DNA of 39,878 nucleotides from Candidatus Nanopelagicaceae bacterium (GTDB taxonomy: Bacteria > Actinomycetota > Actinomycetes > Nanopelagicales > Nanopelagicaceae), in assembly GCA_018882745.1 (NCBI GenBank), contig VFFD01000005.1:1-39878 (forward strand). The letters are read 5' to 3'. Both the position numbers and the translations under genes were made by a program. Shown here one piece after another: positions 1 to 39,878 of the stretch. Numbering within the stretch: the stretch's first letter is position 1; each line of letters begins with the position of its first letter. The notes beneath the pieces were generated by a model, which did no database searches, was not told where the DNA came from, and saw nothing but the letters and a program-made list of their open reading frames with translations.

Positions 1-82
1 TCGCATAGCCCGGTCTAGTGCGCCTCACTGCTAATGAGGTTTTCCCGAAAGGGAATCGGAGGTTCAAATCCTCTCGTCTCCG
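1..82 (+). tRNA. tRNA-Ser(GCT), 5' end cut by window edge
   Basis: The window opens at the base corresponding to U8. The D arm (GCA/TGC), the anticodon arm (CCTCA-CTGCTAA-TGAGG, anticodon GCT), a long class II variable arm (TTTTCCCGAAAGGGAATC) and the T arm (GGAGG-TTCAAAT-CCTCT) are all readable. The 3' acceptor strand CGTCTCC is at 75-81 with discriminator G at 82. Only the seven bases of the 5' acceptor strand are missing. The long variable arm and the anticodon identify serine, reading AGC/AGU. No CCA is encoded, since the next bases are CGTG. The 3' end lies one base before the fprA start codon. Confidence 0.93.
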
Positions 83-83
83 C

Positions 84-1391
84 GTGACTGAATTTCGTAT
101 CGCAATCGTTGGCGCTGGTCCCGCAGGTTATTTTGCTGCGCAAGCTCTTCAAAATGCCCAGACGGAAGATTTGAAATTCGCTGTCGACATGATTGAAAAA
201 CTTCCAACACCATGGGGTTTAGTTCGAAGTGGTGTAGCGCCTGATCATCCAAAGATAAAGACAGTCTCTAAAGTCTTTGAAAAGATTGCCACGACAGAAG
301 GCTTTCAACTTTTCTGCAATGTTGAACTTGATAAAGACATTTCACTCCAGGAGTTACAAGAAATGTATGACGCTGTTGTAATAGCCACTGGTTCAAGTCG
401 TGGGAAGAAACTTGGCATACCAGGTGAAAATCTCCCAGGTTCTATTTCAGCAGCTGAATTTGTACCTTGGTACAACGCTCACCCTGACTACACAGGAGTT
501 GAAGTAAATCTAGATTGCGAAGAAGCTGTTGTGATTGGCGCCGGGAATGTTGCCATGGATGTTGCTCGCATGTTGGCCCTTGAACCAAAAGAACTTGATC
601 CAACTGATACGGCGCAGCATGCCTTGGAGAAGTTCCATCATTCCAAGGTTCGAAAAGTCCATGTGTGTGGTCGGCGAGGACCTGAACACGCAGCATTTAC
701 TTCACCCGAGTTACGTGAATTACCCAAATTAGAGCACACTGACGTTCATATAGATCAGCATGAGATTCTTGCCGCAAAGGCGCGGACTGAAGCTCAAGGT
801 GAAGTTCCGAAAGATGTGAAATCAAACCTGGAAGCCATGCTGGCTATTGCTGAGGCAGATAAGAAGAACCATGATCGTTCGATGTATTTCCACTTTCTTG
901 CAACGCCTCTAGAAATCAAAGGAAATGGCAGAGTGGAAGAAGTTGTCTTCGGAATCAATCAAGTTGAAGGTAACAAAGTGGTTGCAACAGGTGAACAATT
1001 CTCAATCAAGTGTGGCCTTGTTGTCTCAGCTATCGGTTATGAAGCCCTTGAAATAAAGGGTTTAGAGTATGAATCTGGTCGTGTGAAAAACACTGACGGA
1101 CGGATTACTGGCACCAACATGTACGTCGTGGGTTGGGCAAAACGTGGTCCCTCAGGAGTAATCGGAACAAACAAGAGCGATTCGACTGATGTTATGCAGC
1201 TACTTATTCAAGATCTCGGTTCACCCAAGCCACCAACTGAATTACAGGCAAAACTTGCAACTAAAGGAGTTGTCCGTATTTCTCAAGGGGATTGGGAACG
1301 TATCAACGCGGCCGAAGTGGCGGCAGGCGAGCCACACAGTAAGCCACGTATTAAGTTTGTAAAGCGTGAAGAAATGTTAGGAATTAAGTAG
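84..1391 (+). CDS. fprA: FprA-type NADPH-ferredoxin reductase (adrenodoxin reductase family)
   Basis: This flavoprotein should move electrons between NADPH and ferredoxin. The FAD-binding Rossmann motif GAGPAG is at residues 10-15, directly after the first strand. The NADP-binding motif GAGNVA is at about 152-157. PTPWGLVRSGVAPDHP and the C-terminal GWAKRGPSGVIGTNKSDS are hallmarks of the adrenodoxin-reductase family. Length (435 aa) is close to actinobacterial FprA. The reading frame is open further upstream (GTG at 18), but that part is tRNA-Ser. The GTG at 84 is the only start outside the tRNA that keeps the first Rossmann strand. It lies 1 nt after the mature tRNA 3' end, leaving no room for a promoter or an SD of its own. 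The 3' end overlaps the convergent VanY-type gene by 15 nt. Confidence 0.92.
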   Translation: MTEFRIAIVGAGPAGYFAAQALQNAQTEDLKFAVDMIEKLPTPWGLVRSGVAPDHPKIKTVSKVFEKIATTEGFQLFCNVELDKDISLQELQEMYDAVVIATGSSRGKKLGIPGENLPGSISAAEFVPWYNAHPDYTGVEVNLDCEEAVVIGAGNVAMDVARMLALEPKELDPTDTAQHALEKFHHSKVRKVHVCGRRGPEHAAFTSPELRELPKLEHTDVHIDQHEILAAKARTEAQGEVPKDVKSNLEAMLAIAEADKKNHDRSMYFHFLATPLEIKGNGRVEEVVFGINQVEGNKVVATGEQFSIKCGLVVSAIGYEALEIKGLEYESGRVKNTDGRITGTNMYVVGWAKRGPSGVIGTNKSDSTDVMQLLIQDLGSPKPPTELQAKLATKGVVRISQGDWERINAAEVAAGEPHSKPRIKFVKREEMLGIK

Positions 1392-1955
1392 CGCTCGAGC
1401 ATTTTTGAACATGGCAGGACACTTCCAACCGGGAGCAATATTGCCCTCAAAGTGCCACCACTCGTTTTTAAAAATTCTACATAAGCCAAATTTGTAACCG
1501 TTTATTTCTAGCCATTTTGCAGAAGATGGATCATTCGGATAGTTCACGTCAATAGCAAGACCAAGTGGGTGATGTGAAACTTCAGCAGGTGCAACCCATT
1601 TTGCTGCCTTGTCATAACTTCCATATTTCTTTACTGCTTGCGCAAAGAGGTATTTCTGACGTGAAAGAGTCCTATAACCCGAAGTTATCTCAAGAGCTAC
1701 ACCTTCCTTCTTTGCGGCAGCTTGCGCGGCAAGAAAGCGATAGAGGAGATTGAGATCCAAATCTTGCTTCGGCAATAAGGAGATGGGAATCGGACCCGCG
1801 CCAAGTGAGTATTCTGAATCTAAACATCCATCAATTACATTCGATACACGTAACCCAAAAGTCTTTTGATCGGCACATGTGAGTGGAATATCAACCGCGT
1901 ATGCGCCGTTGGTCGGCAGCAAGAGAAGCGCGATAAGCATTGCTAGACGCTTCAT
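1377..1955 (-). CDS. VanY-family D-alanyl-D-alanine carboxypeptidase, secreted
   Basis: This is probably a zinc carboxypeptidase trimming D-Ala from peptidoglycan stem peptides outside the membrane. Residues 1-20 form a Sec signal peptide ending GAYA. The VanY (peptidase M15B) signature is complete: SGYR at 92-95, SHHPLGLAID at 127-136 with zinc-ligand candidates His129 and Asp136, and EWWH at 165-168. Length (192 aa) suits a single-domain M15B enzyme. I chose the ATG at 1955 over an in-frame start at 1988 because it begins the signal peptide and has a -10 TACCCT exactly 6 nt upstream, indicating a leaderless start. The gene diverges from tRNA-Arg, and its 3' end overlaps fprA. Confidence 0.87.
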   Translation of the reverse strand: MKRLAMLIALLLLPTNGAYAVDIPLTCADQKTFGLRVSNVIDGCLDSEYSLGAGPIPISLLPKQDLDLNLLYRFLAAQAAAKKEGVALEITSGYRTLSRQKYLFAQAVKKYGSYDKAAKWVAPAEVSHHPLGLAIDVNYPNDPSSAKWLEINGYKFGLCRIFKNEWWHFEGNIAPGWKCPAMFKNARALLNS

Positions 1956-1961
1956 ATTTGA

Positions 1962-1967
1962 AGGGTA
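1962..1967 (-). promoter_or_regulatory. Leaderless -10 (TACCCT) of the VanY-type gene
   Basis: On the minus strand the sequence reads TACCCT-TCAAAT-ATG. A TANNNT hexamer 6 nt before the start codon places the transcript start at the A of ATG. No SD is present. The inference rests on the same spacing recurring at many genes in this window. Confidence 0.5.
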
Positions 1968-1976
1968 GCAGCGAAA

Positions 1977-2004
1977 TTTACCTCGCATTTTTTGGTGATA
2001 ATAT
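1977..2004 (+). promoter_or_regulatory. Probable promoter of tRNA-Arg
   Basis: A -35-like TTTACC (1977-1982) and a -10-like TAATAT (1999-2004) are separated by 16 bp, placing initiation just upstream of the tRNA 5' end at 2018. The -35 match is partial. Confidence 0.4.
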
Positions 2005-2017
2005 TCGCGGGCAGTTT

Positions 2018-2090
2018 GCGCCCGTAGCTCAACGGATAGAGCATCTGACTACGGATCAGAAGGTTTGGGGTTCGAATCCCTACGGGCGCG
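2018..2090 (+). tRNA. tRNA-Arg(ACG)
   Basis: A complete 73-nt cloverleaf. The acceptor strands GCGCCCG (2018-2024) and CGGGCGC (2083-2089) pair perfectly, with U8-A9 next and GCTC/GAGC as the D stem. The anticodon arm is TCTGA-CTACGGA-TCAGA with anticodon ACG. The T arm is TGGGG-TTCGAAT-CCCTA and the discriminator is G2090. ACG is normally deaminated to ICG and reads CGU/CGC/CGA. CCA is not encoded. Confidence 0.96.
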
Positions 2091-2104
2091 CGCTAGGCAA
2101 AGAG

Positions 2105-2230
2105 TCAGCCGTAGATTGTGTCGTCATCCAGATTGTCATCTTTAGATTGTTTGTTACTCCGCTTACTTGATCCATTTTTGGCCGCCAGGAGAATAACAAG
2201 TATTGCTAAAGCCACCACTACTAGTTCCAT
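2105..2230 (-). CDS. Small single-pass membrane protein, 41 aa, coupled to the upstream propeller gene
   Basis: I do not recognise the family. The protein begins MELVVVALAILVILLAA, one hydrophobic helix of about 15 residues, followed by a short basic stretch (KNGSSKRSNKQSK) and an acidic tail (DDNLDDDTIYG). The gene follows the beta-propeller gene on the same strand. The propeller stop (TGA, 2235-2237) lies 4 nt before the ATG at 2230, and the bases GGGTGAAGAG spanning that stop can act as an SD. A second in-frame ATG at 2242 overlaps the propeller's last codons and would give 45 aa. Both arrangements point to translational coupling. By the positive-inside rule the C-terminus is probably cytoplasmic. 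Confidence 0.6.
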   Translation of the reverse strand: MELVVVALAILVILLAAKNGSSKRSNKQSKDDNLDDDTIYG

Positions 2231-2234
2231 CTCT

Positions 2235-3353
2235 TCACCCATTCACACTTTCGCTAGATTTGAAGACCAACAGATTCCCTTCATCGGTTGAAGCAACGAT
2301 TCTTCCGTCAGGTAACAAATCGAGATCGCGAACGCGATAACCAACATTAACAATCTGGGATCTCACAATTTTCGAATTCGAAAACTCCATGAAAACTAAA
2401 GAATTTTCCCTCAGGGTACCCATGACTAATCCACTGGAGTACCGGCCATATCCCTTTGCAGGCAGTTGAATCAATTCAGTGGGAGCAATCGATGGTGTCC
2501 ACACCTGAATTGGCTCTTGGAAACCTTCGTGGGTACCTGTCTTGCCGGGAATGACATAGTCACCTTGTGAGTATGGCTCCCCATAGGTCACAAAAGGCCA
2601 ACCATAATCAACACCCTTTTTGATGACGTTAATTTCATCGCCACCTCTGGGTCCATGTTCTGATGTGATGAGCTCACCACTTTTGATGAGGACAATCCCT
2701 TGTTGATTTCTATGCCCACTTGAGATTCTTTCAACTTGTGATTTTGAGATTTTAAAGACAGAACCTAAATCACCGCGCGCTTTCCTATCTCCAATCTGTG
2801 CAAAACCAAGATCTCCAACAGTGAGATAAGCCGAGTTGGAGTTAATCACTTCTAACCGGCCGGCAGCATGTTGCACAGCAGCGATCGGAACACAGGGCTT
2901 ACTCCTAAACCATTGAGTCTGTTTCATTATGGTCGACCTGACTCGATCTAGTGCAACGTGATAGACCACCACTTCGACACATCGTGACGAGGTTAGCCGA
3001 GGGTAAGAGACCAACAATCGAGCCCGTTCTGCATTCTGGGAAAGTATCGCGATATCGGTAATTGCAAAACGAGAATCACTAATTCTTTCTTTTGAGGGTA
3101 TGACGTTTCCCAACAGCTTCAGTTTTGGAGAATTTTCTCTCCAGGAATAAAGAGACCCACCCCGAGAACCGCCACCAAGAAGAACGGTTCCATCTTTCAT
3201 TACAGCAAGTGCTGGACCACGAGTATTTCCACCCTGAGTTTGGGTCGCCGAAATATCGTATTTTTTTACTTCTAGAGTTAGGTCGTCAACTCTTAGGTTA
3301 GCGGCAGCAGGATTCACTCCGAGAAGCAAAGTTATGATGAGTAGAAAAATCAT
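2235..3353 (-). CDS. Secreted PQQ-sugar-dehydrogenase-like (GSDH) beta-propeller protein
   Basis: This 372-aa protein has an N-terminal signal peptide (IFLLIITLLLGVNPAAA) and resembles the soluble aldose/glucose dehydrogenase beta-propeller family. The most telling segment is GGDEINVIKKGVDYGWP followed by VTYGEPYSQGDYV, near residues 235-270. Further family-like features are an ELIQLP-GYGRYSSGLVMGTLR stretch and a C-terminal blade RVRDLDLLPDGRIVASTDEG. Members oxidise sugars with PQQ, but many homologues are uncharacterised. I cannot confirm the cofactor and catalytic residues by eye, so dehydrogenase activity is an inference. A -10 TATTCT lies 8 nt before the ATG. The gene shares a coupled junction with the 41-aa membrane protein downstream. 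Confidence 0.8.
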   Translation of the reverse strand: MIFLLIITLLLGVNPAAANLRVDDLTLEVKKYDISATQTQGGNTRGPALAVMKDGTVLLGGGSRGGSLYSWRENSPKLKLLGNVIPSKERISDSRFAITDIAILSQNAERARLLVSYPRLTSSRCVEVVVYHVALDRVRSTIMKQTQWFRSKPCVPIAAVQHAAGRLEVINSNSAYLTVGDLGFAQIGDRKARGDLGSVFKISKSQVERISSGHRNQQGIVLIKSGELITSEHGPRGGDEINVIKKGVDYGWPFVTYGEPYSQGDYVIPGKTGTHEGFQEPIQVWTPSIAPTELIQLPAKGYGRYSSGLVMGTLRENSLVFMEFSNSKIVRSQIVNVGYRVRDLDLLPDGRIVASTDEGNLLVFKSSESVNG

Positions 3354-3361
3354 GTGCGTAC

Positions 3362-3367
3362 AGAATA
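3362..3367 (-). promoter_or_regulatory. Near-leaderless -10 (TGTATTCT) of the propeller gene
   Basis: The minus strand reads TGTATTCT, then 8 nt, then ATG (3353). The TG before the hexamer makes an extended -10. The expected start lies 0-2 nt before the ATG. Confidence 0.4.
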
Positions 3368-3409
3368 CATAGGTGTTAGCGAATCTTCTCGCTAGAAGAT
3401 TTCATTAGT

Positions 3410-3441
3410 CAAAAACCCCCGCATTTCTGCGAGGGTTTTTG
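3410..3441 (-). terminator. Intrinsic terminator after the FAS1 gene
   Basis: A strong hairpin with A/T-rich flanks. On the minus strand CCCTCGCA and TGCGGGGG form the stem around a GAAA loop, followed by a run of five T. It lies 17 nt past the FAS1 stop codon and before the propeller promoter. The symmetric A- and T-runs would also let it act on the plus strand. It is the only canonical intrinsic terminator I find in the window. Confidence 0.88.
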
Positions 3442-3457
3442 ATTCGTAAAGTTACTT

Positions 3458-4081
3458 CTACTTGAGTGTAGGTAGCAGAACCTGGTTGATGGCATGGGCT
3501 ACTTGTTTATTGCCCTTATTGATATCAACTGCACTAAGAATTACTACAGGGTTCTTATGTTTCTTCACCTTGTCAATCAGCGTAATTGTGGTTCCGCTGA
3601 CCTTTACTCCAACAGTTTCCCCTGAGGCCGCATTGAGCTTAGCTCCATTGGCTTTAAGGGCATCTGGAGAGAGAATCGGATCTCCAACAATTACGTGATA
3701 CAGAATTACCTTTTCTACAGTCTCTGCTCCAAGACTCATCACAGCATTAGCTACCGCTCGCTCTGATTTAAGAGTCTTACCTGTCAGATACTTAACGAGA
3801 TTTCGGAATGCTGCATCAGTTGGCACAAATGCCGTGAGTGCAGTATCCCCTTTTGAGATTGCTTCGACTGGAGAGTTAGGGAGTTGACCCCAAACATCCA
3901 TGAATACCCATGTAAAAATATCAAAATCGGCAGAATTACGATCAAATGCTGCGCCTTGCAGATTCAACACCTCAGTCAACGGCATTGACTTTAGAGCGTC
4001 ATCTGCTGCATTGGCAGATATGGGCGAAAACATCAGACCTAGAGCTAACGCAGCAGATGCTGTGCGCTTGAGTTTCTTCAT
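3458..4081 (-). CDS. Secreted fasciclin-domain (FAS1) protein
   Basis: This 207-aa protein has a Sec signal peptide (residues 1-25, ending ISANA) and then one FAS1 domain filling the rest. The H1 box is TAFVPTDAAFRNL, an ILYHVI segment follows, and the C-terminal H2 region reads VAHAINQVLLP. FAS1 domains are extracellular and usually mediate adhesion or polymer binding. No anchor is visible, so the protein may be released or held by partners. An SD-like AAAGGA lies about 11 nt before the ATG, so this gene has a real 5' leader, unlike many neighbours. It is closed by the terminator at 3410-3441 and diverges from an orphan LuxR-type regulator. Confidence 0.9.
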   Translation of the reverse strand: MKKLKRTASAALALGLMFSPISANAADDALKSMPLTEVLNLQGAAFDRNSADFDIFTWVFMDVWGQLPNSPVEAISKGDTALTAFVPTDAAFRNLVKYLTGKTLKSERAVANAVMSLGAETVEKVILYHVIVGDPILSPDALKANGAKLNAASGETVGVKVSGTTITLIDKVKKHKNPVVILSAVDINKGNKQVAHAINQVLLPTLK

Positions 4082-4227
4082 TGGTGCTTCGTCCTTTCGT
4101 TCACTTACCTAGGATTAAGTAGTGTTTCAGTTGCGAAGCATCCTTGACTTACCTCAGAAAATTCTCACTGTTACCTCTCAGCGAGCACAGAAGAATGACA
4201 ATGTTTGCTGAGACTTCTAGAATTTTT

Positions 4228-4250
4228 CATTCTATTTAGAAATTAGAATG
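4228..4250. repeat. Inverted repeat CATTCTA-N9-TAGAATG
   Basis: Perfect 7-bp arms around TTTAGAAAT, itself partly self-complementary. It sits mid-way between the divergent FAS1 and LuxR-type genes, suiting a dimeric regulator's operator. Confidence 0.5.
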
Positions 4251-4385
4251 GTCCAAATTGTTGGGCATTGCTTGGTCAAAGACTGGTCAAATGGTGAGCC
4301 CAGAGAATTTGGATACTCAATACCCCCTAATCTTAAAAAATCCTTAATGAAATAGGACTGTCTCCTAAGAAAAGAGATTTCTCGC

Positions 4386-4394
4386 GGGGGGGGG
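4386..4394 (+). repeat. G9 homopolymer just upstream of a regulator start codon
   Basis: Nine consecutive G end one base before the ATG at 4396. The tract lies too close to the ATG for an ideal SD and is prone to length slippage. Confidence 0.75.
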
Positions 4395-4395
4395 C

Positions 4396-5184
4396 ATGGA
4401 TATCCACTTTCAGCCTGAGCATTCAAGCGCTCTCTTTGATCTCGCACAGTTCATTTACCAGAACCCTCATCCAGATGATCTTTGCCAATTTCTAGCAACC
4501 AGAGTGTGTCCAACAGGGGAACTTGCGAGGGTTTATGTCGGTCGACTCGACAATGATGGTGTTATCAGGACTGAAGCAGCTTTCGGTTATTCACTCGAAG
4601 TGGATGTCATGAATGTCGTCACCCCACTAGAACTTGATAGACCAATGCCTGATGCTTTAAGAAACAGGAGAGTTGTAGTTGGCAACAAAGAGGATATCTT
4701 GCAAACGTATCGAGGCTATTTGCCGCTGGATATTCGTAGCCCTTGGGTTTCAACTGCTGCCGTTCCAACATTGGGCAATATAGCTTTCGTATTTAGGTTG
4801 CAGTATGCGATTGATAGTAAAGAATTTGCCGAAGTCTATTTCAGAATCGTTGGAGCGCTATTAAGTTTTTACAATTTTGAGAGTGCAAGGGCGAAAAACC
4901 GATTATTTGATGGTGTAAAAGCATTGAGAAAAATTGAGAATTCACGAATCCAGAAAGGGACACCTCTTACTGAGCGCCAAGAATTGATTATCGAGCTCAT
5001 TCAAAGCCAAAAGACTAATAGTCAGATCGCGCATCTACTTGGTTATAGCGAATCCCTAATTCGCCAAGAGACAATCATTATTTATCAGAAACTTGGTGTT
5101 TCGGGAAGGAGAGAGTTAATAGAAATCTCTTCAACACCATCAACGAGGTCTAAGGAATCTCCTAACTCCGAGACCACTTTATAG
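4396..5184 (+). CDS. Orphan LuxR-type regulator with GAF-like N-terminal domain
   Basis: This 262-aa protein is probably a transcription factor. The C-terminus (about residues 190-245) is a LuxR/GerE helix-turn-helix: LTERQELIIELIQSQKTN, then a recognition-helix region GYSESLIRQE and IYQKLGV. The N-terminal 160 residues look like a GAF-type sensor fold (GELARVYVGRLDNDG near 35-50). There is no receiver domain or kinase partner. A paralogue at 29302-30030 shares both halves, including GYSESLIRQET and IYQKLG. The gene diverges from FAS1, and its 3' end overlaps the collagen-like gene by 23 nt. No in-frame ATG lies upstream, and the G9 tract occupies the RBS position. Ligand and targets are unknown. 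Confidence 0.82.
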   Translation: MDIHFQPEHSSALFDLAQFIYQNPHPDDLCQFLATRVCPTGELARVYVGRLDNDGVIRTEAAFGYSLEVDVMNVVTPLELDRPMPDALRNRRVVVGNKEDILQTYRGYLPLDIRSPWVSTAAVPTLGNIAFVFRLQYAIDSKEFAEVYFRIVGALLSFYNFESARAKNRLFDGVKALRKIENSRIQKGTPLTERQELIIELIQSQKTNSQIAHLLGYSESLIRQETIIIYQKLGVSGRRELIEISSTPSTRSKESPNSETTL

Positions 5185-5953
5185 GGGCTGGTAGTGGCTC
5201 TGGAAGCAATAGTGATTTCTGCACAACTCCATCAATGTAAAAGAAAGCTTCGCCATTTAAAGTACATGTATCAAATTGATCAAAAACTGAGTAAACGGGT
5301 CGCTTCAGTGTTATCTGATGAAACTCAGTGCCTGCAGAGGTATCTCGATTGTCGATAAACTTTGCATTGGGAAGGATCTCATAAAAAGTTTCTAGATTTG
5401 GTACTCCACTAAGTGAATGCACGAATACGTTGTAGATTGAGCTGGATTTGAGCTGTTCTAATTCTTTTTCGGCGCTCGAAGGTACTTTTGCAAATAGAAT
5501 CGCGACAGGCTCGGTCTTGCATGTTGAATCAAAAAAGCCTGTATAAAAGTAAGAAATCAAGGGAGTGAACTTTCCATTTTCGTAATTCAAATTCCAATAT
5601 CTTCCATCTTTATAGACGGATCCATCTCCTACAAGATCCTCAACCAACTTACCGCTGCCATCACGTAACAAAAGATTAAAGCTTGTCTTCGCTGGCTCAC
5701 CTTGTGGTCCTGTGGCTCCAATGGGTCCCGAGGGACCCACCGCTCCGGGAATGCCTTGCGGTCCTACAGAACCAACTTGTATCGGATCATTTCCTTTAGG
5801 GCACTTGCCTGACTTTGCGTAGGTAACTACTTTAGTTTTGGAATTTACACAAAAGGTATGTTCAGTCGTATTTGTTCCTGGCAATGATGCAAAGGCAACT
5901 GCAGCACAAAACACTAGAAATACGGTAAGTGTCAACGACTTTTTTGTGATCAT
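5162..5953 (-). CDS. Secreted collagen-like (Gly-X-Y) protein
   Basis: This 263-aa protein has a signal peptide (residues 1-23). A two-cysteine segment (Cys35, Cys51) with CVNSKTK follows, then nine uninterrupted Gly-X-Y triplets at residues 61-87 (GSV GPQ GIP GAV GPS GPI GAT GPQ GEP). About 175 residues of unrecognised C-terminal sequence with several aromatic and charged residues complete it. Short bacterial collagen tracts can trimerise and display adhesive or structural heads. I chose ATG 5953 over an in-frame start at 6037 because it begins the signal peptide, does not overlap doxX, and has a -10 TACTCT exactly 6 nt upstream. The Cys segment recurs in HtrA (21850-22959). Confidence 0.8.
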   Translation of the reverse strand: MITKKSLTLTVFLVFCAAVAFASLPGTNTTEHTFCVNSKTKVVTYAKSGKCPKGNDPIQVGSVGPQGIPGAVGPSGPIGATGPQGEPAKTSFNLLLRDGSGKLVEDLVGDGSVYKDGRYWNLNYENGKFTPLISYFYTGFFDSTCKTEPVAILFAKVPSSAEKELEQLKSSSIYNVFVHSLSGVPNLETFYEILPNAKFIDNRDTSAGTEFHQITLKRPVYSVFDQFDTCTLNGEAFFYIDGVVQKSLLLPEPLPAPIKWSRS

Positions 5954-5959
5954 CACAAA

Positions 5960-5965
5960 AGAGTA
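5960..5965 (-). promoter_or_regulatory. Leaderless -10 (TACTCT) of the collagen-like gene
   Basis: The minus strand reads TACTCT-TTTGTG-ATG with a 6-nt spacer, placing +1 at the start codon. It sits in the short gap after the doxX stop, so the collagen-like gene can be expressed independently. Confidence 0.5.
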
Positions 5966-5976
5966 CTGGTGTTTAT

Positions 5977-6381
5977 TTAACTTCGCGCTCTGAGTGAGCG
6001 GTATTTTTGCCACGCTTCTGTCGACCAAAGCGCCCACAACACGAGTATGGGCTGGAAGAAGAGACGTATCAGACGCTCTCGATCGGAATCCAAACCAAAA
6101 GCATCAATTCCATTGATGTATTGAGAGACATTCCCAGGGAATATTGCAATAAAGAAAAGCGCTACAACCCAACCAATAATGCTTCTAAATTTCCACAATG
6201 CAATGAGTAATAAACCCAGAATTATTTCAATAATCCCAGATGCCAGAACAACAAAGTCGGCATCGAAGGGCAACCAGGTAGGAACTTGCGCTCGAAATTC
6301 CTCGCGATTTGAACCAAGGTGAGAGATTCCAGCTAAAGCAAGAAAGAGTCCAAGTGATACTTGGGCTACCTTCTTAATCAT
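5977..6381 (-). CDS. DoxX-like four-helix membrane protein
   Basis: This 134-aa protein has four predicted membrane helices, at about residues 5-20, 43-62, 67-85 and 108-122. The pattern AGISHLGSNREEFRAQVP near the N-terminus and the LASGIIEIILGLLL helix fit the DoxX/DoxD superfamily. Members act in redox or quinone-linked membrane processes, but the specific role here is unknown. No SD precedes the ATG. Instead a 13-codon reading frame with its own leaderless-type promoter ends across the start codon, suggesting translation by coupling. VKOR, also a membrane redox protein, is the divergent neighbour. Confidence 0.75.
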   Translation of the reverse strand: MIKKVAQVSLGLFLALAGISHLGSNREEFRAQVPTWLPFDADFVVLASGIIEIILGLLLIALWKFRSIIGWVVALFFIAIFPGNVSQYINGIDAFGLDSDRERLIRLFFQPILVLWALWSTEAWQKYRSLRARS

Positions 6382-6415
6382 GGCTTGGTCTGAGCAGCAA
6401 AACGAGGTAGCGCAT
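6374..6415 (-). CDS. Putative 13-aa leader peptide (uORF) overlapping the doxX start
   Basis: The minus strand encodes MRYLVLLLRPSHD and a TAA lying inside the first codons of doxX, an 8-nt overlap. A TANNNT element (TATTCT, 6423-6428) lies 7 nt before its ATG, so a leaderless mRNA would begin exactly at this uORF. doxX has no SD and would then rely on termination-reinitiation. Only position and spacing support it; no homology is claimed. Confidence 0.4.
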   Translation of the reverse strand: MRYLVLLLRPSHD

Positions 6416-6422
6416 GTGAGTG

Positions 6423-6428
6423 AGAATA
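6423..6428 (-). promoter_or_regulatory. -10 element (TGTATTCT) upstream of the doxX leader peptide
   Basis: The minus strand reads TGTATTCT, 7 nt, then the uORF ATG (6415). The extended -10 TG is present, resembling the propeller-gene promoter at 3362-3367. Confidence 0.4.
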
Positions 6429-6476
6429 CAAGATTTAGTCATCATGCATCGGGTGCCAATTGAAAGAGGTGCAAGG

Positions 6477-6482
6477 TACCCT
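6477..6482 (+). promoter_or_regulatory. Leaderless -10 (TACCCT) of the VKOR gene
   Basis: TACCCT-TGAGTA-ATG has a 6-nt spacer to the start at 6489 and no SD. The hexamer is identical to that of the VanY-type gene. Confidence 0.5.
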
Positions 6483-6488
6483 TGAGTA

Positions 6489-7058
6489 ATGGAGTTTAAG
6501 AATCGCACCTCAGCATGGGTGATGTTGGTTGCGGCAATCACGGGATTTGTTGCTTCCCTTATTCTTACGATTGATAAATTCAAAATCCTTAAAGATCAGG
6601 GATATACACCTTCCTGCAATATTAATTCCACCCTCAATTGCAAGAGTGTGATGCTCTCCAAACAGGCTGAAGTTTTTGGGTTTCCAAACTCCATTATTGG
6701 CATTGCTACTTTTGCAATGATGCTAGTCGTTGCTGTTGCACTTTTTCTTAACATCCGATTTCCGAAGATTTTTTGGGTTCTTCTATTTTCTGGTACTTCC
6801 CTTGCAGTCATTTTCTGCCATTGGCTAGCTTTCCAAACAACCTTTGTAATAGGTGCGCTCTGCCCCTATTGCATGGTGGCATGGTTTGCAACGCTACTTG
6901 TACTTTCTGTTGCTTTTCGAGAACTTCTTGAATTCAAGAAGGAATCCACAACAGAAGAGTCTTCACGGGAAGCAGTTAAAACAATTCAGACCTGGATGGT
7001 TCCTTTCCACCTTGTTTGGGCAACGCTACTCATCGGTGCCGCCTTCATGGGCGTTTAG
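6489..7058 (+). CDS. Vitamin K epoxide reductase (VKOR) family protein
   Basis: This quinone-linked membrane thiol oxidase probably regenerates a DsbA-like oxidase for disulfide formation outside the cytoplasm. It has 189 aa with about five hydrophobic helices. All four diagnostic cysteines are present: the loop pair Cys43 and Cys51 (CNINSTLNC) and the membrane CXXC at Cys125-Cys128 (CPYC). The conserved FGFPNSIIGI segment is at about 63-72. No fused thioredoxin domain is present, so the partner must be encoded elsewhere. The gene is leaderless by its upstream -10. Pcp follows after 15 nt and is probably cotranscribed. Confidence 0.93.
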   Translation: MEFKNRTSAWVMLVAAITGFVASLILTIDKFKILKDQGYTPSCNINSTLNCKSVMLSKQAEVFGFPNSIIGIATFAMMLVVAVALFLNIRFPKIFWVLLFSGTSLAVIFCHWLAFQTTFVIGALCPYCMVAWFATLLVLSVAFRELLEFKKESTTEESSREAVKTIQTWMVPFHLVWATLLIGAAFMGV

Positions 7059-7073
7059 AACTCTTGCCTTTTA

Positions 7074-7685
7074 ATGTCTATAGCAACGAGGAAAGTCCTC
7101 GTTAGTGGCTTTGAACCTTTTGCCGGTTCCCACATTAATCCGTCACAGAAAGTCGTTGAGGCTCTCTCTCAATTGACGATTGAGGGTATTGAATTGGATG
7201 CAGTTGTCTTACCAGTTGAATTTGAGCGGGCCCCAAAAATTCTCTTACGAGAGATAGAGAATTTTAAGCCAGAGATTGTTATTGCTTTTGGACAAGCTGA
7301 AGGTCGCACATCAATCACACCAGAAAAAATCGCAATAAATCTTGATAACGCTCGCATCGCTGACAATGCGGGTGATATGAGAAAAATGCAGACCATTGAT
7401 CCTGAAGGTAGTGATGGATATTTCACAACTTTGCCGGTTGAGAAAATAATTGAAGCATTGAAGAACGAGGCAATCCCGGCAGAACTATCACTATCAGCGG
7501 GAACCTTTGTCTGTAACCACCTCTTCTATGTGATGCAAAAAGCGCTACAAGGCACCTCTACCAAATCGGGCTTTGTGCATGTTCCCTTACTGTCTGAGCA
7601 GCGCTCTGAATTCCCTGGACAACCCACCATGACCATCGATGAACTCATTCGAGGTGCACGAACTGTAATTCTCAGCGCACTTTGA
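7074..7685 (+). CDS. pcp: Pyrrolidone-carboxylate peptidase (pyroglutamyl peptidase I)
   Basis: This cytoplasmic cysteine peptidase removes N-terminal pyroglutamate from peptides. The 203-aa length matches the C15 family. The N-terminal signature VLVSGFEPFAGSHINPS is at residues 8-24. The catalytic triad candidates are Glu84 (GRTSITPEKIA), Cys147 (AGTFVCNHLFY) and His169 (GFVHVPLL). The start ATG follows the VKOR stop by 15 nt with no clear SD or -10, so it is probably expressed from the VKOR transcript. Confidence 0.95.
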   Translation: MSIATRKVLVSGFEPFAGSHINPSQKVVEALSQLTIEGIELDAVVLPVEFERAPKILLREIENFKPEIVIAFGQAEGRTSITPEKIAINLDNARIADNAGDMRKMQTIDPEGSDGYFTTLPVEKIIEALKNEAIPAELSLSAGTFVCNHLFYVMQKALQGTSTKSGFVHVPLLSEQRSEFPGQPTMTIDELIRGARTVILSAL

Positions 7686-7726
7686 CCGAATTGACAGAGA
7701 TATGATCAGAATTTTATGCAGGTAAC

Positions 7727-7732
7727 TAGGAT
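7727..7732 (+). promoter_or_regulatory. Leaderless -10 (TAGGAT) of the sulfotransferase-like gene
   Basis: TAGGAT-AATTTT-GTG has a 6-nt spacer to the GTG at 7739, which favours GTG over the ATG three bases later. No SD is present. Confidence 0.5.
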
Positions 7733-7738
7733 AATTTT

Positions 7739-8863
7739 GTGATGCCAGACCGCAGATTAATCATTCATGCTGGATTCCATAAATCGGGTACTACTGCGCT
7801 GCAAGAGGCATTCGATGCACAGAGCGAAGAACTTAAGTCTGCAGGAATTATCTATCCGAATATTGGACGAAAAGCTCATCACCGAGTCGCATGGGCCTTA
7901 ACTGGGCGATCATGGGGTTGGAGCAAAAGGGGCGGAGAAAAAACTTCACGCAAATATTGGGATGAATTAGCAAAGTCGGTAAATGGCAGCAAAGAAGAAA
8001 CAATTCTCATCAGCAGTGAATTTTTCTCCGAACTCAATGGTGATGCAATTCGCACGATCTTTAGTGAAATCAAGGATAGAAAAGTAGAAGTAATCTTCAC
8101 AGTGCGCCCCTTGGTAAAGTTACTTAGCTCGTCTTACCAGCAATATCTCAAGTACGGAACCAAAGCTGATTACACAACGTGGCTTCACTCAGTTCTTGAT
8201 AATCCAGGTGAATCTAAAATAAATCCTACGTTTTGGATGCGTCATTTTCATGGGCGTGTGGTGGCTCGCTGGGTAGACGTGATCGGCGCTTCACATGTAA
8301 CAGTGATTATTGTCGATGAGTCAAAACCTGAATTTCTCTTTGACTGCATCAACGAATACCTCGGTTTGCCGAAAGGATTCATCAAAGCTCAAAAGACAGG
8401 CAGCAATCGTTCTTTAAGTATGGAAGAAATTTCACTATTGATCGAACTAAATAAGCGATTTCCAAGTGAGAGAGATTGGAATGAATACGAGATTTTCATA
8501 CGCGATGGATATATCCGTAGGCTCACCGATCATGTCCAGCCACCGAAAGATGGAGAGAAACTTCCAACACCACAATGGGCCATCGATAAAGGAAATGAAG
8601 TAGGAGCTCAGAATAGGCGAGAGCTCGTAGCCACAGGTGCAAAAATCATCGGCGACATAAGCAGTCTAGATAGCGCAAAAGTTCCCACCGGGGAACCGAT
8701 GTACCCAGAAAAGATTTCTATTGAGCTCGTTGCAGAAGCAATGTTGGGATTTGATAAGAATATTGTGAAGAGGTTTCCGATTAGATGGATGCAAGACAAC
8801 ATCACTAACCGTTACAAGAGGAAGATCCGCAACGAAATATCTAAGCTTGGAAAGAAACTTTAA
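7739..8863 (+). CDS. Sulfotransferase-like protein (PAPS-binding P-loop)
   Basis: This 374-aa protein probably transfers sulfate from PAPS to an envelope glycan or lipid. The N-terminus LIIHAGFHKSGTTALQ (residues 7-22) is the 5'-phosphosulfate-binding loop, with Lys15-Ser16-Gly17-Thr18-Thr19. A second conserved block VIFTVRPLVKLLSSSYQQYL (about 119-138) matches the 3'-phosphate-binding region, with an Arg and the Ser-Ser-Ser stretch. The substrate is unknown. It lies at the edge of a block of glycolipid or polymer genes and converges with the nucleotidyltransferase, with a 4-nt overlap. GTG 7739 is preferred on promoter spacing; ATG 7742 differs by one residue. Confidence 0.78.
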   Translation: MMPDRRLIIHAGFHKSGTTALQEAFDAQSEELKSAGIIYPNIGRKAHHRVAWALTGRSWGWSKRGGEKTSRKYWDELAKSVNGSKEETILISSEFFSELNGDAIRTIFSEIKDRKVEVIFTVRPLVKLLSSSYQQYLKYGTKADYTTWLHSVLDNPGESKINPTFWMRHFHGRVVARWVDVIGASHVTVIIVDESKPEFLFDCINEYLGLPKGFIKAQKTGSNRSLSMEEISLLIELNKRFPSERDWNEYEIFIRDGYIRRLTDHVQPPKDGEKLPTPQWAIDKGNEVGAQNRRELVATGAKIIGDISSLDSAKVPTGEPMYPEKISIELVAEAMLGFDKNIVKRFPIRWMQDNITNRYKRKIRNEISKLGKKL

Positions 8864-9555
8864 TTGAACTTCTGATTGGCGCGATCCAAGTCCGCCTGGA
8901 AATCAACTTCTACAGCAAATAAGTCTGATATATCAACCGGTTCAATCTCAATTCCAGCCTTTTCAATCGCAAGTTCAAGGCCACGTTCAAAGTAATCATT
9001 ATCGGCGCACTCATCTAGGTACTGAATGACAGCGCGCTTATGGACTTTTGAGATGAAATTAATGCCAACTGCTTCTCCGAGTGCATTTTTAACCTGCTTA
9101 GATAGAGCGTTGATATGTCCCTTTGAGTCGACGGTGTATTTGACTTCTTCTTCTGCTGTGGCCGAAGTATTTACGCAAACAAATGATTTTTCATCACGAA
9201 TGCGGTCAGCAATACGCTCGAGAACGCTGGCATCAAAGACAACATCGCCGTTAAGCCAGAGCACTCCATTTTCTTGTGAGGCGCGGAGCGCTTTAAGGAG
9301 GCTCTTTGAGGTATTGGTCTGGTCATAGTTCTCGTTATAGACGAAAGAGACATGGGGATGCGCTTCCATAATCATCTCCATCTTAAATCCAACCACAATT
9401 GTGACCCGAGCTTCGTCTTTGAAGACTTTCTCAACATTCTCTAATTGTTGCTGCATGATCGAGCGACCGTCAGCAAGAGGTGTGAGTGGTTTTGGCCAAG
9501 GTTTACCTAAACGGGTGCCCATTCCGGCTGCAAGAATCACAACTTGAAGGGCCAT
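8860..9555 (-). CDS. Sugar/polyol-phosphate nucleotidyltransferase (NTP_transferase family)
   Basis: This 231-aa enzyme should activate a sugar or polyol phosphate with an NTP. The signature LAAGMGTRLGKPWPKPL (residues 8-24) contains the Gly-rich nucleotide loop and the PK lysine. LWLNGDVVFDAS near 98-109 supplies the metal-binding Asp. Its size suits the single-domain cytidylyltransferase group that includes inositol-1-phosphate cytidylyltransferase. It stands divergently, 18 bp from two CDP-alcohol phosphotransferase genes, so it is a good candidate to make their CDP-activated donor; that link is inferred from context. Expression appears leaderless from a -10 shared with the divergent gene. 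Confidence 0.83.
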   Translation of the reverse strand: MALQVVILAAGMGTRLGKPWPKPLTPLADGRSIMQQQLENVEKVFKDEARVTIVVGFKMEMIMEAHPHVSFVYNENYDQTNTSKSLLKALRASQENGVLWLNGDVVFDASVLERIADRIRDEKSFVCVNTSATAEEEVKYTVDSKGHINALSKQVKNALGEAVGINFISKVHKRAVIQYLDECADNDYFERGLELAIEKAGIEIEPVDISDLFAVEVDFQADLDRANQKFN

Positions 9556-9560
9556 AGATT

Positions 9561-9567
9561 TATACTA
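9561..9567. promoter_or_regulatory. Shared palindromic -10 for two divergent leaderless genes
   Basis: The 7-mer TATACTA gives TATACT plus 7 nt before ATG 9574 on the plus strand. On the minus strand it gives TAGTAT plus 6 nt before ATG 9555. The two start codons are 18 bp apart, so both transcripts would start at their ATG from the same few base pairs, and the polymerases would exclude one another. Confidence 0.5.
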
Positions 9568-9573
9568 CAGGAA

Positions 9574-11214
9574 ATGAATCAATCCCTTACTTCGTTAGTA
9601 GTCACGCCTACAACAAGTATCAACGAAGTACTCACAACATTTGTTAACTCCCAGAACGATGTGTTGCTCATTGATGAGAACAGTGTGGTTGCAGAACCAC
9701 ACATGGAGTTGCTCACAGACTATCCACGCAACACCTCTGCAGCATTGGTAGCAGTAGAAAAAAATGGCGACACGCTTGTTCGCCAAAACCGTATAGCTAG
9801 CGCAACTTCTTCTTCACATAAAGTAACTATTGGAAATAGGAAATTTGTCGGCATACTGCGATTGTCACAGAAGCAGCGAAGCGAAATTACTGCCGTATTA
9901 GAAAATGCAGCGAAGCATAAATTGCCGGGCAACGCGGCAGATCTAGTTCTTGTTGCGCTTACGCGGGCTATGGTCAAGGTTGACGCGGCTGAAGTTTGGG
10001 CGGCTCCCTACATCAGAAGTCCGAAGGCTGATGAACGCACGAAAGTTCGCGATGCAATCACTAAGCTCAATATGGGTCGTGTCCGACTCAGTATGGCAAA
10101 CCGAGCCAATGACGGCTTCTTCTCAGTTTTTTTCTTACGGAAATTTTCTAAAATTCTCACCTGGGTGGCTGTTAAGGTTGGTGCTACACCAAATCAAGTA
10201 ACGCTGATTTCATTTGCGATCGGACTTTATTCTGCTTACTCCTTTGCTCAGGGAACTTTCTGGAACATCTTTCTTGGAGCGGTGCTACTTCAACTGAGCA
10301 TTATTGTGGATTGCGTAGACGGAGAATTAGCTCGTTACACCAGAAAATTCTCTCAACTGGGAGCTTGGCTTGATGCAGTAACAGATCGCGTCAAGGAATA
10401 CATGGTCTTTATGGGGTTAGCCATAGGCGCAGAGAAAGACGGAAGAGATCTTTGGATTCCTGCGGTCGCAATGATGTTCATTCAGACCTTCAGGCATCTT
10501 TCCGATTACAACTATGCACGAATTGCACGGTTTAGAGCAGAAGAGAAATTTGTCGCACCAGTGGACTTCACGGCAGATTTCGATGGGATAGTTCCAACCG
10601 AACGCGAACCGAAAGGTCGTCTTCGCTATTGGCTCGGAAAAATCATCCAATTTCCAATAGGCGAGCGCTGGTTGGCGATAAGTGCAAGCGCAGTTATTGG
10701 TGGCGCAGCATTTACATTTAACATCATGCCAATTCTGGCTTTTATTTCAGCAGTTGTTGTATTCAGGGGTAGATTTATCAGAACTCGACAGATGCCCAAA
10801 GCAGCAACAGGAAAACCACTCATCGCTCGTCAGTCAGATCTCTTCGGGTTGAAGCGAAGTTTTACAGAGAGATTTGATTGGCTGGAGCCCTCTGTCTTAC
10901 GTTTTATCGAGGGAGGATTCCTGTTATGGATTCTTGTAAGTGTTAATGAGTTAAACATTGCGACGTTTATGATTCTTTTTAGTATTGTCTTTCACCACTA
11001 TGACAATCTCTATCGCGCATTGCAGGATGAACAGAAGCCAGCGTGGTTGTCAGCTCTTGGCCTCTTTGTTGGTGGTCGAATTCTGATTCTCGGAGTTGCT
11101 GCCCTGCAAGATTGGCCTCTGTTTTACTTTGCTTGGTACTTCTCTATTTTGTTTCTTGGTGTTTCATCATTGCAATGGGTTTTAAGCCATCGAACTAATA
11201 AGATGGGGAAATGA
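9574..11214 (+). CDS. Two-part CDP-alcohol phosphatidyltransferase (DUF5941-like)
   Basis: This 546-aa membrane protein has the complete CDP-alcohol phosphotransferase motif, Asp246-x2-Asp249-Gly-x2-Ala-Arg-x8-Gly263-x3-Asp267-x3-Asp271, within DCVDGELARYTRKF and the residues after it. The enzyme swaps CMP from a CDP-linked donor onto an alcohol. The first 160 residues are soluble and could be a degenerate nucleotidyltransferase-like domain, although I see no Gly-rich signature. A C-terminal membrane domain (about 425-535) has further helices. This layout resembles actinobacterial DUF5941 proteins. ATG 9574 avoids overlap with the divergent gene and fits the leaderless -10. The stop overlaps the next start by 4 nt (ATGA). 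Donor and acceptor are unknown. Confidence 0.85.
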   Translation: MNQSLTSLVVTPTTSINEVLTTFVNSQNDVLLIDENSVVAEPHMELLTDYPRNTSAALVAVEKNGDTLVRQNRIASATSSSHKVTIGNRKFVGILRLSQKQRSEITAVLENAAKHKLPGNAADLVLVALTRAMVKVDAAEVWAAPYIRSPKADERTKVRDAITKLNMGRVRLSMANRANDGFFSVFFLRKFSKILTWVAVKVGATPNQVTLISFAIGLYSAYSFAQGTFWNIFLGAVLLQLSIIVDCVDGELARYTRKFSQLGAWLDAVTDRVKEYMVFMGLAIGAEKDGRDLWIPAVAMMFIQTFRHLSDYNYARIARFRAEEKFVAPVDFTADFDGIVPTEREPKGRLRYWLGKIIQFPIGERWLAISASAVIGGAAFTFNIMPILAFISAVVVFRGRFIRTRQMPKAATGKPLIARQSDLFGLKRSFTERFDWLEPSVLRFIEGGFLLWILVSVNELNIATFMILFSIVFHHYDNLYRALQDEQKPAWLSALGLFVGGRILILGVAALQDWPLFYFAWYFSILFLGVSSLQWVLSHRTNKMGK

Positions 11215-11984
11215 CAGCTCGACCCACACAACCCACAATTGCGCAAATTCGAGAAGTCTCACAACCTGCTTCCGTCACGGGTCGATCCAATGCAGAGCAC
11301 TGGGTAGCAGATCTTTATTTACGTAAACTTTCCCCGTACCTAACTCGATTACTTCTAAAGACTCCGATTACCGCAAATGGAGTCACATATTTGATGATTC
11401 TTACTGGAATATCGATAAGTGCTGCATTATTGATTCCTGGCCTAACGGGTCTTTTGCTCGCCCTTTTCTTATCTCAGCTACAGATGCTTTGGGATTGCTG
11501 CGATGGAGAAGTTGCGCGATGGCGCAATTCCCAATCTCCAAAAGGCGTATTTCTCGATCGCGTTGGTCACTATCTCACCGAATCTCTTATCCCAGTAGCG
11601 CTCGCTTTGCGAATCATTGGTTGGCCAGAGAAAGAAATTTCAGATTGGAAAATTCCATTTCTTGGCGCTGTCATCTCGATTCTTATTCTTCTCAATAAAG
11701 GATTTAACGACATCGTCCATGTCTCGAGAGCCTTCGGAGGACTAGAAAAACTCTCTGACTCTAAAGAAAGTGGAGAGCCAGTAAAGAGTTGGTTGCGGAT
11801 TGCTAAAGCCCCCTTCAAAGTTTTTGCAATTCAGCGCCTCTTTCATTCTGTGGAGATGACAATCGTGATTGCGATTTTCGCCGCCAATAGTCTGCTTATC
11901 ACCACAGGCATTTACGTAGCGCTCTTTGTGACTTTTGGTCACCTCCTTGCAATACTTGGTTCACGAAAACTTGATTCCAGGTAG
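11211..11984 (+). CDS. CDP-alcohol phosphatidyltransferase-family protein with altered catalytic motif
   Basis: This 257-aa membrane protein is coupled to its upstream neighbour by an ATGA overlap. The motif reads Asp95-x2-Asp98-Gly99-x2-Ala102-Arg103-x8-Gly112-x3-Asp116-x3-His120. The last position, normally the catalytic-base Asp, is His. Metal-binding Asp residues are intact. The protein may use His as the base, have a different acceptor, or act as a partner for the complete enzyme next door. Hydrophobic helices flank the motif as expected. The altered residue could be a subfamily feature rather than a defect. Confidence 0.82.
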   Translation: MTARPTQPTIAQIREVSQPASVTGRSNAEHWVADLYLRKLSPYLTRLLLKTPITANGVTYLMILTGISISAALLIPGLTGLLLALFLSQLQMLWDCCDGEVARWRNSQSPKGVFLDRVGHYLTESLIPVALALRIIGWPEKEISDWKIPFLGAVISILILLNKGFNDIVHVSRAFGGLEKLSDSKESGEPVKSWLRIAKAPFKVFAIQRLFHSVEMTIVIAIFAANSLLITTGIYVALFVTFGHLLAILGSRKLDSR

Positions 11985-11991
11985 GTGAGTG

Positions 11992-12780
11992 ATGCTATTC
12001 ATCTGTAAAGAGATGATTGAAGGATTCCGACATCTCTTCCCGCGTGGGAAGTTTCGTTTCGTACTAGTAGTTCTCTCACTTATTGCTGCTGCCATATCGG
12101 TCTCTGAATTACTTGTGATGAAATTCTTTGCAACGCTGGTTCTTCATGAAGGCGATTTTGATCGGGCTGTCCTCGGATGGGCGATTGTGGGATTCTTCTT
12201 ATTCTTTGTTGTAACTCGAGTCGGGCAGTACTACCAACGTAATTATCGAGTTAGGGCTCTAGCGCGCTCATTTCGTGCAGCAAAGAAAGAGCGCACCACA
12301 AAGGAAGAAAATCGTGAATGGGCTATGGCCTTCGAGCTGACCAACATCCTGAGCCTCGGAACACAATTAGTAGCGATACTTCTATTCTTCCTTGTATTGA
12401 ACCCAACCATTGCCTTGATTAATGTCGCTGTCTTGTTGGTGATTCTCCAAGTCGTAGGCTCAATTTTCCGTAAGCAACTAGCAGCCCAAGCTGAACTCAA
12501 TGCTCTGCCGAAAGAGAAAAGAGTTAAACCAGATAAACGTTATGGGCTACGAATTAAGGCCGCAGAAACAGGTGCTCTAGTTTCCGGCGGCGGGATGCTC
12601 GCACTTCTTGCTGTACTGCTCTTTCTTAGCATTGAAGGAGATATCACTCCCGCTAACACCCTCGTAATCTTCCTTGGCGCGAGATTACAGAATTCCGTTA
12701 TTTCAAATGGCTCTCGCTCATTGATGCGCTATGCGCGATCAAACTCTAGATCAGTAGTTGCCGATGACGACGTCGAGTGA
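11992..12780 (+). CDS. ABC-exporter-like transmembrane protein without ATPase domain
   Basis: This protein of about 262 aa has hydrophobic segments near residues 20-45, 60-80, 115-135, 138-160 and 205-230. The layout and the intervening charged coupling-type segment (NYRVRALARSFRAAKKERTT) resemble the membrane half of an ABC exporter, but no Walker or signature motif follows and no ATPase gene is adjacent. It may be a degenerate transporter domain or a scaffold for the neighbouring lipid enzymes. ATG 11992 is chosen over GTG 11989 because it sits 6 nt after an AGG-containing SD (TAGGTGAG). The gap from the previous stop is 7 nt, so the gene is in the same operon. Confidence 0.6.
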   Translation: MLFICKEMIEGFRHLFPRGKFRFVLVVLSLIAAAISVSELLVMKFFATLVLHEGDFDRAVLGWAIVGFFLFFVVTRVGQYYQRNYRVRALARSFRAAKKERTTKEENREWAMAFELTNILSLGTQLVAILLFFLVLNPTIALINVAVLLVILQVVGSIFRKQLAAQAELNALPKEKRVKPDKRYGLRIKAAETGALVSGGGMLALLAVLLFLSIEGDITPANTLVIFLGARLQNSVISNGSRSLMRYARSNSRSVVADDDVE

Positions 12781-13531
12781 CGTGTTACTTACCTTTGGTT
12801 ACTCCACTCTCTCTAATCGAGTAAAAAATATTTCCTTTCCCCAACGTTCTGCTAACCGAGAATTCATAGTTTTAGTCCAGAATCCTAACGAAGAGAGTTA
12901 CGTATTTGACACGCCCCAGACAAAACTAGTTGAACTAAAAAGCAGAGGTGTTGCAAAGAGTCGAAATGCAGCGTTGAAATATGCCAGTGGAAAGTATTTG
13001 ATCTTCGGTGATGACGATATAACTTTTGATGAAGCAGGATTAGACGCGTTAATTAACTATTTTGAAGCGAATCCAAATTGTGCAATTATTTTGGCTCAAA
13101 CTAGTGATGAAACCGGAGCGCTTCGCAAGAGCTATCCATCCAAACCCCACAAGCTGTCGAAATACAACTCAGCTAAAGCAGCCACATACGAGATGATGGT
13201 TCGGGTTGACGCTGTCCGAGGCGCCGGTGTGACTTTCGATGAAAACTTTGGAGCAGGAGCTGAAAATTACCTTGGAGATGAATACATCTTTATCGCGGAT
13301 GCTCTTAACAAGGGACTTAAAGGCGACTTCCTTCCGGTTCGCGTGGCGATTCATCCCAAAGAGAGTTCAGGTAGCACGTGGGGAACTCCTCGAGACCTAT
13401 CTGCGAGAGCAACGGTCTTTTCAAGAGTATTTGGAATCGCTGCGCCAATATTTCGAGCGCTCTTCTTGTTGAAATCACGTAAAGGCCGTGTGGGTCTTGT
13501 TAACGCAGTTCGTTTCATCATTGGCCGATGA
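12764..13531 (+). CDS. GT2-family glycosyltransferase
   Basis: This protein of about 255 aa has a GT-A fold. The acceptor/donor region reads GVAKSRNAALKYASGKYLIF, followed by the metal-binding acidic cluster GDDDITFDE, equivalent to the DXD motif. A later acidic segment (GAGAENYLGDEYIF) fits the catalytic-base region. It likely adds a sugar to an envelope lipid or polymer made by the surrounding genes. The start is uncertain: ATG 12764 overlaps the previous gene by 17 nt, and GTG 12782, one base past the previous stop, is a good alternative. The stop overlaps the next start by 4 nt (ATGA). Confidence 0.82.
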   Translation: MTTSSDVLLTFGYSTLSNRVKNISFPQRSANREFIVLVQNPNEESYVFDTPQTKLVELKSRGVAKSRNAALKYASGKYLIFGDDDITFDEAGLDALINYFEANPNCAIILAQTSDETGALRKSYPSKPHKLSKYNSAKAATYEMMVRVDAVRGAGVTFDENFGAGAENYLGDEYIFIADALNKGLKGDFLPVRVAIHPKESSGSTWGTPRDLSARATVFSRVFGIAAPIFRALFLLKSRKGRVGLVNAVRFIIGR

Positions 13532-14211
13532 AGATATTTGCGCATCGCGGTTTTAGTGCACGTTTTCCCGAAGGCACGCGTGCTGCATATGAAGGGGCTG
13601 TCATTGCAGGGGCAGATGGTTTTGAGTGCGATGTTCGCCTCACTCGCGATAATCAAGTTATCTGCTTTCACGATCGCACAATCAAGAGAATTGCAGGTGA
13701 AAGAAAGGCAGTTTCGCGCCTTACAGCACAAGAACTTCACAAACTAGTCAATGCAATAACGCTCAACGAACTTCTCGACATCGCCATCGATGAGAAGAAA
13801 GATCTACTCATAGAAACTAAGCACCCAGTTCTAACAGGCGGGAAAATCGAACGGCAAGTATTGGAAATTCTCAATAAAAGAAGTTCTGAAATAGAAGAAG
13901 CTGGAATTAATATCACCGTGATGTCTTTTTCTTATTTAGCGGTCCGAAGGCTTAGAGGGAAATATCCCGATATTGCCAAAGTTATTAAATACGCACTCGC
14001 AGCAAGATTAAGTCGGGAAAAGACTGTGGCAATAAGTATTGAACTTATTGAGAAAAACCCTGGCCTTCTAAAGAAGTTATCTGCCCATCGAATTATGGTG
14101 TGGACGGTAAATTCTTCAGCCGGACTGAGTCTTCTTAAGGATCAGAAGATAGATGGGGTAATTACCGATAAGCCGCGCTATGCACGTAAGAAGCTGATTG
14201 GAGAGCATTGA
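13528..14211 (+). CDS. Glycerophosphodiester phosphodiesterase (GDPD family)
   Basis: This 227-aa TIM-barrel enzyme hydrolyses glycerophosphodiesters to glycerol-3-phosphate and an alcohol. The N-terminal signature FAHRGFSARFPEGT (His6, Arg7, Glu15) is a mild variant of HRG...PENT. FECDVRLTRD supplies Glu33 and Asp35, and CFHDRT supplies the catalytic His48. The barrel ends with a WTVN segment and GVITDKP, both family-typical. No signal peptide is present, so it acts in the cytoplasm. It is translationally coupled to the glycosyltransferase. In this cluster it could recycle head groups or trim a glycerophosphate intermediate. Confidence 0.92.
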   Translation: MKIFAHRGFSARFPEGTRAAYEGAVIAGADGFECDVRLTRDNQVICFHDRTIKRIAGERKAVSRLTAQELHKLVNAITLNELLDIAIDEKKDLLIETKHPVLTGGKIERQVLEILNKRSSEIEEAGINITVMSFSYLAVRRLRGKYPDIAKVIKYALAARLSREKTVAISIELIEKNPGLLKKLSAHRIMVWTVNSSAGLSLLKDQKIDGVITDKPRYARKKLIGEH

Positions 14212-14260
14212 TGGCACTGAGGAATTTGGCAAAGATTTCGCAGTACGAGAGGATTTAAAC

Positions 14261-15028
14261 ATGGATGAGCGCCTGACCCTCTCGGTAGATTGTGGTGGGC
14301 TCTTTATCAAGAGTTGCGTCTTGGATGATTCAGGAACGATGCACTCAAAACCAAATCGAATTGAAACTCCTTATCCTCTTTCGCCGGAACGGTTTGTAGA
14401 AACAATTGCAGAAATCTCAGCAGATCTACCCAAGGCTTATCGAGCGACTATCGGAATGCCCGGAATGATTCGCAACGGCGTGGTGGTAGCAACTCCGCAC
14501 TACATAACTACTCGTGGACCACGAACCAGAATCGACCCAGAACTTGAGGAGAGTTGGAGAGATTTTGATGTGCAGAAAGCCATCTCAACAAATCTAGGAA
14601 TCCCAACTTTGGTACTTAATGATGCAGAAGTGCATGGAGCTGGAATTATTACTGGTTCGGGGTATGAAGTTGTCATCACCCTTGGCACAGGTTTGGGTTT
14701 TGCGATTTTTTATGGAGGGAAGTTAACGCCGCATTTTGAGTTTTCACATGCCACAGTGCGACGAGGAACTACATATGACACCTGGATCGGCGAACAGGAA
14801 CGCAAACGCCTTGGCAATGTATTTTGGTCACGGAGAATTAGACAGTTAGTTGAAGAGCTCCGCCCGGTTTTCAAGTGGGATCGTCTTTATATAGGCGGCG
14901 GAAATGCGCGCGTTATTCGCCCTATTGATCTAGAGAAGATGGGCGATGATGTGATTATTGTTCCAAACACTGCAGGCGTTGCTGGCGGTGTGAGAGCGTG
15001 GAACTTAGAACATTACTTCCGCGCTTAA
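14261..15028 (+). CDS. ROK-family kinase resembling polyphosphate glucokinase
   Basis: This 255-aa sugar kinase of the ASKHA fold carries the N-terminal phosphate loop LSVDCGGLFIKSCVLD (residues 7-22). A mid-domain NDAEVHGAG contains the catalytic Asp, and a second phosphate motif TLGTGLGFA follows. Length and motifs fit the actinobacterial polyphosphate/ATP glucokinase branch, though the substrate is not proven. An in-frame TTG at 14198 would overlap the phosphodiesterase gene. ATG 14261 is preferred because an SD-like GAGAGGA lies about 7 nt upstream and the protein then starts just before the first strand. It may be the last gene of the 9574-15028 run. Its 3' end meets the convergent aminotransferase with a 4-nt overlap. 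Confidence 0.8.
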   Translation: MDERLTLSVDCGGLFIKSCVLDDSGTMHSKPNRIETPYPLSPERFVETIAEISADLPKAYRATIGMPGMIRNGVVVATPHYITTRGPRTRIDPELEESWRDFDVQKAISTNLGIPTLVLNDAEVHGAGIITGSGYEVVITLGTGLGFAIFYGGKLTPHFEFSHATVRRGTTYDTWIGEQERKRLGNVFWSRRIRQLVEELRPVFKWDRLYIGGGNARVIRPIDLEKMGDDVIIVPNTAGVAGGVRAWNLEHYFRA

Positions 15029-16419
15029 GCGCGCAAAGCTTGGGCGAACTCTAAGAAGTCGCCAACAATGATGTCGATCTCTCTCTGGCCATGTGCCAGC
15101 GAAATTAGCCACTGTTCATCAAGTCCTGGAGGGGTCATTACATTGCGATTCAGCGACCAGAAGAAGGAAAGTTCAGCGATATCGAAATCAGTCGCTTTGT
15201 AATCACGGTAATTGCGTACCGGTGAAGGTGACCAGGTAATGCATCCTTTTACGCCAAATCCAACAGTGTGCGCGGGGATTTCGTACTCATTAATAATGTC
15301 GGAAATTCTTGTGAGCGCTTGACGATTTAAATCTTCACAACGTTGGAGCGCTTCTGGAGTGCAGAGACGATCAACAGCACGTATTCCAGCCATCGCAAGA
15401 TAATGGCCATTAAATGTTCCAAGATGGGAATGATGACCTTTAACGACAACATCCATGTATTCGCGCTTTCCACCAAATGCGGCAACAGGAATTCCGCCGC
15501 CAATTGATTTTGCAAGCGCGATGAGATCCGGCTTGACGCCAAGTCTTTGTGCGGCGCCTTGTGGACCTGCAGTAAGTCCAGTCTTTACTTCATCAAAAAC
15601 AAGAAGCACACCATATTGATCGCAGAGTTCACGCACTCTTTCCAGATATCCCATATCAGGAAGCACAATTCCAATGTTTTCTAGAACTGGCTCCATAAAT
15701 ACACATGCAATCTTGTCAGCATCTTTCTTCAAAACTCTCTCAATTGCATCTGCATCGTTATAAGGAACGACATAGACATCGCCAGGAACTGTGGCAGGAA
15801 GTGGAACCGAGTTAGGAGAATGTGGATCGCCAGCTTTATCGAGCGCTGGTTTGGCAGAGACCATAAGTGGATCAAATGAACCGTGGTATCCACCCTCAAT
15901 CTTGATGACTCCAAGCTTTCCGGTTGCGGCGCGAGCAGTGCGGAGTGCATACATCGTGGCTTCTGTGCCGGAGTTGGCGAAGCGGACCATATCTAGACCA
16001 AAGCGGCGGCAGATGATTTCGGCGCCATCTCGGGTGATAGGCGAAGGAGTGGCAAAGAGAGTGCCGACATCGAGAGTGGCGTGGGCTTCCTTTACGACCT
16101 CTTCATTGAGGTGGCCAACAAGGAGTGCGCCAAAACCCATGGAGAGATCAAGCATTTCGCGACCATCAACATCTTTGAGCCATGCACCTTTAGCGGCGAC
16201 GATTGAAATGGGGTATGGATCCCAATGTTGGAAACTTGATGCGACGCCAAGCGGCGTGACTTTCGAAGCGCGGAGATTTTCGGCGCCAGATTCAGGAGCT
16301 TGCTTTGTAAATTTTGCGCGCTCAATCTCGAGAAGTTCTTGGATTCGCGCAGCAGGAACCGGCTTAATACGGTTAGGAGTTGACCTAAAGGTCTGATGAT
16401 GATGCGTTGTATTAAACAT
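15025..16419 (-). CDS. Class III PLP aminotransferase, glutamate-1-semialdehyde aminomutase-like
   Basis: This 464-aa fold type I PLP enzyme has the phosphate-binding segment NSGTEATMYALRTARA (149-164), the stacking region GGYHGSFDP, Asp276 in VFDEVKTG for the pyridine nitrogen, and the Schiff-base Lys304 in LIALAKSIGGG. It is closest in appearance to GSA-aminomutase relatives but is longer than HemL (about 430 aa) and stands outside any heme cluster, so its substrate is open. GTG 16476 would add 19 residues. I prefer ATG 16419 because the interval 16420-16476 contains a perfect hairpin (CGGATC/GATCCG) typical of a leader. A promoter is visible upstream. Confidence 0.82.
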   Translation of the reverse strand: MFNTTHHHQTFRSTPNRIKPVPAARIQELLEIERAKFTKQAPESGAENLRASKVTPLGVASSFQHWDPYPISIVAAKGAWLKDVDGREMLDLSMGFGALLVGHLNEEVVKEAHATLDVGTLFATPSPITRDGAEIICRRFGLDMVRFANSGTEATMYALRTARAATGKLGVIKIEGGYHGSFDPLMVSAKPALDKAGDPHSPNSVPLPATVPGDVYVVPYNDADAIERVLKKDADKIACVFMEPVLENIGIVLPDMGYLERVRELCDQYGVLLVFDEVKTGLTAGPQGAAQRLGVKPDLIALAKSIGGGIPVAAFGGKREYMDVVVKGHHSHLGTFNGHYLAMAGIRAVDRLCTPEALQRCEDLNRQALTRISDIINEYEIPAHTVGFGVKGCITWSPSPVRNYRDYKATDFDIAELSFFWSLNRNVMTPPGLDEQWLISLAHGQREIDIIVGDFLEFAQALRA

Positions 16420-16443
16420 GGGAGTTTCGGGACTTCCCAAATA

Positions 16444-16459
16444 CGGATCAGAAGATCCG
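16444..16459 (-). repeat. Hairpin CGGATC-N4-GATCCG in aminotransferase leader
   Basis: Perfect 6-bp arms with a 4-nt loop, between the predicted transcription start (about 16508) and ATG 16419. AAACTCCC occurs twice in this leader on the minus strand: next to the -10 and immediately before the ATG. Confidence 0.45.
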
Positions 16460-16514
16460 ATTTGTTGGTACCACACCCCTGTTCTAAAGAAAAACTGTTG
16501 TCTTGCTGAAGGGG

Positions 16515-16544
16515 AGTTTACTCCCGCGTATTAGGGGCAGTCAA
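16515..16544 (-). promoter_or_regulatory. Promoter of the aminotransferase gene with overlapping palindrome
   Basis: The minus strand reads TTGACT (16539-16544), 18 bp, TAAACT (16515-16520). The 14-nt palindrome GGGAG-TAAA-CTCCC (16512-16525) covers the -10, a position suited to a repressor operator. Initiation is expected near 16508. Confidence 0.5.
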
Positions 16545-16575
16545 GAGATAGCTTTTATGCGTGGCTCATGCGTAA

Positions 16576-17397
16576 TTACCGCATGAATAAGTTTCGTAAC
16601 CTTCGCGTTGTGAAATACAGACCTGTCACGATCATCACACAGAAGTAGCTCACATGTATCAACGTTCCGTTATCAAACGCTGAGAACCAAATATCTCTTA
16701 CTAATTCTATTCCATGCCATGAAGGCATTAACTTTATTAGAAACTCCAACCAATCTGGATAAACAGAGATTGGATATAAAGATCCAGAAAAAAGAAACAT
16801 GGGAAGAAGAACAATGTTGATCATTCCCATTTGTTGGTACGTTTTAAAATAAGAAGTAATCGCCATCCCAAACGATGCAAAACCAAATGCAATAAAGACT
16901 GCCGCCGGTATCGCAAGGATTGCAGCCACTCCAGGAACTAGTCCAAGCGGCGCAGTGATTGCCATAAACGCCATTGCGTAAGAGAGCCCACGTAGCAGCG
17001 CCCACGTGATTTCGCCGAGCGCTACATCAAGCGGCCCGAGTGGCGTTGCTAGCATGCCTTGGTAGAGCTTGCTCTCGTTGAGTTTAAAGAAGACATTCCA
17101 TGTCGAGTCGTAGATTGCACCATTCATAGCGCTAGTTGCGAGCAAACCTGGGGCGATGAAGACGGTGTAGTCGATTGTCTTGCCACCAAAATCTACATTT
17201 CCAATGAGTTCGCCCATTCCATAACCAAATGCCAAGAGGTAGAGAACTGGCTCCACAAATCCAGTAGCAATGGGAACCCACGTTGATGAGCGAAGAGCAA
17301 GGAGCGAACGTTCGACGATTGCACGTGCGCGGCCAGCATAAAGCTGGTGCCCAAATTTATTGGCGCGCGCGTCTGCGATTTCTACTGCAGTACTCAT
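16576..17397 (-). CDS. ABC-2 type exporter permease, second subunit
   Basis: This 273-aa membrane protein has six hydrophobic segments in the ABC-2 pattern. The family-typical stretch GYGMGELIGNVDFGGKTIDY and YTVFIAPGLLATSAMNGAIY precede the core helices, and a late MFLFSGSLYPISVYPDWL loop resembles DrrB/NodJ-type permeases. It pairs with the adjacent permease and ATPase as a small-molecule or lipid exporter. Its ATG overlaps the stop of the upstream permease by 4 nt. A hairpin CATGCG/CGCATG (16567-16585) spans the stop codon but lacks a T-run, so termination here is unclear. Confidence 0.9.
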   Translation of the reverse strand: MSTAVEIADARANKFGHQLYAGRARAIVERSLLALRSSTWVPIATGFVEPVLYLLAFGYGMGELIGNVDFGGKTIDYTVFIAPGLLATSAMNGAIYDSTWNVFFKLNESKLYQGMLATPLGPLDVALGEITWALLRGLSYAMAFMAITAPLGLVPGVAAILAIPAAVFIAFGFASFGMAITSYFKTYQQMGMINIVLLPMFLFSGSLYPISVYPDWLEFLIKLMPSWHGIELVRDIWFSAFDNGTLIHVSYFCVMIVTGLYFTTRRLRNLFMR

Positions 17398-18206
17398 TTA
17401 GCCAACCTTGCAGTGAAGGCTCGATTAGCAAGTAAGAGTCCGGCAATAAGTAAGAGAGATAGGTAAGCGAAGTGAAAGAGAATCATGAGACCACTGATGG
17501 AGTATCCGTAAGAAAAGTGCCTTCCTAATTCAGTTGCATGCCAGAGCGGTGAGACCCAACCGATAGGTTGAAGGAATGTTGGCATGCTTTCCAAAGGGAA
17601 AAAAGTTCCAGAGAATAGAAACATAGGCATGATTACTAAACGACCAAGAATCGTCATAAAGAAATCTTCTTTAGTCACTTTTGCGGTAATCCCAAGGATA
17701 ACCGCAGCAAAAGCTCCTGCAGCGAACATGGTTATCGGCACAACATCCCATGATTGACTTATGCTGAAAACACCAAAAGCAACAAGGAGCGCCCAATAAC
17801 AAAACACGGTGAAGGCAACACGGAGCATTGCTGCCATAAATACACCAGTTGCTATTTGGGTTCCCGTTAAAGGAGTGGAATTCATTGCAAAGAAAAGCTT
17901 GCGCCATTTGAATCCTTCGAGAACTGGAAACATCACTTCATCCATGGCTCCGGTTAGAGCAGCAGCTGCTAAGAGAGCAGGAGCAATAAAAGTTATGTAT
18001 TCCACGCCACCGGTGCCTGAGGTTCCAGAGTTCTGATTTACCAAGACTCCCACGCCAATTCCGATAGCGATGAGATAGAAGAGTGGATTTCCAATTGCAA
18101 CGATGGCGATGATGCCCTTCCACTTCATCATCTGAGAGATTCGAGCCTCAGCTACATAAGCAGCGCCGATGCTTCGTACCTTTGCAACATTGATTCCGGA
18201 GTTCAT
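17394..18206 (-). CDS. ABC-2 type exporter permease, first subunit
   Basis: This 270-aa membrane protein has six hydrophobic segments. It is paralogous in layout to the next gene: YITFIAPALLAAAALTGAMDE matches YTVFIAPGLLATSAMNGAIY there, and MFLFSGTFFPLESMP matches MFLFSGSLYPISVYP. Two different permeases with one ATPase imply a heterodimeric membrane channel. The start lies 2 nt after the ATPase stop and the end overlaps the next start by 4 nt, so all three are one operon. The substrate is unknown. Confidence 0.9.
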   Translation of the reverse strand: MNSGINVAKVRSIGAAYVAEARISQMMKWKGIIAIVAIGNPLFYLIAIGIGVGVLVNQNSGTSGTGGVEYITFIAPALLAAAALTGAMDEVMFPVLEGFKWRKLFFAMNSTPLTGTQIATGVFMAAMLRVAFTVFCYWALLVAFGVFSISQSWDVVPITMFAAGAFAAVILGITAKVTKEDFFMTILGRLVIMPMFLFSGTFFPLESMPTFLQPIGWVSPLWHATELGRHFSYGYSISGLMILFHFAYLSLLLIAGLLLANRAFTARLAK

Positions 18207-18208
18207 CG

Positions 18209-19135
18209 TTACTCAATCAGCGATCGACCAGTAAGGCGCAAGAAAACATCTTCGAGAGAACTGCGTCGAACTAGAGAGGTAGTGGGGTGTAATTTCTTGG
18301 CAATGATCTCTTCTAGAAGAGCTTCGCCATCCTCGACGTACATCAAGATACGATCAGGAAGCTCTTCGATCCGATCACACATGCCGCGCAAAATTGGAGC
18401 GACTTCCTTGTTACGTTCTGAGCCAAAGCGAACTTCTAAAACCTCTTTAGTGGAATAAACCTTGATAAGTTCAAGTGGCGAACCTTCGGCCATAATCTTG
18501 CCGTTATCCATCACAACTAATCGATCACAGAGCTGTTCCGCTTCATCCATGAAGTGGGTGGTCAAAACCAGCGTTACTCCAGTCTCTTTCAGGCGGAATA
18601 AGCGGTCCCACAAGATATGTCGCGCTTGCGGATCAAGACCGGTCGTTGGTTCATCAAGCATCAAGATGTCAGGCTCGCTCACCAGAGCGCGAGCGATTGT
18701 TAAACGCCGTTTCATTCCGCCGCTCAGCGCATCAACTTTTACGTTACGTTTCTCTTCAAGTTGAGCAAACTCAAGCAATTCTTCAATTTTTGCGCGGATA
18801 AATTTCTTGCTCAGCCCAAAGTATCGGCCATAAATAAAAAGATTTTCGGTAACTGTTAATTCGCCATCTAGATTATCTTGTTGAGGAACGACACCAAGAT
18901 GGGCGCGAATTTGGGGGCCATGCTCTTCAGGATCGCGGCCAAGAATCGAGATAGTCCCAGCTGTGCGTTGGGAGGTAGCTGCGATTATCCGCATCGTCGT
19001 GGACTTGCCAGCTCCGTTAGGACCAAGGAGTCCAAACGACTCTCCCTTGGCTACATCGAAGTCGATGGCATTTACTGCGGTGAAGTCACCGTACTTCTTG
19101 GTCAAGCCACGCGCGCTTATGAGCGATTCAGACAT
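18209..19135 (-). CDS. ABC exporter ATP-binding subunit (DrrA/CcmA-like)
   Basis: This 308-aa ATPase drives the two ABC-2 permeases. It shows Walker A GPNGAGKST (38-46), Q-loop VVPQQDN (82-88), signature LSGGMKRR (137-144), Walker B ILMLDEPTTGLDP (157-169) and the switch His in TTHFMDEAEQL. The extra C-terminal 80 residues are usual for the DrrA/NodI subgroup. It is the first gene of its operon, with a -10 TAAGAT 6 nt before the ATG and no SD. guaB1 is divergent, its start codon 41 bp away. Confidence 0.95.
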   Translation of the reverse strand: MSESLISARGLTKKYGDFTAVNAIDFDVAKGESFGLLGPNGAGKSTTMRIIAATSQRTAGTISILGRDPEEHGPQIRAHLGVVPQQDNLDGELTVTENLFIYGRYFGLSKKFIRAKIEELLEFAQLEEKRNVKVDALSGGMKRRLTIARALVSEPDILMLDEPTTGLDPQARHILWDRLFRLKETGVTLVLTTHFMDEAEQLCDRLVVMDNGKIMAEGSPLELIKVYSTKEVLEVRFGSERNKEVAPILRGMCDRIEELPDRILMYVEDGEALLEEIIAKKLHPTTSLVRRSSLEDVFLRLTGRSLIE

Positions 19136-19141
19136 TGATTT

Positions 19142-19147
19142 ATCTTA
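19142..19147 (-). promoter_or_regulatory. Leaderless -10 (TAAGAT) of the ABC exporter operon
   Basis: The minus strand reads TAAGAT-AAATCA-ATG with a 6-nt spacer. The spacer nearly equals the AAATCT spacer of the nucleotidyltransferase gene. Confidence 0.5.
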
Positions 19148-19162
19148 TCGCTTTAACAGGTC

Positions 19163-20613
<1,451 letters not shown>

Positions 20614-20615
20614 AA

Positions 20616-21773
20616 CTACGCTTCGCGCGCGTATTTTGAAGCAAAAATGAGTAAGTAAGAGAAAGCTGCAATCAAGAAGAGCGTCCAACGCAATTCGATA
20701 ACATCAGCAATAAATCCAATCAGTGGTGGACCAAGAACGAATCCAAAGTAAGAAACTCCAGAAACTTTAGCGACCGCTTCTGAAGGGGCAATTACTCCCG
20801 CATACCTCTTTGTTGCAAGGGTTCCAGCGGCGCTAAACATCAACGGAATAACAACTGAGAGTCCAATTCCAAGTAGAAACCACGAAATCATGATTGCAGG
20901 AATACCACCAACGATAAGTCCAGCTGTGAGTCCGGTACCAGAGATAATTCCGCCCATTGCAATCACAAGTGATGCGCCAAATCGATGCGCCAAATAGTCT
21001 CCTGAGAAACGACCGATAATCATGGCGCTGCAGAAAACTATGTATGGCAACGTAGAAATAAAAGGCGTCGCACCAAAAGCGTCGCGAGCCAAGACACCGC
21101 CCCAATCTCCGGCAGCGCCTTCACTAATTGCAGCAAACAGTCCAAAGAAACCGAGAATCCAGAAGATAAAGGGATGTTTTGCACGCGGACCCGATGTGAA
21201 GTCATGTTTATCCGTCTCAGCGGGCAGATAAATCGGCCTGACTGCAAAAGCTGCCACCATATATATAAGGAATAATCCAAGAGATTGATTAAGAGGTGTG
21301 ACCTCCCATTGTGAGAAAAGTCCGCCAAGAATTCCGCCAATCAAAGTTCCAACTGAAAACATACCGTGAAAAACGCTCATCAAACGCCGTCCCGCGCGTT
21401 GTTCTACCAAGACAGCATGTGCATTCATGGCGACATCTTGAGTTGCTAAAGAGAATCCAAGGAGAAATAAAGAGAGCCAAAACCATTGCAGGCTTAGGAG
21501 TAACCCAACAAGCACGCAAGAAAAAGCCAATGCAATCGTCGCCCAGAAAACTACTGGCTTACTTCCAAATCTTGCCGAGTTCTTTCCAGCTGGCTTTAGT
21601 GCGAGGAAGACTCCGATCGAGACAAAGAGCAGCGAGGTACCTAAAGTTCCATTTGAGATATCCAGAATCCGCTTGAAATCTGGAATTCGCGCAACGAAGG
21701 TTCCTGCTGTAAATCCATTGACAATAAATGTGATGGTTACCGCAAGACGTGCGCGCTTGAGCGTTAGTTCCAT
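20616..21773 (-). CDS. MFS permease (YbjJ-like)
   Basis: This 385-aa protein has about twelve hydrophobic helices in two halves. The segment GTLGTSLLFVSIGVFLALKPAGKNSARFG contains the MFS helix 2-3 loop region. DVAMNAHAVLVEQRAGRRLMSVFHGMFSVG in the first half is typical of the YbjJ/fucose-permease-like group. The substrate is unknown. A TANNNT -10 (TAGACT) lies 9 nt before the ATG, so the leader would be at most about three bases. It is convergent with guaB1 and divergent from htrA. Confidence 0.85.
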   Translation of the reverse strand: MELTLKRARLAVTITFIVNGFTAGTFVARIPDFKRILDISNGTLGTSLLFVSIGVFLALKPAGKNSARFGSKPVVFWATIALAFSCVLVGLLLSLQWFWLSLFLLGFSLATQDVAMNAHAVLVEQRAGRRLMSVFHGMFSVGTLIGGILGGLFSQWEVTPLNQSLGLFLIYMVAAFAVRPIYLPAETDKHDFTSGPRAKHPFIFWILGFFGLFAAISEGAAGDWGGVLARDAFGATPFISTLPYIVFCSAMIIGRFSGDYLAHRFGASLVIAMGGIISGTGLTAGLIVGGIPAIMISWFLLGIGLSVVIPLMFSAAGTLATKRYAGVIAPSEAVAKVSGVSYFGFVLGPPLIGFIADVIELRWTLFLIAAFSYLLIFASKYAREA

Positions 21774-21782
21774 GAGTTGCGA

Positions 21783-21788
21783 AGTCTA
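21783..21788 (-). promoter_or_regulatory. Near-leaderless -10 (TAGACT) of the MFS gene
   Basis: The minus strand reads TAGACT, 9 nt, ATG (21773). Initiation would fall 2-3 nt before the ATG. Confidence 0.38.
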
Positions 21789-21849
21789 CCCAGCAAAGGT
21801 TGAATTCCCGTTAAGGTTTTTTTCAGAAAACAATGATGAGGTATGACGC

Positions 21850-22959
21850 ATGGCAACTGTCTCTACTTTTAGCAAAGTCATGGTTGGTTTCGTAATGGGC
21901 GCTGTTGTGGCTGGCGGCGTTGCAGTCGCTGTCACTCCCGATAATCCGCCTACGAAAGTCTGTGTAGACAATAAAACAAAGGCTCTCTTTGCAGCCACAG
22001 ACGGCAGTTGCTCGAAGACTCGAACCTTGATGGAAATTGTTGGCAACGGCGTTGATGTTCAAACTATCGCTTCTGCGGTTTCGCCTTCAGTGGTTTCGAT
22101 TGCGGTGTCCTCTGTTGCAGGCGGTGGGACAGGTTCGGGAGTTATATATCGATCCAGCGGAACTTCAGCTTTTATTATTACCAACAATCATGTGATCAAG
22201 GACGCGGCACAAACAGGAACTATCAGAGTAGAACTTAATAATGGGGACTTTGAAAATGCGTCAATTGTTGGACGTGATTCAACATATGATCTTGCAGTTT
22301 TAAGAATCAATCGCGGTAATCTCAAAGCCATCACAATTGGAAACTCAAATAGATTGATTATCGGTGAACCAGTTGTTGCTTTCGGCTCTCCATTAGGACT
22401 ATCAGGAACTGTTACAAGTGGAATAGTCTCGGCGCTCAATCGCCCCGTGACTGCGGGAAGCACTGGTGCAGAATCCTTTATCGATGCAATTCAGACAGAC
22501 GCAGCCATTAATCCAGGTAACTCTGGTGGACCGTTAGTTAACTCCAGTGGCGCGCTCATCGGAATCAATTCTGCAATCGCTGCACTCAGCTCGGGCACAA
22601 ATGGCTCTATTGGTCTTGGATTCTCGATTCCTATCAATCAAGCAAAGCGCGTAGTTGATGAAATCATTGCAACTGGAAAATCAACTAGACCATTCCTGGG
22701 TGTGAATTTTGATACCGCTTATGTGGGAACAGGTGCTCGTATTCGTGGCATTGTTGAAGGTGAAGCTGCCGCGAAAGCGGGGATTCCAGCCGGAGCGATT
22801 ATTCGTGAAATCGATGGCAAGAAAACCAATGACTTAATTACTGCAATCGTTCGAATCCGCGCATACACCCCTGGCGAAACCGTGAAGATAACAGTGGATA
22901 TGCCAAGCGGAGGATCCAAGACGTTCTCAGTAGTGCTGGGTAAAGCTGACTCTCAGTAA
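21850..22959 (+). CDS. HtrA/DegP-type serine protease with PDZ domain and an N-terminal Cys module
   Basis: This 369-aa protein is a membrane-anchored or secreted quality-control protease. A hydrophobic segment at 10-29 precedes a two-Cys segment (Cys38, Cys54) with CVDNKTK that resembles one in the collagen-like protein at 5162-5953. The trypsin-like domain shows the triad His114 (NNHVI), Asp147 (DLAVL) and Ser225 (GNSGGP). A C-terminal PDZ domain spans about 275-365, with RGIVEGEAAAKAGIPAGAII. GAGG (21837-21840) lies about 9 nt before the ATG and may serve as a weak SD, so this gene probably has a leader. A TAAGGT at 21812-21817 is a possible -10. Confidence 0.92.
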   Translation: MATVSTFSKVMVGFVMGAVVAGGVAVAVTPDNPPTKVCVDNKTKALFAATDGSCSKTRTLMEIVGNGVDVQTIASAVSPSVVSIAVSSVAGGGTGSGVIYRSSGTSAFIITNNHVIKDAAQTGTIRVELNNGDFENASIVGRDSTYDLAVLRINRGNLKAITIGNSNRLIIGEPVVAFGSPLGLSGTVTSGIVSALNRPVTAGSTGAESFIDAIQTDAAINPGNSGGPLVNSSGALIGINSAIAALSSGTNGSIGLGFSIPINQAKRVVDEIIATGKSTRPFLGVNFDTAYVGTGARIRGIVEGEAAAKAGIPAGAIIREIDGKKTNDLITAIVRIRAYTPGETVKITVDMPSGGSKTFSVVLGKADSQ

Positions 22960-22971
22960 AGTCGCGAATAT

Positions 22972-23012
22972 TGAGCCATAACGACTAGCTCTTCCTGCTA
23001 AGTTATGGCTCA
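22972..23012. repeat. 11-bp perfect inverted repeat between htrA and the TPR gene
   Basis: TGAGCCATAAC (22972-22982) and GTTATGGCTCA (23002-23012) enclose 19 nt. No T-run follows. It could end the htrA transcript, structure the TPR-gene leader, or be an operator. Confidence 0.6.
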
Positions 23013-23047
23013 CTGCAGCGTTGCATATTTCTGAAGGGAGTACTGCG

Positions 23048-23986
23048 TTGGCCGATGAACACAACGATGATGATGTAAATGATGAAATCATTACGGAAGA
23101 AATGTTGTGGGAGCGAATACCTGAAACTCATGGTGTCGATCGAGCCAGTACGTATTATGAATTAAGCGCGCGAATCTACGCTCGTGGCCAATATGATGAA
23201 GCGCTTGCACTCGCTGAAACCGCGCGCGATATTTACTCTGAACTTGGCTCTGCTGCCCCCACTGAAGGTTTAGCCCAGGCCTACTCTGCAATCGGTTACA
23301 ACCTCAACCAACTCAAGCGAATGAGCGAAGCTGCAACTGCAATGAGTAAAGCTGTTGAGTTACTGCGCGAGAACAAATCTCCGATAGCGCTCGAACTTGC
23401 CTGCACGCTAGGTGAATGGTGGTTTGGTTCCAAGGAATATCAGAACACTATTGAATGCATGGAGGAATGCGCGCGCGAACATCTCATTGACGGCAACGAA
23501 CTTGGCGCAGCTACGGATTTCCATCTCATTGGTTGTGCATATCGCGAATTAAAGAAGTACAAAGAAGCGCTCGAAGCTTTCTTTGAAGCGCGGAAATACT
23601 TCAAGGCCGCTCGTGAAGTTATCCATGTTGCGCGTTGTGATCAAAAAATTGCACATTGCTATACCGAGCTAGGCGATGCTGAGTCAGCGCTAGCAGCCGC
23701 ACAGAAAGCGGTAGATGTTTTCACTACTGCTCATGACCATCGCCGCCTTACTTATGCTTCTTTTGAGCTTGGAAAGGCCCAGGTTCTATCAGGTGAAGTA
23801 GATGAGGGGCTCAACACTCTAGAACGGGTCCTGGATATTGCTGCCGATGCCGAACCTAAAGACTTTGAGTTTATTGTTGCGATAGAACGTCGAATTGCAG
23901 AGATTCTTCATACCCAAGGACGTTCCGAAGAAGCGATTGAGATTGAACGTCGTATCGCTTCCATCTCTGAAATTCTTGAAGATTAA
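23048..23986 (+). CDS. Tetratricopeptide-repeat protein, cytoplasmic
   Basis: This 312-aa protein is built of consecutive TPR helical pairs (for example YELSARIYARGQYDEALALA and LAQAYSAIGYNLNQLKRMSE), with further copies through residue 290. No signal peptide or catalytic domain is visible, so it probably acts as a protein-interaction scaffold. The start is TTG 23048, because GAAGGGAG (23033-23040) gives an SD at a 7-nt spacing. An upstream in-frame TTG at 23021 has none. The gene is followed 16 nt later by a low-molecular-weight phosphatase gene, probably cotranscribed. Specific function is unknown. Confidence 0.82.
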   Translation: MADEHNDDDVNDEIITEEMLWERIPETHGVDRASTYYELSARIYARGQYDEALALAETARDIYSELGSAAPTEGLAQAYSAIGYNLNQLKRMSEAATAMSKAVELLRENKSPIALELACTLGEWWFGSKEYQNTIECMEECAREHLIDGNELGAATDFHLIGCAYRELKKYKEALEAFFEARKYFKAAREVIHVARCDQKIAHCYTELGDAESALAAAQKAVDVFTTAHDHRRLTYASFELGKAQVLSGEVDEGLNTLERVLDIAADAEPKDFEFIVAIERRIAEILHTQGRSEEAIEIERRIASISEILED

Positions 23987-24000
23987 ACTTGAAGATTAAA
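23975..24000 (+). repeat. 13-bp perfect tandem duplication at the TPR gene stop
   Basis: CTTGAAGATTAAA occurs twice back to back. The first copy carries the TPR stop codon TAA (23984-23986); the second forms the spacer to the next start at 24003. Confidence 0.9.
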
Positions 24001-24002
24001 TA

Positions 24003-24506
24003 GTGGCGCTTCCCGATCTATCACATCTTAAAGATCGTGAGACATTAATTATCACGATGGTCTGTTACGGCAATATCTGCCGATCACCCATGGCTGCGGC
24101 AGTCTTGCATAACAAAGTTGCAAAGATTGATAAACCACAGATTGTGGTTGACTCGGCTGGAACTTCTCATTGGCATGTTGGTCAAGGACCGAATCCACCC
24201 TCCAAACGTACATGGGAGAAAGCGGGATACTCCTTCAATCACATTGCATCGCAATTTAATTACTCACGACTTGTCGCCGCCGATCTTGTGCTTGTTATGG
24301 ATAACCACAACCATCAAGAGGTTATGAAACATGTCACCAGCGACGAAGAAGAGCAGAAGATTTATTACTTGCGTCAATTTGATTCAACATATCCTAAATC
24401 GCTCGAAGTTCCAGACCCTTACTCACTTCCAGATTCAGCCTTTGAAGAAGTTTTAGTTATGGTGGAAAAAGCAACAGATGGGTTAATTCAACAACTACTT
24501 AGGTAG
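24003..24506 (+). CDS. Low-molecular-weight protein tyrosine phosphatase
   Basis: This 167-aa enzyme hydrolyses phosphotyrosine or related phosphoesters in the cytoplasm. The active-site loop MVCYGNICRSPMAA gives the CX5R motif Cys21 to Arg27, followed by Ser28. The general-acid Asp lies in VPDPYSLP near residue 138. Length fits the LMW-PTP family. The GTG start comes 16 nt after the TPR stop, with the duplicated 13-mer in between. AGGA-type SD is absent. The 3' end overlaps the convergent methyltransferase gene by 12 nt. Confidence 0.93.
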   Translation: MALPDLSHLKDRETLIITMVCYGNICRSPMAAAVLHNKVAKIDKPQIVVDSAGTSHWHVGQGPNPPSKRTWEKAGYSFNHIASQFNYSRLVAADLVLVMDNHNHQEVMKHVTSDEEEQKIYYLRQFDSTYPKSLEVPDPYSLPDSAFEEVLVMVEKATDGLIQQLLR

Positions 24507-25136
24507 GTGCTGCATCGCCCAGGCATACATCGCAATTGCTCCTGCTGCTGAAGCATTCATCGAACGCGTTGAACCATATTGAGAAATTGCAAGTACTTGT
24601 TGACATGCGGCGACTGCTTCATCGGACATTCCTGCACCTTCTTGGCCTAAAAAAAGCACACAATCACGTGGAAACTTCGCACTCTCTATAGGAGTAGAGA
24701 TATCAACGTTATCGATGCCGATGATTGCCACTCTGTTCTCATCGCACCAAGCTTTGAAATCGGCCACCGTAGGATGATGAATAACCGTTAAATACTTATC
24801 GGTGACCATTGCTCCGCGACGATTCCAGTCACGTTTGCCGACAATATGAACGCTAGAAACATTGAAAGCATTCGCAGTTCTCACGATTGAACCAATATTG
24901 AGATCGTGCTGCCAATTCTCTATTGCAACCCGTAACGGATGTCGCTTGGTGTTGAGATCGGCAACGATTGCTTCAACTTTCCAATAACGGTATTTATCTA
25001 GAACATTTCGGCGATCACCATTTTCCAGCAGCTCTGGATCAAAGTGTTCGCCAACGGGCCAAGGTTTGGGATGAGGACCAACACCAACCACGGGATAAAA
25101 CTCTCCTGGTCCTATTTCGGCGGGAGGAAGACTCAT
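24495..25136 (-). CDS. SpoU/TrmH-family RNA 2'-O-methyltransferase
   Basis: This 213-aa SPOUT enzyme probably methylates a ribose in tRNA or rRNA with SAM. It has all three SpoU motifs: motif 1 NIGSIVRTANAFNV near 98-111, motif 2 CVLFLGQEGAGMS, and motif 3 GSTRSMNASAAGAIAMYAW near the C-terminus, which form the knot. The exact RNA target cannot be told from the sequence. Its ATG overlaps the deacetylase stop by 4 nt, so it is translated from the same message. Confidence 0.92.
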   Translation of the reverse strand: MSLPPAEIGPGEFYPVVGVGPHPKPWPVGEHFDPELLENGDRRNVLDKYRYWKVEAIVADLNTKRHPLRVAIENWQHDLNIGSIVRTANAFNVSSVHIVGKRDWNRRGAMVTDKYLTVIHHPTVADFKAWCDENRVAIIGIDNVDISTPIESAKFPRDCVLFLGQEGAGMSDEAVAACQQVLAISQYGSTRSMNASAAGAIAMYAWAMQHLPK

Positions 25137-26227
25137 AACTTTGTTAACAACTTCTTTGCTTCATCAATGATTGCAGCTTCATGTAACTTCAACTCTTGTC
25201 CAGGATAGTTATTTCCGTGGGCAAAGGGATCTGAAAGTTTTGTGATACCTGACAATTCCTGCAAAACAAAGAGGCCACAGAAGGGCGCATATGTTGCGTT
25301 ATACCCACCTTCGTGGGTCATCATGAGTTTTCCAGCACACACTTCATTTGCAACGTCCATCAATTTGCGCGTCATGGAGCGATAACCCTCGGCGGTTACC
25401 AACATACGACCAAGTGGGTCGTAAACAGAAGAATCAAAGCCTGATGCAACACAAATTATGTCGGGTTTGAATTTCCTCAGCGCGGGAATTACAACTTCAT
25501 CGAAAGCGTGAAAATAACCGCCATGACCCGTTCCAGGCGGTAGCGGAATGTTGATATTTGTCCCCACTCCCACCACATCTATATCGCCAGTATCGTGGGG
25601 ATAAAGGCGGTTTTGATGAAGCGAAATGGTCAATACATTCGGGTCTTCAAGAAATATTGATTCAGTGCCATTTCCATGATGTACATCCCAATCCACCACA
25701 GCCACTCGAAGTTTTTCACCATGAGTTTTCTTGGCAACTCCGATTGCAACAGCCATATTTGAGAAAATGCAATATCCCATGCCGCGTTCACGCACTGCGT
25801 GATGTCCTGGTGGGCGAATCAAAGCGTAACCATTATCAACTTCACCGCTGAGTACAGCCTCAAAAAGTTCAATCGCTCCACCAGCTGCCATCGCAGCAAT
25901 TTCATAACCGCCGCGCGCAAAGGGAGTAGTGAGATCTCCGCCATCACCACCGAGTCGCGATGCAGACTCCTTCTTGATTCGTGCGATGTGTTCTTTCGTG
26001 TGAACCGTTTCAAGTTCCGTCTCGCTTGCTTTTCGAGCAGGTAATCGAACCAAATCGTCGATCAATCCCGACACCACAATCAATTCATGAATCCGCTTCT
26101 TCGTTTCGGGATTTTCATAATTCATGTATGGCTGTAGCCCTGCACCTGGATCTGATGGCATATCGCCGACAAAGGTCCCCGTATCGTGCCAGCCAAAAAT
26201 CTCGTGATAGACATACCCCGTACGCAT
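25133..26227 (-). CDS. Class II HDAC-like deacetylase / acetylpolyamine amidohydrolase
   Basis: This 364-aa zinc hydrolase of the arginase/deacetylase fold has RPPGHHA with the charge-relay His142-His143. DWDVHHGNG supplies Zn ligands Asp181 and His183, ASGFDSS supplies ligand Asp265, and HEGGYN carries the transition-state Tyr. All catalytic positions are intact, so activity is expected. Bacterial members act on acetylpolyamines, acetyl-lysine or other small amides, and the substrate cannot be called here. A -10 TAGGCT lies 7 nt before the ATG. It is coupled to the methyltransferase gene downstream and divergent from the PBP4-type gene. Confidence 0.92.
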   Translation of the reverse strand: MRTGYVYHEIFGWHDTGTFVGDMPSDPGAGLQPYMNYENPETKKRIHELIVVSGLIDDLVRLPARKASETELETVHTKEHIARIKKESASRLGGDGGDLTTPFARGGYEIAAMAAGGAIELFEAVLSGEVDNGYALIRPPGHHAVRERGMGYCIFSNMAVAIGVAKKTHGEKLRVAVVDWDVHHGNGTESIFLEDPNVLTISLHQNRLYPHDTGDIDVVGVGTNINIPLPPGTGHGGYFHAFDEVVIPALRKFKPDIICVASGFDSSVYDPLGRMLVTAEGYRSMTRKLMDVANEVCAGKLMMTHEGGYNATYAPFCGLFVLQELSGITKLSDPFAHGNNYPGQELKLHEAAIIDEAKKLLTKL

Positions 26228-26234
26228 AACGCGA

Positions 26235-26240
26235 AGCCTA
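26235..26240 (-). promoter_or_regulatory. Leaderless -10 (TAGGCT) of the deacetylase gene
   Basis: The minus strand reads TAGGCT-TCGCGTT-ATG, a 7-nt spacer, the same hexamer and spacing as tilS. Confidence 0.47.
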
Positions 26241-26264
26241 AAGGCTTATCTCAGAATTGACTAT

Positions 26265-26270
26265 TACTCT
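26265..26270 (+). promoter_or_regulatory. Leaderless -10 (TACTCT) of the PBP4-type gene
   Basis: TACTCT-TGCCATC-ATG, a 7-nt spacer, selects ATG 26278 over an upstream in-frame TTG at 26257. Confidence 0.47.
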
Positions 26271-26277
26271 TGCCATC

Positions 26278-27378
26278 ATGCGTGCAAGAGTTCTAACGGT
26301 TATTCTCATAACTCTTCTGGCTCTCTCTCAAGTCCCTGCGCAGGCACTTCACTCACTCGACAAATATGTGAATTCAAAAAATCTTGCATCGCCCGGACTT
26401 CTTATTGTCGATCCATTGGATGGAAAAGTAATTGCGCAGAATGCACCTCAATCTTTACGAGTTCCTGCATCTGTACTTAAGCTAATTTCAGCCTCAGCAG
26501 CGCTGCATTTCGTAGGTCCAGATAAAACCTACACAACAGGGATTTATGCAACAGAGGAGAGCAACACTTATGTCATTAAAGGAAGCCTTGATCCATGGTT
26601 GACCAGCAATCTCACCCAATCCAAAAAGAATGGCCAAAAATTTCTTCCATCTTTAGTCAGCAAAGCCAACACAGAAAACAAGAAAAAAATCACAGTCTAT
26701 TACTCAGGGCTCTACGAGAAAGACATTGAGAATCTAAGAATTAATCTCAAGGCGAAGAAGATCAAGGGCATATTTCAGAGAGTCGAACCGCTTCGAGCCA
26801 GCGAATTAGCAAGAAGCGAAGTGGCATCTCTGACATCACTTCCAGTAAGTGAAATGGTGAAGTACGTAATTCTCTGGAGTGATAACACTTTAGCTGATCG
26901 ATTAGGAAAAGCTGCAGCCCGAAAGTTGGGATATGAAACAAACAGCAAAGGACTCACGCAAACATTCAAGCAAGCAATGGACGAATTAGGCGTGGATGCA
27001 ACTGGGCTGAAAGTGTTTGATGGAAGTGGCTTATCGAAATCAAATCGAGTCTCAGCTTCTACAGTCGTAAGTTTGTTAATGAAGATTAGAAACAATTTAA
27101 CATTCGCATCAATTTATGACGGACTACCTGTTGGGGGTCTAACTGGAACATTGCAGAAGAGATTTCTTGAGACTGCGCCTCATGCGATTGGACATGTTCA
27201 TGCGAAGACTGGTTGGGTAAATCGCAGCGTCACAATGGCGGGCTATGTTGAGCAAGGCGAAACAGAATATGCCTTTGCAATTCTGGCTGATGGAATTACG
27301 CCCACGTTTTCTTCAAGAAATCGAGCACGAGCTGCAATGGACCGTTTATTGGGTGTTATTGTGAATGGGAATCACTAA
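26278..27378 (+). CDS. dacB: D-alanyl-D-alanine carboxypeptidase/endopeptidase, PBP4 (S13) family
   Basis: This 366-aa secreted penicillin-binding protein processes peptidoglycan peptides. The signal peptide is residues 1-23 (ending PAQA). Active-site motifs are all present: SVLK with Ser65 and Lys68, SDN at 201-203, and KTG at 310-312 (HAKTGWVN). It is shorter than E. coli PBP4, as expected for actinobacterial members with a reduced domain II. ATG 26278 begins the signal peptide and fits the leaderless promoter. The 3' end overlaps the convergent propeller gene by 23 nt. Confidence 0.9.
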   Translation: MRARVLTVILITLLALSQVPAQALHSLDKYVNSKNLASPGLLIVDPLDGKVIAQNAPQSLRVPASVLKLISASAALHFVGPDKTYTTGIYATEESNTYVIKGSLDPWLTSNLTQSKKNGQKFLPSLVSKANTENKKKITVYYSGLYEKDIENLRINLKAKKIKGIFQRVEPLRASELARSEVASLTSLPVSEMVKYVILWSDNTLADRLGKAAARKLGYETNSKGLTQTFKQAMDELGVDATGLKVFDGSGLSKSNRVSASTVVSLLMKIRNNLTFASIYDGLPVGGLTGTLQKRFLETAPHAIGHVHAKTGWVNRSVTMAGYVEQGETEYAFAILADGITPTFSSRNRARAAMDRLLGVIVNGNH

Positions 27379-28444
27379 AAACTTTAATAGCACCGCCATA
27401 ACATGCAACCCAGACGCGCTTATTCAAGGGCTCGTAAGTAATACCGATTGGTTCATCACAAGTTTTAACCTTCTGTAAAACCTTAAAATCACTTACTCGC
27501 ACTTTTGAAATAGTGTCGCTGGTGTAGTTCACAACGTAGAGTGCAGTTCCATCACTGGAGATATCAAGACTGCGTGAAGCAGAACCTGTTTTGACTGTTT
27601 TCACAACTTTGTTTGCAGCAAGATCAAAAGCTACTACTCTTCCTGAACTATTCAAGGTGGCATAGAGCATTGAGTTATCGGGGGAGAGCACAACAGCACG
27701 CGGGTTGGATCCGATGTTAAGCAAATCCTTTCCCCATGTAGTGAGATTAATTCGGTGTATTACTGCTCCACCCATTTGAGCGACATACGCAAATTGTGAG
27801 TCACTAGAGACCGTGATTCCCCGAGGATATCCGCCAATTTTGATGGTTTTGATGACTTTCTGTTTCTCAACTGAAATGACTGATAGATCATAGGAACACC
27901 AGTTACTTACGAGAACATACTTATTGTCAGGAGTCACATCAACAACCTTAGGTACAACTCCTACGCGATAAGCGGCATCAATCTTCCACGAACTGGTATC
28001 AATGCGATAAAGAAATGAACGATCGTATTTGTCGGCTGGCTTACAAACGTCAGTCCCCTCGCGGTTAAATCCTTTTCCGTACATCGCATAATTTGTTACG
28101 TAGAGATGCGAACCATCAGGCGAGAAGGCGCCTTCTACTGGAGCGCCTCGATGCAACCCTGAGAAACCACCAAATCCCAAATCGCTGAGATTAACTTGAT
28201 CAGATATTGTTGAAATCAAATTTAGATTTGCGGCATCGTAGACTGTTACCGAGTGGCGATACATCATGTTGTGTGCCGAAACAAAGCCTGTATTTGAGGC
28301 GCGAACAGACTTGGGAGCGATATTTCCAGTAATTGTCTTCTCAAGTTTTAGCAATGTGCCATCAGATAGAACATTGGCTTGTGTTGGAAGGTTGATGTTT
28401 AAAACTAAGGCGAAAACTATGGCCAACCTCACCGAACTACGCAT
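27356..28444 (-). CDS. Secreted YVTN-type beta-propeller protein (YncE-like)
   Basis: This 362-aa protein has a signal peptide (1-23, ending PTQA) and about seven blades of the YVTN family. Typical blade phrases are GAFSPDGSHLYVTNYA, VDVTPDNKYVLVSNW, GITVSSDSQFAYVAQM, VVLSPDNSMLYATLN and LDISSDGTALYVVNYTSDTI. Cysteines at the ends (DVCKPAD, SNWCSYD, VKTCDEP, VACYGG) could form disulfides, relevant to VKOR in this window. No catalytic signature is visible; a binding or scaffold role outside the cell is likely. The -10 TAGATT lies 6 nt before the ATG, interleaved with the divergent ctaB promoter. Confidence 0.88.
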   Translation of the reverse strand: MRSSVRLAIVFALVLNINLPTQANVLSDGTLLKLEKTITGNIAPKSVRASNTGFVSAHNMMYRHSVTVYDAANLNLISTISDQVNLSDLGFGGFSGLHRGAPVEGAFSPDGSHLYVTNYAMYGKGFNREGTDVCKPADKYDRSFLYRIDTSSWKIDAAYRVGVVPKVVDVTPDNKYVLVSNWCSYDLSVISVEKQKVIKTIKIGGYPRGITVSSDSQFAYVAQMGGAVIHRINLTTWGKDLLNIGSNPRAVVLSPDNSMLYATLNSSGRVVAFDLAANKVVKTVKTGSASRSLDISSDGTALYVVNYTSDTISKVRVSDFKVLQKVKTCDEPIGITYEPLNKRVWVACYGGAIKVFSDSHSQ

Positions 28445-28450
28445 ATGCGC

Positions 28451-28467
28451 AATCTACAGGGTAATCT
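28451..28467. promoter_or_regulatory. Back-to-back leaderless promoters of the YVTN gene and ctaB
   Basis: Minus strand: TAGATT (28451-28456), then 6 nt, then ATG 28444. Plus strand: TAATCT (28462-28467), then 6 nt, then ATG 28474. The start codons are 29 bp apart, so two RNA polymerases could not both be bound. Confidence 0.5.
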
Positions 28468-28473
28468 CGCTAC

Positions 28474-29328
28474 ATGATTTCTCCATACATCGCGCTTATG
28501 AAGTTGCGTGTGGTGGAGTTATTGCTGGTCACAACACTTCCCGCACTTTTCTTGGCCGCGGAAGGAATCCCGCCACTTGGTATAACTCTGGCAACACTTC
28601 TTGGCGGAACACTAGCTGCAGGTGCAGCAAATGCTTTTAACATGATAATTGAGAGCGATATAGACCAACTTATGGGTCGAACCTCAAAGCGTCCCATCGT
28701 CAACAATCAAGTGACAGAAAATCAGGCCCTCATTTTTGCATCTGTAATGACGATAATTTCTCTTGCGATATTCTGGTTCTTCACTAATCCGCTTGCAACT
28801 GGATTGACTGTAAGTGCTATTGCTTTCTACGTTTTTGGTTACACCGTAGGTCTTAAGCGCAGAACATCTCAAAATATTGTCTGGGGAGGAATTGCCGGCT
28901 GCCTACCAGTACTCATTGGCTGGTCAGCAGTAACCAACACACTTTCATGGACGGCTTTCTGGTTCTTTATGGTTATTTTCTTCTGGACTCCACCACACTT
29001 TTGGGCGCTCGCAATCAAATATAAAGATGATTACGAAGCAGCGGGGATTCCGATGTTGCCAGTAGTTGCCCCAATGAAGAAAGTTAGCCAACAGATGTGG
29101 TTCCACACCATAGCCATGGTGGCGGTCTCATTCCTCACTTTTTACACAGCAAACCTTCCGATTTGGCTCTATGCGATTAACGCACTACTAGCACTTGTTT
29201 TCATCTATCAGTTGGCTGGACTCAAAAAAGAACAAATTGAAAAGAGCGCAGCAAGAATTTTTAATGGATCAATAACTTACTTAAGTTTGTACTCCATGGC
29301 TCTAGTCATTGGATCCTTCATTAAGTAA
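28474..29328 (+). CDS. ctaB: Protoheme IX farnesyltransferase (heme O synthase)
   Basis: This 284-aa UbiA-family membrane enzyme farnesylates heme B to heme O for cytochrome oxidase. The first Asp-rich motif region NAFNMIIESDIDQLMGRT, followed by SKRP, is diagnostic. The second Asp region falls in AIKYKDDYEAAGIPMLPV, after FFWTPPHFWALA. About eight or nine hydrophobic helices are present. Expression is leaderless by its -10 at 28462-28467. No other cytochrome-oxidase or heme gene is in the window. The 3' end overlaps the LuxR-type paralogue by 27 nt. Confidence 0.95.
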   Translation: MISPYIALMKLRVVELLLVTTLPALFLAAEGIPPLGITLATLLGGTLAAGAANAFNMIIESDIDQLMGRTSKRPIVNNQVTENQALIFASVMTIISLAIFWFFTNPLATGLTVSAIAFYVFGYTVGLKRRTSQNIVWGGIAGCLPVLIGWSAVTNTLSWTAFWFFMVIFFWTPPHFWALAIKYKDDYEAAGIPMLPVVAPMKKVSQQMWFHTIAMVAVSFLTFYTANLPIWLYAINALLALVFIYQLAGLKKEQIEKSAARIFNGSITYLSLYSMALVIGSFIK

Positions 29329-30030
29329 CTCAGTGCGAGTTAGATCTTTACGACCATCTATGCCCAGTTTCTGATAGATGGCCATCGTTTCCTGCCGTAT
29401 CAAAGACTCCGAATATCCCATCTTGTGCGCAATAGCAATATTGGTCATACCGGACTTGATTAAATCTAAAATGAGTGATTGTCTCTCGGTAAGTTGTCGA
29501 CCAATCAAATTCTCTTTGGCTTGTGAACCTCCGCGGCGCCTAGAATTCTGACTTACATCTAATTGATGAATGTATAAGCTGAACAAAGACTTCAACATTG
29601 AATAGTAGTTTCGGAACTGTTCCTTATCAGGAGTTTGAACTTGCGTGGAGAGTGTTGCTGCAAAATTTGGAAGCAGAGGCATAAAAATAGTTGATTTCCA
29701 TTCCTCATCTCCCTCACTTACCTGCAGGCCAGCAAAATCCTTGCGATACTGAGCATCTCGACTCTTGATTATGACACTCTCGCTCTTAATTGCCTCGTTT
29801 AGAAGAGGGTTTGTCAAAAGACTAAATTCCGAATTACGGGCCAGAAAACTTTCGTCGAATCCAAAACTACTTACGTGACTTAGCTTGAAATCGCCATCTA
29901 GCCGAGCAACATAAAAGCGTGAAGGCTCTCCTGAGCTGCAGGCGTTGAGAGCTACATATTGAACAGCCGCCCCCAGGTCCTTTTCGAGCGCTAAGTAATT
30001 AGCAATGTTGCTTAAACGCATCAAATCCAT
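29302..30030 (-). CDS. Orphan LuxR-type regulator with GAF-like domain (paralogue of 4396-5184)
   Basis: This 242-aa protein repeats the layout of the regulator at 4396-5184. The N-terminal GAF-like domain has GEPSRFYVARLDGD, matching GELARVYVGRLDND. The C-terminal LuxR helix-turn-helix has LTERQSLILDLI, GYSESLIRQET and IYQKLGI, with an almost unchanged recognition helix, so the two may bind the same sites. A strong SD AAAGGAGG (30036-30043) lies 5 nt before the ATG, so it has a leader. Its promoter region, shared with the divergent response regulator, contains several inverted repeats. No cognate kinase is nearby. Confidence 0.84.
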   Translation of the reverse strand: MDLMRLSNIANYLALEKDLGAAVQYVALNACSSGEPSRFYVARLDGDFKLSHVSSFGFDESFLARNSEFSLLTNPLLNEAIKSESVIIKSRDAQYRKDFAGLQVSEGDEEWKSTIFMPLLPNFAATLSTQVQTPDKEQFRNYYSMLKSLFSLYIHQLDVSQNSRRRGGSQAKENLIGRQLTERQSLILDLIKSGMTNIAIAHKMGYSESLIRQETMAIYQKLGIDGRKDLTRTELLNEGSND

Positions 30031-30085
30031 GTAGCCCTCCTTTCAGTAGCATTTTTAAGGAATGTACACATGAAACCTTCACAAA

Positions 30086-30100
30086 ATCTCATTTTGAGAT
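30086..30100. repeat. Inverted repeat ATCTCA-TTT-TGAGAT upstream of the LuxR paralogue
   Basis: Perfect 6-bp arms with a 3-nt centre in the divergent region. It lies where a -10 would follow the TTGACT (30110-30115, minus strand), so it may be an autoregulatory operator. Confidence 0.45.
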
Positions 30101-30116
30101 GCCCGAATCAGTCAAA

Positions 30117-30145
30117 GTTAAAGTCTGCTGTATCTTTAACAGACT
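30117..30145 (+). repeat. Two overlapping, mutually exclusive inverted repeats before the response regulator
   Basis: GTTAAAG (30117-30123) pairs with CTTTAAC (30134-30140). AGTCTG (30122-30127) pairs with CAGACT (30140-30145). The arms share bases, so only one hairpin can form at a time. Confidence 0.5.
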
Positions 30146-30169
30146 CGACTGAAAAAAAGATGGAGAAAA

Positions 30170-30889
30170 GTGGCCAAAGTCAACGAGAAAAAACCGAATG
30201 CTCTTCTTATTGAAGATAATGCGGAAGATCGAATCAATATCAAGTTGCAGCTTGAAGTTATGGGGTTCTCTGTTTTCGATGTTTCTTCATCGACGGAAGC
30301 GAGAGAGATTTTTCCTATCCGTGATTACAGCCTGGCCTTGATTCATCTCGGACACGCTCCTCTTGAGAGTTTAGAAATTTGCCGACAGATTCGGGCATTA
30401 TCGACAGTTCCGATTCTTATGATCACAAAAAGAGAAGAAGTTGTTGATGAAGAATTAGCTCTTAATGCAGGCGCAGATGATTACATCACCAAACCTATTG
30501 AGCAGAGGATTTTGACTTCGCGAGTAACACAGCAATTGAAGCGTGGTGAAAGTCAGAGGGCACCTCGCCAAACTATTTTGACGTGGGAGAATCTTTCGTT
30601 AGATCTCGCAGAACACCTTTTCAAAATTGGCGATAAGGAAATTCTCCTTACAAATTCTGAATATCGCTTCTTGCAATTATTGATGGAAAACCCAGAGAGA
30701 GTTTTCTCTAAAGAACAAGTGTTGCAAGCGGTCTCATCTCTTCGAGAATCGGCGGCAGGATCGGTTGAAACTTATGCTGGCCAACTACGTGCCAAAATTA
30801 AACGCAACGGCGGACCAGACGTCATTGATGTCGTGCGAAGTGTTGGATTTAGGTTAGCAAGTAATGATGTAAGCGAGAGAGTGAGTTAG
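30170..30889 (+). CDS. OmpR/PhoB-type response regulator lacking the phosphoacceptor Asp
   Basis: This 239-aa protein has an N-terminal receiver (10-125) and a C-terminal winged-helix DNA-binding domain (about 137-232) with GDKEILLTNSEYRFLQLL and VDVVRSVGFRL. The receiver keeps the acidic pair Glu15-Asp16, the Thr in LMITKREE and the Lys in YITKP. The phosphorylation site, however, reads LALIHLGHAP, with His59 where PhoB-type proteins have Asp. It therefore probably acts without phosphotransfer or responds to another signal. No histidine kinase is adjacent. GTG 30170 has GGAG four bases upstream. It directly precedes the TasA/SipW-type cluster, its plausible target. Confidence 0.86.
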   Translation: MAKVNEKKPNALLIEDNAEDRINIKLQLEVMGFSVFDVSSSTEAREIFPIRDYSLALIHLGHAPLESLEICRQIRALSTVPILMITKREEVVDEELALNAGADDYITKPIEQRILTSRVTQQLKRGESQRAPRQTILTWENLSLDLAEHLFKIGDKEILLTNSEYRFLQLLMENPERVFSKEQVLQAVSSLRESAAGSVETYAGQLRAKIKRNGGPDVIDVVRSVGFRLASNDVSERVS

Positions 30890-30895
30890 AACGCG

Positions 30896-31009
30896 CTTCA
30901 CTTGAACCTCTTTGAAGATTGAGAAGTTTGCGAGTAGCACGCGAGTGAAGAATCGATAGCGCCCTTCAAGGTTATGCCTGGTCTGCCCGATAAGGCGAGC
31001 AGCCATAAC
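30896..31009 (+). promoter_or_regulatory. Possible structured leader or operator region of the TasA/CalY-like gene
   Basis: Within the 135-bp gap CTTCACT (30896-30902) pairs with AGTGAAG (30944-30950). GTTATG (30971-30976) pairs with CATAAC (31004-31009), with nested CTGC/GCAG (30983-30986/30999-31002). An SD-like AGAAGAG follows before ATG 31025. I could not match it to a known riboswitch. Confidence 0.3.
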
Positions 31010-31024
31010 TAGAAGAGAGCATTC

Positions 31025-31678
31025 ATGATTAAAAGTACTTCCGCAAAGCGCTCTTGGCGTCCATTCGCAGGGGCAGCAATCATCATCTCCGTTGCCGCCA
31101 TCGCCGGGCAAAGCGTTCTCGCATCACTCAATGCAACAGCGTTTAATACAACAGCACAAAATATAAACGCAGGAACATTGAAATTAGATTTAGCAAATTC
31201 AGGAAATGGTTTTGGTGCAAGCATTTCAAACATAGTTCCAGGCGATGTAGTTAATCGATATGTGACGCTCACAAACTCTGGAACTCTCAATGGAATTGGC
31301 CTCACTTTAAAAACGTCTCAGACGGGAACAGCGTCTTTAATTACTGATGGCACAGGCGGCGTTACAACAAAGGCTTTAAAGTTAACTGTTACAAGCTGTA
31401 GCGTCGCTTGGAATACAAGTACAGGCGCATGCACAGGTACAACAGCAACGGAGCTCAATTCGACAGTCATTGGATCATTGACGTCGGCGACACCTTTGAC
31501 AAATGGCACAATGTCATCAAGTGCAGTGAAGTATCTTCAAATGAAAATTGAACTTCCTGATCAAAATGAAACAACCATCAACGGTGCACTTCCATCCAAC
31601 ACCGTACAAGGTGGAGCAGTCGATGTGACCTACACATTTGATCTTGCTCAACGCGTAGCAACCATCACTAATAGCTAA
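31025..31678 (+). CDS. TasA/CalY-like fibre protein with SipW-type signal peptide
   Basis: This 217-aa secreted protein starts with a basic N-terminus and a hydrophobic stretch (AGAAIIISVAAIAG). The camelysin/TasA entry segment follows: QSVLASLNATAFNTT, then INAGTLKLDL. TasA-family proteins are cleaved by SipW and assemble into extracellular fibres in biofilms. The rest is Thr/Ser/Gly-rich beta sequence (VPGDVVNRYVTLTNSGTLNG is the usual strand after the AGTL motif), with one cysteine pair (SCSVAWNTSTGACTG). The dedicated SipW-like peptidase is two genes downstream. Fibre formation is inferred from family and context. Confidence 0.8.
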   Translation: MIKSTSAKRSWRPFAGAAIIISVAAIAGQSVLASLNATAFNTTAQNINAGTLKLDLANSGNGFGASISNIVPGDVVNRYVTLTNSGTLNGIGLTLKTSQTGTASLITDGTGGVTTKALKLTVTSCSVAWNTSTGACTGTTATELNSTVIGSLTSATPLTNGTMSSSAVKYLQMKIELPDQNETTINGALPSNTVQGGAVDVTYTFDLAQRVATITNS

Positions 31679-31690
31679 AAGTAACCCGTA

Positions 31691-31715
31691 GGGGGAGAGC
31701 TCATCGCTCCCTCTC
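31691..31715 (+). other. Intercistronic hairpin after the TasA-like gene
   Basis: GGGGGAGAGC and GCTCCCTCTC form a roughly 10-bp stem, with one mismatch and two G-T pairs, around TCATC. No T-run follows. It could stabilise the upstream message so the major subunit is made in excess. Confidence 0.4.
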
Positions 31716-31734
31716 ACTCATCCAGGGGGTAGAA

Positions 31735-32277
31735 ATGAAGAGAATTTTCGCGCTAGTACTGGCTATAGCAACCTTTACATCTTTGCCGGCTTCTGCAGGT
31801 CAATCAGCTCGTGCTGTTAAGTCATCAAGCACATCCACTGCAACTTGGGCAGTCAGTGCAATCGGGCAAAGTCAAATAATTACTTATCAGCCCTACTCGC
31901 TTACCTGGGTCGTGACAAGCGGTGTGGCATATGACTATTTTGCACTGAGGAATATTGGTAGTGTACCAATTAGCAATTTCTTTGTTGCTATCAACAAAAT
32001 ACGGTTGAGTGGCAATTCAAATCCGAATGAGATTTTTTTCGAAAGATGTGTCGGCGGAATTTGGAGCGTCTCAACTAATCAATGCTCAGGAACCGTCGCT
32101 CTTATTGCTAGCGCTTCTGATGCTTCCTTCGTTTTTTCAGGAATCAACTTGAGTATCGGAGGAGAGATTTCAATGCGTGCTCGTACACAGGCTAGTAATA
32201 GAAATAATTTTTCTACGACGCTAACAACCTACGTATCGCGACAAGATATACGTGGTCAACAGGTCACTAATTCATGA
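31735..32277 (+). CDS. Secreted protein of the TasA/SipW-type cluster, possible minor subunit
   Basis: This 180-aa protein has a classical Sec signal peptide (1-22, SLPASA-GQ) and a beta-rich body. YFALRNIGSVPISNFFVAI resembles the strand of its neighbour (NRYVTLTNSGTLNGIGL), suggesting a related sandwich fold; this is my visual comparison. Cysteines in ERCVGGIWSVSTNQCSG may pair. I do not recognise a named family. GGGGG (31724-31728) serves as an SD 6 nt before the ATG. The stop overlaps the signal-peptidase start by 4 nt (ATGA), so both are coexpressed. It could be an anchor, tip or accessory subunit. Confidence 0.65.
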   Translation: MKRIFALVLAIATFTSLPASAGQSARAVKSSSTSTATWAVSAIGQSQIITYQPYSLTWVVTSGVAYDYFALRNIGSVPISNFFVAINKIRLSGNSNPNEIFFERCVGGIWSVSTNQCSGTVALIASASDASFVFSGINLSIGGEISMRARTQASNRNNFSTTLTTYVSRQDIRGQQVTNS

Positions 32278-32759
32278 GAGTTACAAGAATCATCAGGGAT
32301 ATCTTTTTGATTGCTACGGCGTTTCTAACTCTCGTATTGGCAGTATTTACCATTTATTGGCAGTCGAGTTTTCTTACAATCACGTCGAGAAGTATGGAAC
32401 CTACAATTAAGGCTGGAGATATGGTTGTTACCAAACAAATCTCCACTAAAGAGATAAAAGTCAGAGATGTAATAGTGCTGCCATTGCCTGATGTTGAGGG
32501 GCTGCGATTTTCACATCGAGTTGTCAGTGTAAGGAATCAAGCAGACGATGTTGTTGTAAAAACCAAGGGAGATGGAAACCCGAATCCGGATTCGTGGGAG
32601 TTGCTCATCGAAGGAGAGGAAGTCCCGAAAGTGATGGCAGTGATTCCAACCGCACCGATTCTCAATGGGCCCATAGAGAGGAAATGGATCTACTACGGAC
32701 TACTTTATGGAGGTGCAATTCTCGGTCTCTATGGTTCCTGGCGTTTACTAAAGAGGTAA
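32274..32759 (+). CDS. SipW-type signal peptidase I (S26B, Ser-His)
   Basis: This 161-aa membrane peptidase has an N-terminal helix (about 10-30) and a C-terminal helix (about 138-156). The catalytic Ser40 lies in SRSMEPTIKAGDMV. The second catalytic residue is His81 (FSHRVVSV) rather than the Lys of ordinary bacterial LepB, which defines the ER/SipW-like type. The KTKGDGNPNPD segment is the conserved box E region. Such enzymes process TasA/CalY-type precursors; with a TasA-like gene two positions upstream, the substrate assignment is strong by context. The start overlaps the preceding stop. Confidence 0.9.
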   Translation: MRVTRIIRDIFLIATAFLTLVLAVFTIYWQSSFLTITSRSMEPTIKAGDMVVTKQISTKEIKVRDVIVLPLPDVEGLRFSHRVVSVRNQADDVVVKTKGDGNPNPDSWELLIEGEEVPKVMAVIPTAPILNGPIERKWIYYGLLYGGAILGLYGSWRLLKR

Positions 32760-32774
32760 ATCACAGTTTTGGGT

Positions 32775-32827
32775 GGGGCTAATTTCCGACACCTCACCTC
32801 ATTTAAAGGAGATTTACAGGAAGCCCC
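32775..32827 (+). promoter_or_regulatory. Long stem structure between the sipW-type gene and the NlpC/P60 gene
   Basis: GGGGC (32775-32779) pairs with GCCCC (32823-32827), and after a TAAT bulge TTCC (32784-32787) pairs with GGAA (32819-32822). The enclosed 31 nt contain a further CTC/GAG stem. TTTATCCTTTT follows. It could be a terminator for the fibre operon or a regulatory leader for the hydrolase gene. Confidence 0.35.
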
Positions 32828-32877
32828 TTTATCCTTTTCATTAGTAACTGACCCCCAATTCCCCAGGGAGCCATGAA

Positions 32878-34089
32878 TTGAGATCTAAGCGAGTTCGCCT
32901 TCTAGCGCTCAGCCTTTCCTCTTTATTAGTGCTCTCGATAACTCCTGCGCTCGCAAATCCTCCTAAGGCGCCCACCATCGCCCAGATCGAAGCAGCAAAG
33001 AAGGCAGAAGCAGAGAAGAAAAAAGCGGCTAATGCTGCTGCCGCCAAATTAAATAAAGCTAACCTCACTCTTCGTCAGTTGACCGCAGTCGCAAATGCAG
33101 CGCGAGCAAAATATGAAGCGGCCAAGCGAGAACTTGCTCTTGCGGTAAAAGAAGCAAACGCTGCAACGGCTGCATATAACGTCGCTGTCTCTGAAGTAAA
33201 GGCGGCTCATGATGCAATTGGTCGTCTTGCTCTCAATGCTTACATCATGGGCGGCGGTTTTACAGATTTTGATTCGATCCTCCACTCTGATGGCCCTCAA
33301 GACTTAATGGACCGTCTATCGACTCTTGATACCTTGGGAGATAAGAACACCCAAGCTCTCTTTAGATTTAAGGCCGCAGAAGTAGTTGCAAAGGAAGCAA
33401 AGAAAGTTGCAGACGCTGCAAAAGCTGCACAAGAAGTTGCGACAAAGAAAGTAGAAGCAACAAAAATTGAAGCTGATGCGGCCCGCAATGCGCAACAAAA
33501 AGAAGTAGATAAGTTACAGAAGATTCAAGATCAAGTCTTGAGAGAACTAAATGCGGCACGTTCGAAACGAGTAACTCTTGAGCAGCAACGCCAGCTTGCG
33601 TTATTGGAAGAAGCAAATGCAAGCATCGCAAATAACACTGCAATTTATACAAGAGTTTGGCCAGATATTGGTTTCAAAGGTCGCTCAACTTCACGTTCAA
33701 CTCCCGAAATGCGCGCTAAAGCTGTGGAGTTTGCCAAGAAACAAGTATTGGCACGCAAGCCTTATATCTGGGGCGATGAGGGTCCGAACGCATTTGATTG
33801 TTCTGGCTTGGTTTATGCGGCATATCGCTCTGCTGGATTGGGCTGGCCAAACTGGGATCGCCTCAACTCTTCGTTGTATTTCAGCTACACGAAACATGTG
33901 CCCATTAGCCAACTTCAACCTGGCGACTTACTCTTCTATTCATATAAGGGGACTGTGAATTCAATCCATCACATCACAATTTATGCTGGAAACGGGATGA
34001 TGTGGGAAGCGAACTCCAAAGGTAAAGGACTGCTCTTTTCGAATATCTACAGCATCAAAGGCTTGATGCCGTATGGAGGTCGAGTCTAG
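32878..34089 (+). CDS. Secreted NlpC/P60 peptidoglycan hydrolase with coiled coil (RipA-like)
   Basis: This 403-aa cell-wall endopeptidase probably cleaves stem peptides during division. It has a signal peptide (1-26), an Ala/Lys/Glu-rich coiled coil (about 32-250) and a C-terminal NlpC/P60 domain. The catalytic Cys308 is in FDCSGLVY, His365 in HHITIYAG, and the third residue is probably Asn379 in WEAN. The coiled coil resembles the regulatory N-terminal domain of RipA/CwlO types. The start is TTG 32878 with SD GGGAG (32866-32870) 7 nt upstream. An ATG at 32873 is out of frame and stops after two codons (ATGAATTGA). Confidence 0.9.
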   Translation: MRSKRVRLLALSLSSLLVLSITPALANPPKAPTIAQIEAAKKAEAEKKKAANAAAAKLNKANLTLRQLTAVANAARAKYEAAKRELALAVKEANAATAAYNVAVSEVKAAHDAIGRLALNAYIMGGGFTDFDSILHSDGPQDLMDRLSTLDTLGDKNTQALFRFKAAEVVAKEAKKVADAAKAAQEVATKKVEATKIEADAARNAQQKEVDKLQKIQDQVLRELNAARSKRVTLEQQRQLALLEEANASIANNTAIYTRVWPDIGFKGRSTSRSTPEMRAKAVEFAKKQVLARKPYIWGDEGPNAFDCSGLVYAAYRSAGLGWPNWDRLNSSLYFSYTKHVPISQLQPGDLLFYSYKGTVNSIHHITIYAGNGMMWEANSKGKGLLFSNIYSIKGLMPYGGRV

Positions 34090-34096
34090 AAGTACA

Positions 34097-34102
34097 TAGG
34101 CT
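34097..34102 (+). promoter_or_regulatory. Leaderless -10 (TAGGCT) of tilS
   Basis: TAGGCT-TAGCCTT-ATG, a 7-nt spacer. TAGGCT and AGCCT are partly self-complementary. It gives the tilS-hpt-ftsH-fol genes an entry point separate from the NlpC/P60 gene 20 bp upstream. Confidence 0.45.
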
Positions 34103-34109
34103 TAGCCTT

Positions 34110-35069
34110 ATGGCTGAAGCATCTCCGCTCTACCAAATTCGCCTCGCTGTTCGTCGCGAGTTAGAAGATATCGCTGCAGGAGAAACAGTAATCGTTGCAG
34201 CATCTGGTGGCGCAGATTCATCAGCTTTAGCTGCCGCCTTGCTCCCTGAGTGTGAAACGAGAGCCATCAAAGTTGTGGCGCTGATTGTTGATCATGCACT
34301 CCAGAAGAATTCTTCTGATGTTGCACTTGAGGCAAAAAAAGAATTAGCCCGAATCGGATTTGAGAATATAGAAATTAGAAGAATTCATGTCGAGGTTACC
34401 GACGGCCTTGAGGCATCTGCGCGTCGTGCACGATATGCGGCGCTCAATGATGTTGCGACGATGCATAATGCTGTCGCAATTTTTTTAGGGCATACAAAAG
34501 ATGATCAAGCGGAAACAGTACTTCTTGGTTTAGCGCGTGGTTCAGGAACTCGTTCTCTTTCTGGAATGGCACAGCGCATCGATCATTATCGCCGGCCATT
34601 ACTTTCGATTACTAGAGCTCAAACCGAAGCTGCCTGTGAAGAGGTGGGAATAAAGTTCTGGCGCGATCCGCATAATCAATCGATGGAGTACACCCGAGTT
34701 CGAGTCCGCGAAAATGTTTTACCTTTAATGGAGAGAGAGATTGGGCCTGGCGTTGCTGATGCCTTAACTCGCTCAGCAAAGCTGTTGCGCGATGATGCCG
34801 ATGCACTGGACCAATGGGCTGATGAAATCTTTGATGATCTCGACCCCATCTCTTTGGATATCGCCACTCTCGAAACCCTTCCACGCGCAATCCGCACCAG
34901 GATTTTCCGTAAAGCCATCTATCTCGCCGGCGCCCCATCGGGCTCACTAACGGCTGACCATATTGAGCCTGTTGAGTCTCTCGTCACAGGATGGAAGGGA
35001 CAAGGCCCGGTATCGCTCCCTGGCGGTGTGACCGTAGCGCGGATTTCAGGCAGACTTTCGCTCTCCTAA
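34110..35069 (+). CDS. tilS: tRNA(Ile)-lysidine synthetase
   Basis: This 319-aa enzyme modifies C34 of tRNA-Ile(CAU) to lysidine with ATP and lysine. The PP-loop SGGADS is at 32-37. LGHTKDDQAETVLLGLARGSG and the PLLSITRAQTEAAC region follow, with the DPHNQSMEYTRVRVRENVLP segment typical of TilS. It is shorter than the E. coli protein and lacks the full C-terminal domains, as is common in actinobacteria. hpt follows at 31 nt with its own SD. Confidence 0.95.
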   Translation: MAEASPLYQIRLAVRRELEDIAAGETVIVAASGGADSSALAAALLPECETRAIKVVALIVDHALQKNSSDVALEAKKELARIGFENIEIRRIHVEVTDGLEASARRARYAALNDVATMHNAVAIFLGHTKDDQAETVLLGLARGSGTRSLSGMAQRIDHYRRPLLSITRAQTEAACEEVGIKFWRDPHNQSMEYTRVRVRENVLPLMEREIGPGVADALTRSAKLLRDDADALDQWADEIFDDLDPISLDIATLETLPRAIRTRIFRKAIYLAGAPSGSLTADHIEPVESLVTGWKGQGPVSLPGGVTVARISGRLSLS

Positions 35070-35100
35070 AGCCCGCCAAAGTTCACCTGAAAGGAAATGT

Positions 35101-35652
35101 GTGGATCTCGCATCAGTTCAGAACGAAATAGAACGCGTCATCGTTACTGAAGAGCAGCTACAAAAGCGCCTCAAAGAAATAGCGCAACAAATTGAAGCTG
35201 ATTACAAAGATGAAGATCTCCTACTCATTGGCGTACTCAAAGGCGCAGTCATGGCAATGGCAGATCTATCGCGCCACATCAATCGCCATCTCGATATGGA
35301 TTGGATGGCAGTCTCGTCGTACGGTTCCGGAACGAAGTCTTCGGGCGTTGTGCGTATCTTGAAGGATCTTGATAAAGATATTACTGGGCGAAATGTTCTT
35401 ATTGTCGAAGATATTGTCGATACCGGACTTACTTTGGATTGGTTAAGCAGCAACCTCACATCACGCGGCGCAAAATCAGTAGAAATCATGACGGTGCTCC
35501 GTAAACCAGATTCGGCTCAAGTAAAAGTAGATGTGAAATATGTTGGCTTTGATATTCCCAAAGATTTCGTGATTGGTTACGGCTTAGATTTCAATGAGAA
35601 GTATCGCAACCTTCCCTTTATTGGTGTGCTTGCAAAGCACATGTATGAGTAG
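35101..35652 (+). CDS. hpt: Hypoxanthine phosphoribosyltransferase
   Basis: This 183-aa purine-salvage enzyme makes IMP/GMP from hypoxanthine/guanine and PRPP. The PRPP-binding motif VEDIVDTG is at 102-109. VLKGAVMAMADLSR (PPi loop region), SSYGSGTKSSG (flexible catalytic loop) and the C-terminal GYGLDFNEKYRNLPFIG are all diagnostic. The GTG start has AAAGGAA about 5 nt upstream. ftsH begins 2 nt after the stop, the usual actinobacterial hpt-ftsH pairing. Confidence 0.97.
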   Translation: MDLASVQNEIERVIVTEEQLQKRLKEIAQQIEADYKDEDLLLIGVLKGAVMAMADLSRHINRHLDMDWMAVSSYGSGTKSSGVVRILKDLDKDITGRNVLIVEDIVDTGLTLDWLSSNLTSRGAKSVEIMTVLRKPDSAQVKVDVKYVGFDIPKDFVIGYGLDFNEKYRNLPFIGVLAKHMYE

Positions 35653-35654
35653 CC

Positions 35655-37691
35655 ATGGCCGATAAGAAAATTAAGAAACCCCGGATGCCCCAACAACGTG
35701 GCGGCCAACAAACCGGTAAAGGGCAACAACGTCCGCGCTTGACTCGTCGTCCACTTTTCTGGATTTTTGTTGCGATTATTGCAGTAACAATCTTTGGTCA
35801 GATTTCGTCGGGGAGTAATCAATTCACCAAGATTGATACCTCACAAGCGATGGCAGCTATCACTCGTGGCGAAGTTGAATCAGCAAATATCGTCGATCGA
35901 GACCAGGTTATCCAGTTAGTCCTTAAGCCAGGCCAGGCGATTAATGGAGCTACGAAGGTAGAAGCCTCATATGTGACGGGGCAAGAGCCGATTTTGATTG
36001 ATTTACTTACCGCAAATCAGCCTCCAAAAGAGTGGGATGTAACGGTTCCGAAGACCAATATCTTCGTCTCAATTCTCTTTACTCTTGGACCAATCATTCT
36101 TCTGGCTTTCCTCTTATTCTTCTTAATGGGCCAAGCCCAAGGTGGATCTCGAGTATTTTCCTTTGGTCGCTCTCGCGCCAAACTTCATAACAACGAAGTT
36201 CCACAAGTTACTTTCGCAGATGTAGCCGGAGCTGACGAAGCGATTGAAGAATTTAAAGAGATTAAGGACTTCTTAGCCGAACCGAAGAAATATCAAGAGA
36301 TAGGCGCCAAGATTCCGAAAGGCGTATTGCTTTTTGGCCCTCCAGGTACTGGTAAAACACTTTTAGCTCGCGCCGTTGCGGGTGAAGCGAAAGTTCCGTT
36401 CTATTCCATCTCTGGTTCTGATTTCGTAGAAATGTTTGTGGGCGTCGGCGCTGCTCGCGTTCGCGATCTCTTTGCACAAGCGAAGGCAAATTCACCCTCC
36501 ATTATTTTCGTAGATGAGATTGATGCAGTCGGTCGCCATCGTGGTGCAGGTATGGGTGGCGGACATGATGAGCGTGAACAGACTCTCAATCAATTACTTG
36601 TTGAGATGGATGGCTTTGAACCGCACGATCAAGTTATCTTGATTGCCGCTACAAACCGACCTGACATTCTCGACCCTGCACTTTTGCGTCCAGGTCGTTT
36701 CGATCGCCAGATTGGAATCGATCGTCCTGATGTCAAAGGTCGCGAAGCAATTATGAAAGTTCATGCCAAGAACAAACCACTTGAAAAAGATCTTGATTTG
36801 TTGGGAATCGCACGCCGAACCCCAGGATTTACTGGCGCAGACCTTGCAAATGTCCTTAACGAAGCAGCGCTGCTGACAGCGCGCGAGAATCGCAAGATCA
36901 TTTCTCGTGATGATGTTGATGAGGCAATTGATCGCGTGATGGCTGGTCCACAGCGTAAATCAAGGCTTATGAGCGAAGAAGAGCGTCGCGTAACGGCGTA
37001 TCACGAAGGTGGGCACGCTCTTGTGGCGCACGCACTTCCACATACCGATCCTGTTCACAAAATCACCATCATGCCGCGCGGACATGCGTTGGGTTACACC
37101 ATGGTGCTTCCAGATGAAGATAAATATTCAACAACTCGTAATCAGATGCTCGATCAACTTGCATACACAATGGGTGGACGCGCTGCAGAAGAACTCGTAT
37201 TCCATGATCCAACAACAGGTGCATCAAACGATATTGAAAAAGCTACGACGCTAGCGCGCGCCATGGTTACGCAATACGGCATGACCGAAAAACTTGGCGC
37301 CATCAAACTTGGAACCAGTGATTCTGCTCCATTCCTTGGACGCGATTATGGCCACCAAAGAGATTACTCGGAAGATATTGCATCAGCTGTTGATCAAGAA
37401 ATTAGATCTCTGATTGAAGGTGCACACCATGAAGCCTATGAAATCTTGGTAGAGAATCGTTCAATTCTTGATGCCCTCGTTGAAGAGTTGTTAGAGAAGG
37501 AAACACTCCACAAAGAAGAGATTGAAGTTATCTTCAAACATGTTGCCATGCGTCCGAAGCGTCCAGCCTGGACCGGTTCATCAAGCCGCGTTCCTTCAAA
37601 AGTTCCACCTGTAGCAATTAAGCCACGCAACAATGGAGTGACGGAAGAGAAGCCAAAGCGAAAGAAGAAGGCTTCCGCCAAAGATGAGTAA
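35655..37691 (+). CDS. ftsH: ATP-dependent zinc metalloprotease FtsH
   Basis: This 678-aa hexameric membrane protease degrades misassembled membrane and regulatory proteins. It has two helices (about 33-50 and 136-158) bracketing a small extracytoplasmic domain, then the AAA domain with Walker A GPPGTGKT (228-235), Walker [11 protein letters not shown] and the [23 protein letters not shown] region. The zinc site HEGGH is at 450-454, a Gly variant of HEAGH, and a distal Asp ligand falls in ASNDIEKAT. The tail ends in a Lys-rich segment. The stop overlaps folE by 8 nt. Confidence 0.97.
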
Positions 37692-38256
37692 GAACTTCGA
37701 TTCCGAACGCGCGGAGCGAGCAGTTACTGAATTACTTCATGCAATTGGCGAAGATCCCACACGTGAAGGGCTAAGAGATACACCCAAACGAGTAGCGCGG
37801 GCACTCCAAGAAAATTTCCAAGGTCTGCATCAAGATCCCAAAGATGTACTGACAACCACATTTGATATTGGGCATGACGAGCTCGTTATTGTGAAAGATA
37901 TTGAGGTCTACTCACATTGTGAGCACCATTTAACGCCTTTTCATGGGGTCGCCCATATCGGTTATATCCCGGGACCTTCCGGAAAAGTGACGGGGCTTTC
38001 AAAACTGGCTCGCCTAGTTGATTTATATGCACGTCGGCCACAAGTTCAAGAGAGACTCACTACGCAAATTGCAGATGCGATGGTTGAGATTCTGCAACCG
38101 GGTGGGGTTATCGTCATTATTGATTGTGAGCATCTATGTATGTCGATGCGTGGCGTTCGTAAATCAGAAGCGCGCACTGTCACAAGTGCAGTTCGTGGCA
38201 TGCTCCGAGATCCTGCTACTCGCGCAGAAGCAATGTCTCTTATCACCACAAAATAA
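37684..38256 (+). CDS. folE: GTP cyclohydrolase I
   Basis: This 190-aa enzyme performs the first step of folate synthesis, GTP to dihydroneopterin triphosphate. Zinc ligand candidates are Cys79 and His82 ([11 protein letters not shown]) and Cys152 (HLCMSMRGV). The [16 protein letters not shown] block and [13 protein letters not shown] are conserved. It starts inside the end of ftsH (8-nt overlap), and its stop shares one base with the folP ATG (TAATG), showing coupled translation. Confidence 0.97.
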
Positions 38257-39065
38257 TGTCGACCTTGGTAATGGGTATTCTTAATGTCACCCCAGATTCT
38301 TTTGCTGATGGTGGTCGATATTCCACAACAGCGTTAGCTCTCAAGCGTGCTGAGGAGATGATCAACGAAGGCGTAGATATCATCGATGTTGGTGGCGAAT
38401 CAACAAAGCCAGGCGCGGAACGTGTTACCCAAGCAGATGAAGTTGCTCGCGTGATCCCAGTAATCAAAGAACTCGTTAAAAAAGAAACCCCTATCTCAAT
38501 CGATACCACTCGAGCATCAGTTGCAGAGCAAGCAATCAAATTAGGGGTAAGTTATGTCAATGATGTAAGCGGTGGGCTAGCTGATCCGGATATGTATACC
38601 TTGATTGCTAAGCATCCTAAGGTTCAGTACATCATCATGCATTGGCGCGCGCACTCGAAAACCATGCAAGATCACGCGACATATAAGGATGTCGTGAGAG
38701 AAGTCAAAGAAGAATTAGAAGCGCGAATCGAAGCTGCGATTGAAGCAGGAATTAATCCGGAACAGATCATCATTGATCCAGGTTTAGGTTTCTCCAAACG
38801 TCCAGAACATAACTGGGAGTTACTAAGAAATATTGACCGCATTGCGCTTTTGGGATACCCCATCTTGATCGGAGCCTCCCGCAAGCGTTTTCTGGGGGAG
38901 TTAACGGGTTCCACAAACCCCGATGATCGAGAAGCTGCCTCTATTGCCGTCACCGCAATGGTCGCTAAACAGAATGTGTGGGGCGTACGTACCCACTCTG
39001 TGAAGCCACATCGTGATGCAATCGCGACAGTTAATTCCTTCCTAAAGAGTAAAGTTGAAGCATGA
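38256..39065 (+). CDS. folP: Dihydropteroate synthase
   Basis: This 269-aa TIM-barrel enzyme condenses pABA with dihydropterin pyrophosphate and is the sulfonamide target. GILNVTPDSFADGG at the N-terminus binds the pyrophosphate, DVGGESTKPGAE follows, DPGLGFSKRPEHN is the central loop, and ILIGASRKRFLG carries the Lys and Arg near pABA. Its ATG overlaps the folE stop by one base, and its end overlaps folB by 4 nt. Confidence 0.97.
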   Translation: MSTLVMGILNVTPDSFADGGRYSTTALALKRAEEMINEGVDIIDVGGESTKPGAERVTQADEVARVIPVIKELVKKETPISIDTTRASVAEQAIKLGVSYVNDVSGGLADPDMYTLIAKHPKVQYIIMHWRAHSKTMQDHATYKDVVREVKEELEARIEAAIEAGINPEQIIIDPGLGFSKRPEHNWELLRNIDRIALLGYPILIGASRKRFLGELTGSTNPDDREAASIAVTAMVAKQNVWGVRTHSVKPHRDAIATVNSFLKSKVEA

Positions 39066-39424
39066 GTGACAAGATGAGAATCGATGGCATTGAGGCCATG
39101 GGCTATCACGGGCTCTATGAATCCGAGCGCGAAAACGGCCAACCTTTTATCGTTGATGTGGAATTAGAATTAGATTTATCGAAAGCTGGAAAGTCCGATG
39201 ACTTGAATGACAGCATCGACTACAACGATGTTGCCACGTTAATTCATAATGAGATTGTTGGCCCACCCATAACACTTATTGAAGCGTTAGCAGAAAATAT
39301 CTCAAGAAAGATTCTTGCGGCATACCCATCTGTAGAGAAGACCAAAGTAACGGTTCATAAACCTCGAGCCCCAATCTCTGTTCCTTTTGGCGATGTCTCA
39401 ATCACCATCAAGAGAGAACGTTAA
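39062..39424 (+). CDS. folB: Dihydroneopterin aldolase
   Basis: This 120-aa enzyme cleaves dihydroneopterin to 6-hydroxymethyl-dihydropterin. GIEAMGYHGLYESERENGQPF contains the conserved YHG and E, and DSIDYNDV and TLIEALAENI supply the pterin-binding Tyr and Glu. The Lys of VTVHKP is at the expected C-terminal place. ATGA overlap with folP and 9 nt before folK indicate one operon. Confidence 0.96.
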   Translation: MSDKMRIDGIEAMGYHGLYESERENGQPFIVDVELELDLSKAGKSDDLNDSIDYNDVATLIHNEIVGPPITLIEALAENISRKILAAYPSVEKTKVTVHKPRAPISVPFGDVSITIKRER

Positions 39425-39433
39425 ACTCGACGA

Positions 39434-39878
39434 ATGAAAGTTGTCATCGCTCTAGGTGCCAACTTGGGTGATCCACGTAAACAGATTTCACTCGCAATTG
39501 ATGCGTTGCGGGACATCATGAGAGTAGAAAAAGTATCCTCTCTCTACGAAACCGCTCCATTTAAAGTTTCTGATCAGCAACCTAACTACATCAACGCTGT
39601 TCTGATGGGCGAAACTGAATTACAACCCAAAAAACTCATTAAGGAGTTATTGAAAATCGAATCCACTCTTGGTCGCCAACGCACAATCCCCAAAGCGGCA
39701 CGTACGATTGATATTGACATCATTGATTACGAAGGATTCTTTCTCAAGAGCGAAGAATTAACGCTGCCACATCCCCGCGCCCATGAAAGAAAGTTTGTCC
39801 TCGAGCCATGGGCCGAGATAGATCCCGACGCAGAACTCTTGGGATACGGCCCAATAAAGGAGCTTTTGGCCGCGCTGG
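39434..39878 (+). CDS. folK: 6-hydroxymethyl-dihydropterin pyrophosphokinase, 3' end cut by window
   Basis: The open frame from ATG 39434 reads MKVVIALGANLGDP and runs off the window after 148 codons. SSLYETAPF, ADP-loop residues around LKIESTLGRQR, the metal-binding DIDIIDYEG (Asp-x-Asp) and LPHPRAHERKFVLEPW are all HPPK signatures. The enzyme transfers pyrophosphate from ATP to the pterin that FolB makes. Only about 10-25 residues should be missing, judged from usual family length. No SD is evident, and it follows folB by 9 nt. Confidence 0.95.
   Translation, partial: MKVVIALGANLGDPRKQISLAIDALRDIMRVEKVSSLYETAPFKVSDQQPNYINAVLMGETELQPKKLIKELLKIESTLGRQRTIPKAARTIDIDIIDYEGFFLKSEELTLPHPRAHERKFVLEPWAEIDPDAELLGYGPIKELLAAL

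Follow-up and report, generated by a model that had tools for sequence, protein, structure and literature searches.

TasA/SipW fibres are best studied in Bacillus biofilms. TasA fibres assemble by a donor-strand mechanism (PMC9674648), TapA serves as a minor subunit or initiator, and the most conserved residues of camelysins sit in the protomer interface (PMC10151520). In Bacillus subtilis TasA, cleavage by LepB is blocked by a bulky Trp at signal-site position P2 (PMC10269814). The sipW-tasA/capP/calY locus of Bacillus cereus yields sortase-independent TasA/CalY heterofilaments (PMC13082335), and the archaeal bundling pili of Pyrobaculum calidifontis (7ueg) are TasA-like donor-strand filaments, as cited in PMC9674648. 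A literature search for work on TasA or camelysin in Actinobacteria, Nanopelagicales included, found nothing relevant.

A TasA-like protein, its paralog X and a SipW-like peptidase

The window analyzed here, that is, the whole 39.9-kb stretch of DNA, is one of the 70 contigs of a 1.22-Mb metagenome assembly of a Nanopelagicaceae bacterium. It contains the following features:

29302..30030, minus strand: LuxR-type (GerE) DNA-binding protein (PF00196, 32.4 bits), divergent from the response regulator
30112..30124, plus strand: TCAAAGTTAAAGT element, ahead of the regulator gene (two-genome alignment and upstream scan)
30170..30889, plus strand: OmpR-type response regulator with a degenerate receiver (GTG start; PF00072 and PF00486)
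30960..31024, plus strand: stem-loop in the 5' untranslated leader of the tasA-like gene (RNA folding z-scores)
31025..31678, plus strand: tasA-like gene, candidate major fibre subunit (217 aa; PF12389; TasA-fold model)
31735..32277, plus strand: X, the second secreted protein, a beta-sandwich (180 aa; profile homology to TasA)
32274..32759, plus strand: sipW-like gene, Ser-His type membrane signal peptidase I (161 aa; TIGR02228)

All genes named in the initial annotation are present, with the LuxR-type gene falling outside the interval 30170-32759 that it covered. The regulator, tasA-like, X and peptidase genes are codirectional, and the LuxR-type gene points the opposite way. Positions 31025-32759 form a tight operon in the order TasA-X-SipW, in which the start codon of the sipW-like gene overlaps the end of X by 4 bp. 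The upstream flank contains ctaB and a beta-propeller-like gene, and the downstream flank contains NlpC/P60, tilS, hpt and ftsH genes (names from translations). Promoter and terminator scans gave signals no better than chance.

The tasA-like protein scores 34.7 bits with PF12389 (camelysin/TasA; cut-off 22.5), and the tasA-like gene is the only PF12389 match in the host genome. Its score with the NCBIfam TasA equivalog NF046066 is far under the cut-off (19.4 vs 450 bits), so that the protein belongs to the family without being a TasA orthologue. A profile built from 36 homologs matches the PDB TasA entries 5of1/8aur (E 5e-4 and 6e-4), aligning with the N-terminal strand-PGD segment and the C-terminal strand of TasA. 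In a Foldseek search with the AlphaFold model (pTM 0.72, mean pLDDT 77), the TasA fibre 8aur_A ranks first among solved structures (E 7.8e-7, probability 1.00, TM 0.53/0.50), and the TasA monomers 5of2 and 5of1 occupy ranks 2, 4 and 5; the model thus has the jelly-roll/Ig-like fold of TasA. Structure prediction, a check proposed along with the original claim of a TasA/CalY-like protein, accordingly returned the TasA fold, not an unrelated one, and the claim holds for both sequence and fold. The conserved residues in the alignment of the 36 homologs cluster in the N-terminal strand and the PGD segment (A33, L35, A37, N41, P72, G73, D74); in the monomer, the N-terminal strand is weakly modelled (residues 37-46, pLDDT <50). 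The protein contains the invariant Cys125/Cys136 and a C-terminal TNS.

Protein X has no Pfam or NCBIfam match and, in particular, none to the TapA (YqxM) family up to E 0.1 in these databases. Comparison of a profile of 19 X homologs from the same operon type with the TasA-like profile yielded an hhalign probability of 96.9 (E 1.4e-10), and a Cys pair is invariant in both protein families, in a common context (C-x3/4-W, then C a few residues later). Judging by sequence, we take X to be a short and divergent paralog of TasA. Its model folds as a beta-sandwich (pTM 0.71), for which the structure search retrieved, amid many unrelated sandwiches, 8aur_A (E 6e-3) and 7ueg, the archaeal bundling pilus (0.011); with the model alone, no PDB match fell below E 1e-3. 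The signal peptide of X looks ordinary (..PASAG). The second secreted beta protein of the initial annotation is, then, present and is a TasA paralog by profile comparison; by analogy, we propose that it is likely a minor subunit or initiator. A C-terminal TNS is found in most TasA-like and X proteins (window 31667-31675 and 32266-32274; homologs in L036-L105).

The signal peptide of the TasA-like protein is of the SipW type, with a predicted cut after A33 (VLA↓SLNATAF). Among the aligned TasA-like homologs, the site reads V-(F/W/Y/L)-A↓x-L, with Ala at P1 and Leu at P2' in 36 of 36, and F, W or Y at P2 in 30 of the 35 rows with a residue; P2 of the window protein is Leu. By this pattern, the site fits SipW substrates. 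The sipW-like protein exceeds the TIGR02228 cut-off (70.1 vs 51.85 bits) and falls under that of NF046067, SipW of Bacilli (46.5 vs 190 bits). S40, H81 and D100 are invariant across nine homologs, and the catalytic pair Ser40/His81 is Ser-His, not Ser-Lys, that is, of the archaeal/ER/SipW class, with SEC11A/C as the PDB relatives; the prediction of a Ser-His signal peptidase was therefore correct. TIGR04088-04090, which we take to be SipW-cognate families, were not among the matches of the NCBIfam searches. Given that the host genome also encodes a separate, ordinary LepB-like enzyme (contig C7), the SipW-like enzyme is an extra peptidase.

Linkage, spread and regulators of the operon

A TasA-like gene was detected in 24 of the 151 family genomes. 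Of these 24 genomes, 22 have a strong SipW-like match (E <1e-30), as do 2 of the 127 family genomes without TasA (Fisher p 5e-22, not corrected for relatedness); the latter number rises to 6 of 127 if the threshold is relaxed to 1e-15. The two genes adjoin each other in all 17 family genomes inspected, the host and 16 others. Thus, in the neighbourhood comparison suggested for the cluster, the peptidase does co-occur with the secreted genes and is linked to them at every family locus inspected; with the arrangement recurring in relatives and TasA and SipW co-occurring across the 151 genomes, the cluster is more than a chance assembly. By linkage and co-occurrence, the SipW-like enzyme counts as the dedicated partner of the TasA-like substrates.

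Two gene orders occur. TasA-X-SipW is found in the window, its three nearest relatives, L063-L066 and Pseudonocardiaceae, and is common to Actinokineospora, Amycolatopsis, Umezawaea and others, whereas SipW-TasA-X is found in most of the family, Arthrobacter and some Frankiales. In the tree, all rows with the TasA-X-SipW order form one group (15 rows, support 96/82), and hence the window operon is closer to the operons of Pseudonocardiaceae/Frankiaceae than to those of most of its own family. PF12389 was detected in 50 of the 396 sampled Actinomycetota genomes, so that an actinobacterial host is unexceptional; of the surprise voiced in the initial annotation, the part that stands concerns the 1.22-Mb planktonic lineage, which is noteworthy. 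Several loci have a different make-up. L040 (G021 contig C11) is unusually expanded: in this one locus, an Asp-less regulator is accompanied by six TasA-like genes and five SipW-like peptidases. In L039, L041, L043, L045 and L048, SipW-TasA-X is divergent from a module of a single-domain receiver, a histidine kinase and an OmpR regulator, often with a small lipoprotein-like gene.

The receiver alignment shows that the phospho-acceptor Asp of the window regulator is replaced with His, as it is in L055 and nine further relatives; without the conserved Asp, the protein is not a phosphorylatable OmpR-type response regulator. This Asp-to-His orphan OmpR-type subfamily (window 30170-30889; L180-L187, L052, L055) is strongly conserved across the family. 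It is represented in 10 sampled family genomes, with His in all, and most of its members are located apart from the TasA operon, often adjoining other secreted-protein genes. TasA is present in 7 of the 10 genomes with the Asp-less regulator vs 17 of the 141 others (Fisher p about 1e-4, relatedness ignored). Among the regulators beside TasA operons, the Asp is retained in 20 of the 20 that have a histidine kinase within the retrieved stretch and missing from six of the seven without one (p 2e-5, with related rows and some short contigs). This pattern suggests that, in the lineage of the window, control no longer runs via phosphorylation by a neighbouring kinase, and it is plausible that the Asp-less neighbour controls the fibre operon without phosphorylation.

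The claim that the cluster has its own regulator, in its strict form of a regulator and LuxR gene making up a module dedicated to the fibre operon, seems to us rather doubtful, even though it has points in its favour. The window and L055 both have the two genes adjacent, the regulator is 87% identical to the L055 copy, and its subfamily overlaps with TasA in the seven genomes counted above. However, in G046, G056, G074, G083 and G089, the regulator homologs are on contigs other than those with the TasA genes, back to back with a LuxR gene in the first three; G039, G055 and G078 have the regulator without TasA; and the co-occurrence counts ignore relatedness. As for the LuxR gene, G052 has it at this site in the absence of the cluster, and the genome contains several paralogs of it. 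What stands of the claim is an adjacent, atypical OmpR-type regulator that co-occurs with TasA; what does not is its exclusive attachment to the fibre genes. A functional tie between the regulator and the fibre genes is thus possible, with the gene not physically dedicated, and the LuxR-type gene is probably a syntenic neighbour, not a part of the fibre system.

Two nucleic acid elements might contribute to control. TCAAAGTTAAAGT (30112..30124), identical in the nearest relative and with a single exact copy in the window, is a possible tandem operator. The tasA-like leader folds better than shuffled sequences (z -3.5 in the window and -4.0, -4.7 and -1.9 in three relatives), and its stem-loop partly covers the ribosome-binding region; the consensus hairpin is small, with two compensated pairs among four sequences, and has no Rfam match. 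On this thin evidence, the leader may control translation or stability of the tasA-like mRNA. In L057, a very strong hairpin lies between the TasA-like gene and X (8630-8700, z -4.4), and it is absent in the window (z 0.07).

Proposed fibre assembly and accessory status

The cluster is best read as an accessory surface-fibre operon of the TasA type, sortase-independent and assembled by donor strands, with X as a paralog subunit and a dedicated SipW-like peptidase, and we consider this reading probable. It draws on gene identity, TasA fold and homology, homology of X to TasA, peptidase class, linkage, co-occurrence and the signal-site pattern, all computed here, and from these we infer cleavage, donor-strand polymerisation, the role of X and the use in adhesion or cohesion. 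The TasA-like protein and X would exit through Sec, and the membrane-bound SipW-like peptidase would trim the former at V-(bulky/aromatic)-A↓x-L, which belongs to a class of sites poorly handled by the ordinary signal peptidase. The freed N-terminal segment would then serve as the donor strand completing the beta-sandwich of the next subunit, resulting in a fibre that forms independently of sortase. X, produced together with the peptidase, would act like TapA or the second camelysin of Bacillus cereus, and the fibre would be used in cohesion or attachment. The fibre cluster proposed in the initial annotation is in this way upheld in sequences and models, by a TasA-like subunit, the paralog X and a linked SipW-type peptidase. 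In a bolder version, a three-gene operon spread across Actinomycetota would allow a streamlined actinobacterium of the freshwater plankton to assemble TasA-X heterofilaments that bear disulphides, X would represent a second fibre subunit family so far unrecognised, and in this lineage a phosphorylation-independent pseudo-receiver regulator would have taken the place of the kinase-controlled one seen with other copies. As a whole, this version is speculative and somewhat unlikely.

Alternatively, the secreted pair could be TasA-fold monomers or a coat, for instance, an adhesin or a camelysin-like enzyme, instead of donor-strand fibres. The family is broad, the camelysin name records a claimed metallopeptidase activity, the donor strand is unresolved in the TasA-like model, and CalY of B. 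cereus can also serve as a surface adhesin (PMC13082335). However, the TasA-like protein contains neither an HExxH motif nor any His at all, its conserved residues concentrate in the N-terminal strand and PGD segment, and the most conserved camelysin residues are placed in the protomer interface (PMC10151520), so that we regard this alternative as unlikely.

The donor-strand fibre operon, as the preferred reading, is accessory in the genus. By comparison of the flanks, it is an insertion between ctaB and the NlpC/P60 gene, which adjoin each other, about 100 bp apart, in many genus members. LuxR-RR-TasA-X-SipW is also found between these two genes in G518 (the L055 contig), LuxR is beside NlpC/P60 in G052, with the fibre genes absent, three other genes occupy the site in G017, and G074 has the fibre operon at a different genomic place. 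The junction (window 28474-34089; L149-L159) is a variable site in the genus that is either empty or occupied by the fibre operon, by FMN-transferase/ferric-reductase-like genes, or by LuxR together with a dioxygenase-like gene. The operon is missing from most genus members and has decayed in G062, and is therefore dispensable. The remnant in that genome of the same genus (contig C7; L188, about 195-812) has lost RR and TasA, and consists of SipW adjoining the C-terminal 41 residues of X, plus a LuxR fragment; G062 is one of the exceptions to the co-occurrence of TasA and SipW. Between the window and L055, synonymous sites are saturated, too far for a dN/dS estimate. Viral contigs searched for the TasA-like gene contained no relative, and hence there is no sign of a phage origin. 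The patchy occurrence of the cluster in the genus, the 70-contig metagenome assembly and the G062 remnant might suggest contamination, or an island in decay that is not expressed. This is highly improbable, because the cluster lies inside the 39.9-kb contig with ctaB and NlpC/P60 flanks ~74-89% identical to the genus copies, G518 carries the same insertion at the same site, and every reading frame is intact.

Relation to known systems

The present analysis extends the TasA/SipW fibre system, which is understood from experiments, to abundant freshwater actinobacteria and, among culturable groups, to Pseudonocardiaceae and Arthrobacter. It assigns to protein X, which lacks annotation, a role that can be tested. 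It also makes one ask what leads an open-water cell with 1.2 Mb of DNA to keep a fibre for cohesion or adhesion.

Compared with tapA-sipW-tasA of B. subtilis, the window operon likewise encodes a TasA-fold secreted protein and a dedicated Ser-His signal peptidase, the gene for an accessory secreted protein overlaps the sipW start, and the residue at P2 of the signal site is bulky. Unlike in B. subtilis, the gene order is different, X is a TasA paralog with a sequence that is not TapA-like, the Cys pair and the TNS C-terminus are conserved in the window proteins, the TasA-like protein scores under the equivalog cut-off, and no SinR-type control was seen in the window. The B. cereus locus sipW-tasA/capP/calY is alike in combining two TasA-family proteins with one SipW, but no CapP homolog was identified in the window, and X is short and missed by all TasA/camelysin models. 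The likeness of X to the archaeal bundling pili is distant and structural: the X model matches 7ueg weakly, and no sequence match was found. The actinobacterial TasA-X-SipW operons of Actinokineospora, Actinosynnema, Amycolatopsis, Umezawaea and Prauserella share the gene order and the tree group, and all three genes are homologous. There, a phosphorylatable OmpR regulator follows, with a histidine kinase nearby, whereas in the window the regulator lies upstream, lacks the Asp and has no kinase. The fibre system itself is thus already known, and the newer elements are the unrecognised paralog family X and the Asp-less regulator.
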